A stretch of DNA of 64,000 nucleotides, taken from positions 62,001 through 126,000 of the forward strand of contig JAHWKW010000007.1 in NCBI GenBank assembly GCA_019347675.1, written 5' to 3'. Shown here piece by piece: positions 1 to 64,000 of this stretch. Within the stretch, counting starts at the first letter, position 1; each line of letters opens with the position of its first letter. The position numbers were made by a program, and so were the translations under genes. The notes below the pieces were generated by a model. It worked only from the letters and a program-made list of their open reading frames with translations, was not told where the DNA came from and did no database searches. This stretch comes from Actinomycetota bacterium. GTDB lineage: Bacteria; Actinomycetota; Nitriliruptoria; Nitriliruptorales; JAHWKO01.

Positions 1-1035
1 CTCGCCACCGACTCCCGCGCCGCGTTCTTCAACCTGCACGCGGTGACGTTCGCCGCAGCGGCGGTCACGACCCTGTGGCAGCTCGACCGCGCCCTGGCCG
101 ACCTCGCCAGGGCAGGGCGACCACGATCGCGCTGGCGGCTCCTGGGCTTCGCGCTGTCGCCGGGGCTTGTGCTGTTCGGCATGCAGAACTGGGACCTGTG
201 GGCGGTCGTGCTGGTGGCTGCCGGGCTGGCGGCCGCGGCACGGCGACGCCCGACGCAGGCGGCGGTGTGGTTCGGGCTGGGCGCAGCGGTCAAGTGGTGG
301 CCGGCGTTGCTGGTGGTGACGCTGCTGGTCGGTCCGTGGGCGCCGCGGGACCGGCGACGCCGCCTGCCCGTGCGACCCGCTGCGGTGGCGGCCGGGGTGT
401 GGGCGTTGGCGCAGCTCCCGGCGGTGGTGATCAGCCCGACGGCGTGGGCTCGATCGCTCGCGTTCCACCTCGAGCGCGGCGCCAACCTCGATTCCGCCGT
501 GTCGGCGCTGGGATCTGTGGGGGCGGAGCTGCTCCCCGGCCGGTTCTGGGGCGGGCCGTTGACGACGCTGGCCACGGTGGTGTCGCTGGCGTTGCTGCTG
601 GTGGGCGCGGCGTACATCAGCTGGCGTCTGGAACGTGGCAGCCTGGATCCCGGCGATGCCGCACTGGCACTGGTCGCTCTGTTCCTGTTCACCAGCAAGG
701 TGTTCTCGCCGCAGTTCGTGCTGTGGCTGCTCCCGGTCGCCGTGCTGTCGACCGTGGCGTGGACGCCCGTCCTCGCCGTCGAGTCGAGCAACGCGGGGGT
801 GTGGTTGCTGTACGGCCCGTGGATGGCGCTGGGAGCCGAACCGCGGTTTGCCGGCTTCCTGCGGGCCGCACAGGGCATGGCGGTCGTTCGCGCGGCGACG
901 GTCGGGTGGCTGGTGGCCGCTGCTCTGCGTCGATCAGCGGGGCGTGAACACGCCGACGAGCACCAGGGCGACGGCCAGCACGGCCGCAAGGAACCGCAGC
1001 TCGCCGTCGCCCACGTACCAGGCGAAGAGGCCTAG
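1..1035 (+). CDS. GT87-type polyprenyl-phosphate-dependent membrane glycosyltransferase, C-terminal part
   Basis: The reading frame is open from base 1, so the start lies outside the window; 344 residues are visible. They form a hydrophobic protein with about eight membrane segments and short Arg-rich loops. The motifs QNWDLW, GLGAAVKWWP and KVFSPQFVLWLLP are typical of the DUF2029/GT87 (PimE-like) family, which transfers mannose or arabinose from polyprenyl phosphate to cell-envelope glycans outside the membrane. That assignment rests on the motifs; the sugar and acceptor cannot be told. The last ~35 residues are hydrophilic and overlap the convergent gene by 102 bases, so the tail is probably unconstrained. 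Confidence 0.7.
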   Translation, partial: LATDSRAAFFNLHAVTFAAAAVTTLWQLDRALADLARAGRPRSRWRLLGFALSPGLVLFGMQNWDLWAVVLVAAGLAAAARRRPTQAAVWFGLGAAVKWWPALLVVTLLVGPWAPRDRRRRLPVRPAAVAAGVWALAQLPAVVISPTAWARSLAFHLERGANLDSAVSALGSVGAELLPGRFWGGPLTTLATVVSLALLLVGAAYISWRLERGSLDPGDAALALVALFLFTSKVFSPQFVLWLLPVAVLSTVAWTPVLAVESSNAGVWLLYGPWMALGAEPRFAGFLRAAQGMAVVRAATVGWLVAAALRRSAGREHADEHQGDGQHGRKEPQLAVAHVPGEEA

Positions 1036-1506
1036 CAGCAGCCCGATGGTCACCAGACCAGGACCCACGTACCGCCCTTCGTCGTCCGCGGCCTCGTCCT
1101 CGGTGCTGTCGGCCACCCGGAGCCGTCCGTCGCGGTCCACCCACGCCCCGTTCGGCGCGTCGAACCAACCCGGGAGGGTCCCGCCGAGCGCCTGCACCGC
1201 ATCCCGCTCGCCGTCTTCGAGGCTGCCCACGACCGCCGCCCAGTCCATCACCAGTTGGGCACGGAACACGTCGCGGCTGGCCGGGTCGACCAGGACGACG
1301 TCGCCGTGGTCGTGGGGCCGGACCCGTGCGTCGAGCCCCCGACGCGCGGCGAGTTGGGCGACGTGGCGAGCCACCGCGGGGTGGAAGCGGCCCACCGGGG
1401 CGCCGGTCGGGCGCAGCGGCGCACCCTCGGGGACGAGCGCGACCTCGCAGGCCGGGCACACCGCCAGGCCCGCGACGTACTCGTCACCGCACGAGGAACA
1501 CCGCAT
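934..1506 (-). CDS. zinc-ribbon protein with two C-terminal membrane segments
   Basis: This 190-residue protein begins with a CSSC and CPAC pair (residues 3-6 and 18-21), a classic zinc-ribbon knuckle. A charged middle region of about 120 residues follows, and the end holds two adjacent hydrophobic segments (GPGLVTIGLLLGLFAWYV and LRFLAAVLAVALVLVGVF). It is probably anchored to the membrane with the ribbon in the cytoplasm. I do not recognise a named family, and the function is unknown. It is convergent with, and overlaps, the end of the upstream membrane glycosyltransferase gene. The starting ATG directly precedes the zinc knuckle, which supports the chosen start. Confidence 0.65.
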   Translation of the reverse strand: MRCSSCGDEYVAGLAVCPACEVALVPEGAPLRPTGAPVGRFHPAVARHVAQLAARRGLDARVRPHDHGDVVLVDPASRDVFRAQLVMDWAAVVGSLEDGERDAVQALGGTLPGWFDAPNGAWVDRDGRLRVADSTEDEAADDEGRYVGPGLVTIGLLLGLFAWYVGDGELRFLAAVLAVALVLVGVFTPR

Positions 1507-1649
1507 CCCGCGATAGTACGGCCGGCTGGGCGGTTGCGACGTTCACGCGCTGGCGAAGGTCAGCGACGCGACGGCGCTCGAGCCACGGACGCCGCCGTCC
1601 GATCCGACCGCGGCCGCCGGTACCCTGCGCCAACCCCAGGAGCAGCCCC

Positions 1650-2375
1650 GTGACGGAACGCATCTACTCCACCGACGCGTACGCCGCTGAGGTGGTCGCG
1701 ACGGTCGTGGACGTCGACCGCGGTGATGGCCGCGTGCTCCTCGATCGCACCGTGTTCTATCCGGGAGGTGGAGGACAACCGCCCGACACCGGATCGCTGT
1801 GGATCGGCGACGACCGCTTGGACGTCGAACGGGTCGCCACCGATCCCCGCGGGCTCTGGCACTGGGTCAACGGAGGGCCGCCCGCGGTCGGGACGGTCGT
1901 GCGGGGCGTCGTTGACTGGGAGCGCCGGTACCGACTGATGCGCACGCACACCGCGATGCACGCATTGTGCGGTGTCGTCTGGGAACGGTTCCGCAGCCCG
2001 GTCACCGGCGGGCAGATGGCGCCCGGTGAGGGACGCCTGGACTTCGAGCTTCCCGACTGGGACCCCGACGCCCGTGAACCGCTCGAGGCCGCACTCAACC
2101 GAGAGTTGGCCGCCGCCCGCCCCGTCCACGTCGACTTCCTGCCGCGTGACGAGGCCGACCGCGATCCCAGCCTGATCCGGACCAAGGTGTCGCTCCTGCC
2201 CGACGATCTGCGGATGGTCCGTGTCGTGGACATCGTCGGCCTGGACCGCCAAGCCGATGGCGGCACGCACGTGCGGTCCACCGCCGAGGTTGGTCGCGCC
2301 CGGATCGCGAAGGTTGAGTCGAAGGGACGCGGCTACCGCCGCATCCGCATTGCTCTCGACGAGCCGGACGCGTAA
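1650..2375 (+). CDS. alanyl-tRNA editing protein, AlaX type
   Basis: Free-standing relatives of the AlaRS editing domain hydrolyse mischarged Ser-tRNA(Ala) or Gly-tRNA(Ala) in the cytoplasm. The 241-residue protein has the N-terminal VFYPGGGGQPPD segment shared with AlaRS editing domains. Its first zinc motif is HTAMH (HxxxH), and the second metal-binding part is DGGTHVRSTAEVG near residue 205, where the first Cys of AlaRS is replaced by Asp as in many AlaX-M proteins. The GTG start is chosen because AGGAG lies seven bases upstream and the family similarity starts there; the frame is open further upstream. It stands alone, followed by a hairpin. Confidence 0.88.
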   Translation: MTERIYSTDAYAAEVVATVVDVDRGDGRVLLDRTVFYPGGGGQPPDTGSLWIGDDRLDVERVATDPRGLWHWVNGGPPAVGTVVRGVVDWERRYRLMRTHTAMHALCGVVWERFRSPVTGGQMAPGEGRLDFELPDWDPDAREPLEAALNRELAAARPVHVDFLPRDEADRDPSLIRTKVSLLPDDLRMVRVVDIVGLDRQADGGTHVRSTAEVGRARIAKVESKGRGYRRIRIALDEPDA

Positions 2376-2408
2376 GGACGTGCGCGGACAGGCGCAGGTC
2401 CAACCCCA

Positions 2409-2430
2409 GACCGGCCTTTGGGGGCCGGTC
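2409..2430 (+). terminator. hairpin after the alaX-like gene
   Basis: GACCGGCC and GGCCGGTC form a perfect 8-bp stem around a six-base loop, 33 bases after the stop codon. No T-tract follows, so this is terminator-like by position only; many GC-rich actinobacterial terminators lack the T-tract. Confidence 0.4.
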
Positions 2431-2471
2431 CCATGGGCCGTGTCGATCGAGTCGCCTCGCCCTTCGGCTCG

Positions 2472-2655
2472 TCTCCCAAGCAGCGCTTAAGGGGACCGGC
2501 CTCCAAGGCCCTGCGGGCCGTCGACACCGCCCCGACCGTCGATGCCGCCGAGCGCCAGATCGAGGAGTTCAAGACCGCCTGGGGCGGGCAGTCCCGATGA
2601 TCACCGGACCTGACGAGGCCGCCTGGGAGCAGTCCACGCTGGAGACGTGTGTCGC
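2472..2655 (+). pseudogene. remnant of an IS256-family (Mutator-type) transposase
   Basis: In one frame the sequence reads SKALRAVDTAPTVDAAERQ followed by IEEFKTAWG. Immediately after, in another frame, it reads PMITGPDEAAWEQS. Intact actinobacterial IS256 transposases have a segment of the form 'skaLr.vytAPTveAAe...eeF...WG.rYPmi...w...WEqf', so the two pieces fit one ancestral segment split by a frameshift at about 2585. Neither the catalytic DDE residues nor the rest of the protein can be found nearby, and no terminal inverted repeats were seen. This is therefore an old internal fragment. The match is from memory of the family and needs an alignment. Confidence 0.6.
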
Positions 2656-2847
2656 GGTCGTCCACAAGATCTTCTCGTGGGCGCCGGTCACCGCAGGCGT
2701 TGTGCCCGCAGCATGGTGTCGTGGGTGTGGTGGCTGCGATACATCTCATCCCAGAGCTGTGTGTCCATTTTGTTGTCAGCGATCATCTCCCGGCTCTGGT
2801 GTCGCGGCGGACGTCGTCGTCCAGCGGGTGACCGCCGAACAGGGGGA
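2656..2847. other. unassigned stretch with a lower-GC patch
   Basis: No convincing gene is present. Bases 2730-2800 look clearly poorer in G+C than the surroundings. The minus strand there holds a 32-codon frame (2786 down to 2688) rich in D, N, M and H, with AGATG just before it. It could be a small gene, the tail of a lost gene that arrived with the neighbouring transposase remnant, or chance. Confidence 0.25.
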
Positions 2848-3096
2848 CTACCAGGGGGCGGCGTCACCCTCCTCGCCGAGTTCACGCAGCAGCCGTTGCA
2901 GGGCGGGTTCCTCCGCGGCGGGCAGCTCCATGCGCGGCACCGTCCGCGCCCCGTCATCGGGGCAGCGCCTGACCCACGCGGGCAGTTCCTGGCGGCACAC
3001 CACGCACACGCGGGGCTCGGTCTCCACCACCGGGCCGCTGTCGACGCCGCCCGACTCTTCTTCGTCGTCGCGGCGCCGCTCCAGTGGGCTCACCAC
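2848..3096 (-). CDS. small CxxC zinc-finger-like protein, function unknown
   Basis: An 82-residue acidic protein with a central CVVCRQELPAWVRRCPDDG segment, which resembles half of a treble-clef or zinc ribbon with one Cys of the second pair replaced. The GTG start is preceded by GAGGAG at a good distance, which supports real translation. The ends are charged and without membrane segments. It is divergent from tyrS, about 80 bases away. No family is recognised; a DNA- or RNA-associated zinc protein is possible but not shown. Confidence 0.55.
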   Translation of the reverse strand: MVSPLERRRDDEEESGGVDSGPVVETEPRVCVVCRQELPAWVRRCPDDGARTVPRMELPAAEEPALQRLLRELGEEGDAAPW

Positions 3097-3176
3097 GGCT
3101 CCTCGCCCGGTCCCGTGCCTGTGAGAGTACGGGTCATCCCCGGCGACGAGCCAGCCGGCCGGTAGCGTCGCAGGGG

Positions 3177-4463
3177 ATGACCGAGACGAACGCGTTCGAC
3201 GTCCTCAAGGCCCGCGGCTACGTCCAGGACGTGACCGATGAGGGCGCCGTCCGTGACCTGCTGGCCACCGAGGACGTCACCTTCTACGTCGGCTTCGATC
3301 CCACCGCTCCGTCGTTGCACGTCGGCAATCTGGTGGCGATCATGGCGATGGCGTGGCTGCAGCGGCTGGGTCACCGCCCCGTGGCGATCGCCGGAGGTGC
3401 CACCGGCCGGATCGGTGATCCCTCCGGCCGTGACACCGAGCGGGAGCTCCTCGACGACGAGGTCATCGCCGCGAACCTCAGCACGATCCAGGCACAGCTG
3501 TCGCGCTTCTTGGACCTGTCCAGCCCCGACCGTGGCCTGCTCCTGGACAACCACGAGTGGCTCGGGAGCTTCACGTACCTGGCGTTCCTCCGCGACGTCG
3601 GGAAGCACTTCTCGGTGAACCAGATGATCGCCCGCGAGTCCGTCAGGCGCCGGCTGGAGTCACGGGAGCAAGGCATCTCCTACACGGAGTTCAGCTACCA
3701 GCTGCTCCAGGCGTACGACTTCGCCCACCTGTACGCCACCTACGGGTGCCGTTTGCAGGGCGGTGGATCCGACCAGTGGGGCAACATCGTCGCCGGCATC
3801 GACCTGACCCGCCGACTGCACGGCGCGGAGGCGTTCGGGATCGTGTGGCCGCTCATCGAAGGTGCGGGCGGGCAGAAGTTCTCCAAGTCCGCCGGGAACG
3901 CACCGTGGCTGGCGGCGGACCTGACGTCCCCGTACGCCTACTACCAGTGGTGGTTGGACACCCACGACGACGACGTCGTGCGGTTCCTGCGGCTGTTCAC
4001 CTTCCTACCCGATGAGCAGATCGACGAGCTCGCCCGTGACCACGCCGCCGAACCCGCGGCGCGGACGGCACACCGGCGCCTGGCGGAGGAGACCACCCGG
4101 TTGCTGCACGGCGACGCCGAGCTGGCCGACGCGGAACGCGCCAGCGAGATCCTGTTCGGCCAGGAGCCGTTCGCCGGACTCGACGACCGGGTGCTGTCGG
4201 ACGCCTTCGATGCGGCGCCCTCGCTCGAGCTGCCGCGCGGCCGGCTCGACGACGGCATGGGCGTGCTCGAGCTGATGGTCGAGGTCGGTGCGGCGTCGTC
4301 CAACAGCCAGGCCCGCCGCCTGGTCGAGCAGGGTGGGGTTTCGCTGAACAACGTCCGCGTCGACGACCCCGCACGTCGCATCGCGCCCGAGGACCTGGCC
4401 AGCGCCACCACGCTGGTGCTGCGCGTTGGACGGAAGCGCTACTACCTCGCCCGGTTCACCTGA
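3177..4463 (+). CDS. tyrS: tyrosyl-tRNA synthetase
   Basis: This enzyme charges tRNA(Tyr) with tyrosine in the cytoplasm. The 428 residues are the normal length for the bacterial TyrS-type enzyme. The class I signatures are present: SLHVGNL (HIGH-type) near residue 46 and GQKFSKSAGN (KMSKS-type) near residue 230. The C-terminal S4-like RNA-binding part (ELMVEVGAASSNSQARRLV) is intact. The ATG at 3177 follows CAGGGG and begins with the family's usual N-terminus; the frame is open 31 codons further upstream but that part has no family similarity. No T-box-like leader was recognised in the short upstream gap. Confidence 0.97.
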   Translation: MTETNAFDVLKARGYVQDVTDEGAVRDLLATEDVTFYVGFDPTAPSLHVGNLVAIMAMAWLQRLGHRPVAIAGGATGRIGDPSGRDTERELLDDEVIAANLSTIQAQLSRFLDLSSPDRGLLLDNHEWLGSFTYLAFLRDVGKHFSVNQMIARESVRRRLESREQGISYTEFSYQLLQAYDFAHLYATYGCRLQGGGSDQWGNIVAGIDLTRRLHGAEAFGIVWPLIEGAGGQKFSKSAGNAPWLAADLTSPYAYYQWWLDTHDDDVVRFLRLFTFLPDEQIDELARDHAAEPAARTAHRRLAEETTRLLHGDAELADAERASEILFGQEPFAGLDDRVLSDAFDAAPSLELPRGRLDDGMGVLELMVEVGAASSNSQARRLVEQGGVSLNNVRVDDPARRIAPEDLASATTLVLRVGRKRYYLARFT

Positions 4464-4570
4464 ACGTGGTCACAGCACCGCTGCGACGTCCGCGGCCGCC
4501 ACTGGCCAGACGTGCAGCGCCGGTCTAAGGTACGTCACACCCCGTGATGGACGGTCGCCAGGAGGGCAAG

Positions 4571-5290
4571 ATGTTGGCCCCGATCCGCCGGACGGCGACG
4601 ACCCTGGCCAGTGCCCTGGTCAGTGCCCTGGCCGTCGCTGTACTCCTCGCCGGCCCTGTCGGAGCCGACGAGGCGCCGTTGAGCGAGTCGCCGCCGGCTG
4701 ATCCGCCCGCGCCCCGGACCGAGGTCACCGAAACCGACGCCACGCAGGCCGCGGCCGACGCCGTGGAGCAGGCCGTCACGGCCGCCCAGCCAGAAGCGGT
4801 CGACACGATCCTGGACGCGGCCGAGGCGGTCGCTGATCAGGCCCCGGCTCCGGTCGGCGACGCCGTTCGCACGGTGACCGCGATGGCACGCGAGGCGGCA
4901 GCACCGACCACGCCGCCACCGGCTCCTGTTCCTGCCGACCGTGACGACACCCGGGCGACCGGCGGGCCGGTCACCGATCTCGGCGCGGTCACCGTCCCTG
5001 CAGCCGTCCGCCCGGCCTCGAGTGTGCCGATCGGCGCGACCTCGCTGACCGGTCTCCGACTCGATCAAGCGCAGATCCGGGTGGCCGAGGCGGACCTGGC
5101 CGCGTTCACCTCGCCGGATCCGGCCCTGGCTGCTCCCATCACGGGCACCTCCGCGCCGCTGCCGTCGGTCCCGATCGACCGGGCGCATCGGATCCTGGCC
5201 GAGATCCTGTTCGGTGCCGCCCTACTGGTCGTGGCCACAGCGGCCCTGGTCGGTGAACTCGGCCCCGACCGCCGGTCCGCTGCCGCGTGA
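4571..5290 (+). CDS. Ala/Pro-rich exported protein with C-terminal membrane anchor
   Basis: A 239-residue low-complexity protein. It has a signal peptide (RRTATTLASALVSALAVAVLLAGPVGA), a long Ala/Pro/Thr/Asp-rich middle and one C-terminal hydrophobic segment (ILAEILFGAALLVVATAALVG) followed by a short Arg-containing tail. This is the layout of a surface protein held by its C-terminus. The ATG is chosen because AGGAGGG lies just upstream; two starts 24-27 bases earlier lack a better site. Family and function are unknown. The next gene downstream encodes a protein of similar architecture, so the two may be expressed together. Confidence 0.7.
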   Translation: MLAPIRRTATTLASALVSALAVAVLLAGPVGADEAPLSESPPADPPAPRTEVTETDATQAAADAVEQAVTAAQPEAVDTILDAAEAVADQAPAPVGDAVRTVTAMAREAAAPTTPPPAPVPADRDDTRATGGPVTDLGAVTVPAAVRPASSVPIGATSLTGLRLDQAQIRVAEADLAAFTSPDPALAAPITGTSAPLPSVPIDRAHRILAEILFGAALLVVATAALVGELGPDRRSAAA

Positions 5291-5367
5291 CCCACTGACC
5301 CACCCGGCGTGCCTCCGGTTGCCTTGACGCGGCCGGGAGCCGCGGACGTGTCGGCACGCGGGGTGGC

Positions 5368-5400
5368 GCGAACGGACCCCGCGAACGGACCCCGCGAACC
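5368..5400. repeat. 13-bp tandem repeat, about 2.5 copies
   Basis: GCGAACGGACCCC is repeated head to tail in the gap between the two exported-protein genes. The period is not a multiple of three and the array is not inside a gene. Confidence 0.75.
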
Positions 5401-5443
5401 GCGACCCTCGCAGCCGGTCGGGTGCCGCGCTAGCGTGCAACCC

Positions 5444-6319
5444 ATGCGGTTGAGCCTGCTCGTCTCGGCGGCGGCGCTACTCGGTTCGGCGTTGACCGTC
5501 GTTGTGGCCTCTCCCGCGGCGGCCGCGCGGACCGTCCAGGTCGTGGTCGCCGACGGCGGCTACAACGACGGCGACGCCGACGGAAACGGGTCAGCGTGGA
5601 GCACGGTCGTGCACGTGGGCGACACGGTGCGGTGGGTGTGGCACTCGGCCAACAAGGCCCCACATACGGTCACGGCGCTGGGACTGGACGTGTCGTTCGA
5701 CTCCGACCGCCCCTGCACCGAGGATCCCGCCCGGGACGTGTCGGCCTGCCGCATGCCGCCGTACGCCTACCAGTTCACGTTCACCGCTGAGGGCAGCTAC
5801 CGCTACCGGTCGCAGACCGACGTCGCCCCACCGGTCATCGGCGCGATCGAGGTGCTGCCTGCGCCACCCGCGCCGCCGCCACCGCCGCCCGAAGCTGGCC
5901 CGGCCGACGAGGCGCCACAACCGGCCGCGGACGGACAACAACAGGGCGGACAGGGTGCGGCGGCTGCAGGGTCGGCCCCCGCGCCGTCGCCCGCGCGCAC
6001 CGCTGCGGCTTCGCAGTCAGGGCGGATCCGGGCCCGTGCCTGGCTGCCCCGTGTCGGGGTCGCCCCCGCACCCCCCGAGACGGGCGGGATGGTCGACGTG
6101 GCACCGGCGGTCGCGCCAGGGCGTGCCCTTGACGGGTCGTTGGGTTCTCCGCCCAGCGCCGCGCCGACCCAGACCGTCACCGCGGAGCTGGCCGCCGATG
6201 TGCCCGACTGGCGTCAGATCTCCCCCGAGGTGGCCCTGACCGCCGTGGCCGTCGCGCTGCTGGTCCTCACCGCCGGGGCGTTCGGTCGCCTGATCCTGTT
6301 CGGACCGCCCTGGACGTGA
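5444..6319 (+). CDS. exported cupredoxin-fold protein with Pro-rich stalk and C-terminal anchor
   Basis: The 291-residue protein starts with a signal peptide ending AAAA-RT. A domain of about 110 residues follows with the plastocyanin-like pattern VHVGDTVRWVW, then APHTVTALG and FTAEGSYRYRS. The first His ligand position is present. The loop that normally carries the Cys, His and Met copper ligands reads GSYRYRSQTDVAPPV, so copper binding looks lost. Two cysteines (PCTED, ACRMP) could form a disulfide. A Pro/Ala/Gln-rich stalk and a C-terminal membrane segment follow. The role is unknown; a structural or adhesive surface domain is more likely than electron transfer. Confidence 0.75.
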   Translation: MRLSLLVSAAALLGSALTVVVASPAAAARTVQVVVADGGYNDGDADGNGSAWSTVVHVGDTVRWVWHSANKAPHTVTALGLDVSFDSDRPCTEDPARDVSACRMPPYAYQFTFTAEGSYRYRSQTDVAPPVIGAIEVLPAPPAPPPPPPEAGPADEAPQPAADGQQQGGQGAAAAGSAPAPSPARTAAASQSGRIRARAWLPRVGVAPAPPETGGMVDVAPAVAPGRALDGSLGSPPSAAPTQTVTAELAADVPDWRQISPEVALTAVAVALLVLTAGAFGRLILFGPPWT

Positions 6320-6360
6320 CCGGTGACGTGACCGGTGACGTGACCGGTGACGTGACTGGT
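6313..6360. repeat. 12-bp tandem repeat, four copies
   Basis: Four head-to-tail units of GACGTGACCGGT (the last with one change). The first unit contains the TGA stop codon of the preceding gene, so the array grew across the 3' end of that gene into the intergenic space. Confidence 0.85.
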
Positions 6361-6460
6361 CGATCCGACCGGTGGTCGTCCACAGCCGCGGGTCGGGAAC
6401 GGTTGAGCCGGCGGTGACCGTCGGGTACGGTCGCCGCGTTCCGGGCCCGCTTCCCCGGCC

Positions 6461-6530
6461 GGTCGCCGGTGGCGACCAGACCCCGGGCCTACCCGACGAC
6501 CGGTCGGGACCCGGAGGACGGGCCCTCCGG
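6461..6530 (+). promoter_or_regulatory. structured 5' leader of the rpsF operon (three hairpins)
   Basis: Three hairpins lie in a row upstream of rpsF: GGTCGCC/GGCGACC with a 3-base loop (6461-6477), CCCGAC/GTCGGG (6492-6508) and CCGGAGG/CCTCCGG (6511-6530). Many bacteria regulate rpsF-rpsR through an S6:S18-binding leader, so autoregulation is plausible. I could not match the conserved features of that motif with confidence. Confidence 0.35.
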
Positions 6531-6596
6531 CACCCCTGCTCCCAACGGCGGCACAGGCCGCGCCCGTGGGGGCCGTCAGCCCGAAGGGAGTGCGCT

Positions 6597-6926
6597 GTGC
6601 GCCACTACGAGATGATGCTCATCCTCCGCGACGACCTCGACGAGGAGGCCGTCGCCCAACAGGTCGAGCGCATCCAGTCAACGATCACCGACTCCAGCGG
6701 TCAGGTCATCCAAACCGAACACTGGGGCAGGCGGCCGTTCGCCTACGAGATCAACCACCGCCGTTCCGGCTACTACATCGTCCTCGACTTCGAGGCCGAA
6801 GCCCACGCGGTGGACGAACTCGAGCGGCAGCTGAAGATCAACGACGATGTGGTCCGGTTCAAGACGATCCGGCCCGAAGTCCGCGTCCACAAGCCCGGTG
6901 ACCCGCGCCGGCGGACGCCGGTGTGA
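6597..6926 (+). CDS. rpsF: 30S ribosomal protein S6
   Basis: S6 binds the central domain of 16S rRNA together with S18. The 109 residues begin RHYEMMLILRDDLDEE and contain the conserved WGRRPFAYEI and GYYIVLDFEAE strands of the family. The GTG start is set by GAAGGGAG just upstream and by the universal N-terminus (R-x-YE). It is the first gene of the conserved rpsF-ssb-rpsR-rplI order seen in actinobacteria, with gaps of 73, 39 and 89 bases, so one operon is likely. Confidence 0.97.
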   Translation: MRHYEMMLILRDDLDEEAVAQQVERIQSTITDSSGQVIQTEHWGRRPFAYEINHRRSGYYIVLDFEAEAHAVDELERQLKINDDVVRFKTIRPEVRVHKPGDPRRRTPV

Positions 6927-6999
6927 GCCCCGGTCGCCGGAGCACGGCGCTCCGGCGACGCCCGCCCCAACGGGGTGGCACGAGCGAAGGAGCGAACGG

Positions 7000-7443
7000 A
7001 TGGCGTTCGAGAGCAACATCATCACGATCATCGGCAACCTCACCGACGACCCCGAATTGCGCTTCACCGGCGCGGGCGTGGCGGTCTGCAGCATCCGGGT
7101 CGCCACCAACCGCCGTTGGACCGGCCGTGACGGTCGCGAGCAGGAGGAGACGACCTTCGTCACCGCGAACGCCTGGCGTGACCTGGCCGAGAACGTCGCC
7201 AACAGCCTGCACAAGGGCGACCGTGCCGTCGTGATCGGGCGGCTCCGGATCCGATCGTACGACGACCGGGACGGCCAGACCCGCTGGGTGACGGAGATCG
7301 AAGCGGACGAGATCGCCCCGAGCCTGCGCTGGGCCGTTGCAAGGCCCGAGAAGACCCGCGGGCCGTCGGCGTCACGCAGCGACGAGTCGGGCGACTGGAG
7401 CGCTGCGAGCACCACACCGGAGATGGAAGACGTACCGTTCTGA
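7000..7443 (+). CDS. ssb: single-stranded DNA-binding protein
   Basis: A 147-residue SSB that protects and organises single-stranded DNA in replication and repair. The OB-fold part covers residues 1-110 (IITIIGNLTDDPELRFT, FVTANAWRDLAENVA, GRLRIRSYDDRDGQTRWVTE). The short disordered linker ends in EMEDVPF, the acidic tip that recruits partner proteins. The ATG follows a purine-rich GAAGGAGCGA. The linker is shorter than in mycobacterial SSB. It sits between rpsF and rpsR, the usual position. Confidence 0.96.
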   Translation: MAFESNIITIIGNLTDDPELRFTGAGVAVCSIRVATNRRWTGRDGREQEETTFVTANAWRDLAENVANSLHKGDRAVVIGRLRIRSYDDRDGQTRWVTEIEADEIAPSLRWAVARPEKTRGPSASRSDESGDWSAASTTPEMEDVPF

Positions 7444-7482
7444 GCGACGGTTCGCTTCAGTGAACGATCCAGGAGGACTCGG

Positions 7483-7704
7483 ATGGCGTATCGCCAGGCC
7501 AAGCCCAAGGTCTGCCAGTTCTGCCGCGAGCGGGTCGAGTACATCGACTACAAGGACCTGCAGACGCTGAAGAGCTACCTCAACGAGCGCGGCAAGATCA
7601 AGGCGCGTCGCTCGTCGGGGGCGTGCCCCCAGCACCAGCGGCAACTCGCTCAGGCGGTGAAGAACGCCCGCGAGATGGCGCTGATGCCCTACGCCGTGCG
7701 CTAG
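7483..7704 (+). CDS. rpsR: 30S ribosomal protein S18, zinc-binding (C+) form
   Basis: The 73-residue S18 partners S6 on the small subunit platform. It has QFCRERVEYIDYKD and the conserved C-terminal QRQLAQAVKNAREMALMPY. Cysteines at residues 11 and 14 (VCQFC) and a later GACPQH give a zinc-binding C+ form, whereas many actinobacteria also carry a C- paralogue elsewhere. AGGAGG precedes the ATG at normal distance. Confidence 0.97.
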   Translation: MAYRQAKPKVCQFCRERVEYIDYKDLQTLKSYLNERGKIKARRSSGACPQHQRQLAQAVKNAREMALMPYAVR

Positions 7705-7720
7705 AACACCACGGGTCGCC

Positions 7721-7756
7721 ACGCGGACGCCGCCTGCCGCTGGTTGGCGTCCGCGT
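7721..7756 (+). terminator. strong hairpin between rpsR and rplI
   Basis: ACGCGGACGCC (7721-7731) and GGCGTCCGCGT (7746-7756) form a perfect 11-bp stem with a 14-base loop. It occupies the middle of the rpsR-rplI gap. It could partly terminate transcription, protect the upstream message or separate expression of rplI from the rest of the operon. No T-tract follows. Confidence 0.5.
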
Positions 7757-7793
7757 TGGCGGCCTTCGCCGGCGAGCAGCCCAGGAGGCTGAC

Positions 7794-8435
7794 GTGAAGA
7801 TCATCTTGAAGCAGGAGGTCGACAACCTCGGCCTGGCCGGGGACGTCGTCGACGTCGCCGACGGCTACGGGCGGAACTTCCTGATCCCTCGCGGCCTGGC
7901 CATCAAGGCGACCAAGGGCGCCCTGAGGGAGGCCGAGCACCTCACCCGGGCCCGGAAGGCGCACGAGGCCAGGACGCTCGGCGCGGCGCAGGAGTTCAAA
8001 CGGCTGCTCGAAGCCCGCACGCTCCGCGTCCCGATGCGTGTGGACAACAAGGGCAACCTGTACGGGTCGGTCGGCGCCTCGGAGGTCCAGAAGATCCTCA
8101 AGGAACGCGGCCACGACATCGAACGTCGTCACGTCCACCTCGACCGGCCGATCAAGGAGATCGGTGACTACATCGCGGAGATCCATCTCCACCCACAGGT
8201 CGCCGCCGAGGTTCCGATCGAGGTCGTCGACCTCGAAGGGCAGGTCACCCCCGAGACGGTCGCGGCGCAGCGCAAGGTCGAAGCCGGCGAGGCCGCCACG
8301 CTGGAGGAGGCCGCGCTGGCAGCTGCCGCCGAGATCGAACAACCCGACGAGACCGGGCAGACCGACGAGGCCGCGGCTGCTTCCACGGCCGCGAATGACG
8401 CCCAGAGCGGGGAGCCGGCGCACAGCCGGCGATGA
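7794..8435 (+). CDS. rplI: 50S ribosomal protein L9 with extended C-terminus
   Basis: L9 binds 23S rRNA near the L1 stalk and helps keep reading frame. The start VKIILKQEVDNLGLAGDVV and the DGYGRNFLIPRGLA segment are the L9 signature. The connecting helix and the C-terminal domain (residues 75-150) follow. The protein is 213 residues long, about 60 more than the usual ~150. The extra part is an acidic Ala/Glu-rich tail ending GEPAHSRR. AGGAGG precedes the GTG start. Confidence 0.95.
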   Translation: MKIILKQEVDNLGLAGDVVDVADGYGRNFLIPRGLAIKATKGALREAEHLTRARKAHEARTLGAAQEFKRLLEARTLRVPMRVDNKGNLYGSVGASEVQKILKERGHDIERRHVHLDRPIKEIGDYIAEIHLHPQVAAEVPIEVVDLEGQVTPETVAAQRKVEAGEAATLEEAALAAAAEIEQPDETGQTDEAAAASTAANDAQSGEPAHSRR

Positions 8436-8782
8436 TCACGCGCCGCGCGCCGGACGAGTGATCGAGCAGGCCGTGCGGCCAACGTCCGCGACTGTGCGGT
8501 CGCCCCGCGGCCGTTGCTGTCCACAGCATGTGGAACCCGAAGACCGGCGCTGACAGACCCCAAGCCAGCGACCGGCGCAGTCACGCCCCAGCGCGGATCG
8601 GCGTTTCCACCGCCCTTCCACACGCATCCCACGGGATGCGCAGCTGCTTCCACCGCTTCCCCACAGGACCGTCCCCAACCCCGGGCGCCCGTGTCACAGC
8701 CGGTGCCTAGCGTGCAGCAATCAGGGCAGCGGCGGTGCTCGACAGCGGTGCTCGACAAGGGTGCTCGACAAGGGGCGGGACG
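8436..8782. other. 347-bp gap upstream of dnaB with hairpin and tandem repeat
   Basis: No gene is seen here. It holds a perfect inverted repeat (CGCATCCC, two bases, GGGATGCG; 8623-8640) and three tandem copies of a 13-bp unit containing GGTGCTCGACA (8732-8770) directly in front of dnaB. It also has several CCACA-containing words (for example CTGTCCACA and TTCCCCACA) that resemble DnaA boxes only imperfectly. Confidence 0.5.
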
Positions 8783-10615
8783 GTGGTGGTCGATCAGCGC
8801 ACCGGGAACGGCAGTGCGGTGGCGGCGAGGACATCGGCCGCGTTCGACCGCACGCCCCCGCAGCACATCGACGCCGAGGTGGCGGTTCTGGGCGCGGCGC
8901 TGTTGTCACGGCCCGCTCTGGCCGAGGTGGTCGAGATCGTCCGCGCGGACGACTTCTACCGGTCGGTGCACCGGATGGTGTTCGAGGCGATCCAGGACCT
9001 GTTCAGCCGGGGAGAGGTCGTCGACCCGATCACGGTCGTGGATCGCCTCGGCCGTGACGGGTCGCTCGACGAGGTCGGCGGGGCGTCCGCGATCCACGAT
9101 CTGGTCGCGGCCGTTCCCACCGCCGCCAACGCCGTGTACTACGCGCGGATCGTCCGTGAGAAGGCGATGCTGCGTCGGCTGATCGAGGCCGGTACGCAGG
9201 TGGTGCAGCTGGGCTACGAGGGTCACGACGACGTGAACGTCGCCCTCGACCGTGCCGAGCAGCTGATCTACGAGGTCGGTCAACGGCGCATGGCATCGGA
9301 GTACTCGCCGCTGAAGGAGCTGCTGTCGGAGGGCTTCGAGCGGATCGAGCAGCGTTACGAGAACCGCTCGGAGGTGACCGGCCTGCCGACGGGGTTCAAC
9401 GACCTCGACCGGCTCACCGCCGGGCTGCAGAAGCAGAACCTGGTGATCATCGCTGCGCGCCCGTCGATGGGGAAGTCCAGCCTGGCGCTGGGGATCGCCC
9501 AGTACGTGACGGTCGAGCTGCGGCGGCCGGCGATCCTGTTCAGCTTGGAGATGAGCAAGTCCGAGATCGTCGACCGGATCCTGTCGTCCGAGGCGCGCAT
9601 CGACTCATTCAAGATCCGCAACGGTCGCCTCGACGACTCCGACTGGGCGTCGCTGTCGGACGCCATGGGACGTCTGGCCGACGCTCCCCTGTACATCGAC
9701 GACACCCCCTCGATCACCTTGATGGAGATCCGGTCCAAGAGCCGTCGGCTGGCCCAGCGCCACGGCCTGGACCTGGCGATCGTGGACTACCTGCAGCTGA
9801 TGCAGTCCCACCGCCGCGTCGAGAACCGCCAGCAGGAGGTCTCGGAGATCTCCCGGGGCCTGAAGATGCTGGCCAAGGAGCTCGACGTCCCGGTCATCGC
9901 GCTGTCGCAACTGTCGCGCCAGCCCGAGACCCGCGGCGACAAGCGCCCGCAGCTGTCGGATCTGCGCGAGTCGGGTTGCCTGACCGCCGAGACACGCGTG
10001 CTGCGTGCCGACGACGGGCGTTGGGTCGCGCTCGGCGAGCTGTACACGACCGGGGAACGCGACATCCCGGTGTGGACGGTGAACCGCGACTGCAGCCTCG
10101 TTCCGGGCAGGATGACGCACGTCTTCTCCAGCGGACGCAAACCCGTTTTCCGCCTGCGCCTGCGCTGCGGGCGGTCGGTGGACGCCACCGCCAACCACCC
10201 GTTCCTGGCCGCCGACGGGTGGCGGCGGCTGGACGACATCCGCGTCGGTCAACCGCTCGCCGTGCCGCGAGCCGCGCCGGAGCGGGCGCATGGTCTCCAG
10301 ATCGCCTCGTCCGACGTTGTCTGGGACGAGGTGGCCGACATCCAGGTGGTCGGAGAGCGCGAGGTGTTCGACGCGACCGTCCCGGGGACGCACAACTTCG
10401 TGGCCGAGGGGATCGTCGCCCACAACTCGATCGAGCAGGACTCCGACGTGGTGGGGTTCATCTACCGTGACCAGGTCTACGACCCGGACTCGCCTGACCG
10501 CGGCATCGCTGAGCTGATCATCTCCAAGCACCGCAACGGACCGATCGGCGTGGTCAAGCTCGCGTTCCTCGACCACCTGACCAAGTTCGCGAACCTCGCC
10601 CGGACCAGCGTGTGA
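8783..10615 (+). CDS. dnaB: replicative DNA helicase DnaB with in-frame mini-intein
   Basis: DnaB is the hexameric 5'-3' helicase that opens the replication fork. The N-terminal primase-interacting domain (PPQHIDAEVAVLGAALL) is followed by the RecA-like helicase core: Walker A ARPSMGKSS, the Walker B region LAIVDYLQLM, and the end SKHRNGPIGVVKLAF. Host residues total about 460, the normal size. A 150-residue intein interrupts the conserved ESG/SIEQ site. The GTG at 8783 is preferred because a purine-rich AAGGGGCGGGA precedes it; the frame is open to a GTG at 8735 inside the tandem repeat. Translation of active DnaB requires intein excision. Confidence 0.96.
   Translation: MVVDQRTGNGSAVAARTSAAFDRTPPQHIDAEVAVLGAALLSRPALAEVVEIVRADDFYRSVHRMVFEAIQDLFSRGEVVDPITVVDRLGRDGSLDEVGGASAIHDLVAAVPTAANAVYYARIVREKAMLRRLIEAGTQVVQLGYEGHDDVNVALDRAEQLIYEVGQRRMASEYSPLKELLSEGFERIEQRYENRSEVTGLPTGFNDLDRLTAGLQKQNLVIIAARPSMGKSSLALGIAQYVTVELRRPAILFSLEMSKSEIVDRILSSEARIDSFKIRNGRLDDSDWASLSDAMGRLADAPLYIDDTPSITLMEIRSKSRRLAQRHGLDLAIVDYLQLMQSHRRVENRQQEVSEISRGLKMLAKELDVPVIALSQLSRQPETRGDKRPQLSDLRESGCLTAETRVLRADDGRWVALGELYTTGERDIPVWTVNRDCSLVPGRMTHVFSSGRKPVFRLRLRCGRSVDATANHPFLAADGWRRLDDIRVGQPLAVPRAAPERAHGLQIASSDVVWDEVADIQVVGEREVFDATVPGTHNFVAEGIVAHNSIEQDSDVVGFIYRDQVYDPDSPDRGIAELIISKHRNGPIGVVKLAFLDHLTKFANLARTSV
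9977..10426 (+). mobile_element. DnaB mini-intein (protein-splicing element without endonuclease)
   Basis: The insertion begins with Cys (CLTAETRVLRADDG, block A) right after RESG and ends VAHN before SIEQ. Block B is DATANHPFLA with the TxxH motif, block F is VFDATVPGTHNFVAEG, and block G is IVAHN plus Ser+1. All splicing residues are therefore present: Cys1, block-B His, penultimate His, terminal Asn and Ser+1. At 150 residues it is a minimal HINT domain. No LAGLIDADG or HNH endonuclease lies between blocks B and F. The same insertion site is used by the well-known Synechocystis DnaB intein. Confidence 0.95.
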
Positions 10616-10777
10616 CTGGTCGGTCCCGCGGTTCGCGGCCGGGACGGTCCGCGCCGGTACGCTGGGCGACGAGGCTCGTCCGCGCGGTCCATCTTTCGTC
10701 GGGTACCGGCGGGCTGTTGCGCCTCGCGGCCTCGCCGCTCCGCCCCTCTACCGCCCCCCGCTCTCGAAGGTGCCCCC

Positions 10778-12625
<1,848 letters not shown>

Positions 12626-12776
12626 CACCGTGTAGGGGAAGCGACGACTTCTCCGTCGGCCCTTCCGGTTCCTCCCACACCCGGCCTTCAGGCCAGGACG
12701 GTCGCACGGGCCTCCCCTCCTATGCTCGATCGGGGCCTCCAAGCCCGTCGCTCGCAGCGCTGGACGTCAGGGACCG

Positions 12777-13766
12777 ATGAGTCAACAGCCGGATCCAGAG
12801 GCGGATCCAGAGGCGGATCCAGAGGCGGATCCAGGCGAGATCTGCGTGTTCGCCCCCGCCCCGCTGCTGACCGTCACGGTCGAGGAAGCCACCAACGGCG
12901 AGCCCGAGCTGCACGTGCACTGTGGGGGGCAAGGGTTCTGGGTCGCACGGATGATCCAGACGCTGGAGGCATCCTTGGCGCTGTGTGCCTCGTTCGGAGG
13001 AGAGACGGGCTCGGTGGCGCGCCACCTGGTCGAGGAGGCACGCATGTCCCTTCGAGGGACGTCGACCGGCAGCGCGAACCCCGCGTACGTCCAGGACCGT
13101 CGTAGCGGCGAGCGGGAAGAGATCGTCAACGTTCCCGGCGGTCCACTGACTCGACATGAGCTCGACGACCTGTACAGCGCGACGCTGACGGCGTCGCTGG
13201 GAGCGAAAGTGTGCGTGCTGACCGGCACGCAAGACCCCGAGATCCTGTCGGCGACGGTCTTCCGCCGGCTCTCGACCGACCTGGGGGCCAACGGCGTGAT
13301 GGTGGTGGCAGATCTGTCCGGCGAGCAGCTGCGCCAAGCGCTTCAAGGCGGGCTGCGGATGCTGAAGACCAGCGATGACGAGCTGCTCGACGGCGGGTGG
13401 GCCGCCAGCGACGATGAGGCGGGAGTGATCGAAGGTCTGAAGAAGCTGCACGAGGCCGGCGCTCAGGAGGTGGTCGTGTCACGCGGTGCCAGGCCCGCCA
13501 TGGCGCTGGTTGGCGACACGCTGCTGGCCGTGGAGCCGCCGAGCCTGGAGCCCGTCGATACGCGCGGGTCAGGCGACTCGATGACGGCAGCGCTGGCCGT
13601 CGCGCTCAGCCGCGACTTCGACCCTCCCGCGACACTGAAGTTCGCGGCTGCCGCGGCCGCCTTGAACATCACCCGCAGAGGATCGGGCAGCGGACAGCGC
13701 ACCGACATCGAGCACCTCGGCGATCGCATCGAGCTGCGCCCGCTCGACGATCCCGCCGGGTCATGA
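12777..13766 (+). CDS. PfkB-family carbohydrate kinase, 1-phosphofructokinase-like
   Basis: A 329-residue ribokinase-fold kinase. The sugar-binding GG motif is GGQGFWVARMIQTL followed by FGGETG, the pattern seen in 1-phosphofructokinases and tagatose-6-phosphate kinases. The signature with the catalytic Asp is VDTRGSGDSMTAALAVALS near residue 265. The exact substrate is uncertain, because the canonical GGKGxNVAR is changed (K to Q, N to W). The N-terminus carries the repeat DPEADPEADPEADP encoded by a 12-bp tandem array (12791-12835) directly after the ATG, which looks like a recent expansion outside the fold. Confidence 0.8.
   Translation: MSQQPDPEADPEADPEADPGEICVFAPAPLLTVTVEEATNGEPELHVHCGGQGFWVARMIQTLEASLALCASFGGETGSVARHLVEEARMSLRGTSTGSANPAYVQDRRSGEREEIVNVPGGPLTRHELDDLYSATLTASLGAKVCVLTGTQDPEILSATVFRRLSTDLGANGVMVVADLSGEQLRQALQGGLRMLKTSDDELLDGGWAASDDEAGVIEGLKKLHEAGAQEVVVSRGARPAMALVGDTLLAVEPPSLEPVDTRGSGDSMTAALAVALSRDFDPPATLKFAAAAAALNITRRGSGSGQRTDIEHLGDRIELRPLDDPAGS
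12791..12835 (+). repeat. 12-bp tandem repeat in the 5' end of the PfkB-like gene
   Basis: GGATCCAGAGGC is repeated about 3.7 times without change and encodes Pro-Glu-Ala-Asp units. It is in frame. Confidence 0.9.
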
Positions 13767-13841
13767 ACGACGACCCGCCGAGAGCGCGGAGAGCCAGGCG
13801 TCGGCACCGGAACGGTCATCTTCGTTCGGAACCTCCGCGAC

Positions 13842-14714
13842 ATGTACGTTCGCAACGCCCGCCGTGGTCAGCGGCCCGAAGACGGAGACGTGGCGCAGAT
13901 CCGCAACACCATCCCAGACTTCCAGCGGTTCGCCGGTCGGGCGCTGTCGGTCGAGCAACGCACCCGAGAGCAGCTGTGGGATGAGCTGTACCGCTCGTTG
14001 CACCCGGACGTCTTCGAGCGGTTCTTCGACGGGCAGGGGTCACGGGAGGGGATCCCTGCGTTGGTCCACCGCATCCGCGCGCTCCGGGCCCGCGTGCAGA
14101 AGGCGGTTGCGGTCATGCCGGACATCATCGAAGGCGTCGAGCCCGCCGTGCGTTCCACCCTCGACGTGCCCGACGCACCCGAGCCCCTGCACGTCCTGAT
14201 GGTCGGAAGCTTCTCCGCGAACGCGTTCGTGGACAGGCTCGACGGCGACGTCGCGGTGTTCCACTGCCTGGAGTGGTTCGCCGGCCGGGACCCGGCTCGT
14301 GTGCTGGTGGCCCACGAGGACACCCACGCCTGGCACCAGCTGGCCCAAGGACCCGGCCCCGGCGACGATCCGGCCTGGAGCGCCTTCTCCGAAGGGCTGG
14401 CGATCAGCGTGTCGCGGACGGTGGTGCCCGACCGCCCCGAGGACGAGTACTTCTGGTACGGGCTCGGCGGGTTCGAGGAGTGGCTGCCGTGGTGTCGGGA
14501 GCACCGCGACGAACTGCGTGAGCGGTTCCGCGAACGCCTCGATGACCCCGAGGCGGTCGAGGCATTCTTCGGTGGCGGCTTTGTCGAGGACCACTGGCGG
14601 GTCGGCTTCTTCATCGCCGACGAACTCGTGCGTGACCTCGGCGTTCCACCCCCGCAGCTCGTCCGCATGAGCGTGGAGGACGCCGGCCGAGCCATCCGCG
14701 ACGCGCTTCGCTAG
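13842..14714 (+). CDS. putative zinc metallopeptidase, DUF2268-like
   Basis: A 290-residue soluble protein with HEDTHAWHQ (an HExxH motif) at about residue 166 and, some 30 residues later, SEGLAISVSR, in which the Glu would be the third zinc ligand. This spacing and the 'predicted Zn-dependent protease' style (HE.tHa.H...EGlA) resemble DUF2268 proteins. No signal peptide is seen, so it probably acts in the cytoplasm. Substrate is unknown. It lies 75 bases after the PfkB-like gene and is followed within five bases by the secreted hydrolase gene, so these may be co-transcribed. The start is uncertain by a few codons. Confidence 0.65.
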   Translation: MYVRNARRGQRPEDGDVAQIRNTIPDFQRFAGRALSVEQRTREQLWDELYRSLHPDVFERFFDGQGSREGIPALVHRIRALRARVQKAVAVMPDIIEGVEPAVRSTLDVPDAPEPLHVLMVGSFSANAFVDRLDGDVAVFHCLEWFAGRDPARVLVAHEDTHAWHQLAQGPGPGDDPAWSAFSEGLAISVSRTVVPDRPEDEYFWYGLGGFEEWLPWCREHRDELRERFRERLDDPEAVEAFFGGGFVEDHWRVGFFIADELVRDLGVPPPQLVRMSVEDAGRAIRDALR

Positions 14715-14719
14715 GGGTC

Positions 14720-16432
14720 GTGGTGCGCATGCGAGCTCTGCTGCTCGCCGTCACGACCACCGTGGCGGTCACGGGCGTCCCGTCCGGGGCCCAACAGGGT
14801 CCGCTCCGGTCGGATCAGGTCGTGTCGTCCTTCGACGGGACGCCGCTGTCGACGCACCTGTTCCTCCCGCCGGGGGCGACCGACGCCGCGCCCGTGCCCC
14901 TGGTGCTCCGCACCCACGGCTGGGCAGGGACCGCCGAGAGCACGCCGCACGGCACGGTCTCCCCGCTGCTCGACGCCGGCTACGCGGTGATGACCTGGGA
15001 CTCGCGCGGCTTCGGCGACTCCGGAGGCCAGGTCCAGCTCAACAAGCCCGACCTGGAAGGCAGAGACGTCAGCGCCCTGATCGACTGGGCGGTCGACAAC
15101 GCCCCGATCGCCGCCGACACCGACGGAGACCCCGTCGTCGGGCTCACCGGGGCATCGTACGCGGGGGGCGTCCAGACCGCGGCTGCCGCGATCGACGACC
15201 GCATCGACGCGATCGCGCCCGAGATCTCCTGGTCGGACCTGCGCTACTCGCTGTACCAGGGTGGAGTCGTGAACTCCAGCTGGGGATCGATGCTGTACGC
15301 GGCGGGCGTGCAGGCAGCGCGCACCGACGGGATCGATTCGCCGTCGGGGCCACAGACCGGAGGGTTGGCGCCGGAACTGCACCGCGCCTACGCCGAGTTC
15401 GTCGCCACCAATCAGCTCTCCGACGAGGCGCTGACGTTCCTGGCCGACAGCAGCCTCGCGCGGTACGGACACGATCGGGTGGTCGACGTCCCGACGTTGG
15501 TGATGAACGGCAGCGTCGACACCCTGTTCGACCTGACCGACGGCAACGGGATCTTCCAGCACGTCCGCGCCCAGGGCGCCCCGGCCAAGTACGTCGTCTT
15601 CTGCGGCGGCCACGTGCAGTGTCCCTACCCGGACGCCGACGACCGACAGCACCTCGACCGAGCCATCCTGACCTGGTTCGCCCGCTACCTCGACGGCCGG
15701 GACGTCGACACGGGAGCGGCGGTCGAGTACCGCACCAACGAGGCGGTGTGGCGTGCCGCAGACGACTTCCCGCCCTCGTCCGCCGTCGTCGTCACCGCCG
15801 AAGGACACGGGACGGTGATCCAGCCCGGCGCGCCCGCCGTCGACGGCCCGCCGAGGGGGCCGACGACCGGACCGCACACCACCGCCGTCCCGAACCCGCC
15901 TGGCGACCCGGCGGCGTTCACCGTCGAGGTCGCGGCTGCTGCGGGAGGTCCGCTGGAGCTCGTCGGGGTGCCGCGAGCGACCGTGACGGTGACCGGCGAG
16001 GGGCCGGTGGCGCACCTGTTCGTCAAGCTGGTGCACCGCGAGGCCGGTCACGTCGTCCACCACCAGGAGGCGTCGCTGCGCGCCGAGGACCTGTCGTCCG
16101 ACCCGCAGCAGTTCGAACTGGCCCTGCCCGGCGTGGCCTACACCGTTCCTGAGGGACACCACCTCGACGTGCAGGTCGCGACGTCGAGCACCGTCCATGC
16201 GCTCGCCCGTCACCCGGCGCGGGCGGCGGTGCGGGTAGAGGTCACCGTCCCGGTGATCGGCCCCACCGCGGAGATCGGGGGGGATGGCGAGGTCCAGACC
16301 CCCGGGCCGGGCGGGGACCGTCGCGCCCCCAGCCCGCCGTCCGACCGGGGGCGGTGGAGGCTCGCGGCCACCGCGGCCGGTGTCGCGTTCGCCGCGTTCG
16401 CCGCGGGGGTGGTCGCCGTCCGACGCGGCTGA
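14720..16432 (+). CDS. exported CocE/NonD (X-Pro dipeptidyl-peptidase S15-type) hydrolase with membrane anchor
   Basis: The 570-residue protein has an N-terminal signal peptide (MRALLLAVTTTVAVTGVPSGAQ). The alpha/beta-hydrolase domain has the oxyanion region LRTHGWAG, the DSRGFGDSGG strand and the nucleophile elbow GLTGASYAGG. Acid and base are probably in NGSVDTLFD and FCGGHVQC. A beta-rich C-terminal domain like that of S15 peptidases and cocaine esterase follows, then a Pro-rich stretch and a C-terminal membrane segment with RRG tail. It should hydrolyse an ester or peptide bond outside the cell; the substrate is unknown. Confidence 0.82.
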   Translation: MVRMRALLLAVTTTVAVTGVPSGAQQGPLRSDQVVSSFDGTPLSTHLFLPPGATDAAPVPLVLRTHGWAGTAESTPHGTVSPLLDAGYAVMTWDSRGFGDSGGQVQLNKPDLEGRDVSALIDWAVDNAPIAADTDGDPVVGLTGASYAGGVQTAAAAIDDRIDAIAPEISWSDLRYSLYQGGVVNSSWGSMLYAAGVQAARTDGIDSPSGPQTGGLAPELHRAYAEFVATNQLSDEALTFLADSSLARYGHDRVVDVPTLVMNGSVDTLFDLTDGNGIFQHVRAQGAPAKYVVFCGGHVQCPYPDADDRQHLDRAILTWFARYLDGRDVDTGAAVEYRTNEAVWRAADDFPPSSAVVVTAEGHGTVIQPGAPAVDGPPRGPTTGPHTTAVPNPPGDPAAFTVEVAAAAGGPLELVGVPRATVTVTGEGPVAHLFVKLVHREAGHVVHHQEASLRAEDLSSDPQQFELALPGVAYTVPEGHHLDVQVATSSTVHALARHPARAAVRVEVTVPVIGPTAEIGGDGEVQTPGPGGDRRAPSPPSDRGRWRLAATAAGVAFAAFAAGVVAVRRG

Positions 16433-16582
16433 TGCCCGGACGCCCTGGCCGCCGAACGGGTTGCTGCGGTGGATCTGGTCGGTGGCGACGGGATCGCGCG
16501 GGCGTCCTGTAGAACCGCGCCCGGCCGGCCGATAACTAGCCTAGGCGGACCGATCCGCCGGCCGTTTCCGCAACGTTGCGTG

Positions 16583-16630
16583 TGGACACGACCACGGAGA
16601 GTATATATACTCCGTCATGTAACTAGTCCG
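16583..16630 (+). promoter_or_regulatory. strong sigma70-type promoter with palindrome and shared ACTAGTCCG element
   Basis: TGGACA (16583-16588), a 17-base spacer and TATACT (16606-16611) make a near-ideal housekeeping promoter. The -10 lies inside a perfect 14-bp AT palindrome, GAGTATATATACTC (16599-16612), rare in such a GC-rich window. Just downstream is CATGTAACTAGTCCG (16616-16630). CATGT, two or so bases, ACTAGTCCG recurs in the promoter at 34797-34825 of another surface-protein gene, suggesting a common regulator. A second TAACTAG word lies at 16533. Confidence 0.6.
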
Positions 16631-16639
16631 CCGGTACGA

Positions 16640-17323
16640 CTGCGAGGTGACACCGTTAGCCGTTCAGACCGCCAGCGACGCGGCGGCCCCTCGGGCCGTC
16701 TGCCTCTGCTGGTCGCCGCGGCGTTGATCATCCTGGCCCAGACCGGGGTGGTCTACCTCGCCGTGGATCACCTCGGGGAGCGGGGCCTGCGGTCGACGAG
16801 CCGGCCCGCGGTGACCGGCACGCCGTCCCACGAGGTGACGGACCCTCTCCGCGTCGACGCCCCGCAGCGGTCGTCACCACCGCCCGTCGCGGTCACGGCC
16901 GATGGAGTCGCCGGAGGCGGAGAGCAGGTGTCGGGCGCGACGTCGGACGCCACCACGCCGGGCCGGGCATCCGCCGGTCAGCGCAGCCAGCCCAAGAAGA
17001 ACGCTGACCGTGGCCGTCCCGGCACCCAGCCCAAGAAGAACGCTGACCGTGGCCGTCCCGGCACCCAGCCCCAGGCCCCCGCCGCCCCACAGGCGCCACC
17101 TCGACAGCAGCCGCCCGCGGCGCCCGCGCCTGCCCCGGCCCCGCCGCCACCGGCGCCTGAACAGCCGACCTGCGAGGCCGACAAGCCCTCCGAGCGCGCC
17201 GGCGACCCCGCCTGCCGTGGGAACACCGCGGACCCCGGCCCGGGCCGCGCCAACCCACCCGCCCCCGCCGGCAAGTCCGACGACGCCGGCGGTTCCCGGG
17301 GCGCACCACCCGGGAAGCGCTGA
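16640..17323 (+). CDS. Pro/Ala/Lys-rich membrane-anchored extracytoplasmic protein, start uncertain
   Basis: A basic N-terminus, one membrane segment (LPLLVAAALIILAQTGVVYLAV) and then a disordered Pro/Ala-rich region. A 13-residue unit (QPKKNADRGRPGT) is repeated twice exactly, followed by Pro/Ala runs and a Cys-containing end (TCEADKPSERAGDPAC). The frame is open from a GTG at 16469, but the promoter at 16583-16611 lies inside that extension. Downstream of the promoter there is no in-frame ATG or GTG before the membrane segment; candidates are CTG at 16640, a non-standard GTT at 16654 behind GAGGTGA, and TTG at 16724. The coordinate given is therefore provisional. Function is unknown. Confidence 0.55.
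   Translation: MRGDTVSRSDRQRRGGPSGRLPLLVAAALIILAQTGVVYLAVDHLGERGLRSTSRPAVTGTPSHEVTDPLRVDAPQRSSPPPVAVTADGVAGGGEQVSGATSDATTPGRASAGQRSQPKKNADRGRPGTQPKKNADRGRPGTQPQAPAAPQAPPRQQPPAAPAPAPAPPPPAPEQPTCEADKPSERAGDPACRGNTADPGPGRANPPAPAGKSDDAGGSRGAPPGKR
16988..17074 (+). repeat. 39-bp tandem duplication
   Basis: Two exact copies plus a partial third, encoding the 13-residue QPKKNADRGRPGT unit in frame. Confidence 0.85.
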
Positions 17324-17331
17324 GCCAGCCG

Positions 17332-18405
17332 TCAGGCGGCGACGACCACCCAATCCTCGGAGGCCTCCCCCGGGTGGTAGGGGGCGTCGACGCGCTTGGC
17401 CAGCAGGCCGGGCAGCTGCCGGGCGCGGGCAGCGTCGAGCAGTGCGGTCCCGTGACCGACGTGGTGGCGGGGCGCCTGCCACGCGGAACCGGCCAGGTCC
17501 AGGTCGTGCAGCAGGGCTCGGCGCTCGCGGTACGCAAGCTCGGTGGTCGGGTGGCCCTCGAGCCACAGCAGGTCGACGAACAGTGCCGCCACCGGCCGGT
17601 CGCCCGCCAGGCGCCGAGCGCGCGCGTCATCACCGGCGGTGAGCCGCCGCTCGACCACGGCGCGGTCGTTGGTCGGCTGCCCGTCCCGGTCGACCGCGAC
17701 GATCACCGCGTCCAGGATCGTCTCGACGGCGGCCAGGCGGCGCCCGACGCGGCGCACCTCCGGGAAGCTGACGGAGACGTCGCCGCCGTCGCCGTCGGTG
17801 ATGGTGACGTGGCCGGCGTCGTTGGCCATCAGCACCCGTTCGCCGACCCAGCGGATCTCGAAGGCCCATCCCGGCCCGTGGGGGAGGTCTCCCGCCACCG
17901 CCCGCATCGGCCGCAGGTCGGCGGGGATGGGCCGCCGATCGGGGTCCTGCGGCGGGTCCATGCGGTGGATCATCCAGTCACGGTCGCCGAGCGGGAACAG
18001 GGCGTAGGTGCCGCGGACCCGCTGACCGTGCAGCGTGACCACGACCTTGTCGTCGCGGAAGGTCCGCTCCTGGTAGGTGCCCCGGTCCCAGATGTCCATG
18101 CGGCCCGCGCCGTACTCGCCGGCGGGGATCTGTCCGTGGAAGTCCAGGTAGTCCAGCGGGTGGTCCTCGGTGTGGACGGCGAGCCGGTTGTCGGCGGGGC
18201 GCCAGGGGATCCCCTGCGGCAGCGCCCACGACGCCAGCACGCCGTCGCGCTCGAGCCGCAGATCCCAGTGCAACCGGGTCGCGTCGTGCTCCTGGATCAC
18301 GAACCGCCGCTCCCCGCTCGGTGGGAGCGGGAGCGCATCCCCGGCCGGCTCTGGGGTCGTGGCGAAGTCTCGGAGCTGGCGGTAGTGCGCGAGCCGGTCG
18401 GACAC
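17332..18405 (-). CDS. LigD-like protein: intact 3'-phosphoesterase domain plus degenerate ligase domain
   Basis: The first ~180 residues of this 357-residue protein match the LigD 3'-phosphoesterase domain, which trims 3' ends during end joining. The metal-binding pattern FVIQEHDATRLHWDLRLE and AVHTEDHPLDY is complete. The remaining ~170 residues align with the LigD nucleotidyltransferase domain, but the key parts are changed: the adenylated Lys of KxDG is Arg (FEIRWVGERVL), the DGE motif reads LDAVIVA, and the motif near the end is GLLAKRVDAPYHPG with the preceding Glu lost. The OB fold and polymerase domain are absent. It is divergent from ku, which supports a role in end joining without ligase activity. 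Confidence 0.85.
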   Translation of the reverse strand: MSDRLAHYRQLRDFATTPEPAGDALPLPPSGERRFVIQEHDATRLHWDLRLERDGVLASWALPQGIPWRPADNRLAVHTEDHPLDYLDFHGQIPAGEYGAGRMDIWDRGTYQERTFRDDKVVVTLHGQRVRGTYALFPLGDRDWMIHRMDPPQDPDRRPIPADLRPMRAVAGDLPHGPGWAFEIRWVGERVLMANDAGHVTITDGDGGDVSVSFPEVRRVGRRLAAVETILDAVIVAVDRDGQPTNDRAVVERRLTAGDDARARRLAGDRPVAALFVDLLWLEGHPTTELAYRERRALLHDLDLAGSAWQAPRHHVGHGTALLDAARARQLPGLLAKRVDAPYHPGEASEDWVVVAA

Positions 18406-18548
18406 CCCACCAGGCTGCCGCTCCGGTCCCCTGCGGCGCCACCTCCACGGTCCGTCCGCGCGGCCACAGGCGACCCGACGTTCGGTCGTCGGTCCGTCCC
18501 CGCCGGCGCCCCACACAGCGGCAACATGGCCGACGAGGAGGATGGACC

Positions 18549-19484
18549 ATGGCGAGGGCAACCTGGTCGGGCTACATCAGCTTCGGGCTGGTGACCGTCC
18601 CCGTGAAGCTGTACTCGGCGGTGCGCAGCCACGATGTCCACTTCCGGCAGCTGCACGAGACCACCCACGCGCGGGTACGCCGCCGCCGGGTCGACGAGCA
18701 GACCGGCGAGGAGGTGCCCTACGACGAGATCGTGAAGGGCTACCCGGTCGACAGTGACGAGTACGTCGTCGTCGACCCCGAGGAGCTCGAGCAGCTCGAC
18801 CCTGAGGCGCGTCGGACGGTCGACATCCAGGACTTCGTCGAGCTGGCCGAGATCGACCCGATCTACTACAACAGCCCGTACTACCTGGCCCCGGCCGACG
18901 AGAGCGCCTTCAAGCCCTACGACCTGCTGGTCGAAGCGATGCAGCGCTCCGAGAAGGTCGGCATCGCCAAGTTCGTGATGCGCAACAAGGAGTACCTCGC
19001 CGCGATCCGGGCCCGCGACCACGTCCTGCTGCTGTCGACCATGAACTACGCCGACGAGGTCGCCGACCCAGCCGAGATCGAGGGCGTCGAGGACCGCCCA
19101 CGCGAGATCCGCGAGCGGGAGGTCACGATGGCTGAGCAGCTGATCGAGTCGTTGACCACCGAGTTCGACCCGGCCCGCTACCACGACGAGTACCAGCAGC
19201 GGCTGGTCGAGTACCTGGAGGCCAAGGCAGAGGGTGAGAAGGTCACGGTCACCGCGCCGCCGGAGGAACCCGGCGGGGTGGTCGACCTGATGCAGGCCCT
19301 CGAGGCCAGCCTCGGCCGTGACCGCGACCGCTCCGCCGGTGAGGACCGTTACGCCGACCTCACCCGCGACGAGCTGTACGAGCTCGCGCAGGAGCGCGAC
19401 ATCCCCGGCCGGTCGAAGATGAGCAAGGACGAGCTCGCCGGTGCGCTCCGCGACGCCGACCGCGAGCAGCGCGCCGCCAGTTGA
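18549..19484 (+). CDS. ku: bacterial Ku protein with C-terminal SAP/Rho-N-like helix pair
   Basis: Homodimeric Ku rings bind DNA ends and recruit LigD in non-homologous end joining. The start ARATWSGYISFGLVTVPVKLYSA is the classic bacterial Ku beginning. The core (YYLAPADESAFKPYDLLVEAM, GIAKFVMRNKEYLAAIR) is complete to about residue 250. The C-terminal extension carries YADLTRDELYELAQERD then IPGRSKMSKDELAGAL, a SAP/Rho-N-type DNA-binding helix pair, instead of the Lys-rich tail common in other actinobacteria. GAGGAGG precedes the ATG by seven bases. The gene is divergent from the LigD-like gene across 143 bases that must hold both promoters. Confidence 0.95.
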   Translation: MARATWSGYISFGLVTVPVKLYSAVRSHDVHFRQLHETTHARVRRRRVDEQTGEEVPYDEIVKGYPVDSDEYVVVDPEELEQLDPEARRTVDIQDFVELAEIDPIYYNSPYYLAPADESAFKPYDLLVEAMQRSEKVGIAKFVMRNKEYLAAIRARDHVLLLSTMNYADEVADPAEIEGVEDRPREIREREVTMAEQLIESLTTEFDPARYHDEYQQRLVEYLEAKAEGEKVTVTAPPEEPGGVVDLMQALEASLGRDRDRSAGEDRYADLTRDELYELAQERDIPGRSKMSKDELAGALRDADREQRAAS

Positions 19485-19517
19485 CGACCAGCCGGCACCA
19501 CCCGGTCGCCGAGGCGG

Positions 19518-20315
19518 TCACCCGCCGAGACGTTCCAGTCGCTGCTCGACGTCGCGGACCTCCGCACGCGCCGCGTCGCGCTCGTCCGCCAGTTCGCTGG
19601 CGCGTCGGCGTTCCTCGCGGGCCTCGGATCTGGCCTGCTGTGCCTGGCGCCGCAGCCGCTGCGCGCGCGCGTCGGCGTCCGCCGCCCGCCGCTCCTGGCG
19701 TTCGACCGCGCGCTCCAGGTCGCCCAGCCGGCTGTGGACCTCACGCAGGCGCCGCCGCAGCGCCGAGCGTTCAGCGGCCGATTCAGCGGGCGTGTCGTCC
19801 TCCGCCCCGTCGGAGGGAAGCGCCGCGAGACCCGCGAGCGTCCCGAACCCCGGCGACGTGGTCGCCCGGACCAGGCGGCCGCGGGCGACCGCGTCGCGGA
19901 CCTCGTCGTCGACCGCGGCGGCGTGCAGGGTGGCGGTGACGTCGTCACGGTGGGTTGCGGGAGAGCTGCCGAGCTCCTGGATCAGGTCGGCTGCGGCGGC
20001 GGTGAGGCGGTCGACCACGTCGCGCAGGTCGTCGACCGCCCCGCGCAGCTGGCCATCGCGGCCGCTCAGCGCCCGCCTTTGCGCCCGACGGACACGGTCG
20101 GCCGCGGCGAGCAGCTGTCGGACGTCGTCGGGGTGGCGGCGGGTGAGCTGGTTGACCGCCCAGGCGGCGATGGTGGGCCTGCGCCGAGAGGACAGCTGCT
20201 CGGCGGCATCCCGATCTCCTGCGTCGCGGAAGCGGCCGACGAGTTCGTCGCGGGTCGCGACGAACTCGTCAGGTGGGACGGCGTACACCTGATCGATGGC
20301 CTGCTCGACGTCCAC
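19518..20315 (-). CDS. coiled-coil protein of unknown function next to ku
   Basis: A 265-residue charged protein. The N-terminal half is helical with a conserved-looking core (RRPTIAAWAVNQLTRRHPDD). The last ~90 residues are a long Arg/Ala/Glu coiled coil with heptads (LRRRLREVHSRLGDLERAV and onward). There is no membrane segment or enzyme motif. It is convergent with ku, 33 bases apart. I have seen similar unnamed proteins in actinobacteria but cannot assign a function; a role in chromosome or repair scaffolding would be a guess from the neighbourhood. Confidence 0.65.
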   Translation of the reverse strand: MDVEQAIDQVYAVPPDEFVATRDELVGRFRDAGDRDAAEQLSSRRRPTIAAWAVNQLTRRHPDDVRQLLAAADRVRRAQRRALSGRDGQLRGAVDDLRDVVDRLTAAAADLIQELGSSPATHRDDVTATLHAAAVDDEVRDAVARGRLVRATTSPGFGTLAGLAALPSDGAEDDTPAESAAERSALRRRLREVHSRLGDLERAVERQERRAADADARAQRLRRQAQQARSEAREERRRASELADERDAARAEVRDVEQRLERLGG

Positions 20316-20469
20316 CGATCCCCCTGTGTCGGCCGTTTCGGCGACGCCACTTAAACAGGCGGCGCGGTCGTGGCCACCGACGCGGGAACGGCGTCACGCC
20401 CCGTCCGGGCAGCCGGGACTGTGGACCCGGCGCCCCCTACGGTCGGAAGCCGTGGAACAGGAGGACACG

Positions 20470-21003
20470 GTGGCCTTCCCGCGGATCCGGCTGCGTGCCG
20501 CGCCGCCGCAGACTCTCCTGCAGATCTACCTCAGCGACCACCTGGCCGCTGCCGTCGGGGGAGTGGAGCTGGCCAAGCGTGCGTGGCGCAACAACCGGGA
20601 CGGCGACCTGGAGCCGTTCCTGCGGGCGCTCGCCGCCGACCTCCAGCAGGATCGACGTGACCTCGAACGCATCATGCGCCACCTCGACGTCGCTGGCTCC
20701 CGCCCGAAGCAGGCCGCGGCGGTGGCGCTGGAGCGGGTCGGCCGCGCCAAGCTCAACGGTCAGCTGATGGGTTACTCGCCGCTCAGTCGCCTGGTGGAGA
20801 TCGACGCGCTCGTGGTCGCCGTCGCGACCAAGCTCAACCTGTGGCGGAACCTCGATGCAGCGCTTCCGACGACCGCGCTGCCCGCCGACGTCGACCTCGA
20901 CCGTCTGATCCGGCGTGGCGACGATCAGCACCGGGCGCTGCAGGAGCGGCGCGTCGACGTCGCTCGTCACGCGTTCGCCGGTGCGGTCGCGTCCGGACGC
21001 TGA
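20470..21003 (+). CDS. helical bundle protein of unknown function, ferritin-like layout
   Basis: A 177-residue, almost entirely helical protein (LLQIYLSDHLAAAVGGVELA, LEPFLRALAADLQQDRRDLE, VATKLNLWRNLDAAL). The pattern of long amphipathic helices resembles a four-helix bundle, but the metal-binding ExxH pairs of true ferritins are not evident. The GTG at 20470 is chosen because AGGAGG lies five bases upstream. It ends two bases before the DUF2071 gene starts, so the two are probably translated from one message. Confidence 0.65.
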   Translation: MAFPRIRLRAAPPQTLLQIYLSDHLAAAVGGVELAKRAWRNNRDGDLEPFLRALAADLQQDRRDLERIMRHLDVAGSRPKQAAAVALERVGRAKLNGQLMGYSPLSRLVEIDALVVAVATKLNLWRNLDAALPTTALPADVDLDRLIRRGDDQHRALQERRVDVARHAFAGAVASGR

Positions 21004-21005
21004 CC

Positions 21006-21755
21006 GTGGCCGGTTGGCACCCTGACCATCGCGTGCGGTGGCCGGTCATCCACCAGCGCTGGCGCGATCTGACGTTCCTGCACTGGCGCTATCCGCCGCA
21101 GACCCTCCAGGCGCAGCTGCCCCCCGGGTTGCAGGTCGACACGTTCGACGGCAGCGCCTGGGTCGGGATCACACCGTTCAGCTTGACCTCGCGGGCGCTC
21201 CCGGTCGTCCCCACACCACACTTCAGCGCCGATGAGGTCAACGTGCGCACGTACGTGCGTCGCACGGACGGAACCGACGGGCTGTGGTTCTTCAGCCTCG
21301 ACTTCAACCGGACGGCGGTCGTGGTGGCCGCGAGGGTCACGCTCGGGTTGCCGTACCGGCGCGCGTCGATCTCGGTGCAGCGCGACGGCAGCCGTGTCCG
21401 GTACCTGGCCCGTCGCGCTGGCCGCCAGGGACCGCACCTGCGGCTCGACCTCGACGTCGTCGACGACCTGATCCGGGACCACGTCAGCGAGCTCGAGGTG
21501 TTCCTGGTGGGGCGCTGGCAGCTGTTCACCCGGATGTTCGCCACGTTGCTGACCGTCCCGGTCGAGCACCAGCCATGGCCGTTACAGGACGCACGCGTCG
21601 CCGACCTGTCCGAGGATCTGCTGGTCGCCGCCGGGCTCACGCCGCCCGACGGCGCCCCGCACGTGCTGTTCTCCCCGGGGGTGGACGCCAGAGTGGGTGC
21701 GCCACGGCCGGATGCGATGACCAGCAGCCCTGCAGCACGCAGCCGCTACCGGTAA
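21006..21755 (+). CDS. DUF2071 family protein (YqjF-like)
   Basis: The 249-residue protein has the recurring features of DUF2071: WRDLTFLHWRYPPQTLQAQLP near the start, VDTFDGSAWVGITPF, then EVNVRTYVRR and GLWFFSLDFNR. The biochemical role of the family is unknown; the fold resembles acetoacetate decarboxylase. No signal peptide or membrane segment is present. It begins two bases after the stop of the preceding gene. The GTG start at 21006 is set by this junction and by the family N-terminus. Confidence 0.85.
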   Translation: MAGWHPDHRVRWPVIHQRWRDLTFLHWRYPPQTLQAQLPPGLQVDTFDGSAWVGITPFSLTSRALPVVPTPHFSADEVNVRTYVRRTDGTDGLWFFSLDFNRTAVVVAARVTLGLPYRRASISVQRDGSRVRYLARRAGRQGPHLRLDLDVVDDLIRDHVSELEVFLVGRWQLFTRMFATLLTVPVEHQPWPLQDARVADLSEDLLVAAGLTPPDGAPHVLFSPGVDARVGAPRPDAMTSSPAARSRYR

Positions 21756-21773
21756 GAGGGAAGGGGCGTCGAC

Positions 21774-22541
21774 GTGGCGCGGACCGCGATCATCACGGGG
21801 GCCAGCTCGGGCATCGGGAAGGCCACCGCCGTCGCGCTGGCCGAGAGTGGCTACGACGTGGGCGTCACGTGGCACGAGGACGAGGCCGGCCTGAACGGCA
21901 CCGTCGAGGAGGTCCGCGCCGCCGGGCGCCGCGTGGCGGTCCGCCACCTCGACCTGGTCGATCCCGGCGCGGGCCCTGCGGTCGTGGACGAGCTCACCGA
22001 CGAACTCGGCCGCCTCGACGTGCTGGTCAACAACGCCGGATGCGGGCACTCGGCTCCGTTCCTGGATCACGACGCTGACGCCTGGAGACACGTCCTCGAT
22101 GTGGACCTGACCGGGGCGTTCCTGTGCATGCAGGCGGCCGCTCGCCGCATGACGCGCAACCGCGACGGCGGGCGCATCATCGCCGTGACGTCCGTGCACG
22201 AGCACGTCCCCCTGGCCGGGTCGGTCGCCTACTGCGCGGCCAAGGGGGGCCTGGGCCTCGTCGTCAAGGTGGCGGCGCTGGAACTCGCTGAGCACGGCAT
22301 CACCGTCAACGCCGTCGCTCCCGGCGAGGTCTCCACCAAGATGACCGGTCAGCAGGACCAGGACCCGGCCGACAACCCACGACCCGGGATCCCGCTGGGC
22401 CGCCCCGGCCACGCCGGCGAGATCGCGCACGCCATCCGCTGGCTGGCATCACCCGAGGCGTCGTACGTGACCGGGGAGTCGTTCGTCGTGGACGGTGGCC
22501 TCCTGCTCATGGCGGCGCAGGCCAACAGCATGCTGGTGTGA
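21774..22541 (+). CDS. short-chain dehydrogenase/reductase
   Basis: A 255-residue classical SDR. The cofactor motif TGASSGIG is at residues 8-15, NNAG at about 85-88, the catalytic Ser in VTSVHEH, and YCAAKGG carries the Tyr and Lys. The end has the typical ASYVTGESFVVDGG. The loop after the first strand (VTWHEDEAG) lacks the basic residue expected for NADP preference, so NAD is as likely. The substrate cannot be told; it resembles the glucose-1-dehydrogenase/3-oxoacyl reductase group. A purine-rich GAGGGAAGGGG precedes the start. Confidence 0.9.
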   Translation: MARTAIITGASSGIGKATAVALAESGYDVGVTWHEDEAGLNGTVEEVRAAGRRVAVRHLDLVDPGAGPAVVDELTDELGRLDVLVNNAGCGHSAPFLDHDADAWRHVLDVDLTGAFLCMQAAARRMTRNRDGGRIIAVTSVHEHVPLAGSVAYCAAKGGLGLVVKVAALELAEHGITVNAVAPGEVSTKMTGQQDQDPADNPRPGIPLGRPGHAGEIAHAIRWLASPEASYVTGESFVVDGGLLLMAAQANSMLV

Positions 22542-22551
22542 GTGGCGCGAC

Positions 22552-23565
22552 GTGAAGGCACTGCTGCTGGTCGCCGGATCCGTCCTGATCGTCGTCGGCA
22601 TCACCGATCTGGTGTGGACCACGATCGCGGTGGCCGGCGGGCGTGGGCCGGTCACCGACGTGATGGCACACCGCATGTGGCGGCCGGTGGTCCGCGGTGA
22701 CCGCAGCCACCGCACCCTGCAGCTCGCCGGGTACGCCATCACGCTGAGCGTCCCGGTGGCGTGGGTGGTCCTGGTCTGGGGCGGGTGGTCGCTGGTGTTC
22801 CTGTCCAGCCACGGTTCGGTGGTGGACGCGGCGACGCAGCAGCCCGCCCCCGCCGTCGCCAAGGTCGCCTACGCGGCGGGAGCGTTGTCAGGAGCCGGCG
22901 CCGGGTACACCGCCGGAGCACCGGTGTGGCAGCTGGCCAACAACGTGGCTGCGCTACTGGGCCTGGCGATGTTCACGCTCGCCGTCACCTACATCTTCCA
23001 GGTCGTGACCGCCGTGTCGAGGGCGCGGGCGCTCGCCTCACGCATCGACGGGCTGGGGAATTCGCCGGCCGACGCCGTCGCCGCCGCGCTCGGCGAGCGG
23101 CAGCTCGGTGACCTGCCCAGCCACATCGTCACGATCACCGACGGTCTGGCCCTGATCGGGCACGACCACCTGTCGCTGCCCGTCCTGTACTACTTCCACG
23201 TCGGGCGGCGGGGCGCGTCGATCCCGCGCAACGTCGCCATGTTCGACGAGCTGATCACGATCGTCGAGTACGCGCTCGACGATCCCCATCCCACCGTGGT
23301 GCGCCCGGCCCGGGAGGCCGTCGACCAGTTCATGGACACGCTGCGGCTGTCGGTCGAGATCCCGCCACCACCGCCACCGCCTGACCTGTCGTCGCTGCGC
23401 CGGATCAGCGACCAACTCGTCGACGACGACGCGTTCGTGTCCGCGGTGGACGATCTCGCCGACCGCCGAGCGCGTCTGCGGGCGCTGGTCAACCAGTACT
23501 CCTGGGAGTGGTCGACCGACGTGGACCCGTCCATCGCGGGTGGACGCCCAGCGGACGCCGGGTGA
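22552..23565 (+). CDS. two-pore-type channel-like membrane protein with altered filter
   Basis: A 337-residue protein. A hydrophobic N-terminus is followed by two membrane segments flanking a re-entrant loop, then a third membrane segment (LGLAMFTLAVTYIFQVVTAV) leading into a ~180-residue cytoplasmic part. The arrangement and the sequence LAVTYIFQVV...LA..I..LG resemble bacterial 'potassium channel family' proteins with a TLGNGxY filter. Here the loop reads GALSGAGAGYTAGAPVWQ. The cytoplasmic part is helical with a Pro run (PPPPPPP). It starts ten bases after the SDR stop. Ion selectivity cannot be inferred. Confidence 0.6.
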   Translation: MKALLLVAGSVLIVVGITDLVWTTIAVAGGRGPVTDVMAHRMWRPVVRGDRSHRTLQLAGYAITLSVPVAWVVLVWGGWSLVFLSSHGSVVDAATQQPAPAVAKVAYAAGALSGAGAGYTAGAPVWQLANNVAALLGLAMFTLAVTYIFQVVTAVSRARALASRIDGLGNSPADAVAAALGERQLGDLPSHIVTITDGLALIGHDHLSLPVLYYFHVGRRGASIPRNVAMFDELITIVEYALDDPHPTVVRPAREAVDQFMDTLRLSVEIPPPPPPPDLSSLRRISDQLVDDDAFVSAVDDLADRRARLRALVNQYSWEWSTDVDPSIAGGRPADAG

Positions 23566-23704
23566 CCGGTCGGCGACGGACGGGGCCTTGCGCGAACGGC
23601 CGGTGCGCCGCTCGGGCGGGGGGCGTCCGGCCACGGTGACCGCAGCCTGAGGCCACCACAGCTCGGCACCGTGGGACGACTTTGTCGAGGGCGGGGAGAC
23701 GACC

Positions 23705-24084
23705 GTGGATGCCATCGAGTTCCTGACCCGACAGCACCGTCAGGTCGAGGACTTCGAGGAGCACCACGCCGTCGAGCTGCTCCTGCAGGAGGTGACCGAC
23801 GCCGACCCCTCCGACGAGCGCTTCGACGCAAAGATCAGCGTCATCCAGGAACAGGTCCAACACCACGTCCAGGAGGAGGAGCAGGAGCTGTTCCCGCAGG
23901 TCCGCGACGGGCTGGGCGACGATGCGCTGCAGGAGCTGGGCGATCAGATGCGGCAGGCCGCCGAGCGGGGCGGGCAGAAGCCCACAAGGACGACCTGTAC
24001 CAGGAGGCACAGGAGCTCGACGTCGAGGGCTGCTCGAAGATGGACAAGGACGAGCTCGCTGAGGCCGTCGAGGAGCAACGGTAA
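23705..24084 (+). pseudogene. broken hemerythrin-HHE domain protein with SAP/Rho-N-like end
   Basis: The first frame reads MDAIEFLTRQHRQVEDFEE and then jumps to EEHHAVELLLQEV, followed by DERFDAKISVIQEQVQHHV. Intact family members have about 60 more residues between these parts, with metal-binding His/Glu, so an internal deletion has occurred. Near 23980 the frame changes, and the next frame continues HKDDLYQEAQELDVEG plus SKMDKDELAEAVEEQR to a stop. This is the SAP/Rho-N-like end that usually follows. A deletion plus a frameshift make a functional product unlikely. The GTG start follows GGGGAGACGACC. Confidence 0.7.
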
Positions 24085-24148
24085 CGGCCGGCGGCCTGCG
24101 TTCGGCGCGGTGTCGCAGAGACTCGGCCGGCTGTCGGTGAGGTGAGGC

Positions 24149-24481
24149 GTGGCCTACAACGAGGACGTCGCACACCGAGTTCGGGAAGCGTTCGCGAACG
24201 CCGACGTGGTCCCGATCGAGCGGCGGATGTTCGGTGGTGTCGCGTTCATGGTGCACGGACACATGACCGTTGGGATCGTCGGTGATGATCTCATGGTCCG
24301 GGTCGGGAAGGAGGCGTACGGGGACGCTCTCGCGCGACCGCACGCCCGTCCGATGGACTTCACGGGCAAGCCGATGACGGGCATGGTGTATGTGGCAGCG
24401 GAAGGCTTCGCTGACGCGGCGGATCTGCGCGATTGGATCCAGAGGGGTCTGGCTTTCACGGGATCGCTGCCACCGAAGTAA
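24149..24481 (+). CDS. TfoX/Sxy N-terminal domain protein
   Basis: The 110-residue protein is a stand-alone TfoX-N domain: RMFGGVAFMVHGHMTVGIVG, then DDLMVRVG and GMVYVAAEGF. TfoX was named as a competence regulator in Haemophilus, but the short stand-alone forms in actinobacteria have no established role. It starts GTG after GTGAGGTGAGGC. No competence genes are nearby, so a competence role should not be assumed. Confidence 0.85.
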   Translation: MAYNEDVAHRVREAFANADVVPIERRMFGGVAFMVHGHMTVGIVGDDLMVRVGKEAYGDALARPHARPMDFTGKPMTGMVYVAAEGFADAADLRDWIQRGLAFTGSLPPK

Positions 24482-24619
24482 CGACAGGCAGCGTCGACGG
24501 GCTCAGGGTCGTCGGCCGGACAGGCGCGTACCGCCACGTCGCTGTCCGCGACGAGAACGCCGGTGAGCGCGTGACCGCGGTCGTGCCGCACGTTTACGCT
24601 TGAACCCGGCCGACCACGG

Positions 24620-24841
24620 GTGGCTCGAGGGATGCCATTGGACGTCCGCGTCAATCGCGGTCTCTGCATCGGTTCGGGGGTGTGCGCGCGGATCGCTCCC
24701 GGCACCTTCGAACTCGACGACGAGGGTGTCGCGGTCGTCGTCGATCCGCGAGCCGACTCCAGGACCGCGGTCGTTGCGGCCGCCGAAACCTGCCCGACCG
24801 ACGCGATCGCCGTGTTCGACTGCGGTCGACGGATCGCCTGA
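24620..24841 (+). CDS. [3Fe-4S]-type ferredoxin
   Basis: A 73-residue soluble ferredoxin. CIGSGVC and, 40 residues later, ETCPTDAI give three of the four cluster cysteines; the usual second Cys of a 4Fe-4S ferredoxin is Gly or Ser, as in the small [3Fe-4S] ferredoxins that feed electrons to cytochrome P450 enzymes in actinobacteria. No P450 gene is in the window, so the partner is unknown. The start may be GTG 24620 or ATG 24632; the cluster motifs are unaffected. Confidence 0.85.
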   Translation: MARGMPLDVRVNRGLCIGSGVCARIAPGTFELDDEGVAVVVDPRADSRTAVVAAAETCPTDAIAVFDCGRRIA

Positions 24842-24900
24842 CTTCCCGCCGCGTCGACGCAGGGTCGACGCGTGTCTCCCCGGCCGGATCGAACCGCCGT

Positions 24901-25647
24901 TCAGCGCTCCCGCTTGGGTCCGGTCTCTTCGGTCGCGGCCCTCTCGGCGCGCGATTCGATGAAGAACGCGCCCAGTGCGGCAGCCATGGACGCGAACACC
25001 ACCACGGCGTAGGTGGACAGCAGCAGCGACAGGACCCTCCCCGGCACGGTCACAGGCTCGAACACCAGCGTGGACGTGACCGCGAGGTTGGACGACCACC
25101 ACAGCGCCTCCCCGAGGGAGGTGACCGCTCCGGCCGCGCCCTGTTCGAGGACGAAGAGCAGTTGTCCGCCCGACAGGATCACCACGCCGGTCGTGGCAGC
25201 CAGGAACGTCAGGCGCCCGTGGAGGAGGCCCTGCGCCGTGCCCACGGCGCGGTACGACGATCCCAGGACACGAGCGGTGGGCAGGACCCGGGCCAGGCGA
25301 GCGGCGGGGACCAGGCGCAGGATGCGCAAGGCGGGGAGCGCCAGGAAGATGGCCGAGGGCCAGCGTCGCTGCAGGAACCTCACCGGCCGGCCGGACACCC
25401 CGAGCTTGACCACGAACTCCGCGACGAACACCACCCAGATCACCGTGGAGACGAACGACAGCTCGTTGCGCTGGTCGCTGGGCGCGATCAGCTCGTAAGC
25501 GACCAGACCGGTCCACACGATCGCCAGTGCCGCCATGACCGGATCGAGCCGACGTTCGACGATCCCTGCCAGACGTTCGCGATGACTGGTTTCGCGTTCC
25601 GGATCCGGGTCGAGCGTGTCGGCGATCCCGTGGTCCTGGTTGCCCAT
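24901..25647 (-). CDS. voltage-sensor-type ion channel-like protein lacking the K+ filter
   Basis: A 248-residue membrane protein with the layout of a single-subunit voltage-gated channel. Four N-terminal membrane segments include an S4-like helix with regularly spaced Arg (ALRILRLVPAARLARVLPTA). The pore helix is SLGEALWWSSNLAVTS, and a last segment is VLSLLLSTYAVVVFASMAAA. In true potassium channels the pore loop would read TVGYGD; here it is TSTLVFEPVTVPGR. The family of bacterial channel-like proteins without the GYG filter is known but poorly characterised. The ATG is preceded by AAGGACGGGG. It is convergent with the ferredoxin gene. Confidence 0.75.
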   Translation of the reverse strand: MGNQDHGIADTLDPDPERETSHRERLAGIVERRLDPVMAALAIVWTGLVAYELIAPSDQRNELSFVSTVIWVVFVAEFVVKLGVSGRPVRFLQRRWPSAIFLALPALRILRLVPAARLARVLPTARVLGSSYRAVGTAQGLLHGRLTFLAATTGVVILSGGQLLFVLEQGAAGAVTSLGEALWWSSNLAVTSTLVFEPVTVPGRVLSLLLSTYAVVVFASMAAALGAFFIESRAERAATEETGPKRER

Positions 25648-25712
25648 CCCCGTCCTTCCGACGTCGACCGGGACAGCATGGCCGTCGTCGTGTGCAACAT
25701 CGAACGTGGCGA

Positions 25713-27125
25713 CTACCGAATCACCGATCGGAAGATGCGCAGCAGCCGGTCGACGTGCGCCTCGAAGGTGAAGTCGAGCGCTTGGGTTGCGACCGCGCCG
25801 CGGCACCGGCTCATCTGCTCCGTGTCGTGCAGCTTCGCCGCCAGATCATCGACGTCGTCGTAGAGGATCCCGATCCCGCGTTCCGCGACGAGGTCCTGAA
25901 CCGCCACGGCTGAGCCGGGGCTCGCCTGCTGCAGGACCGGGACACCGGCCGCCACCAGAACGGACAGGCGCGCGGGCGCGTTCAGGTCGTTCCACGTCGC
26001 GCAGGTGAGGTCCCCGCGGTTGCTGCTGGCGACCCGGTGCATCCAACCGGCGTCGTACTGCGCCAGCTCGGCCGCCCAGCTGCGCTGGTCGACGTGCGGG
26101 TGGATGTGCAGGTGGTCGGGGGCGGCCGCGACCGCGTCGTCGATCCAGGTCGCCCACGCCCCTTTCGGGCCCGGGCCCCGGACCAGCCCGTAGAGGTGCA
26201 TGTGGATGCGGTGGGCGGCGAGCTGCCCGACGAGCGCGGCGTCGAGTCCCACCGGGCGCCCAAGCGCCACGGTGTGGATCTCGCCGTCGACGTCCGAGAG
26301 TCGGGGGCGGGGCGCTCCGTCGAACCAGTCGCACTTGGGCAGGTCGCCGTCGACGACGTGCGTGGTGGTGGGGTCGCGTGCCCCCGGCAGGGCGGCCTCG
26401 AACCAGTCGCGTTCGAGGGCGGTGGAGTAGATCACAGCGTCCGCGTGGCGGTGCAGGTCCGCGAGCAGCGGCCAGGTTCCCCGCACGAGGCAGCGCTGTG
26501 GCGCCTCCTTGAAGTGCCACACCAGCGGCACGCCGAGGTCAGCGTCGAGGATCGCGTGGACGAGCGGAACGGCCCGCCAGTTCAGCAGGCCGTAAATCAC
26601 GTCGGGTCGCAAGTCGCGGATGGCCTCGCGCCACCCGCTGTCCGGGAGGTCACGGACGTGGCCGAACGGGAGCGGCCCCACGGTCTGGTCGGCTAGGGGG
26701 TCTTCGATCCACAGGCCGTGCAGCTGGTGGCCGCGCTCTTCGAACGCCAGGACGCGCTCTGGGTTGAACGCCAACTCCCCGGCCAGGACGATCCGCAACC
26801 CGTCGGGGTCGGGGTGGTGGCGGCGGCCACGGAACCGCGCGTACAACCCGTGTTCGTCGATCGGCCAGCTGTCACGGGACTCGAACCGCAGTGGCGTCGC
26901 GATGCGGTACCGGCGGCGGAAGGTGTTCAGGCCGCCGTCGTGCGTCTCGCGCAACGTACGGTGACGCTGACCGGGGTGGCGGACCCATTCGCACGTGACT
27001 CGTCCGGTGCTGATCGTCCTTCCGCGGCCACGCAACCGGCGCCAGAACAACCGGTCGAGATCATCGCTCTCCACCTCGTCGCGTTCGGTCCAGCGGTCGG
27101 TGCCTGCCCGGTGCATCACCTGCAC
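25713..27125 (-). pseudogene. GT4-like glycosyltransferase part of a broken GT2-GT4 gene
   Basis: A 470-codon frame whose first ~110 residues (QVMHRAGTDRWTERDEVESD, GRVTCEWV, NTFRRRYR) belong to the C-terminal part of a GT2-type enzyme. The remainder is a GT4-like (GT-B) domain: IVLAGELAFNPERVLAFEER, GPLPFGHVRDLPDSGWREA, PDVIYGLLNW, PLVWHFKEAPQRCL. In related actinobacterial proteins that I recall, the GT2 and GT4 parts are one chain of more than 600 residues. Here the first ATG follows a frame break at about 27150, so this half has no start of its own. It may still be expressed at low level. Confidence 0.6.
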
Positions 27126-27597
27126 CAGTTGGAGGCCGTCGGTGGCGGCGCCCCGCGCCGGGGACCAACGCCAGGACGACCTCGGGATCGTCGAAGCAGA
27201 CCGCCAGCGTGGACAGGTGCTCGGCGTCGATCACGTCGTCGGACGGGAGGTAGGCGATCAGCGGCGCTCGTGCGAGATCGAGGCCGACGTTGCATGCGGT
27301 CCCCAGCCCGTGGTTGGTCGCGAGCCGGACGTGATGGATGCGCTGATCGGCCGCAAGACCCGCGATGGTCTGCGGCGTGGCGTCGAGGGAGCCGTCGTCG
27401 ACGATCACCAGCTCCCATTCGGTGAGGGTCTGACGGCGCAGGCTCGCGACCGCACGCGGCAGGAACGCCGCCTGCCCGTACGTGGGCATCACCACAGAGA
27501 CGGCGGGACGAGGCGCCGCCACGCCGCCACCGGATTCGTCTCGCCGGCCGTCTGGCGGCCGGGCCCCCGCCGCGATCGCCGTTCTCCGATCGGTCAC
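27061..27597 (-). pseudogene. GT2-like N-terminal half of the broken glycosyltransferase
   Basis: A 178-codon frame beginning at GTG. Residues 30-140 are a GT2 (GT-A) catalytic core: VSVVMPTYGQAAFLPRAVAS, WELVIVDDGSLDATPQ, GLGTACNVGLDLARAPLIAY, and LPSDDVI with the metal-binding Asp pair. After ALVPGAG the frame runs into Arg/Pro-rich nonsense, while the overlapping frame picks up GLQLVQVMHRAG, the expected continuation. About 20-30 residues also seem to be missing at the junction, so the lesion is probably a small deletion that changed frame. A sequencing error cannot be excluded. Confidence 0.6.
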
Positions 27598-27813
27598 CGA
27601 CCGCCGACCGTAGCTCCACGCCGCGCCGTGTTCGTACAGTGCGGGTCGCCGTGGTCGAAGCGGGCCTCGCCCTCGACGGATGCCGCGAGGACTGCCCCGA
27701 GCCCGACCGCGTCGAGGGTGTCGCCTGCTGTCTCAAGCCACGCTGACGTCGCCGCAACCACATGGAACCATGCGGTGTGCTAGGCGTATCGCAATATCCG
27801 AGGAGGCCGGAAG

Positions 27814-28320
27814 ATGAGTCGTGGGGTGATCGACGAGGTGGTGGAGGCCAACCGGCGGGTGGCCGCAGGTGTTGCAACCAGCCTGTCGTCCCGACCGGCG
27901 CGCGCATTGGCGATCGTCGTCTGCATGGATGCGCGGATCGATCCCCTCGTGGACTTCGGCCTCGCCCGAGGCGACGTCCACGTCATCCGCAACGCCGGTG
28001 GGCGGGTCACCGAGGACGTCTTGCGTTCGCTCGCGGCGTCGTGGTACTTCCTCGACAGCGGCGCGGTCATGGTGGTGCACCATACGGACTGTGGGATGTT
28101 CACCTCGGATCCCGACGAGCCGCGCCGCCAGCTGGAGCGGATGGCGGGTTCGGACCTCGGCGACGTCGATCTCCTGGCGTTCACCGACGAGGACGGGTCG
28201 GTGCGTGAGGATGTCGACAAGATCCGCTCCTGGTCGCTCACTCCACAGGACACCGAAGTACGCGGGTTCGTCTACGACCTGGGGAGCGGCCTCCTGCGCG
28301 AGGTGGCCGGCGATACGTGA
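27814..28320 (+). CDS. beta-class carbonic anhydrase-like protein
   Basis: The 168-residue protein has the beta-carbonic anhydrase zinc site: CMDARID (Cys and the Asp-Arg dyad) near residue 37 and HHTDCGM (His and Cys ligands) near residue 89, with VIRNAGGR between them. It is a short member like the mycobacterial Rv1284 type, which reversibly hydrates CO2 in the cytoplasm. GAGGAGG precedes the ATG, and AT-rich CGCAATATCC just before may be the -10 region. The gene stands alone, directly followed by a convergent membrane-protein gene. Confidence 0.9.
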   Translation: MSRGVIDEVVEANRRVAAGVATSLSSRPARALAIVVCMDARIDPLVDFGLARGDVHVIRNAGGRVTEDVLRSLAASWYFLDSGAVMVVHHTDCGMFTSDPDEPRRQLERMAGSDLGDVDLLAFTDEDGSVREDVDKIRSWSLTPQDTEVRGFVYDLGSGLLREVAGDT

Positions 28321-28713
28321 TCAGGGCCGGCCGAAGGCCTCACGCCCCGCTGGAGTGAGCAGCACAACGAGCGCGGCGGCGCTCACGGCCATCACGACCG
28401 CGCTGATCCATCCGCGGAACGGGAACGCCGCCGACAGGAACGCCAGACCGTTGACGACGAGGCCCGCCCACCACGCCCACCGGGCGACGACGAGCGCGCC
28501 CGCGGCGACGACCGCGTAGAGCAACGCACCGACGGCGAACCCGATCGCCACGGGCAGGATCATCCGGCCCGGGCCCAGATCCTCGATGACCGGGATCCCG
28601 AGGCCGAGGTGGGCCAGCATCATCACCGCCGACCCGACGACCCCCAGAAGGGCCAGAACGGCAACGGCCGTGGCGGCAGGAGGTCGCGTCGAGGACGGGG
28701 TGTGAGTCGCCAT
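28321..28713 (-). CDS. four-helix membrane protein of unknown function
   Basis: The 130-residue protein has four hydrophobic segments (VAVLALLGVVGSAVMMLAHL, LPVAIGFAVGALLYAVVAAG, WWAGLVVNGLAFLSAAF, AVVMAVSAAALVVLLTPAG) and short loops. It ends with GREAFGRP, a tail often seen in small actinobacterial membrane proteins. Its stop codon abuts the stop of the carbonic anhydrase gene. No family name can be given. Confidence 0.65.
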   Translation of the reverse strand: MATHTPSSTRPPAATAVAVLALLGVVGSAVMMLAHLGLGIPVIEDLGPGRMILPVAIGFAVGALLYAVVAAGALVVARWAWWAGLVVNGLAFLSAAFPFRGWISAVVMAVSAAALVVLLTPAGREAFGRP

Positions 28714-28944
28714 GGGATCCGAGGTTACCGACCGACACCCGACTGGGAGAACCGTGCAGACGCGCGTCGGCCCTCCACGATCGCCTCGACCGACGCCCCA
28801 CGGTCGAGGTCACCACACCGACCGCGAATCGTCCGGCGTTGAAGTAACGTTTCGACGGCCTCGATCCGGCTGTTGCTCGATCCGCCCTCCGAGCGGATCG
28901 CGGGCGGGACGAGACCAGGACAAGCGGCACGAGAGGTCATGGGC

Positions 28945-30777
28945 ATGGCAACCACCACTATCCGACGTCGTTGCGTGGTGGCGGGCTCGGCGATCGCCTT
29001 GCTTCTCGCCTGGGTGGTGGCGCCCTCCGGGGCGGCCGCGCACCCGGGAGCACACCCCGGGGGCGAGCAACACAACGACGGGTTGGGGGTCCGGGTCAAC
29101 TCACCTCAGGACCTGGCCGGCTTCTTCCCCGCCGTCCAGTGGGGCGGCACCGCACCGGTTGACGATCAGACCGCCGACGTGGTCTACGCCGGCACCGGTT
29201 GCACGCCGGCGAGCTACTCGCCGGTCTTGGACAACATCCGGGGCAACATCGCTCTCGTCGACTCCAGGGTGAGCGCCACGAACTCCGCGGACGAGTGCCC
29301 GACCTACACCTTCCTCCAGAAGGTGCAGTCCGCCCAGCAGGCGGGCGCCATCGGGTTCGTCCAGATCCCTGGCGAGGGCGAGGATCCCACGAGCAACGCC
29401 ACCGCGGTCTCCGCCGACATCCCTGCGCTCGAGGTTGATCGCACCGCCGAGGTACTCGCCGTGCGCGATGCGGTCATCGCGTGGACGCAGGGCACCGAGG
29501 GAGCGACGGCGGTCAACGTCACGTTCACGAAGCCAGCGCCGTTGGAAGCGATGGCGAACGTCCCGTGTGACAACGGCAAGGCTGGGCCGTTCGAGTGCGA
29601 CGGCATCGACCTGCTGTCGTTCGTGCCGCAGGAGGAGTTCAACGGCGCGGGCATCAGCGACCTCTGGGGGTGGACCGATCCTGAGAGCGGTGACGAGTAC
29701 GTCATCATCGGCAAGACCAACGGCGTCGGCTTCTTCCGGGTGACCGACCCGACCGCGCCCGTCTACCTCGGTGAGCTGCCGAACCCGGCGCTCCTCCACG
29801 CGACGTGGCACGACATCAAGGTGTACGCGGATCACGCGTTCATCGTGAGCGAGTCGGAGCCGCACGGCATGACGGTGTTCGACCTCACCCGGCTGCGCGA
29901 TGTGATGGAGCCCCAGGAGTGGGACCCGGATGCCCACTACCGGCTCAACGACGCGGCGCACAACGTCGTGATCAACGAGGACACGGGCTACGCGTACATC
30001 GTCGGCGGCAACGAGGGGAGCGTCGTGCCCGACCAGTGCCTGTCGGGTCTGCACATGGTCGACGTCCGAGAGCCGAAGAACCCCACGTTCGCCGGTTGCT
30101 ACATAGAAGAGGGCGGTCCCGGGACGGCCGCTCGGTCCGTTGGGGGACCGGTCGAGGAGAACTCACCGGCCGCGTACGTCCACGACGCGCAGTGCGTGAT
30201 CTACAACGGTCCCGACGACCGCTACTTCGGCCGTGAGATCTGCTTCAACTCGGCGGAGAACAAGGTCGTCATCGTCGACGTGACCGACAAGCTGCTGCCG
30301 GTGACGTTGGGCGTGACCGACTACCCGATGGTCGGCTACACCCACCAGGGCTGGCTCACCGAGGACCACGCCTACCTGCTCGTCAACGACGAGCTCGACG
30401 AGGTGACCTACGAGGAGATCGAGAACACCCGGACGGTCGTGTTCGACGTGACCGACCTGGAGAACCCGAAGGTCCACTTCGAGCACTTCCACGAGACGAC
30501 GTCGATCGACCACAACAACTACGTCCACAACGGGTTCGTGTACCAGTCGAACTACACGGCCGGACTGCGGGTGCTCGACACGTCCGGTGTGGCGGAGCAG
30601 ACCCTGCGCGAGATCGGCTTCTTCGACACCTACCCGACGCACAACAATCCGACGTTCGACGGGACGTGGTCCAACTACCCGTTCTTCGGGTCCGGCACGA
30701 TCGCGGTGAGCGGCATCGAAGAGGGCCTGTTCCTGCTGAGGCTCGCCGAGGACGTGCCCAAGGGCGGGCCCTCGTAG
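28945..30777 (+). CDS. exported LVIVD-repeat (choice-of-anchor B type) protein with PA domain
   Basis: The 610-residue protein has a signal peptide ending SGAAA-HP. Residues ~45-200 resemble a protease-associated (PA) domain (GCTPASYSPVLDNIRGNIAL, FLQKVQSAQQAGAIGFV). The rest is a beta-propeller-like LVIVD repeat region: GVGFFRVTDPTAPVYLGELP, LHMVDVREPKNPTFAGCY, VVIVDVTDKLLPVTLG, VVFDVTDLENPKVHFEH, LRVLDTSGVAEQTL. Such proteins are secreted and often dominate spent medium, but the function is unknown. No anchor remains at the C-terminus. ATG 28945 is preferred over 28939 because GAGAGG is better spaced. Confidence 0.85.
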   Translation: MATTTIRRRCVVAGSAIALLLAWVVAPSGAAAHPGAHPGGEQHNDGLGVRVNSPQDLAGFFPAVQWGGTAPVDDQTADVVYAGTGCTPASYSPVLDNIRGNIALVDSRVSATNSADECPTYTFLQKVQSAQQAGAIGFVQIPGEGEDPTSNATAVSADIPALEVDRTAEVLAVRDAVIAWTQGTEGATAVNVTFTKPAPLEAMANVPCDNGKAGPFECDGIDLLSFVPQEEFNGAGISDLWGWTDPESGDEYVIIGKTNGVGFFRVTDPTAPVYLGELPNPALLHATWHDIKVYADHAFIVSESEPHGMTVFDLTRLRDVMEPQEWDPDAHYRLNDAAHNVVINEDTGYAYIVGGNEGSVVPDQCLSGLHMVDVREPKNPTFAGCYIEEGGPGTAARSVGGPVEENSPAAYVHDAQCVIYNGPDDRYFGREICFNSAENKVVIVDVTDKLLPVTLGVTDYPMVGYTHQGWLTEDHAYLLVNDELDEVTYEEIENTRTVVFDVTDLENPKVHFEHFHETTSIDHNNYVHNGFVYQSNYTAGLRVLDTSGVAEQTLREIGFFDTYPTHNNPTFDGTWSNYPFFGSGTIAVSGIEEGLFLLRLAEDVPKGGPS

Positions 30778-31116
30778 CCGGACCCAGCCGGTCGCGGCGG
30801 GCCGCCAGGACGAGACGGCCACGAGGACTGAAACAGGGGTAGCTCGTCGGGGCGCTTCGCTGCGTCGACCCACCCGGGGACGCTCAGCGTGACCGGACCG
30901 GCTGCCGCGTCGCCGTCCCTACTGCCAGGTGTCCGACCGGCGCGACGCGTCGCAGACTTGTTCGCATCGGCCAGCTCGCGCGCAGCCTGACCCGGCCGGT
31001 GCGATGCCAAGTCGCGCCAGTCGATACGGACGGCGTGTGTCGGAACACCCCCGCGACGCCGCTGCCACGTGCGAGTTCGGGATCCGAAACACGCCTCGGA
31101 GCAGGGCCTTCTCGGG
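30778..31116. other. 339-bp gap without a recognised gene
   Basis: Both strands were read. The open frames here are short and have no family resemblance, a good ribosome site or hairpin. It probably contains the transcription end of the LVIVD gene. Confidence 0.5.
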
Positions 31117-31187
31117 AGCGGGTGAGGGGAATCGAACCCCCGTTCCGAGCTTGGGAAGCTCGTGTTCTACCATTGAACTACACCCGC
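31117..31187 (-). tRNA. tRNA-Gly (anticodon CCC)
   Basis: Read on the minus strand, the acceptor stem GCGGGTG pairs with CACCCGC. The D arm contains TAGTTCAATGGTAGA. The anticodon stem CGAGC/GCTCG encloses the loop TTCCCAA, so the anticodon is CCC, decoding GGG. The T arm is GGGGGTTCGATTCCCCT. The 71 bases exclude CCA, which is not encoded. The minor-box Gly tRNA fits the high GC content. Confidence 0.95.
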
Positions 31188-31266
31188 GAGAGCGCTGAGG
31201 GTACCCGGGGCGCGCTCCAGACGGCAACAGTCGTTGCGTGGCGCCCCGTCGAAGGAAGGTCGCCGC

Positions 31267-31857
31267 GTGATCCTCTCGGACCGGACCCTGCGCGAGGCGC
31301 TCAGCACGGGGCGGATCGCGGTCGATCCGCTGTCCGACGACGCGATCCAGCCGTCCAGCGTGGACGTGCGACTCGACGACACGTTCCGCGTCTTCCACAA
31401 CCACCGGTACCCGTTCATCGACGTCCGCGCCGACCAACCCGACCTGACCGAGGTGGTGAAGGTCCCCGGCGACGAGCCGTTCGTCCTGCATCCTGGCGAG
31501 TTCGTCCTCGGCGCGACGCTCGAGCAGGTCCGTCTCCCCGACGACCTGGTCGCCCGCCTGGAGGGCAAGTCGTCGCTTGGTCGCCTGGGACTGTTGATCC
31601 ACTCCACCGCCGGGTTCGTCGATGCCGGCTTCGAGGGGTACCTCACCCTGGAGCTGTCGAATGTCGCCACCTTGCCGATCGCGATCTACCCGGGCATGAA
31701 GGTCGGGCAGTTGGCCTTCTTCCAACTCGACCGCCCCGCCGAGCACCCCTACGGCTCGCGCGAGGTCGGTTCCAAGTACCAGGGCCAGCGCGGTCCGACC
31801 GCCAGCCGGTTCCACCTCAACTTCCTCGACGGCGAGCGCTTTCCAGACGGCCTCTGA
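31267..31857 (+). CDS. dcd: dCTP deaminase (possibly bifunctional with dUTPase)
   Basis: Makes dUTP, and in some lineages dUMP directly, from dCTP as the thymidylate precursor. The 196-residue protein matches the trimeric Dcd family: [12 protein letters not shown]-type start, [30 protein letters not shown]-type motif ([20 protein letters not shown]) with catalytic Ser and Arg, [11 protein letters not shown] and the C-terminal [13 protein letters not shown]. The mycobacterial enzyme is bifunctional, which may apply here. The GTG start follows AAGGAAGG. The gene is divergent from the tRNA-Gly gene. Confidence 0.95.
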
Positions 31858-31997
31858 ACACGGCCACGCACGACCCCGATGCTGCCCGGCACGCCCGTTC
31901 TCGACGCCCCGGATCCGCGCTCGGCACGCCCCCGCGCCCGCGCACCCTGCGCGCTACGCACGCGAACCCGTGTGCGCGCCCCGCGCACGTCGCGCTA

Positions 31998-32033
31998 AGT
32001 ACTATTGACGCTACTGTGCGTAGGTCCGATGCT
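31998..32033 (+). promoter_or_regulatory. AT-richer promoter candidate with inverted repeat upstream of the first bldD-like gene
   Basis: AGTA (31998-32001), ten bases, TACT (32012-32015) form an inverted repeat. It overlaps a possible -10 TACTAT (32000-32005) and a possible -35 TTGACG (32005-32010) that has GATGCT 17 bases on. BldD operators are loosely AGTGA/TCAC inverted repeats, and BldD represses its own gene in Streptomyces, so autoregulation is conceivable. The motif match is weak. Confidence 0.3.
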
Positions 32034-32120
32034 TCGCGGCCAGCGCTGCTCCGCAGCGAGTCAGGCGCCCGTCGCCACGAACCGGCGGGCGCGATGGACG
32101 GTACGGATGGGAGGCGGGGC

Positions 32121-32630
32121 GTGGGTGAGGCAACCGGCGGGTACCAGGCACGGCTGGGGCAGCGGCTCCGTTCGATCCGTCGCCAGCAGGCGCTGAGCCT
32201 GCAACAGGTCGAGCAGCGCAGCGGCGGACGCTGGAAGGCGGTTGTGGTCGGCGCCTACGAGCGAGGTGATCGCGCCATTTCGACAGCCAAGCTGGCGGAG
32301 CTCGCGGGCTTCTACGGGGTCCCACCTTCTGAACTGGTCGCTCAGCCACCGACACGCTCGGCTGCTGACCAGCCGTCTGGCCGCGGCCGGATGGTGATCG
32401 ACCTCACCCGGCTCTCGGATGAGCGGCTCGGCGACGATTACGGGGCGATCTCACGCTACGCCTCGACCATCCAGCTGCGGCGCGGCGACTACAACGGCCG
32501 GGTGCTGACCATGCGTGACGGTGACGTGTGGTCCCTGGCCGCCATGATGGGAGTCTCCTCCGGGGAGCTGCTCCAAAGACTCACCGAGGACGGGGTGCTC
32601 CCTCCACGTGAGGATCCCGTCGGGGCCTGA
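32121..32630 (+). CDS. BldD-like transcriptional regulator (first of two)
   Basis: A 169-residue protein with the two-domain BldD layout. Residues 9-72 are an XRE-type helix-turn-helix (RLGQRLRSIRRQQALSLQQV, WKAVVVGAYERGDRAIS, GFYGVPPSEL). The C-terminal domain contains RGD (121-123), eight residues, then RDGD (132-135), matching the RxD-x8-RxxD signature by which Streptomyces BldD binds tetrameric c-di-GMP. BldD holds back development and sporulation genes there; the targets here are unknown. The GTG is chosen because GGGAGG lies just upstream, though the frame is open much earlier. It is 145 bases ahead of a paralogue. Confidence 0.88.
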   Translation: MGEATGGYQARLGQRLRSIRRQQALSLQQVEQRSGGRWKAVVVGAYERGDRAISTAKLAELAGFYGVPPSELVAQPPTRSAADQPSGRGRMVIDLTRLSDERLGDDYGAISRYASTIQLRRGDYNGRVLTMRDGDVWSLAAMMGVSSGELLQRLTEDGVLPPREDPVGA

Positions 32631-32775
32631 CGCACGGCTGATCGCCCGGCAGCATGCTGCATCGACCACCGTCCGTTTGGCGTAGTCTGGGAAGCGCGGC
32701 GCGGGGCCAGCGACTCAGGACGTGCACGCGCGTCATCGCGTCGACGGCCGTGCCGCGCTACCGGGAGCCAGCAGC

Positions 32776-33264
32776 GTGGACGCAGAGCACTACCAGATCG
32801 AACTCGGCAAGCGGCTACGCGCGATCCGTCAGCAGCAGGATCTCACGCTTCAGCAGGTCGAGGATCGCAGCGAGGGCAAGTGGAAGGCGGTGGTGGTCGG
32901 CGCCTACGAGCGCGGCGACCGGGCCATCTCCGCCGCCAAGCTCGCCAACCTCGCCGACTTCTACGGCGTGCCGGTGGCCGAACTGCTCCCCGAGGCGCCG
33001 ACCGAGCAGGTCAGCGCCGGCGACGTTCCCCGCGGCCGTCGGGTCGTCCTCGACCTCACCCGGCTGTCGGACCAGGACGTCGACCCGTCACTGCGCCCCG
33101 TGACCCGGTACGCGACCACCATCCAGCTGCAACGCGGTGACTACAACGGTCGGGTGCTGACGCTCCGTGAAGACGACGTCCGGGCGCTGGCGGTCGCCTT
33201 GGGGCTGACCGCAGAAGGACTCATCGCACGCCTCGGTGAGCAGGACATCCTCGCCCGTACGTGA
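32776..33264 (+). CDS. BldD-like transcriptional regulator (second of two)
   Basis: A 162-residue paralogue, about 60% alike by eye to the preceding protein. The DNA-binding domain (KRLRAIRQQQDLTLQQVED, WKAVVVGAYERGDRAIS, DFYGVPVAELLPE) is closer to Streptomyces BldD than the first copy. The c-di-GMP signature is RGD (120-122), eight residues, REDD (131-134). The GTG at 32776 follows GGGAGCC weakly; an alternative GTG lies 54 bases upstream. The two genes arose by duplication and have their own upstream gaps, so they may be separately controlled or repress each other. Confidence 0.9.
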   Translation: MDAEHYQIELGKRLRAIRQQQDLTLQQVEDRSEGKWKAVVVGAYERGDRAISAAKLANLADFYGVPVAELLPEAPTEQVSAGDVPRGRRVVLDLTRLSDQDVDPSLRPVTRYATTIQLQRGDYNGRVLTLREDDVRALAVALGLTAEGLIARLGEQDILART

Positions 33265-33294
33265 ACCCACACCGGGTCCGCAGGAGCTTGCGTC

Positions 33295-33816
33295 GTGCAG
33301 CAGCGGATCGAGTCCTCCCCTGCCGGCCGCGTCGTGCTGTCGGCGTTCCTGGTGCTCGTCGTGGCTGCCGTGGTCGTCACCGGCGTCCCGGGGTCCGTCG
33401 TGCCCCAGGGCGAGCGCTGGGCCCGACCGGTCGTCGAGGTCACCGGCCTCGACCAGAACTGGGAGGTCTTCGCCCCTGATCCGCGTCGTGTGACCGTGGC
33501 CTTCGAGGCGCGGATCGAGTACGCCGATGGCACCACGACCGTGTGGCGACCACCCGACGACGGACCGGCGCTGGGCACCTACCGGCGCTACCGGTGGCGG
33601 AAGTGGGTCGAGAACGTCCGTGCCGACGCCTTCGCCGGGGTGCTGTGGGAGCCGACTGCCCGGTGGCTGATGCGGATGCACGACGCTCCGCAGCGCCCGG
33701 TGCGGCGGGTGACGCTGGTCCGACGGTGGGTCGCGATCACACGACCCGGCACCGCGAGCCCCGAGCCCTCGTGGAAGGAGGAGGGCTTCTACGTCATGGA
33801 GTCGAGCGAGGTGTGA
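33295..33816 (+). CDS. DUF5819-like protein paired with the HTTM gene
   Basis: A 173-residue protein with one N-terminal membrane segment (VVLSAFLVLVVAAVVVTGVPG), then GLDQNWEVFAPDPRRVTVAF. The 'qNW.lFAP.P' block is the hallmark I associate with DUF5819 proteins, which commonly sit next to HTTM genes. The rest is basic and soluble, probably outside the membrane. It ends 31 bases before the HTTM start, so co-translation is likely. The function of the pair is unknown. Confidence 0.7.
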   Translation: MQQRIESSPAGRVVLSAFLVLVVAAVVVTGVPGSVVPQGERWARPVVEVTGLDQNWEVFAPDPRRVTVAFEARIEYADGTTTVWRPPDDGPALGTYRRYRWRKWVENVRADAFAGVLWEPTARWLMRMHDAPQRPVRRVTLVRRWVAITRPGTASPEPSWKEEGFYVMESSEV

Positions 33817-33871
33817 GCGGTTGCCCGGGAGCCGCCGGAGCCGGGACGTGAGCGGTCGCCTGGGAGCCGCG
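33813..33871 (+). repeat. 35-bp-spaced imperfect duplication at the DUF5819/HTTM junction
   Basis: GTGAGCGG, then a T/C-variable stretch, then GGGAGCCGC occurs twice, starting at 33813 and 33848. The first copy contains the stop codon of the DUF5819-like gene. The second provides the GTG start of the HTTM gene. Confidence 0.65.
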
Positions 33872-34783
33872 TGGGGCACGTGGACACGGTTCTGGTTCGA
33901 ACCGGTCTCCACCTCCACGCTCGCGCTGGTCCGTGTGGGGTTCGGCCTGGTCCTGACCGGGTGGACGCTGTCGCTGGCCGCGGACCTGCGCGCCTTCTTC
34001 GGGCCCGGCGGATCGCTCGCTGCGCCCCCGTCCGCACCGTGGCGTTGGGGGCTGCTCCACGTCGCCAACACCGATGCCGCGGTCGTCGCCCTGTGGACGC
34101 TCCTGCTCGTCTCGGCGGTGGCGCTCACGGGCGGGGCGGGCACACGGGTCGCCGCCGTCGTCGCGTGGGTCGCGGTCCTGTCGTTGCAGCGGCGCAATCC
34201 CTACGTCTTCAACTCCGGCGACGTGCTCGTCCGCCAACTCAGCTTCCTCCTCGCGTTGGCTCCGGCCGGGGCGGCACTGTCGGTCGATCGCTTCGTGCGA
34301 CACCGCGACCGGTTCCTCGACCATCCCCGGCGGGCAGCCTGGCCTGTTCGCCTGATCCAGCTCAACCTCGCGTTCGGCTACGTCGTGTCGGTGTCGGCCA
34401 AGCTGAGCGGTGAGACGTGGACGGGCGGGACCGCCGTCGGGTACGTCTTGCGGATCGGCGACCTGCAGCGCTTCGCCGTCCCTGACCTGCTCCTCGACCA
34501 GCCCGTCGTGGTGACCCTGCTGACGTGGGGTGCGCTCGCGACGGAACTGGCGGTCGCGGTTCTGGTGTGGAACCGGCGGCTGCGCCCCGTGGTCCTGCTC
34601 CTCGGCGCGGTGATGCACGTCGCGATCGATCTGACGATCGAGGTCGGTTTCTTCAGCTACGCGGTGCTGGTGAGCTACCTCGCGTTCGTCCCGCCGGAGG
34701 CCGCCGACCGGGCCATCGCCTGGGTGTCCGACCGGTTCCGACGATCGGCCACGTCCGTCCGGGCGGCTACGGACTGTACTTGA
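33848..34783 (+). CDS. HTTM domain membrane protein (gamma-carboxylase-like fold)
   Basis: A 311-residue protein with about eight membrane segments. The start FWFEPVSTSTLALVRVGFGL and the interior NPYVFNSGDVLVRQLSFLLAL with KLSGETWTGGTAVGYVL are characteristic of HTTM (horizontally transferred transmembrane) proteins related to vitamin-K-dependent gamma-glutamyl carboxylase. The bacterial proteins mostly have unknown substrates. Starts at 33821 (TTG) and 33848 (GTG) are both possible; the latter begins nearer to the conserved region. Confidence 0.85.
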   Translation: MSGRLGAAWGTWTRFWFEPVSTSTLALVRVGFGLVLTGWTLSLAADLRAFFGPGGSLAAPPSAPWRWGLLHVANTDAAVVALWTLLLVSAVALTGGAGTRVAAVVAWVAVLSLQRRNPYVFNSGDVLVRQLSFLLALAPAGAALSVDRFVRHRDRFLDHPRRAAWPVRLIQLNLAFGYVVSVSAKLSGETWTGGTAVGYVLRIGDLQRFAVPDLLLDQPVVVTLLTWGALATELAVAVLVWNRRLRPVVLLLGAVMHVAIDLTIEVGFFSYAVLVSYLAFVPPEAADRAIAWVSDRFRRSATSVRAATDCT

Positions 34784-34796
34784 GTTCATCCGCTGC

Positions 34797-34825
34797 GTGA
34801 CATGTGGACTAGTCCGTGTTACACT
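34797..34825 (+). promoter_or_regulatory. promoter of the LAxTG surface-protein gene with ACTAGTCCG element
   Basis: GTGACA (34797-34802), 17 bases, TACACT (34820-34825) with TG just before fit a housekeeping promoter. The spacer contains CATGTGGACTAGTCCG, including the perfect 10-bp palindrome GGACTAGTCC. CATGT plus ACTAGTCCG also occurs directly after the -10 of the promoter at 16583-16611. A leader of about 125 bases separates this promoter from the GTG start. Confidence 0.55.
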
Positions 34826-34957
34826 CCGTATCAGGGAAGTGACGACGTGCGGTCCGCAACCTGGTCGCCTGGACCGACACCGAGCGAGTGGCGAACCCGA
34901 CCCCGTGGCGGAGCCAGCCGGCACCGCCCAGCGACGGTCGTCAACTCGAGGTGCAAA

Positions 34958-36019
34958 GTGATCCCCACACCGAAGCGGTCGGTCACCGCCGGACGGCTCG
35001 CACTGGTCGCCTTCCTCGCCGTCGCTCTGGCGGCTTTCCTCCTGCAGCCAGCCGCGGCTGCTTCCAAGGACCGGGCGACGGGCCAGGACAAGGCGCAACG
35101 CGCGCAGGTGACGGAGGACAACGACGACGACGGTTTCCCCAACTGCCCGGATCCGCTCGGTGACGCTGACAACCGCCACCCGTCGGGGAAGGACAAGCAC
35201 TGCGAGAGTGGCAGGTCCGGGAACCAGGGCGGCGCGGCGCACGATCCCGACGACGACGGGCGCGGTCCCGACCGCGGCACGGGCGGACGTGACCAGCCGG
35301 GCGGCACCGGCGGTGTGGACCTGCTCGACCAGGATGGCAACAACGGGTGCGGCAACGACGACGACTTCGAGGACGACAACGAAGGCTGGTGCGGTCGCAA
35401 CCCGGCACGGCAGGATCAGCGGGCCAAGGACGAGCGCAAGCAGCCTGCGGTGAAGCAGCCGGCGAAGAAGCAGCCTGCCGTGAAGCAGCCGGCGAAGAAG
35501 CAGCCGGCGAAGAAGCGGCCTGCCGTGGAGCAGCCGGCGAAGAAGCGGCCTGCCGTGGAGCAGCCGGCGAAGAAGCAGCCGGCGAAGAAGCAGCTGCCCG
35601 CGGAGCAGGAGAGGCAGGAGCAGGTCACGCCGCCGACCCAGCAACCGCAACACGACGTCCAACCTCCACAGTCCCCGGTCGAGGACAAGGTGCAGGCCAC
35701 GCAGCAATCTGCCGGCGCCGCACCGCAGACCGCCGTGCTCGGATTGCGGATCGAGGGCCCCGCCGGTCGGACCAACGTGGAGGCGGCTCTCCCTGGGGCC
35801 TCCGACGAGGTTCAGGTGCTCGGCGTGACGCTGCGGCGCGTCCCGGCTGCCGCGGACATCGGGCAGATCCAGGCCGCCGAGACCTCCGGGCACGTCCATG
35901 CCGCCGCGGCGCCGGGGGCTCTGGCTCGCACCGGCGCTGACGTCCCGTTCGTCCTGGTCCTCGGGTTGGTCCTCGTCCTGGTCGGGGCCGGCGCGGTCGG
36001 GTTCGCGCAGCGGTACTGA
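34958..36019 (+). CDS. LAxTG-anchored surface protein with Asp-rich and Lys/Pro/Ala repeat regions
   Basis: The 353-residue protein has a signal peptide (residues ~1-36, ending QPAAAA). Next is an Asp-rich part with Ca2+-loop-like stretches (DNDDDGFPNCPD, DPDDDGRGPD, DQDGNNGCGNDDD) and paired Cys. A highly basic repeat of (K/R)(Q/R)PA(V/K)K units spans residues ~165-215. A Gln/Pro linker, a small folded part (TAVLGLRIEGPAGRTNVEA) and LARTG, a membrane segment and a QRY tail complete it. LAxTG is the sorting motif of class E sortases in high-GC actinobacteria. No sortase gene is in the window. GAGG seven bases upstream supports the GTG start. Confidence 0.82.
   Translation: MIPTPKRSVTAGRLALVAFLAVALAAFLLQPAAAASKDRATGQDKAQRAQVTEDNDDDGFPNCPDPLGDADNRHPSGKDKHCESGRSGNQGGAAHDPDDDGRGPDRGTGGRDQPGGTGGVDLLDQDGNNGCGNDDDFEDDNEGWCGRNPARQDQRAKDERKQPAVKQPAKKQPAVKQPAKKQPAKKRPAVEQPAKKRPAVEQPAKKQPAKKQLPAEQERQEQVTPPTQQPQHDVQPPQSPVEDKVQATQQSAGAAPQTAVLGLRIEGPAGRTNVEAALPGASDEVQVLGVTLRRVPAAADIGQIQAAETSGHVHAAAAPGALARTGADVPFVLVLGLVLVLVGAGAVGFAQRY
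35440..35600 (+). repeat. nested 12/15-bp repeats encoding Lys/Pro/Ala units
   Basis: AAGCAGCCGGCGAAG and AAGCAGCCTGCCGTG type units alternate about ten times, all in frame, with some CAG to CGG and AAG to GAG changes. Confidence 0.85.
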
Positions 36020-36085
36020 CCAGCGGAGCCGCTAGCCGCTACGGGAGGTCCCGCCCCGGACCGCACACCGTTCGCACGTCGCCGG

Positions 36086-38299
36086 CTACCCGACGCCCGG
36101 ACCCGACGACATCACCCCGTCCGGACCGCCCGGTGACGAGGCTGGTTCCTCGGCAGCCACGCGCGGGAGCAGACCACGCTGCAGGACCTCGGCCACGTCG
36201 AGCACCTGCACCCGACCGTCTTCCAGCGCGCGATCCTGGACCTTCTGGGCCACCGCGTCCTCCAGCATCGTCGTGCAGAACGGGCACGCGGTGGAGATGA
36301 TGTCGGGTTCGGTGGCCAAGGCCTCCTCGATCCGCTCGATGTTGACCCGCTTGCCGATGCGCTCGTCCATCCACATGCGTGAACCACCGGCGCCGCAGCA
36401 GAAGCCGTTGGAGCGGCAGCGGGGCATCTCGACGGGGGTCAGGCCCGGGACGGCGTCGACGACGCGGCGGGGCGCCGAGTAGACCTCGTTGTGCCGCCCG
36501 AGGTAGCACGGGTCGTGGTAGGTGACGGTGAGGTCGAGGGCGTGGGCCGGCACAAGCACTCCGTCGTTGACCAGCTCCGCCAGCAGCTGGCTGTGGTGGA
36601 CGACGTCGAAGTGGCCGTCGAGATCGGGGTACTCGTTGCGCAGGGTGTTGAAGCAGTGCGGGCACCAGGCGACGATCCGTCGCGTCCCGATCGAGTTCAG
36701 CGTCTCGACGTTCTGCTGGGCCACCATCTGGAACAGGTACTCCATGCCCATCCGCCGGGCGGGATCGCCGGTGCAGGTCTCGGCTGAACCCAGGACCGCA
36801 TAGCGGACCCCGGCCCGGTTGAGCAGCTCGGCGATGGCACGTGTGATCCGCTTGGCGCGGTCGTCGACGGCGCCGGCGCATCCGACCCAGAACACGTACT
36901 GCACGTCGTCGGGCAGAGGCGTGCCCGGGGTGGCGCGGACAGGTTGCGGATCCAGGCCGTCGAACCATTCCTCACGCTGCTGCGCTCCGATGCCCCACGG
37001 GTTGCCGGAGTTCTCGACGTTGCGCAGCATCGCCGCGGCTTCTTGCGGGAACGACGACTCCATCATGGTCTTGTACCGGCGCATCTCCATGATCATGTCG
37101 ACGTGCTGGATGTCGACCGGGCACTCCTCGACGCAGGCGCCGCAGGTGGTGCACGTCCACAGCACGTCGAAATCGATCACCGCATCGGGCTGACCGGGCG
37201 TGTCGCCGACCAGCTGCTGTCCGAGCACATCGGCGGCTTCGGCCTCGGTCTGCTTGCCCAGCAGGTAGGGGCCCTTGGCGTACAGGTGGTCGCGCAGGTC
37301 CATCACCAGCAGCTTGGGGTTGAGCGGCTTGCCGGTGTTCCACGCCGGACACTGCGACTGGCAGCGGCCGCACTCGGTGCAGGTGTACAGGTCCAGCAGG
37401 TACGGCCAGCGCAGATCCTCGACCTTGCCGACGCCGAGGACGGTGTCCTCGGTCATCGTGTCGACGTCGATGGGCAGGTTGGGCAGCCCCCCGAGGGCCT
37501 TGGGCTGCCGCGACACCAGCTCTTTGGGGAAGATCGTCAGCACGTGCAGGTGCTTGGAGTTCAGCGTGAACACCAGGAACCACCCCACGATGCCCAGGTG
37601 GAAGACCGCCATCAGGCCGGCGGTCCACTCCAGGGCCAGCGGCGACATGCCGTCGAGGAAGCCGGCGGCCAAGCGCGACAGGAACGCCGACTCGAAGTGC
37701 TGGTTGGCCTCCCCTCCGATCGCCCAGCGCGAGGCGTGGATCAACAGCAAGGTGTAGGTCACGCCGAACTCGCCCATCAGCACCCAGTAGCCCTGGTCGA
37801 GGTTGGAGCCGGCGAAGCGCGACCGGCGTCCCAGGCGGCGCGGGTGCTGGGCGAAGCGGATGGCGAGGAAGCCGGCGATGGCCACGAGCGCCAGGGCGAT
37901 GAACAGGTCCTGCATGAAGACGATCACGTCCAGGCCGGTCAGCCCCGAGCCCGGGACCCCCAGCCGCCCCGCCAGCGGGATCTTGAACTCCGGATCGAAG
38001 ATCTCCCCGAAGATCTCGATGATGGTGGCCTGCACGATCAGGAAGCTCCAGAACACCCATGCGTGCAGTACCCCGGGCAGCGACCAGCGCAGCAGCTTCT
38101 CCTGACCGAGCACCTTGGAGAACTGGTAGCGGATGTTGCCCCGGATCGCCGCCCACGTGGCTCGGTCCGGGTCCGGCTGCGCGTTGCGCAGCAACCCGTA
38201 CAGGAACAGGATCCGCCGCCCCGCGACCGCGGCGGTGATCGCGACCACCGCGATGCCGCCCACGATCCGGACGACGTTCAGCAGCTGATGCGGGTCCAC
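36086..38299 (-). CDS. membrane-bound Fe-S reductase, EtfD-like
   Basis: A 737-residue protein that probably passes electrons from reduced electron-transfer flavoprotein (fatty acid oxidation) to menaquinone, as the mycobacterial EtfD (Rv0338c) does. The first ~260 residues have several membrane helices of the NarI-like type. Two 4Fe-4S motifs follow: [12 protein letters not shown] and [12 protein letters not shown]. The C-terminal half has two CCG-type cysteine blocks (CPHCFNTL with [25 protein letters not shown] with [12 protein letters not shown]), as in heterodisulfide reductase HdrD. The GTG at 38299 is the first start directly before the membrane part. No etfAB genes are nearby. Confidence 0.88.
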
Positions 38300-38370
38300 G
38301 CGGGGCGGCCTCTCGCTCGCGGGAGGCCGCAGTGTAGGAGCGCCAGCTGAACGGCTACATCGGTGGTGGC

Positions 38371-38478
38371 GGCGCCAGGCGCGACGTCGGTGTGCGCACC
38401 TGTTCCCGCCCGTGGGATCAGCTGGGGGTAGGGCGTCAGGCGCTACGTCGGTGTGCGCACCTGTTCCCGCCCGTGGGA
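38371..38478. repeat. 47-bp direct repeat, two copies 61 bp apart
   Basis: Copies at 38371-38417 and 38432-38478 differ at two positions. Each contains GGTGTGCGCACC and CCCGCCCGTGGGA. They lie in the etfD upstream gap, between two genes read in the same direction, so they may affect the etfD promoter or the def terminator. Confidence 0.85.
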
Positions 38479-38519
38479 GCAACCCTGGACGTCAAACCAG
38501 ACCCGGTGAACCGGTGACC

Positions 38520-39044
38520 TCACGTGAGGCGTTTGCCGGGGCGGGCGTACCGCTTGCGGCGGAAGACGTCGGTGCGGGGAGAGGCCACGCGGTCGAGGAT
38601 CAGCAGACCGTCGAGGTGGTCGACTTCGTGCTGCACGGCGCGGGCTTCGAACCCTTCGGTCTCGAGCGCCCGCACGTCGCCGTCGGGGGTCGTGCCGCGC
38701 ACGACGACCCCGGTCGCACGGCGCACGTCGCACGTGTAGTGCGGGACGGACAGGCACCCCTCGCGGCGCACGTCGGACCCTTCGGCGTGCAGCAGTTCCG
38801 GGTCGAACAGGACGATCAGCCCGTGGTTGGGATGCGGACGGCGCATCACCGAGATGTCGAGTGCGAAGGCACGCACGGGCACCGCGATCTGGGGGGCTGC
38901 GACCCCCACGCATCCGGGCGACCCGCGCATCGTGTCGACGAGGTCGACCGCCAGCTGCCGTTCGGCGGGACCGATCTCGCCGACCGGCTCGGCCGTTGTC
39001 TTGAGGATGCGCGACGGGTAGCTGATGACCGCCCGGACCGTCAC
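38520..39044 (-). CDS. def: peptide deformylase
   Basis: Removes the formyl group from the N-terminal Met of new proteins. The three motifs are present: GVAAPQI (usually GxGLAAPQ, here with GCVGVAAPQ), EGCLSVP and QHEVDHLDG with the metal-binding His pair and catalytic Glu. The 174 residues are normal. It lies 26 bases downstream of the double-ACT gene, so the two are likely co-transcribed. Confidence 0.95.
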   Translation of the reverse strand: MTVRAVISYPSRILKTTAEPVGEIGPAERQLAVDLVDTMRGSPGCVGVAAPQIAVPVRAFALDISVMRRPHPNHGLIVLFDPELLHAEGSDVRREGCLSVPHYTCDVRRATGVVVRGTTPDGDVRALETEGFEARAVQHEVDHLDGLLILDRVASPRTDVFRRKRYARPGKRLT

Positions 39045-39070
39045 CGGACGTCGCCCCGCCGTTGGCGCAC

Positions 39071-39595
39071 CTAGTACGTCTCCGTCTCGAGCGGGCGCAG
39101 GGTGTGATCAACCCCGACCTGGTCGTCGACCTCCCGGAGAGCCGCCTCGACCTCGACGTCGTCGAGCTCGTCCGGCACCGATATCTCGAGCGCCATCGCG
39201 TACACCGGCTTGTCCTCGGGGGGGAGCATGCGGGTGGAGAGGTCGGTGATGTTGATGCCCAGGTCGGCCAGCGTGCGGGCCACCGCTGCCAGGATCCCCG
39301 GCTTGTCGGTGCCGTACACCGACAGGATGTGGGTGGCGTCGGCGCTGTCGCGTCCTTCCTCGACCGGCGTGACGGTGAGCTCCAGGTCCAGCGGGGCGAC
39401 GGCCTGGTCCAACGCCGCGCGCAGGTCCTCGGCTGTGTCGTCGGTCGCCACCAGCAGCATGATGGCGAACTGACCGCCCAGGATCGTCATGGCGGAGTCC
39501 TCGACGTTCCCGCCGCGGTCGCGGAGCACCTCGGCGACCGCGGCCACGATGCCGGGGCGGTCGGCTCCGATCGCGGTGAGGGCGAGTTGTGGCAC
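39071..39595 (-). CDS. double-ACT-domain protein, GcvR-like
   Basis: A 174-residue protein made of two ACT domains: residues 1-80 (LALTAIGADRPGIVAAVAEV, GGNVEDSAMTILGGQF) and 90-165 (LSVYGTDKPGILAAVARTLA, GINITDLSTRML). This layout matches the glycine cleavage repressor GcvR and related amino-acid-sensing proteins. No gcv genes are nearby, so the ligand and partner are unknown. The start MPQLALT directly begins the first ACT strand. Confidence 0.85.
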   Translation of the reverse strand: MPQLALTAIGADRPGIVAAVAEVLRDRGGNVEDSAMTILGGQFAIMLLVATDDTAEDLRAALDQAVAPLDLELTVTPVEEGRDSADATHILSVYGTDKPGILAAVARTLADLGINITDLSTRMLPPEDKPVYAMALEISVPDELDDVEVEAALREVDDQVGVDHTLRPLETETY

Positions 39596-39789
39596 GGCTG
39601 GCTCCTATCGCCCCGCGCCAGCAGGCTAGACCGGCTCGGTGGCGTGTTGCTGCAGGCTGCAGCCACGCCCACCCTGGCACGCGCCCGAGCGCGACGCCCG
39701 CACGCCCGGTTGGGACGAAGGTCGTTCCGGCCAGGGTCGGTCACGCGACGACGCTGGCAGGCTGGCGCGCTGAAGCGTTGGGAGGAATC

Positions 39790-40323
39790 ATGTTCGACAA
39801 GTGGCTGGGTACGAGCTGGACCGAACTTGGACTCGTCGTCGTTTCCACGGTCGGCATCTTCCTCGCGGTCGTTGTCTACACCCGGTTGGCGGGGTTGCGC
39901 AGCTTCTCGAAGATGTCCACCTTCGACTTCGCCATCACCGTCGCCTTCGGATCGATGATGGGCAGCGTGGCCGCGTCGCCCGCAGTCACACTGCCAAACG
40001 GCGTGGTGGCGCTGGGCGTGCTCTACGGCATGCAGGCCTTGATCGCGGTGGGGCGGCGGCGCCTCACCATCAGCAAGGCCGTCGACAACGAGCCGATCCT
40101 GCTCATGGCCGGCGACCGCATAATCGAGCGCAACCTCCGCCGAGGGAAGGTCACCGAAGCCGACATCCGCGGAAAGCTCCGCGAGGCCAACTGCCTCGAC
40201 TACGGCGATGTTCGCGCCGTCGTCCTGGAGACCACGGGCGACGTCAGCGTGCTCCACGGCAGCGGCGACCTCGACCTCGACATCCTCCGCGGCGTCATCG
40301 GCCACGAGGAACTGGTGGAGTAG
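39790..40323 (+). CDS. DUF421 (YetF-like) membrane protein
   Basis: A 177-residue protein with three N-terminal membrane segments (LGLVVVSTVGIFLAVVVYTR; STFDFAITVAFGSMMGSVAA; VVALGVLYGMQALIAVG). A small cytoplasmic domain follows with NEPILLMAGDRIIERNLRRG and the EADIRGKLREAN pattern of YetF/DUF421. Distant relatives in Bacillus are spore or envelope proteins of unclear function. GGGAGGAATC precedes the ATG. The protein is at the short end of the family. Confidence 0.9.
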   Translation: MFDKWLGTSWTELGLVVVSTVGIFLAVVVYTRLAGLRSFSKMSTFDFAITVAFGSMMGSVAASPAVTLPNGVVALGVLYGMQALIAVGRRRLTISKAVDNEPILLMAGDRIIERNLRRGKVTEADIRGKLREANCLDYGDVRAVVLETTGDVSVLHGSGDLDLDILRGVIGHEELVE

Positions 40324-40465
40324 CCGAACGACGGGGTGGCGCGCCGGAGCTCCGCCAGCGCCAGCGCCGTTCCGCGAGCGCCTCCAGGAAGCGCGCAACG
40401 GTGTCGCGTCGATCAGTTGCCGCGTTTGAGTCCGCACGTCGCGGGCCGATCGCTGGGGGAGGAAG

Positions 40466-41221
40466 ATGAGCCGTCGCCGTCGCCGTCGCCGTGGCCGTCG
40501 CCGTCGCCGTGGACGTTGCCGTTGCGCGCTGCGCTGGCCGGACCGCGGGGGAGACCACGGGGGAGACCGCGGGGGAGACCGCGGGGGAGACCGCGGGGGA
40601 GACCACGGGGGAGACCACGGGGGAGGCCACGGGGGAGACCGCGGGGGAGGCCACGGGGGAGACCACGGGGGGTCCCGGTCGGCACTGGTCGCCGCGTTGG
40701 TGGCTGCCGCCGTCGCTGCCGGGCTCACCGCAGCCTGCGGCGGTGACCAGCCCGGGCAGACACCAGCGACCGCAACGGCGTCGGTGCCGGTGCCCTCACT
40801 GCACCCGTCGGTGGACGGCTACCCCGACACCGCCGTGTCCCTGGCCGGTCCGGGCAGCCGCCGCGTCGCGGTGGCGGTCAAGGTCGCCAACACCCCGGCG
40901 CGGCGAGCACACGGCCTGATGGAGGTCGCGTCTCTGCCCCCCGCCGTCGGCATGTTGTTCACGTTCCCCGACGACACCGCCGGCGGGTTCTGGATGAAGA
41001 ACACGCTGGTCCCGCTCGACATCGCCTACGCGGACGCCGGTGGCGACATCCACACGATCCTGCAGATGGAGCCGTGTCCCGCCGGCCACGACTGCCCGCT
41101 GTACCCGCCGTCGCAGCCGTACCGCTACGCGCTGGAGGTCGCCGCCGGCTGGTTCGACGCGGCGGGGGTCAGCGACGAGTGGCGCTTGGAGCTCCCCGAC
41201 GACCTGCCACCGTCGAGCTGA
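40466..41221 (+). CDS. DUF192 lipoprotein with repeat-expanded N-terminus
   Basis: Residues ~110-245 are a DUF192 domain (ARRAHGLMEVASLPPAVGML, GGFWMKNTLVPLDIAYA), a small beta-barrel family of unknown function. In front is a lipoprotein signal (ALVAALVAAAVAAGLTAACGG) whose lipobox Cys is near residue 92. This leaves an n-region of about 70 residues made of an Arg run coded by CGTCGC hexamers and about eleven GGDH/GGDR units. Signal-peptide n-regions are normally 5-10 residues, so these repeats look like recent expansions. GGGGGAGGAAG precedes the ATG; no closer in-frame start before the lipobox was found. Confidence 0.8.
   Translation: MSRRRRRRRGRRRRRGRCRCALRWPDRGGDHGGDRGGDRGGDRGGDHGGDHGGGHGGDRGGGHGGDHGGSRSALVAALVAAAVAAGLTAACGGDQPGQTPATATASVPVPSLHPSVDGYPDTAVSLAGPGSRRVAVAVKVANTPARRAHGLMEVASLPPAVGMLFTFPDDTAGGFWMKNTLVPLDIAYADAGGDIHTILQMEPCPAGHDCPLYPPSQPYRYALEVAAGWFDAAGVSDEWRLELPDDLPPSS
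40541..40672 (+). repeat. 12-bp tandem repeat, about eleven copies, plus upstream CGTCGC hexamers
   Basis: GACCRCGGGGGA units run head to tail with A/G and T/C variants and encode Gly-Gly-Asp-His/Arg. A run of CGTCGC/CGTGGC hexamers (40470-40512) precedes them. Confidence 0.9.
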
Positions 41222-41223
41222 GG

Positions 41224-41507
41224 TCGTCGAGCCCGCCGGACCCGGAAAGCCCATCGTCGAGCCCGTCCGACCCGGAAAGCCCATCGCCGAGCCCGCCCGA
41301 CCCGGAAAGCCCATCGCCGAGCCCGCCCGACCCGGAAAGCCCATCGCCGAGCCGCCGGACCCGGAAAGCCCATCGTCGAGCCCGTCCGACCCGGAAAGCC
41401 CATCGTCGAGCCCGTCCGACCCGGAAAGCCCATCGCCGAGCCCGCCCGACCCGGAAAGCCCATCGTCGAGCCGCCGGACCCGGAAAGCCCATCGTCGAGC
41501 CCGTCCG
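41224..41507. repeat. 30-bp minisatellite, nine copies, two of them 29 bp
   Basis: Units of ACCCGGAAAGCCCATCG plus a variable GTC/GCC-rich half lie directly after the DUF192 stop codon. Seven units are 30 bp, and the fourth and eighth are 29 bp. Units fall into two main variants (GTCGAGCCCGTCCG and GCCGAGCCCGCCCG). The 29-bp units break any reading frame, so the array is unlikely to be translated as one protein. Confidence 0.92.
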
Positions 41508-41558
41508 CCGGTGCCGGTGCACCGTGCTCCGTAGGCTGCGATCGGCGGAAGGAGACGC

Positions 41559-41822
41559 GTGGAGGCGTGGCAGTACGTCCTCGCGGCCGCCTTCGTGCTC
41601 CTCCCTGTCGTGCTGATGCTCGCCATCTGGGGCCAGGAGCGGCTGACGTCACGGGGTCGCCCCGTTCGGCGTTCCTGGCCCCGCCACGTCCGCCGGCGAG
41701 GACTCGATCAGGACGCCGCGCACGGCTGGCGACCCGGACAGCTTCCCGGCACGGCACCGGCAAGCGGAACCGAGGATCAGGCCGCACCACCTGATCGATC
41801 GGCCGGGGCGCAGGATAGTTGA
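41559..41822 (+). CDS. small single-helix membrane protein
   Basis: An 87-residue protein with one N-terminal membrane segment (YVLAAAFVLLPVVLMLAIW) and a basic, then Gly/Pro-rich soluble tail. GGAAGGAG precedes the GTG start at good distance. It ends at 41822, within the dnaK promoter. No family is recognised. Confidence 0.55.
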   Translation: MEAWQYVLAAAFVLLPVVLMLAIWGQERLTSRGRPVRRSWPRHVRRRGLDQDAAHGWRPGQLPGTAPASGTEDQAAPPDRSAGAQDS

Positions 41823-41847
41823 TAAGACTGCGCTCAGGTTCTATCAT
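41818..41847 (+). promoter_or_regulatory. dnaK operon promoter with HAIR-like (HspR) operator
   Basis: TTGATA (41819-41824), 17 bases, TATCAT (41842-41847) is a near-consensus housekeeping promoter. GTTGATA, seven bases, GCTCAGG (41818-41838) resembles the HspR operator CTTGAGT-N7-ACTCAAG, with matches mainly in TTGA and CTCA. It overlaps the -35 and spacer, so bound HspR would block the polymerase. The HspR gene is in the same operon, the usual feedback arrangement in actinobacteria. Confidence 0.6.
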
Positions 41848-41909
41848 GGCAACCGACTAAGGAGGCGGCCGGCCTGCCGGCCGACAGTCGTGACACGAGG
41901 AGTGACAGC

Positions 41910-43775
<1,866 letters not shown>

Positions 43776-43782
43776 CCCACGC

Positions 43783-43806
43783 GGGGCGGCGCTCCAGCGC
43801 CGCCCC
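43783..43806 (+). terminator. 10-bp hairpin after dnaK
   Basis: GGGGCGGCGC and GCGCCGCCCC form a perfect stem with a TCCA loop in the 74-base gap before hsp20. It could be a partial terminator or an mRNA-stabilising stem that raises the amount of dnaK relative to downstream genes. Confidence 0.55.
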
Positions 43807-43849
43807 GGACCATCCCCACAACCGCACGCACACACGACAAGGAGGAGAC

Positions 43850-44287
43850 ATGAGCGCACTGAGCCGTTACCACGGGCGTGACCTCGCAGGCCTCCAAGAC
43901 GAGGTCGAGCGGATGTTCCGCAGCTTCTTCGGTGAGGAACGGCCGTCGACCGCAGGAGCCTGGAGCCCCGCGCTCGACGTCGAGGAGAACGAGGACAGCT
44001 TCGTCCTGCACGTCGAGCTGCCCGGCCTGGACGCAGACGACGTCGAGATCACCCTCGAGGAGAACGTCCTCACGGTCTCCGGCGAGCGACGCTTCTACGA
44101 CGAGAGCGAGGCGGAGGGCTTCCGCCGCGTCGAGCGACGCTTCGGCCGGTTCCACCGTGCCGTGCGTCTCCCGGACCGGGTGGATTCCGACAACGTCGAG
44201 GCCAACTTCCGCAACGGGATGCTGACGATCACGGTTCCCAAGGCCGAGGAGGCCAAGCCGCGCCGGATCGAGGTCCGTCCCAGCTGA
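43850..44287 (+). CDS. small heat-shock protein Hsp20 (alpha-crystallin family)
   Basis: The 145-residue holdase has the alpha-crystallin domain at residues ~40-135 (WSPALDVEENEDSFVLHVEL, LTVSGERRFYDES, VRLPDRVDSDNVEANFRNG, MLTITVPK). A short amphipathic N-terminus and a short C-terminal tail (EEAKPRRIEVRPS) complete it. It keeps aggregated proteins accessible to DnaK and ClpB encoded alongside. AAGGAGGAG precedes the ATG. Confidence 0.95.
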   Translation: MSALSRYHGRDLAGLQDEVERMFRSFFGEERPSTAGAWSPALDVEENEDSFVLHVELPGLDADDVEITLEENVLTVSGERRFYDESEAEGFRRVERRFGRFHRAVRLPDRVDSDNVEANFRNGMLTITVPKAEEAKPRRIEVRPS

Positions 44288-44298
44288 CCGACCGACTC

Positions 44299-44336
44299 GG
44301 GGCCGGTGCCGGGCGCACAGCGCTCACGCCGGCCCC
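44299..44336 (+). terminator. hairpin between hsp20 and grpE
   Basis: GGGGCCGG (44299-44306) and CCGGCCCC (44329-44336) pair perfectly across a 22-base loop. No T-tract follows; a processing or attenuation role is possible. Confidence 0.35.
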
Positions 44337-44357
44337 AGCCGATCTGACAGGACCGAC

Positions 44358-45239
44358 ATGACCAACACCAGCGACGAGCACCGAGACGACGCCGTGGCCG
44401 ACCCGCGTGCGCACCTCGACGACGTCGCCGAGCGTGGCGGCGTGCAGGGCGTCGACGACGGCGCCGAGCGTGGCGGCGTGCAGGGCGTCGACGACGGCGG
44501 GACGGCGGCGCACGCCCAAGACGACGTCGCCGATCAGGTCGCGGCCGCCGACGCCCACGAGGACCTTGGCGAGGCGTCGATGCCACAGCCGGACGTGGAC
44601 CGAAGCGACGTCGGTGGTGACCTGTCGCGGGGCGACGTGCCGACCGTCGACCCGGCCGACCAGCGGCCACGAGTCAAGCCCACGCCCGAAGACCAGCCCA
44701 CGCCCGAAGACCAGCCCACGCCCGAAGACCAGCCCACGCCCGAAGACCAGCCCACGCCCGAAGACCAGCGCTCGCGCGAGGAGCTGCGCGCCGCCCTGGA
44801 GGCGGCCGAGTCCAAGCGCGACGAGTACCTCGACCACCTCAAGCGCACCCAGGCCGAGTTCCAGAACTTCCGGAAGCGGACGATGCGCGAAGGTGCCACC
44901 CAGCGGGATCAGGGCATGGTGGACGTCCTCGGGCGGTTGATCGACGTCCTCGACGACTTCGAGCTCGCCGTGCTCGCCGCGGAGTCCGCCACGGACGTCG
45001 CCAGCCTCCGCAAGGGCGTGGAGATGGTCTACGGCAAGCTCGTCGACGCGCTGCGCGCGTTCGGTCTCGAGCGGATCGGCCGTGAGGGCGTGGCCTTCGA
45101 TCCCCAGCTGCACGAAGCCGTGCAGCACGGGCACGATGGCGAGGATCGTGATCACCCGGTGGTCGCCGAGGTGCTGCGGCCCGGCTACATGGTCGGGGAT
45201 CGGGTGCTGCGCGCCGCGATGGTCAGGGTCGTGGAGTAG
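44358..45239 (+). CDS. grpE: nucleotide exchange factor GrpE with repeat-rich N-terminus
   Basis: GrpE releases ADP from DnaK. The conserved part begins near residue 140: the coiled coil (RDEYLDHLKRTQAEFQNFRK) and the beta domain (GVAFDPQLHEAV, VVAEVLRPGYMVGDRVLRAA). The N-terminal ~135 residues are disordered and acidic, far longer than usual. They contain a 12-residue unit repeated twice (ERGGVQGVDDGA) and PTPEDQ repeated five times, encoded by perfect 36-bp and 18-bp tandem repeats. The gene ends two bases before dnaJ, so translational coupling is expected. Confidence 0.96.
   Translation: MTNTSDEHRDDAVADPRAHLDDVAERGGVQGVDDGAERGGVQGVDDGGTAAHAQDDVADQVAAADAHEDLGEASMPQPDVDRSDVGGDLSRGDVPTVDPADQRPRVKPTPEDQPTPEDQPTPEDQPTPEDQPTPEDQRSREELRAALEAAESKRDEYLDHLKRTQAEFQNFRKRTMREGATQRDQGMVDVLGRLIDVLDDFELAVLAAESATDVASLRKGVEMVYGKLVDALRAFGLERIGREGVAFDPQLHEAVQHGHDGEDRDHPVVAEVLRPGYMVGDRVLRAAMVRVVE
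44427..44498 (+). repeat. 36-bp tandem duplication in grpE
   Basis: Two identical copies encode AERGGVQGVDDG in frame. Confidence 0.9.
44679..44768 (+). repeat. 18-bp tandem repeat in grpE, five copies
   Basis: CCCACGCCCGAAGACCAG is repeated five times without change, encoding PTPEDQ. Perfect identity suggests a recent expansion. Confidence 0.95.
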
Positions 45240-45241
45240 CG

Positions 45242-46399
45242 ATGGCACCCCAGCGTGACTGGCTCGACAAGGACTTCTACGAGGTCCTCGGCGTCTCGTC
45301 GGACGCCTCACAGGCCGACATCAAGAAGGCCTACCGCAAGCTGGCCCAGAAGCTGCACCCAGACGCCAACCCCGACGACCCCAGCGCCGAGCAGCGCTTC
45401 AAGGAGGTCAGCGAGGCGTACTCGGTCCTGGGCGACGAGGACAGGCGCAAGGAGTACGACGAGGTCCGTCGCCTGGCAGCGTCCGGCGCGTTCGCTGGCG
45501 GTGGCTTCCCTGGCGGCGGACGCGGCTTCACCTTCACCGAGGGCGACATCGGGGATCTCGGCAACCTCGGTGACCTGTTCAGTGGTCTGTTCGGCGGCGG
45601 TGGCATGCGGTTCGGGCCGTCCGGCCGCGTCCGCCGCCAGCGGAAGGGCCAGGACCTCCAGGCCAACGTCAACCTGTCGTTCGAGGACGCGCTCACGGGG
45701 GTCACCACGACCCTGCGGGTCACCGGCGACGGGCCGTGCGAGACGTGTCACGGGACGGGCGCGCGGCCCGGGACCAGCCCGCGGACCTGCCCGCGCTGTC
45801 AGGGGACCGGGACCGTCGCGGTGGACCAGGGCCCGTTCTCGATCGCCCAGCCGTGCCCGCAGTGCGGCGGACGCGGCCAGGTGATCGACTCGCCGTGCCA
45901 GACCTGTGGCGGGAGCGGCCGGCAGACCGAACCGCGGGAGATCCGGGTCCGCATCCCGGCGGGCGTGAAGGACGGCGCCCGCATCCGCGTCCCCGGACGC
46001 GGAGGTCCGGGCGAGAACGGCGGCCCACCCGGCGACCTGTACGTCAACGTCTCGGTAGCGCCCCACCCGGTTTTCGGTCGGCGTGGCGACGACATCACCG
46101 TGGAGGTCCCGATCACGTTCAGCGAGGCAGCGCTCGGCACCGACCTGCGGGTGCCGCTCCCCAGCGTGAACGGCACAGCCGGTACCACCACCATCCGCAT
46201 CCCGCCCGGCACCGCCAGCGGACGGACCTTCCGCGTCCGCGGCAAGGGCGCCCCGACCCGCGACGGCCGCGGTGATCTGCTGGTGACGGTCCGGGTGGAC
46301 GTCCCCCGGAAGCTGTCGCGACGGCAGAAGGACCTGCTGCGCGAGCTCCGCGAGCTGGACGACACGAGCGACCGCGATCGACTCCTGGAGCAGGTATGA
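45242..46399 (+). CDS. dnaJ: chaperone DnaJ (type A Hsp40)
   Basis: This co-chaperone stimulates DnaK ATP hydrolysis and presents clients. The J domain (residues 8-75) has the HPD motif in KLHPDANP. A Gly/Phe-rich linker, four CxxCxGxG zinc repeats (CETCHGTG, CPRCQGTG, CPQCGGRG, CQTCGGSG) and the two C-terminal beta-barrels follow. The 385 residues are full length. It starts two bases after the grpE stop. Confidence 0.98.
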   Translation: MAPQRDWLDKDFYEVLGVSSDASQADIKKAYRKLAQKLHPDANPDDPSAEQRFKEVSEAYSVLGDEDRRKEYDEVRRLAASGAFAGGGFPGGGRGFTFTEGDIGDLGNLGDLFSGLFGGGGMRFGPSGRVRRQRKGQDLQANVNLSFEDALTGVTTTLRVTGDGPCETCHGTGARPGTSPRTCPRCQGTGTVAVDQGPFSIAQPCPQCGGRGQVIDSPCQTCGGSGRQTEPREIRVRIPAGVKDGARIRVPGRGGPGENGGPPGDLYVNVSVAPHPVFGRRGDDITVEVPITFSEAALGTDLRVPLPSVNGTAGTTTIRIPPGTASGRTFRVRGKGAPTRDGRGDLLVTVRVDVPRKLSRRQKDLLRELRELDDTSDRDRLLEQV

Positions 46400-46449
46400 G
46401 CCCGACGACAACCTGGTTGGCGGCGTCAGCTGCGCGGAGGTGATCGCGC

Positions 46450-46868
46450 GTGGCTGACGATCATGGCGACAGGCGCCGCGGACGCGACGGGGCGGTGTAC
46501 GTGATCTCCGTGGCGGCCGAGCTCGCCGGCATGCACCCGCAGACGTTGCGCGCCTACGAACGCAGCGGCCTGGTCTCGCCGGAGCGCTCGTCGGGGAACG
46601 TCCGCCGGTACTCCGACGCCGACGTGGAGCGTCTGCACCAGATCCAGGACCTGACCAGCCAAGGGCTCAACCTGATCGGCGTCAAGATGGTGCTCGAGCT
46701 GCGGGGACGGCTGGCGGCGGCACAGCAGCGCATCGCTCGGCTCGAGTCGGAGCTGGAACGGATGGCCGACCGCCTCCGCGACGAGGTTGCAGCTGCCCAC
46801 CGTGAACACCGCCACGAGCTGGTCCCGGTCTCGCGCGGCGCGATCGAGATCTGGAGGAAGTACGACAG

Positions 46869-46872
<4 letters not shown>
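46450..46872 (+). CDS. hspR: heat-shock repressor HspR (MerR family)
   Basis: A 140-residue MerR-type repressor: [20 protein letters not shown] is the winged helix-turn-helix, then [20 protein letters not shown] and [18 protein letters not shown] coiled-coil C-terminus ([20 protein letters not shown]) mediates dimerisation. HspR binds HAIR operators with DnaK as co-repressor. The gene overlaps clpB by four bases (ATGA), so it is expressed with the genes it controls. It has a GTG start. Confidence 0.95.
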
Positions 46873-49466
<2,594 letters not shown>

Positions 49467-49521
49467 CGCCAGGAGACGTACGCTTCACGCGAGCCCCCTG
49501 GACGCAGGAAGGTAAACCCCC

Positions 49522-49842
49522 ATGCCCACCGGTCGCGTGAAGGTCTTCGACGAGGAACGGAACTTCGGCTTCGTTCAGCCCATCGAGGGCGGCGAGGACG
49601 TGTACGTCCACGCCTCCACGCTCGAGGGGACCGTGCTCCGATCGGGTGACGTGATCGAATACGACGTGCAGGAGGGCGACGACGGCCCGCAGGCCACCAG
49701 CGTGCGGATCGCCGAACGCGCACCGGAGGACAACCCGGCCGGACGGGTCGTCGTCGGCGGCCCCCCGCCGACGTGGGACGAACTGGAGCAGATCGAGCGC
49801 GAGAAGCGTCAACGGCGTCGCCAGCGTCGGCGCCGCCGCTGA
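49522..49842 (+). CDS. cold-shock-domain RNA-binding protein with Arg-rich tail
   Basis: Residues 1-65 form a cold-shock domain with an RNP1-like motif (NFGFVQPI; canonical KGFGFI) and an RNP2-like VYVHAS. The linker EDNPAGRVVVGGPPPTWDEL is followed by an Arg/Glu stretch ending RRRQRRRRR, which would strengthen nucleic-acid binding. The 106-residue protein resembles the actinobacterial CspB-long proteins. GCAGGAAGG precedes the ATG. It lies between clpB and clpS. Confidence 0.88.
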   Translation: MPTGRVKVFDEERNFGFVQPIEGGEDVYVHASTLEGTVLRSGDVIEYDVQEGDDGPQATSVRIAERAPEDNPAGRVVVGGPPPTWDELEQIEREKRQRRRQRRRRR

Positions 49843-49854
49843 GAGGAGGCCCAC

Positions 49855-50148
49855 GTGGCGGGGCCTGCGACCGCCCCGGTCCGCGAGGCGGACACCGGCA
49901 CGGACGTCACCGCTGACCGTCCCTGGGACGTGATCGTCTGGGACGATCCGGTGAACCTCATGTCGTACGTGGTGTACGTGTTCCGCAAGATCTTCGGGTT
50001 CACGGAGGCGGTCGCGCGCAAGCTGATGCTCGATGTCCACCACAAGGGGAAGGCGCTCGTGGCCAGCGAACCGCGGGAGACGGCCGAGATGCACGTCCGC
50101 CAGCTGCACGCTCACGGCCTGCAGGCGACGATGCAGCGATCGAGCTGA
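49855..50148 (+). CDS. clpS: ATP-dependent Clp protease adaptor ClpS
   Basis: ClpS delivers proteins with Leu, Phe, Tyr or Trp at the N-terminus to the Clp protease. The 97 residues have the conserved core [20 protein letters not shown] with the Asn-Asp-like binding pocket start, then [19 protein letters not shown], whose His-Lys segment contacts the Clp N domain. GAGAGGAGG precedes the GTG start. It is followed one base later by the DUF2017 gene, the usual actinobacterial order. The aat gene, which makes substrates for it, is about 5 kb away. Confidence 0.95.
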
Positions 50149-50149
50149 G

Positions 50150-50656
50150 ATGGTCCGCGCCCGCCTCCGGCCGGGGGGACAAGCGGTGCGGTTAGAGCTC
50201 GAACCCTTCGAGGTCGAGCTGCTGCGGGCGCTGGCACCGGGACTTCGTCAACTGCTGGAGGACCCCGACCCCGATGACCCGGCGGTCGCCAGGCTCTTCC
50301 CCGCGACGATCGCCGACGATGACGAGGCCGACGCCGAACTCCGCCGGTTGATCTTCGACGACCTGCTCGAGGAGCGGCTGGCCGGCCTGGCCGCCCTGGA
50401 GGAGATCCTCGATCGTGGGGTCGCTCACCGCAGTCGCCTCCGGGTGGATCTGGTCGAGGACGAACCCGCTCTGGTCCTGGGCGTGTTGAACGACGTCCGA
50501 CTGACGCTGGGGGCGCGCATCGGGATCGAACAGCTGGACCGCGACGAGATCGACGTCGACCACCCGGCCGCCGCGACCGTGGCGATGATGGATCATCTGG
50601 GCTGGTTCCAGGAACAGCTGCTGAGCGTGGTCGATCCGCCCAGCGTCGGATCCTGA
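50150..50656 (+). CDS. DUF2017 family protein
   Basis: A 168-residue acidic, helical protein with ELEPFEVELLRALAPGLRQL near the start and LVLGVLNDVRLTLGARIGI near the end, the patterns of DUF2017, which is consistently encoded next to clpS in actinobacteria. A role in regulating Clp proteolysis is inferred from that linkage, not known. The ATG overlaps the end of clpS closely and the next gene starts two bases after its stop. Confidence 0.88.
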   Translation: MVRARLRPGGQAVRLELEPFEVELLRALAPGLRQLLEDPDPDDPAVARLFPATIADDDEADAELRRLIFDDLLEERLAGLAALEEILDRGVAHRSRLRVDLVEDEPALVLGVLNDVRLTLGARIGIEQLDRDEIDVDHPAAATVAMMDHLGWFQEQLLSVVDPPSVGS

Positions 50657-50657
50657 C

Positions 50658-51062
50658 GTGGCGGAGCGGTGGATCATCGACGCGATGAACGTGATCGGGT
50701 CACGCCCCGACGGTTGGTGGCACGACCGCCCCGGCGCGATGCGCGACCTGCTGCACCGCCTGATCGCCGACCACGCCACCACGGGGCGCCGGTACACGCT
50801 GGTCGTGGAGGGTCCCGTCCCCGACGACCTCACCGAGCGCGTCGCCGCTGGTGTCGATGTCGTCGACGCCGGTGACGGCGGGCGCGACGCGGCCGACGAC
50901 CGCATCGTGTCGCTGGTCGCCGACGCGTCGCAGCCCGCGGACGTCACCGTCGTGACCTCCGACAAGGAACTGGTCAGCCGGGTGCGGGGGCTGCGGGCCG
51001 ACGTCGTCGGCGCCGGGACGTTCCGCAACGAGCTGGAGGAGTCGTCGCGGGGGAGGGCCTGA
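50658..51062 (+). CDS. NYN-domain (PIN-like) putative ribonuclease
   Basis: The 134-residue protein has the NYN/YacP-type nuclease pattern: WIIDAMNVIGSRPDGWW with the first catalytic Asp, DDRIVSLVADA and VTVVTSDKEL with the later Asp residues. Such proteins cleave or process RNA in other bacteria. The GTG start is two bases after the DUF2017 stop and its stop overlaps the next ATG (ATGA), so it is part of a clpS-DUF2017-NYN-LLM transcription unit. Confidence 0.85.
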   Translation: MAERWIIDAMNVIGSRPDGWWHDRPGAMRDLLHRLIADHATTGRRYTLVVEGPVPDDLTERVAAGVDVVDAGDGGRDAADDRIVSLVADASQPADVTVVTSDKELVSRVRGLRADVVGAGTFRNELEESSRGRA

Positions 51063-52084
51063 TGCACGTCGCGATCGGTGTCAGCGAGGATCTGCCGTCG
51101 TCGACGCAGCAGGAGCTGGCCCGTGACGTGGAACAGGCCGGTCTCGCGTCGCTGTGGACCAACGAGGCGCGTGGGCGTGACGCTCTGCTGGTGTGCCAGT
51201 CGTGGGCGTCCGCCACGACCGACCTGCAGGTCGGGGTCGGGATCGCGCCGATCTGGACCCGCAGCGTGGCCCAGCTGGCGATGGCGGCGGCCACGGTGCA
51301 AGACGCGTCGGGGGGGCGGCTGCTGCTGGGCCTGGGTGTGAGTCACGCCCCGACCATGCAGGCGTGGCACGGAGTCACGCCCCGCGCCCCGATCACCGCC
51401 GCCCGCGAAACCCTGTCTGCCCTGCGCACCATCCTCGCCGGGGACGAAAGCGACCTCGACGGCGAGGTGATCCGCACCCGCCGTTTTCGGCTGGACATCG
51501 AACCGCTCCCGTCACCACCACCGCTGTACCTGGCCGCGATGGGCCCGCAGATGCTCGAGGTCGCGGGACGGTCCGCCGACGGTGCCCTGTTGAACTGGTC
51601 GACACCGGAGGAGGTCGGCCGGGCCGTGGCCGCCGTCCGCGGGGCGGCTGCCGGCTCCGAAGGAGGACGGACGCCTGGCGAGGTGGAGATCGCCGCGTAC
51701 GTCCGCGTCGCGATCGATCCCGACCGCGACGCCGCCCGCGCCGCATTGGGACGCGAGCTCGGCCGGTACCTGGCCCTGCCCAACTACGTGCGCCACCTCG
51801 AACGGCAGGGGTTCGCCGATGACGTCGAGGCGATCCGGGCCGGGTACCGCGACGGCGGATCCGACGCGGCCGTCGCCGCCATGCCCGAGGGGATGCTGCG
51901 CAGCCTCGGCTGGTACGGCACACCCGATGATCCGGCTGGGCCGATGCTCAGCCGGTACGCCTCAGCCGGTCTCGACCACCTGATCGCCCGGATCGTGCCG
52001 GTCGGAGGTGACGTCGCGCGGAGCGTGCGCACGGCGGTCGGGGCGCTCGCGCAGGCGCCGCTCGCGCAGGTCAACGCCGGATGA
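51062..52084 (+). CDS. LLM-class (probably F420-dependent) oxidoreductase
   Basis: A 340-residue luciferase-like (beta/alpha)8-barrel enzyme: SLWTNEARGRDALLVCQSWA, VGIAPIWTRSVAQLAMAAAT, GGRLLLGLGVSHAPTM and PPLYLAAMGPQMLEVAGRSA. In actinobacteria this sub-group uses coenzyme F420 rather than FMN. The substrate is unknown. It overlaps the NYN gene by one ATGA junction. Its 3' end overlaps the convergent murJ by 14 bases. Confidence 0.88.
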   Translation: MHVAIGVSEDLPSSTQQELARDVEQAGLASLWTNEARGRDALLVCQSWASATTDLQVGVGIAPIWTRSVAQLAMAAATVQDASGGRLLLGLGVSHAPTMQAWHGVTPRAPITAARETLSALRTILAGDESDLDGEVIRTRRFRLDIEPLPSPPPLYLAAMGPQMLEVAGRSADGALLNWSTPEEVGRAVAAVRGAAAGSEGGRTPGEVEIAAYVRVAIDPDRDAARAALGRELGRYLALPNYVRHLERQGFADDVEAIRAGYRDGGSDAAVAAMPEGMLRSLGWYGTPDDPAGPMLSRYASAGLDHLIARIVPVGGDVARSVRTAVGALAQAPLAQVNAG

Positions 52085-53819
52085 TGCGGGTCACACGCCT
52101 TATCAGCTTCCGCACCTCGGGGATCCCGAGCGCGTGCGCGGCGGCGAGGTAGGTCACCCCGGTCGCGGCCACGGCGATCGGCCCGGCGACCAGCAGCGGC
52201 AGGCCCGCCACCACCGGCCGGATCGCCAGCGCCACGACCAGCCCGCCGGCGGCGGCGGCGAGCGTCGCACGCAGCTGCCCTCCCGCCAGGCGGACATCGC
52301 CGATGCGGTCACGGATCGCGCGGCGCAGCAGCCGCCACTCCAGCCAGGCGGTCATCCCGGCGGCCAGCGACAGGCCCGCCGCCCCGAGTCGAGCCACCTG
52401 TTCGGAGGCCCCGGGCTGGCGGACCTCGTCGGGGACCGGCCCGAACGCCGGGAGGTCGCCGACCACGCTGAGTTGCCCCGCGGCGATGCTGACGCGGTCC
52501 AGCTGGAACATCAACCCGACCCCCAGCGCAACCGAAGCGACCACGCGCAACACCGCGACCTTGGCGGGGGTTCGCGGGTCACCGATCCCATACAGCGCCG
52601 ACTGCAGCAACCGCGAGGAGCTGCTGGCGACCAGACCGACCGAATACCCGACCAGCACGACCCAGACCTGCAGGCTGTCGGTGCGGTCGAACTCCCCACG
52701 CTGGTACAGCGCCCCGACGATCAGGTCGCCGATCGCCAGGAACCCGACCACCGTCGGGACGACGAAGACCGCGATGCGCGACAAGCCCTCGTCCAGGCGC
52801 GACCGCAGCTGCTCACGGCCATGCGACTGCATGCTGGACAGCTCCGGTAGCTCCGCCGCCGCGACCGCCATCCCGAACAGGCTGATCGGCAGGACGTACA
52901 GGGTCTGGCTGAACCGCAGCGCCGCGAGGGCTCCCACCGCCAGGAAGCTCGCCAGGATCTGGTCGGCGTAGGCAGACAGCTGCACCACGCCCCGACCGCC
53001 GACCACCGGCGCGAACGCCCGGGCGACCTGCCGCACGCCGGGCAGGTCGGTACGTAGCGACGGTCGCACCCCGCGCGCGACGCGCAGCACCCACGGCAGC
53101 TGCACCAGGAACTGCAGCGCCCCACCGAGGACGGTGCCCCACGCCAACGCGGTGATCAGGGCGATCTCCGCCGACCGGGCCTCCAGTCCGTTGCCCAGCG
53201 CCCCGGCGTAGACGGTCGTGCCCAACGCGACGAGCACGCCGATCTGCGCCCCGTTCCACAGCACCGGTGCCACGTAGGACAGGAAGAACCGCCGGTGGCT
53301 GTTCAGCACGCCCAGGCACCAGGCCGACAGGACCAGGAACCCGATCCCGGGCGTGATGATCCGGGTGAGGCGCACGGTGAGCGCGAACGTCGCCGGCGCC
53401 AGACCGGGAGCCAGGACCGCGGTGATCGGCCGAGCGAACACCACTCCGACGAGGACCAGCCCTCCGGCCACAGCGGTCAGCAGCCCAGCCGTCGCGCCCG
53501 CGACACGGCCGGCTTCCTCTTCTCGGCCCTCAGCCAGAAGGCGGCTGTAGACGGGGATGAACGAGGCCGACAGGACGCCTTCGCCGAGGAGGTTCTGCAT
53601 CAGGTTGGGGATCCGGAAGGCGGCCGAGAAGGCGTCCGCAGCGAACCCGAGCCCGAAGAAGTGGCTGATGGTGCCTTCGCGGACGAGACCGCTGATGCGC
53701 GACAGCAGGATCCCGGCCGCGACCAGCGCCGAGTTGCGGCGGGTGGACGCGGGCGGCGCGCCCGCGGTGTCGTCGTGGGAGGCTTCGACGGTGTCCTCGG
53801 TGGACGGAGCCTCCTCCAC
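52071..53819 (-). CDS. murJ: lipid II flippase MurJ
   Basis: Moves the peptidoglycan precursor lipid II across the membrane. The 582-residue protein has about fourteen membrane segments and the family motifs RISGLVREGTISHFFGLG, ADAFSAAFRIPNLMQNLLGE, GVLSASFIPVYSRLLAEGRE, and later GVLNSHRRFFLSYVAPVLWN and LSAYADQILASFLAVG. The N-terminal ~30 residues are acidic and cytoplasmic. The C-terminal kinase-like domain found in mycobacterial MurJ (MviN) is absent. It is convergent with the LLM gene. Confidence 0.95.
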   Translation of the reverse strand: MEEAPSTEDTVEASHDDTAGAPPASTRRNSALVAAGILLSRISGLVREGTISHFFGLGFAADAFSAAFRIPNLMQNLLGEGVLSASFIPVYSRLLAEGREEEAGRVAGATAGLLTAVAGGLVLVGVVFARPITAVLAPGLAPATFALTVRLTRIITPGIGFLVLSAWCLGVLNSHRRFFLSYVAPVLWNGAQIGVLVALGTTVYAGALGNGLEARSAEIALITALAWGTVLGGALQFLVQLPWVLRVARGVRPSLRTDLPGVRQVARAFAPVVGGRGVVQLSAYADQILASFLAVGALAALRFSQTLYVLPISLFGMAVAAAELPELSSMQSHGREQLRSRLDEGLSRIAVFVVPTVVGFLAIGDLIVGALYQRGEFDRTDSLQVWVVLVGYSVGLVASSSSRLLQSALYGIGDPRTPAKVAVLRVVASVALGVGLMFQLDRVSIAAGQLSVVGDLPAFGPVPDEVRQPGASEQVARLGAAGLSLAAGMTAWLEWRLLRRAIRDRIGDVRLAGGQLRATLAAAAGGLVVALAIRPVVAGLPLLVAGPIAVAATGVTYLAAAHALGIPEVRKLIRRVTRIIRR

Positions 53820-53919
53820 GGCAACCTCCCATCACCGGCGGAACCGTACCGGGACGCCACAGCGCGCCCGAGGACTCATGGGCCGTGGTGCTCGGGTGGC
53901 GTATCGTCTTCAGGCGCCG

Positions 53920-54438
53920 ATGGCCGACCTGCGTTTCACCGTCGATCCGCTCCTCGACCGTGGATTGCGTGACGCCTTGATCGCGCTCTGGGTCGATGTC
54001 ACCAACGCCGGCGGGGCGGTGGGCTTCGTCCCGCCCGTGTCCGCCGCAGACGTCCGCCCGGTCGCCGAGGAGGCGTTCGACCGGGTCGCCGCCGGACACG
54101 ACCACCTGGTGGTGGCCTGCGACGGTGATCGTGCCGTGGGCCTGGCGTTCCTCGAACAACGCGGCGGCCCGCTGTTCCGCCACTGGGCGACGGTGAAGCG
54201 GCTGCAGATCCACCCGTCGTGGCAGGGCCAAGGAGCGGGGACGGCGCTGCTCGAGGTGGTGCACCGAGCCGGACGGGAGCTCGGTCTCGAACAGCTCCGG
54301 TTGGATGTGCGGGGCGGGACCGGCACGGAGGTCTTCTACCAGCGTCACGGGTACGAGATCGTCGCGCGCATCCGGCGGACCATCCGGGTCGCTCCGGGCG
54401 ACGACCGCGACCAGATCTGGCTGCTCAGCGACCTGTGA
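53920..54438 (+). CDS. GNAT-family N-acetyltransferase
   Basis: A 172-residue single GNAT domain: VVACDGDRAVGLAFLEQRGG, VKRLQIHPSWQGQGAGTALL with the acetyl-CoA-binding Q/RxxGxG/A loop, and LRLDVRGGTGTEVFYQRHGY. The acceptor is unknown. The ATG at 53920 is chosen because the fold begins right after it; another ATG lies 42 bases upstream. It is divergent from murJ. Confidence 0.88.
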   Translation: MADLRFTVDPLLDRGLRDALIALWVDVTNAGGAVGFVPPVSAADVRPVAEEAFDRVAAGHDHLVVACDGDRAVGLAFLEQRGGPLFRHWATVKRLQIHPSWQGQGAGTALLEVVHRAGRELGLEQLRLDVRGGTGTEVFYQRHGYEIVARIRRTIRVAPGDDRDQIWLLSDL

Positions 54439-54441
54439 CCG

Positions 54442-55332
54442 TCAACCGCCGGCCGTGGATGCCCATCGACGCGTTCGGGCGGGCAACGCTTCGACGCCGA
54501 CCTGTTCGCACCAGTTCAGGAAACGCTCGCGGGGCACTCCCGGCCACTTCAGGTCGCCCAGCTCCTCAGCGAGGGGCACGTCGGTGACCAGGGTGGCGAG
54601 CTCGCGGTACAGCAGCGCGTCGTCGCGGCGGGCCGCCAGCGTGGCCGCCAGCCGTTCCGCGCCCCGCACCGCAACCCCCGACCAGCGTGACGACTCGAGC
54701 GGGATGCGGTCGAGCTTGTCGTAGGCGGCCAGGAGCGCAGCGGCCGAGCGCTGGCCCCATCCCGGCAGTCCGGGGATCCCGTCAGCGCGGTCACCGACGA
54801 GCGCGAGCAGGTCCGGGACGCTCGCCGGGCCGATCCCCAGCCGCGCGCGCAAGCCGTGCTCGTCTTCCGTGCGCCCGCGACGCCGGTCGACCACCACGAC
54901 GTCGTCGCGGTGGATGCACTGACACAGATCCTTGTCGCACGTCAGGATGCGGACCTGGGCGACGCCACGCCACCGCGCAGCCGCCGTCGCCAACGCGTCG
55001 TCCGCCTCGTGGTGGGCCATCGACCAGACCGTGATGCCCAACGCGCGGACCGCGTCCTCCGCGCGGTCGAACTGGGCGACCAACGCGGGGTCGACGTCGG
55101 AACCGTCCTTGTACCCGCCGAGCCGGTCGTTGCGGAACGACCGGATCGGGTTGTCGAACGCGACCGCGATGTGGGTGACCGCCTCGGTGTCGTCGTGCAC
55201 CAGGGCGACCAACGACTCGATCAGCCCCACCGTCGCCTTGACGTCCGCGCCGGTGGCGTCCGTCCGCGGTGGACGCGGCGAGAAGTGGGCGCGGAACAGC
55301 TCGTAGGTGCCATCGACCAGGTGCAGGCGCAC
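54442..55332 (-). CDS. stand-alone 5'-3' exonuclease (FEN / PolA N-terminal type)
   Basis: The 296-residue protein matches the 5'-3' exonuclease domain of DNA polymerase I: HLVDGTYELFRAHF, VAFDNPIRSFRNDRLGGYK, HHEADDALATAAARW with clustered metal-binding Asp, RILTCDKDLCQCI and VGDRADGIPGLPGWGQRSAA (helix-hairpin-helix). It would remove RNA primers or flaps. Stand-alone forms accompany PolA in many actinobacteria. Its stop is four bases from the convergent GNAT stop. Confidence 0.93.
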   Translation of the reverse strand: MRLHLVDGTYELFRAHFSPRPPRTDATGADVKATVGLIESLVALVHDDTEAVTHIAVAFDNPIRSFRNDRLGGYKDGSDVDPALVAQFDRAEDAVRALGITVWSMAHHEADDALATAAARWRGVAQVRILTCDKDLCQCIHRDDVVVVDRRRGRTEDEHGLRARLGIGPASVPDLLALVGDRADGIPGLPGWGQRSAAALLAAYDKLDRIPLESSRWSGVAVRGAERLAATLAARRDDALLYRELATLVTDVPLAEELGDLKWPGVPRERFLNWCEQVGVEALPARTRRWASTAGG

Positions 55333-55396
55333 GCACGCCTTTCGGTCGGGCGGGGCGCCAACGGTACCGCCACGGGCATGGCCCTACTCTGACGAC

Positions 55397-56176
55397 ATGG
55401 TGCGCCCAGCGCGGGGAGAACCGACCGGTCAGACCCGCGCCCCGGCGACGCGCCTGGCCAGACCACCGCAGCGCCTGCCACCGCCGTCGTGGCTGTTCCC
55501 CGACCCCGAAACGGCCGACGAGGACGGCGTCGTGGGGGTCGGTGCTGACCTGGCGCCCCGGACCCTGGCGTACGCCTACCGCGCGGGTGTGTTCCCCTGG
55601 CCGCATCCGAGCATGCCCCTGCCGTGGTTCTCGCCCGACCCCCGGGGGGTGATGACCGTGGACAGCTTGCACGTGTCGCGCTCGCTGCGGCGCACGCTGC
55701 GGCGCAGCGGCTGGTGGACGACCGTCGACGTGGCGTTCCCGGCGGTGATCGCGGGGTGTGCCGAGCAACACAGCGACGCGGACGAGGGCACGTGGATCAC
55801 GCCGGGGATGGAGCGCGCCTACACCCGGCTGCACGTGTTGGGCTGGGCGCACAGCGTGGAGGTGTGGGACGACCACGCCCTGGTCGGGGGCGTCTACGGG
55901 GTGCAGATCGGTGGGTGCTTCACCGGGGAGTCGATGTTCCACCGCGAGTCCGACGCGTCCAAGGTCGCGCTGGTGGACCTTGCGCACCGCTTCGGGGAGG
56001 TCGGCGGCCGGATGATCGACGTGCAGTTGACCACTCCCCACCTCCGCGGCATGGGTGCCCGAGACGTTCCCCGGTCACGGTTCCTGCGCGAGCTGAAGGT
56101 CGTCCGCGATCTCGACGTCCGGCTGCCGGTCGACGCACGCCCGGTGAGCCGCCTGGTGGCAGCCAGCGGCCGCTGA
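55397..56176 (+). CDS. aat: leucyl/phenylalanyl-tRNA-protein transferase
   Basis: Adds Leu or Phe from tRNA to proteins with N-terminal Lys or Arg, marking them for ClpS-Clp degradation. Family motifs are present: WLFPDPETADEDGVVGVGAD, LAYAYRAGVFPW, PLPWFSPDPRGV, HSVEVWDDHALVGGVYGVQI and GGCFTGESMFHRESDASK. The 259 residues are normal apart from an N-terminal Arg/Pro extension of about 25 residues. It is divergent from the exonuclease gene, and ahcY follows 75 bases later. Confidence 0.95.
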   Translation: MVRPARGEPTGQTRAPATRLARPPQRLPPPSWLFPDPETADEDGVVGVGADLAPRTLAYAYRAGVFPWPHPSMPLPWFSPDPRGVMTVDSLHVSRSLRRTLRRSGWWTTVDVAFPAVIAGCAEQHSDADEGTWITPGMERAYTRLHVLGWAHSVEVWDDHALVGGVYGVQIGGCFTGESMFHRESDASKVALVDLAHRFGEVGGRMIDVQLTTPHLRGMGARDVPRSRFLRELKVVRDLDVRLPVDARPVSRLVAASGR

Positions 56177-56251
56177 CCACACCGCCCCGCTATCCTCGGC
56201 CGTCCGACTGCCGCTGTCCGTGCCGATCCGGCGCCTCACCCAGGAGCACTC

Positions 56252-57679
56252 GTGGACGCCAACGACTTCAAGGTCGCTGATCTCTCCTTGGCCGACTGGG
56301 GACGCAAGGAGATCCAGCTGGCCGAACAGGAGATGCCTGGGCTGATGGCGCTGCGCCAACGCTACGCCACCGACCAGCCGCTGGCTGGTGCGCGGATCGC
56401 CGGCTGCATCCACATGACGGTCCAGACAGCGGTGCTGATCGAGACGCTGCAGGCGCTCGGGGCGCAGGTGCGCTGGTCGTCGTGCAACATCTTCTCCACG
56501 CAGGACCACGCCGCGGCCGCGATCGCTGCCGCGGGCACCCCGGTCTTCGCCTGGAAGGGCGAGACCGAGGAGGAGTACTGGTGGTGCATCGAGCAGACCC
56601 TGCGCTGGCCACGGGGTTCGGGGTCCTCCCCGGAGCCAGGGGGTTCGGGGTCCTCCCCGGAGCCAGGGGGTTCGGGGTCCTCCCCGGAGCCAGGGGGTTC
56701 GGGGTCCTCCCCGGAGCCAGGGGGTTCGGGGTCCTCCCCGGAGCCGGGAGATCAGGGGCCCAACATGCTCCTGGACGACGGCGGTGACCTCACCACGCTC
56801 GTCCACGACGAGCACGAGGACCTGCTGGCCGCCATCCGCGGTGTGTCCGAGGAGACCACCACCGGGGTGCACAACCTGCGCGCCATGCAACGGCGGGGCA
56901 CCCTGCGCATGCCGGCGATCAACGTCAACGACTCGGTGACAAAGTCCAAGTTCGACAACCTGTACGGGTGCCGCGAGTCGCTGGTGGACGGCATCAAGCG
57001 CGCCACCGACGTGATGCTGGCCGGCAAGACCTGCGTCGTGGCCGGGTTCGGCGACGTCGGACGCGGCAGCGCCCAGTCGCTACGCGGGTACGGCGCCGAG
57101 GTCTGGATCACCGAGGTCGACCCGATCAGGGCGCTGCAGGCACGGATGGACGGCTACCGGGTCGTCACCATGGACGAAGCCGCCCCGGTCGCCGACCTGT
57201 TCGTCACCGCCACCGGCTGCCGCGACGTGATCACCCTCGAGCACATCCTGCAGATGCACGACCAGGCGATCGTGTGCAACATCGGCCACTTCGACATCGA
57301 GATCCAGGTCGCGCGGCTGCGGCGGTTCGACTGGACCAACGTCAAACCCCAGGTCGACCAGGTGCACCTGCCCAACGGACGCTCGATCATCCTCCTCGCC
57401 GAGGGACGGCTGGTGAACCTCGGCTGCGCGACCGGTCACCCGTCGTTCGTGATGAGCATGTCGTTCACCAACCAGGTTCTCGCCCAGATGGAGCTGTGGG
57501 CCAACCACGAGGACTACAAGCACGAGGTCTACGTCCTGCCCCGTCATCTCGACGAAGAGGTCGCACGTCTGCACCTCGACCACCTCGACGTGCACCTCAC
57601 CCAGCTCACGCCCGAGCAGGCTGCGTACCTCGACGTGCCGGTCGAAGGTCCCTACAAGCGCGACGACTACCGCTACTGA
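56252..57679 (+). CDS. ahcY: S-adenosylhomocysteine hydrolase with a 45-residue repeat insertion
   Basis: Splits S-adenosylhomocysteine into adenosine and homocysteine, which keeps methylation going. The 475-residue enzyme has the family motifs [50 protein letters not shown], the NAD-binding [18 protein letters not shown] and [12 protein letters not shown], with a C-terminal KRDDYRY. Between TLRWP (residue 120) and [12 protein letters not shown], five perfect copies of GSGSSPEPG (residues 122-166) are inserted, coded by a 27-bp tandem repeat. In other bacteria these two parts join almost directly. The insertion is in a loop before the catalytic DDGGD segment; activity is presumably retained. 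GAGGAG-like CAGGAG precedes the GTG start. Confidence 0.95.
56615..56752 (+). repeat. 27-bp tandem repeat in ahcY, five copies
   Basis: GGTTCGGGGTCCTCCCCGGA followed by GCCAGGG is repeated; the last copy has one change (CCGGGAG). In frame, encoding GSGSSPEPG. Confidence 0.95.
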
Positions 57680-57738
57680 CGGGGTCCGGGCCGGGGCGTT
57701 GCCCGTCAGCGCCCCGTCGGTCGGGCGGTGACGAACGC

Positions 57739-57768
57739 GTTGCCCCCCGGGGCGACCCGGGAGGCAAC
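57739..57768. terminator. bidirectional hairpin terminator between ahcY and amt
   Basis: GTTGCC pairs with GGCAAC, and inside it CCCGGG pairs with CCCGGG around a GCGA loop, with one C-A mismatch between the two helices. The 30-base structure lies midway between two convergent genes, so it can end transcripts from both sides. No T-tracts are present. Confidence 0.7.
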
Positions 57769-57782
57769 AGCGCCGGTCGGTG

Positions 57783-59117
57783 TTAGCCCCAGGCGGCGGT
57801 GACGGGCTCGGGTTCGGGTTCGGGTTCGGTCGGGACCAGCTTCGGGCCGGTCGGCTCCGTGGCCGGGCCGCCCGGATAAGCGGCCGGACCGTGGGCCAGC
57901 TCCGGGTAGGCGTACATCCCGTGCTCGTGGATGTCGAGACCCTCGAGCTCCTCAGCCTCGGTTACCCGGATCCCGATGGTCGCCCGCAGCGCCAGGAACG
58001 CCGCTCCCGAGGTGGCGGCGACGAAGGCGGCGACCGCCACCACCCCGATCGCCTGGGTGAGCAGGAGCCCACCCCCACCGCCGTACAGCAGGCCGCCGTC
58101 GACGGCGAACAGCCCCACGCCGACCGTGCCCCACGCCCCGCAGACGGCGTGCACGCTGACGGCCCCGACCGGGTCGTCGACCCGCAGCCGGTCGATCGCG
58201 GCGACGGCCTCGAACACGATGACACCGGCGACGGCGCCCAGCACCAGCGCACCGAGGTTGTTGACGACGTCCGCCCCGGCGGTCACCCCGACCAGACCGG
58301 CGAGGATCCCGTTGCCCTTCATCCCGACGTCGAACTTGCCCGTCCGCACCCTGCTGTAGAGGCCGGTCGTGACGCCTCCGGCGCAGCCCGCCAGCGCGGT
58401 GGTGACCAGCACCCGGCCGATCGCGTCACCGTCCAGCGCGAGCACCGAGCCGCCGTTGAACCCGAACCAGCCGAAGAACAACGCCAGCACACCGAACACG
58501 GTCATCGACATCGAGTGGCCCGGGATCGCCCGCGGCGCGCCGTCCGGGCCGAACTTGCCCAGGCGCGGACCCAGGATCAGGGCGCCCATCAGTGCGGCGA
58601 CGCCGCCGGTCAGGTGCACGACGGTGGAGCCGGCGAAGTCCACGAACCCGAGCGAGTCGAGCCAACCGCCACCCCACTTCCACGCCCCCACCATGGGGTA
58701 GATCAGCCCCGTCATCGCCACCGCGAACAGAATGTACGCCGAGAGCTTCATCCGCTCGGCGACCGCTCCGGACACGATCGTGGCAGCCGTGGCAGCGAAC
58801 ATCCCCTGGAAGAAGAAGTCGATCGCGATCGAGCCAGCGACCGGCTCGTACGCGCTGAAGTTCAACAGGAAGAACCCGTCCGTGCCGAACAGACCGGCTG
58901 CCTGCGCGCCGTACATGACGCCGAACCCGACGGCGAAGTAGACGATGAACCCGAGACACAGGGTCATCAGGTTCTTCATCAGGATGTTGGCCGTGTTCTT
59001 CGCGCGTGTCAGTCCCGCCTCGAGCATCGAGAACCCGACGTGCATGAACATCACGAGGACGCCGGCGAGCATCAGGAACATGACCAGGACGGCGTTCTCG
59101 AGCTGGGTGACAGACAT
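57783..59117 (-). CDS. amt: ammonium transporter Amt
   Basis: The 444-residue trimeric channel conducts ammonium or ammonia across the membrane. Eleven membrane segments can be placed. Family motifs include GFSMLEAGLTRAKNTANILM, FFFQGMFAATAATIVSGAVA, HLTGGVAALMGALILG and FGWFGFNGGSVLAL. The paired pore-lining His are in VVHLTGG and VSVHAVCGAWG. The cytoplasmic tail ends in a GPKLVPTEPEPEPEPV stretch. The ATG at 59117 follows GGGAGG by eight bases; an upstream ATG at 59150 lacks a site. No glnK gene is adjacent, which is unusual because amt-glnK pairs are common. Confidence 0.95.
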   Translation of the reverse strand: MSVTQLENAVLVMFLMLAGVLVMFMHVGFSMLEAGLTRAKNTANILMKNLMTLCLGFIVYFAVGFGVMYGAQAAGLFGTDGFFLLNFSAYEPVAGSIAIDFFFQGMFAATAATIVSGAVAERMKLSAYILFAVAMTGLIYPMVGAWKWGGGWLDSLGFVDFAGSTVVHLTGGVAALMGALILGPRLGKFGPDGAPRAIPGHSMSMTVFGVLALFFGWFGFNGGSVLALDGDAIGRVLVTTALAGCAGGVTTGLYSRVRTGKFDVGMKGNGILAGLVGVTAGADVVNNLGALVLGAVAGVIVFEAVAAIDRLRVDDPVGAVSVHAVCGAWGTVGVGLFAVDGGLLYGGGGGLLLTQAIGVVAVAAFVAATSGAAFLALRATIGIRVTEAEELEGLDIHEHGMYAYPELAHGPAAYPGGPATEPTGPKLVPTEPEPEPEPVTAAWG

Positions 59118-59222
59118 CCCCTCGGACCTCCCATCGACTGCAGTGGCCATCCACTGCGGTGGCCCGCAACCTACGCAGGAGCCTTTTCCGGGGAGTTGCT
59201 CGCGGGTTTCGCGGGCGTTACA

Positions 59223-59270
59223 AGTCGAGGTCGTTTCCGAGTCGAGGTCGCTCACGAGTCGAGGACATCA
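59223..59270. repeat. 17-bp tandem repeat, three copies
   Basis: AGTCGAGG at 59223, 59240 and 59257 marks three 17-bp units with diverged second halves, in the gap between amt and the histidine kinase gene (both minus strand). Confidence 0.75.
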
Positions 59271-59297
59271 CCGACGAGCCCGGACGGTGCTCCGCAC

Positions 59298-60527
59298 TCA
59301 GCGGCTCGAGGCCACCCGGTCGTGGCTGGGGTCCCTGCTGCGCTCGCTGGTCGGGTGCGCTGCTTGCAGAACCAGTGTGAAGCGCGTGCCTTGTCCGGGA
59401 GTCGACTGGACACCGAGGCGGCCGCCTTGCGCTTCGGCCAGGGCGCGGCTGACGTACAGGCCGATGCCGCTCCCGGAACTTCGGTCGCTGCGGTAGAACT
59501 TCTCGAACAACCGGGGCAGCGCGGTGGCCTCGATGCCCGGTCCCCGGTCGGCCACGCTGACAGTCGGTGAGCCGTCGTCCTGGTCCTCGACGCTGACGTC
59601 GATCGGCATCTCGAGGCCGGCGAAGCGGACGGCGTTGTTCAGCAGCTCGATCAGGATCTGCAGGACGCGGTCACGGTCGGCGAGTGCGGGGCGGTCGGAT
59701 GCGACGCGAACGTCGATGTGGGCCCGGTCGGTGAAGACATCGACGGCGTCGGTGACCAGTTCGGCGAGGTCGGTCGGAGCGACGTGGACCGTCACCCGTC
59801 GGTCCTCCTCGAGCTGCGCGTAGTCGAGGAACTGGCGCACCAGCCAGTCCAAGTGGCGGATCTGGCGACGCGCCAGGTGACGGATGCGGCGCCGTTCCGG
59901 ATCGAGCGATCCGACGCCGTCTTCGAGATCGACCGTGCCTCTGAGGATCGCCAGTGGCGTCCGCATGTCGTGAGACAGTCCGGCGAGGATCTGCTCGCGG
60001 AATTGGGCGTTGGCGCGTTCCGTCTCGAACTCGACGGTGCGACGGGCCGCGAGGCGCAGTTCGAGCTCGTCGATCACGATGGCGGCGAGGTCGGACAGCG
60101 TCTGGAGCTGCTGCGAGTCGACGTCGCGCGGCTCCACGTCGATGATGTTCAACGTCCCCAGGTTGTAGCCGTCGCTGGTCGTGAGAGGCACCGCGACGTA
60201 GAAGCGCAGGCCCAGCTCGCCGCGCACCAGCGGGTTGTCCAGCGTCCGAGGGTCGAGGCCCGCGTCGGTGACCACGTACGGCTCGTCCCGCAAGATGACG
60301 GACGCGCACAGCCCACGATCGCGCGGGATCTGATCGATGTCGATGCCGCACGTGGACTTGAACCAGATCCGGTCGCGGTCGACGATGGTGATGGTGCTGA
60401 TCGGCACGTCGCAGAAGCGCGCAGCCAGGGCGGTCACCCGGTCGAATGCCCCGTCGGGGGGCGTATCGAGGATGTCGTACCGTCTGACGGCATCGAGACG
60501 ACGCTCCTCGTCATCACCCGTGATCAT
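59298..60527 (-). CDS. GAF-domain sensor histidine kinase (orphan)
   Basis: A 409-residue soluble kinase. Residues 1-160 are a GAF sensory domain of the type RLDAVRRYDILDTPPDGAFD, found in many signalling proteins. The dimerisation domain has the H-box LSHDMRTPL with the phosphorylated His at residue 186. The ATPase domain has the N box ELLNNAVRFAG, the G1 box VADRGPGIEA, the F box FEKFYRSD and the G2 box GSGIGLYVSRALAEA. There is no membrane segment. No response regulator gene is adjacent, so the output is unknown; the signal could be redox or a small ligand. Confidence 0.92.
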   Translation of the reverse strand: MITGDDEERRLDAVRRYDILDTPPDGAFDRVTALAARFCDVPISTITIVDRDRIWFKSTCGIDIDQIPRDRGLCASVILRDEPYVVTDAGLDPRTLDNPLVRGELGLRFYVAVPLTTSDGYNLGTLNIIDVEPRDVDSQQLQTLSDLAAIVIDELELRLAARRTVEFETERANAQFREQILAGLSHDMRTPLAILRGTVDLEDGVGSLDPERRRIRHLARRQIRHLDWLVRQFLDYAQLEEDRRVTVHVAPTDLAELVTDAVDVFTDRAHIDVRVASDRPALADRDRVLQILIELLNNAVRFAGLEMPIDVSVEDQDDGSPTVSVADRGPGIEATALPRLFEKFYRSDRSSGSGIGLYVSRALAEAQGGRLGVQSTPGQGTRFTLVLQAAHPTSERSRDPSHDRVASSR

Positions 60528-60671
60528 CGGCGACGCCGTTGCGCCAGGAACACATGACCGCCGTTCCGTCTCGGTCGCGCGAGGCTATCCCGACGCGTCG
60601 CGGCTCCCGGGTGGCCGAAGGGGCGGTGCCGAGCTGGCCCCATGACGGTCCGAACGACGGGTATGCTGCGC

Positions 60672-60797
60672 CGCCTCGGAGGGGAGTACCCGCAGGCGGC
60701 GGCGTCGTCACCACGGCCTCGTGCCCGGTGCCGTCGACCACCTCGACCAGGTGGTGGGGAGACCTCCGGTCGCTGACGTGGCTTCCGGAGGTCATCG
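60672..60797 (+). promoter_or_regulatory. yybP-ykoY type Mn2+ riboswitch controlling terC
   Basis: The leader contains GGGGAGTA (60681-60688), then CGTCGTCACCACGG, and near its end GGGGAGACC (60757-60764), the conserved parts of the manganese riboswitch. P1 is formed by CGGAGG (60677-60682) with CCTCCG (60763-60768). The 3' strand of P1 is also part of GACCTCCGG (60761-60769), which pairs perfectly with CCGGAGGTC (60785-60793), the terC ribosome binding site. The two foldings exclude each other, so Mn2+ binding should free the site and switch translation on. Confidence 0.87.
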
Positions 60798-61877
60798 ATG
60801 TTCCTCGCCGCCGCTCCCGCCGGTCCGGGCGATTTCGTCCGACTCGACGTCCCCGGCTGGGCGTGGGTGGCCCTGACGCTCGCCATCGTGGCGCTGCTCC
60901 TGGCCGACCTGCTGCTGGTCCACCGCACGCCGCACGAGGTCTCGTTCCGTGAGGCACTGGTCGAGAGCGGCGTGTGGGTCACACTGGGGCTGGTGTTCGG
61001 GATCGTGTTGTGGTGGTGGGCGGGCGGCCAGACGGCCGGCGAGTACTACGCCGGCTACCTGATCGAGAAGAGCCTGTCGGTCGACAACGTCTTCGTCTGG
61101 GCGGTGATCTTCAGCTACTTCGGCGTGCCACCGAAATACCAGTTCAGGGTGCTGTTCTGGGGTGTGTTCGGTGCGCTGGTGCTGCGGGCGATCTTCATCT
61201 TCGCTGGCGTTGCGCTGCTGGAGCGGTTCGACTGGCTGCTGTACGTCTTCGGCGCGTTCCTGCTGTACACCGCGTTCAAGATGCTCCGCCACCGCGGCAC
61301 CGAAGTGCACCCGGAAGACAACCCCGTCCTCAAGCTGGTGCGTCGGGTGGTTCCGTCGACCAGCGACTACGACGGGCAGAAGATGTTCACCCGCCGCGAC
61401 GGTGCCCTGCTGGCGACCCCGCTGTTCGCGGTCCTGGTGCTGGTCGAGGCCACCGACGTGGTGTTCGCGATCGACTCCGTCCCGGCGATCCTGGCGATCA
61501 GCCGCGAGCCGTTCATCGTGTTCTCCTCCAACGCCTTCGCGATCCTGGGGCTGCGTGCGCTGTACTTCGCCCTGGCTGGTATGGCCGGACGGTTCCGGTA
61601 CCTCGACATGGGGCTGGCCGCGATCCTCGCGTTCGTCGGCGTCAAGATGATCCTGGTGGAGTGGTACCACCTGCCGATCCCGCTCAGTCTTGGCGTGATC
61701 GCCACGATCCTGACCGTGGCGATCACTGTGTCCGTGCGCGCCGACCGACGTGGCGAGCCGGACCGGATCCACGCCGCCGAGCCGGCGCCGAGCCAGCAGC
61801 CGTCGCAGCGGCCCGACGTCTCCGATCCGGACAGCGCACCGGCCCAGTCCAAAGAGCCGTTCTTCCAGCAGGACTGA
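60798..61877 (+). CDS. TerC/Alx-family metal transporter (probable Mn2+ exporter)
   Basis: A 359-residue protein with about nine membrane segments and the TerC signatures GYLIEKSLSVDNVFVWAVIF, EATDVVFAIDSVPAILAISR and FSSNAFAILGLRALYFAL. Members related to Alx and MeeF export Mn2+, which agrees with the manganese riboswitch in its leader. The acidic residues in EKSLSVDN and EATDVVFAIDS are the likely metal path. The C-terminal ~45 residues are a Gln/Ser/Pro-rich tail ending FFQQD. GGAGG six bases upstream sets the ATG. Confidence 0.93.
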   Translation: MFLAAAPAGPGDFVRLDVPGWAWVALTLAIVALLLADLLLVHRTPHEVSFREALVESGVWVTLGLVFGIVLWWWAGGQTAGEYYAGYLIEKSLSVDNVFVWAVIFSYFGVPPKYQFRVLFWGVFGALVLRAIFIFAGVALLERFDWLLYVFGAFLLYTAFKMLRHRGTEVHPEDNPVLKLVRRVVPSTSDYDGQKMFTRRDGALLATPLFAVLVLVEATDVVFAIDSVPAILAISREPFIVFSSNAFAILGLRALYFALAGMAGRFRYLDMGLAAILAFVGVKMILVEWYHLPIPLSLGVIATILTVAITVSVRADRRGEPDRIHAAEPAPSQQPSQRPDVSDPDSAPAQSKEPFFQQD

Positions 61878-61952
61878 GCCGGCGATGGGCTCGGTGAGCG
61901 GGCCCGTGGGTAGGCTGCGGCCATCCGCGGTCGGTCGACGACAGGGCAGCGC

Positions 61953-63785
61953 ATGTGCGGGATCATCGGTGTCGTCGGCCGTGACGACGCCCTGGAGGTC
62001 ATCGCCGACGCCCTGCAGCGCCTCGAGTACCGCGGCTACGACTCGGCCGGAGTGGCGCTCCAGACCGGCGGCGGTGGGGCCCATGGCCTGCGCGTGGTCA
62101 AACGCGCCGGGAAGCTGCAGACACTGGGCGCCGCCCTCGAGGACGCGCCGGCCCACGGCCGCACCGGCCTGGGACACACCCGCTGGGCGACCCACGGAGC
62201 ACCGACCGACCGCAACGCCCACCCCCACACCGACCCCACCGGATCGGTCGCGGTCGTGCACAACGGGATCATCGAGAACTACCAGACGCTCAAGGCGTCA
62301 CTGGACGGGCGGTCGTTCGCGTCCGACACCGACACGGAGGTCGTCGCGCACCTCGTCGCAGACGCCTACGACGGCGATCTGCTCGAGGCGGTCCGTCGGG
62401 TCGTCGCGCGGCTGCGGGGCGCCTACTCGCTGTGCTTGGTCCACGCCGACGAACCCGACGTGCTGGTGGCAGCCCGCCGCGAGTCGCCGCTGATCATCGC
62501 GCACACCGACGGCGTCGGGTACTGCGCCTCGGACGTCGCGGCGCTGATCGCGCACACACTTGACGTAGCGGCACTCGGCGACGGACAGCTGGCGCGGATC
62601 ACTCCCGACGGGGTCGACGTCGTCGACGGCGACGGTCGCCCGGCCGAGCCCCACCGTTACACGGTCAGCTGGGACGTCGACGCCGCCGAGAAGCAGGGCT
62701 ACCCGCACTTCATGCTGAAGGAGATCCACGAGCAGCCCCAGGCGGTCGCCGACACGCTGCTCGACCGACGCCGCGACGGTCGCCTCACGCTCGACGAGCT
62801 CCACCTCGACGAGGACGAGTTCGCCCGCCTCGACAAGGTCTTCGTGGTGGCGTGCGGAACGTCGCTGTACGCCGGGATGCTCGCCAAGCTCGCCGTCGAG
62901 CATTGGGCCGGGATCCCGGTCGAGGTGGAGGTCGCCAGCGAGTTCCGTTACCGCGACCCGATCCTGTCCGAACACACCTTGGTCGTGGCGATCAGCCAGT
63001 CCGGCGAGACGATCGACACGCTGGCGGCGGTGGGCCACGCTCGCGATCAACGCGCCAAGGTGGCCGCGATCACCAACGTGGTCGGCTCGAGCCTGGCTCG
63101 GGAGGCCGACGCCGTCCTGTACACCCACGCCGGCCCCGAGATCGGCGTGGCGGCCTCCAAGACGTTCACCACCCAGATCGTGGCGGTCGATCTCCTGGCG
63201 CTGTACCTGGCCCAGATCCGCCGGGCGTTGTGGCCCGACGAGGTCGCCGACATGCTCAAGCGCCTCGAGGACCTGCCGACGCAGCTGGACGAGGTCCTGG
63301 CCGCCGAGAAGGACATCGTCGACCTCGCCCGCCGCTACGTCGACGTGCCCTACACCATGTTCATCGGTCGCCACGCGAGCCTCCCGATCGCCCACGAGGG
63401 CGCGCTGAAGCTGAAGGAGATCAGCTACCTGCACACCGAGGCGTTCCCCGCCGGCGAGATGAAGCACGGGCCGATCGCCCTGATCGAGCAGGGCAGCCTC
63501 GTGGTGGCGATCGCTCCCCGCGGCCACGTGTTCCCCAAGATGGTGAGCAACATCCAGGAGGTCAAGGCCCGCGGCGCCCGGGTGCTGGCGATCGGGACCA
63601 AGGGTTCCACCGCCGAGCTCGAGGAGCACGCAGACCACATCATCGCGATCCCCGAGGCGCACGAGCTGGCTGCCCCCGCGTTGGCGGTCGTGCCCCTGCA
63701 GCTGCTCGCCTACCACATCGCCACACTGCGCGGAGAGGACGTCGACCAGCCCCGCAACCTCGCCAAGACGGTCACCGTCGAGTGA
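61953..63785 (+). CDS. glmS: glutamine-fructose-6-phosphate aminotransferase (isomerising)
   Basis: First step of UDP-GlcNAc synthesis for peptidoglycan. The 610-residue enzyme begins with the processed Met-Cys of the glutamine amidotransferase domain (CGIIGVVG) and has LGHTRWATHG and HNGIIENY. Two SIS domains follow (VACGTSLYAGMLAKL, AISQSGETIDTLAA; FIGRHASLPIAHEGALKLKE). The end LAKTVTVE is the family C-terminus. The ATG is fixed by the catalytic Cys2. It lies 75 bases after terC, and no glmS ribozyme-like leader fits in that gap. Confidence 0.98.
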   Translation: MCGIIGVVGRDDALEVIADALQRLEYRGYDSAGVALQTGGGGAHGLRVVKRAGKLQTLGAALEDAPAHGRTGLGHTRWATHGAPTDRNAHPHTDPTGSVAVVHNGIIENYQTLKASLDGRSFASDTDTEVVAHLVADAYDGDLLEAVRRVVARLRGAYSLCLVHADEPDVLVAARRESPLIIAHTDGVGYCASDVAALIAHTLDVAALGDGQLARITPDGVDVVDGDGRPAEPHRYTVSWDVDAAEKQGYPHFMLKEIHEQPQAVADTLLDRRRDGRLTLDELHLDEDEFARLDKVFVVACGTSLYAGMLAKLAVEHWAGIPVEVEVASEFRYRDPILSEHTLVVAISQSGETIDTLAAVGHARDQRAKVAAITNVVGSSLAREADAVLYTHAGPEIGVAASKTFTTQIVAVDLLALYLAQIRRALWPDEVADMLKRLEDLPTQLDEVLAAEKDIVDLARRYVDVPYTMFIGRHASLPIAHEGALKLKEISYLHTEAFPAGEMKHGPIALIEQGSLVVAIAPRGHVFPKMVSNIQEVKARGARVLAIGTKGSTAELEEHADHIIAIPEAHELAAPALAVVPLQLLAYHIATLRGEDVDQPRNLAKTVTVE

Positions 63786-63868
63786 CGGGGGCGTCGCCCC
63801 GGTGACCTCCTACCATCGCGTCGACCCCACCGGGCCGTGAACCGCCCGGCAACGAGAGGACATCACCA

Positions 63869-64000
63869 GTGCGTCCGTACAGGCGTTGGGTTCCGGCAGC
63901 GGTCGTCTGCGTGGTCGTGCTGGCCCTGTCCGGCGCGCCCGCGTTCGGGTCACACGCGATCCAACAGGCCACGATCGAACCCGGCGCCGCGATCGTCACC
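63869..64000 (+). CDS. start of an exported protein, cut by the window end
   Basis: GTG is preceded by GAGAGGA at good distance. The 44 visible residues are a signal peptide (RRWVPAAVVCVVVLALSGAPAFG) followed by SHAIQQATIEPGAAIVT. It continues past the window and cannot be identified. Confidence 0.7.
   Translation, partial: MRPYRRWVPAAVVCVVVLALSGAPAFGSHAIQQATIEPGAAIVT

Follow-up and report, generated by a model that had tools for sequence, protein, structure and literature searches.

This locus raises the question of what a LigD-like protein encoded next to Ku might do once its ligase domain has lost the residues that carry out ligation. We call the protein "PE-pseudoLIG" after its N-terminal LigD 3'-phosphoesterase (PE) domain and its C-terminal pseudo-ligase (pseudo-LIG) domain, and use "the window" for the whole stretch of 64,000 nucleotides that was analyzed. 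The reading that we favor, with moderate confidence, is that of a 3'-end-healing factor, in which the part derived from a ligase serves to dock on Ku, DNA ends, or both, and another ligase does the sealing. The features on which the analysis is based are collected in Table 1.

Table 1. Features of the PE-pseudoLIG/Ku locus in window coordinates; the last row gives loci in other sequences
Feature	Position	Strand	Remarks
PE-pseudoLIG gene	17332..18405	(-)	357 aa + stop, GTG start
LigD 3'-phosphoesterase (PE) domain	17959..18393	(-)	TIGR02777/PF13298; PDB 3p43, 2lj6
Pseudo-ligase (nucleotidyltransferase) domain	17335..17934	(-)	PF01068; PDB 1vs0/6nhz; AF2 + Foldseek
Motif I, RWVG for KxDG (nucleophile Lys gone)	17842..17853	(-)	sequence alignment
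DGE motif, reading DAV	17704..17712	(-)	sequence alignment
Intergenic region between the divergent PE-pseudoLIG and Ku genes	18406..18548		143 bp
Ku, 311 aa	18549..19484	(+)	TIGR02772 E=1.6e-99; Pfam Ku 2.5e-53
SAP/Rho_N-like C-terminal tail of Ku	about 19362-19475	(+)	profile matches
Coiled-coil protein, no known family	19518..20315	(-)	directly beside Ku; recurs elsewhere
Homologues of the coiled-coil protein	L201:3257-4081; L202:7259-7924; L212:4474-5181; L228:4983-6008

The open reading frame listed for PE-pseudoLIG begins at a TTG codon (18561) inside the Ku gene, but the start is almost certainly the GTG at 18405, which we favor because most family members begin 1–3 residues ahead of the PE domain. 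The gap between the two divergent genes is a probable shared promoter region. The base composition of the gene follows the typical coding pattern with the ligase part included (GC of 0.84/0.52/0.92 by codon position), and GC3 is 0.92–0.95 over both domains, in keeping with the preliminary description of a ligase remnant kept without frame damage.

The PE domain of the window protein matches PF13298 (E=1.5e-38), scores above the cut-off of TIGR02777 (163.8 bits), and contains the full set of known catalytic residues (H40, H46, D48, R50, H82, and Y86) together with R12, D13, E19, Q38, S59, and E80. Residues important for the PE activity of Pseudomonas aeruginosa LigD are Q40, H42, H48, D50, R52, S61, E82, H84, and Y88, along with three near the N terminus, R14, residue 15, and E21 (PMC8656161). 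When residues are mapped by way of PDB 2lj6 in the alignment, each of these has a counterpart in the window protein; for position 15, the review gives Arg15, but the 2lj6 sequence has Asp. By profile and by its His/His/Asp/Arg/His/Tyr active site, the domain belongs to the LigD PE family, and its motifs are as intact as first described. The six catalytic residues are kept in 20 of the 21 members of the family introduced below, the remaining one having Phe in place of Y88. Judged by these residues, the PE domain is probably an active 3'-end healer; in the AF2 models, built here from a shallow alignment, this part has a pLDDT of <50.

The C-terminal part is a remnant, ~200 residues long, of the ligase nucleotidyltransferase fold, matching the ATP-dependent ligase domain over the Pfam cut-off (PF01068, 50.6 bits) with altered catalytic motifs. 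Alignment to Mycobacterium tuberculosis LIG bears out the reported replacements in motif I and in the DGE motif, and adds that the motif IV Glu is Pro and that the KVK of motif V is VVA. Residue by residue, K481 (the nucleophile), R501, E530, and E613 of M. tuberculosis are R, G, V, and P in the window protein, and R629, K635, and K637 are E, V, and A; equivalents of R486, E479, and K618 are retained. A stop codon directly follows motif V, so that the OB fold is absent, as had been noticed, and none of the ORFs downstream of the gene encodes one. A frameshifted downstream OB fold was ruled out, the overlapping frames having no Pfam match. The preliminary description had left room for an alternative catalytic Lys at the correct position; this too is ruled out, as the sole Lys of the domain, K337, aligns with K618 of M. 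tuberculosis LIG and not with K481.

Structure prediction, proposed earlier as a check on this domain, returned a confident model of the window protein (AF2 pLDDT ~88 over residues 160–357), and Foldseek matched it to adenylation domains of ATP-dependent ligases, M. tuberculosis LigD among them (4eq5, E=2.4e-16 at 2.1 A; 6nhz, E=1e-13 at 2.2 A). A second, distant member of the family is also modeled confidently, with nearly identical secondary structure. Pseudo-LIG is thus predicted to have the nucleotidyltransferase fold of ATP-dependent ligases. A POL domain is absent from the protein as well (TIGR02776/PRK09632 far under cut-off), which alone is not decisive, as a domain is missing from some LigD homologues too. 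Lacking two defining features of LigD, the catalytic Lys and the OB fold after motif V, PE-pseudoLIG should not be named a ligase.

The preliminary description treated PE-pseudoLIG as a single case. We find instead a widespread family of 21 proteins in 21 genomes from at least two actinobacterial classes, assembled from one class search, one phylum search, and two order searches. The class search yielded one orthologue, 66% identical and from another family of the same order, which has a cytochrome b gene, not Ku, as its neighbor; because it carries the same RWVG, DAV, and truncation, the dead ligase domain is not a product of chance. A scan of public genomes gave no matches with a two-sequence profile and seven named loci with a single-protein query. 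These include two named members, both MAGs (Actinomycetota bacterium JAFATL010000480.1 and Acidimicrobiaceae bacterium JAUTXM010000401.1), and intact PE-LIG genes followed by Ku (L219, Acidimicrobiia MAG) or by Ku and POL (L224, Thermoleophilaceae MAG), likely the ancestral arrangement.

We compared 65 PE-LIG proteins, of which 21 lack the motif I Lys and 44 are intact relatives. At this position the family has Ala (14), Arg (5), Asp (1), or Trp (1), against Lys in 44/44 intact relatives. All 21 Lys-less proteins stop 0–11 residues past the profile match, with the OB fold missing in every one, whereas most Lys-bearing proteins extend ~90–430 residues into the OB fold, the exceptions being contig ends and matches already reaching into that fold; loss of the Lys and loss of the OB fold therefore coincide across the compared proteins. 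In a whole-protein tree built without the motif columns, the 21 group together as a single clade nested within the intact PE-LIG proteins (support 97/91), with a single change to the dead state in 98% of bootstraps. The tree of the LIG part also has one change (support 69), and the weak tree of the PE part has five and does not recover the clade, although a single clade is not rejected (AU p=0.15). Taken together, the trees support one evolutionary origin of the family.

Part of the nucleotide-binding site has survived, and one could imagine that the remnant binds ATP/AMP or an adenylated 5' end non-covalently, sensing or protecting it and so regulating PE. The equivalents of R486, which contacts the ribose in M. 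tuberculosis, and of the adenine contact E479 are each kept in 19/21 members, that of K618, another adenine contact, is kept in 15/21 (with Arg in five more), and the DGE Glu persists in 11/21, though not in the window protein. Yet the residues that hold phosphate and metal (R501, E613, and mostly K635/K637) are missing from all members or almost all, and those that remain may serve the fold only, so we consider a nucleotide sensor rather unlikely.

The association with Ku, seen at first as one neighborhood, is more than a single coincidence. In the order with most family members, Ku occurs in 14/14 good-quality carrier genomes (one of them, G565, with a broken PE-pseudoLIG copy) vs. 133/264 overall (Fisher p=5e-5, a value that takes no account of the kinship of the carriers), and PE-pseudoLIG lies ≤3 kb from a Ku gene in 3/21 genomes (the window's, G438, and G574), for which the probability by chance is about 1e-5. 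A dedicated Ku lineage was ruled out, the three neighboring Ku proteins falling in different parts of the Ku tree. This genomic association is what suggests that PE-pseudoLIG is a component of Ku-dependent NHEJ. The other 18 copies are not beside Ku, LigC-type ligases are present in many carriers too, and mycobacterial LigC has been tied to base excision repair (PMC5663958), all of which would fit an action outside end joining, for example the cleaning of 3' ends in single-strand-break or base excision repair with LigC. Against this stand the presence of Ku in every good-quality carrier, at about twice the order's rate, and the operons that intact PE-LIG relatives form with Ku and POL at L224 and L219; we give such a role a small probability.

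If PE-pseudoLIG heals ends and does not seal them, another ligase has to be at hand, as the preliminary description supposed. A search of its own genome for a separate LigD or LigC (assembly 97% complete) found both, two ligase loci besides the window together with a second Ku. Contig 6 carries a split LigD, with adjacent genes for PE, LIG (KLDG, with OB), and POL; contig 12 carries a LigC-type ligase (KWDG) beside a prim-pol gene; and on contig 3 the second Ku lies beside a POL gene. Because the genome has an intact split LigD and LigC, sealing need not depend on PE-pseudoLIG. Other ligase-domain genes were present in 21/21 genomes searched, K-x-D-G was kept at all 30 such loci inspected, and an intact ligase gene lay within about 3 kb of Ku in 13/21, as in the LIG-Ku-POL operon of G316. 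Another ligase is thus available. The second Ku on contig 3 (L010:2154-4806) is without the SAP-like tail of the window's Ku, and a separate ORF downstream of its POL neighbor ends in a SAP-like segment.

The gene for the coiled-coil protein is an immediate neighbor of Ku in the window, G438, and G574. In G428 its gene is directly upstream of PE-pseudoLIG, with no Ku there, and on a Kitasatospora cathayae plasmid it is directly upstream of Ku; the gene order differs among these loci. Streptomyces, Gordonia, Mycobacterium, and Nonomuraea also have homologues, at sites apart from Ku. The protein may be an end-joining accessory that has gone unrecognized. Elsewhere in the window, we noted a c-di-GMP-II-GAG riboswitch (34826-34911, plus strand, 55.1 bits) upstream of a region of 15/45-nt tandem repeats (35438-35623), a long 30/119-nt tandem array (41224-41507; 9.5 copies, 92% match), and a 27-nt unit repeated five times (56575-56745, plus strand, 99% match) that overlaps an ARAGORN tRNA-Gln call without Rfam support, probably not a real tRNA.

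The dead domain is under purifying selection, with a constraint somewhat below that of live LIG. In the four closest pairs of members, its dN/dS is 0.42, 0.32, 0.15, and 0.33, compared with 0.33, 0.21, 0.13, and 0.20 in the PE part of the same pairs (1.15–1.65 times the PE value) and 0.14–0.31 in intact LIG domains; in more distant pairs it rises to 0.64–0.70, where dS is saturating. Loss of the catalytic residues and purifying selection across lineages together make it a pseudoenzyme, and the earlier view of a kept non-catalytic domain gains from the 21 members, their single clade in the main tree, this selection, and the confident fold model. Pseudo-LIG evolves faster than PE, with a mean identity in the family of 45% vs. 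62% (56% vs. 61% in intact relatives), and stand-alone PE proteins, one of them in the same genome, indicate that PE chemistry needs no LIG. These two observations would suit a folded linker or stabilizing tail to a protein whose function is PE, in which case loss of the remnant would destabilize PE. However, as PE stands alone elsewhere, ~200 kept residues, 18 of them invariant among 13 diverse members, would be superfluous in such a protein, and dN/dS is well below 1 in the close pairs; a mere tail is, in our estimation, a shade less probable than either of the roles weighed above. A decaying LigD copy, whether pseudogene or assembly artefact, as the lost catalytic motifs and one seemingly frame-broken copy in G565 might suggest, is refuted for the family by 21 conserved open copies with a common end point, clean starts, codon-position bias, dN/dS <1, and membership of one clade, and is hardly credible for the window's copy. 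The apparently broken copy (L147, G565:C4:573258-574298) would reflect decay or an assembly error, the other copies being open.

In the 3'-end-healing reading that we prefer, PE-pseudoLIG would be a two-domain bacterial end-joining factor that arose a single time from a LigD of the PE-LIG type. Its PE domain would act as a Mn-dependent 3'-phosphatase and 3'-ribonuclease, producing clean 3'-OH ends, while the LIG part, its self-adenylation and OB clamp lost, would have been retained for docking and would deliver PE, by way of the Ku core, the DNA end, or both, to ends that Ku has bound. Once docked, pseudo-LIG could neither seal ends nor adenylate them abortively, and a separate intact LIG (LigC, or the LIG of a split LigD, which is often encoded in a LIG-Ku-POL operon) would join the healed ends. 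Purified Ku of M. tuberculosis has a KD of about 81 nM for the isolated LIG domain and contacts LIG through its core (PMC9638933), although the LIG construct comprised NTase plus OB and the Ku binding may not lie in the NTase part; for PE-pseudoLIG, we infer both the docking on Ku or DNA and the hand-over to another ligase. Mammalian Lig4 that has been engineered to be catalytically dead continues to promote end joining, and it stimulates or recruits Lig3 (PMC9638927, PMC11754673). A bolder version, which we regard as improbable, is that the dead ligase is itself a scaffold on Ku and DNA ends that carries the healer and holds unhealed ends for the separate ligase, with the coiled-coil protein as a partner; if true, this would be a dedicated end-joining module in which bacteria have an equivalent of the structural role that Lig4 plays.

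PE-pseudoLIG resembles the PE-LIG(-POL) LigD proteins of Acidimicrobiia and Thermoleophilia, among which the family is nested, in having PE, linker, and nucleotidyltransferase domain in identical order, and differs from them in lacking the nucleophile Lys, the motif Ia Arg, the motif IV Glu, the OB fold, the POL domain, and mostly the motif V Lys. With stand-alone LigD PE proteins (archaeal PE, PDB 3p43/3p4h/5dmp) it shares a full PE active site and no expected ligase activity; unlike them, it bears the conserved ligase-derived domain. Another likeness is to engineered inactive mammalian Lig4 (K273A / K273S; PMC9638927, PMC11754673), a dead ligase that can support joining by another, but those proteins are full ligases with point mutations made in the laboratory, whereas PE-pseudoLIG is natural, truncated, bacterial, and fused to a 3'-end healer. 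The split NHEJ of Streptomyces (KuA-C, LigC, and a ligase-domain-only LigD), as presented in the accessible part of PMC5124664, likewise has separate genes, several Ku, and a SAP tail on one Ku, but there its ligase proteins are functional and no pseudo-ligase is described.

A search of open-access papers gave no earlier account of a protein that combines PE with a pseudo-ligase. The PE domain, the ligase fold, and Ku are known; what appears to be new is their combination in a naturally occurring family of pseudo-ligases, maintained by selection and joined to an end healer that looks active. By known chemistry PE-pseudoLIG cannot be a ligase, and annotation pipelines will tend to call it one; it would also be taken for a ligase in surveys of NHEJ across bacterial genomes, because they count ligase domains by profile match (e.g., PMC7719229). 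The family offers a naturally occurring test of the part that a ligase plays in end joining besides ligating, a question studied with engineered eukaryotic mutants, and it brings the non-ligating role of ligases within reach of experiments on a simple bacterial system of two or three proteins.
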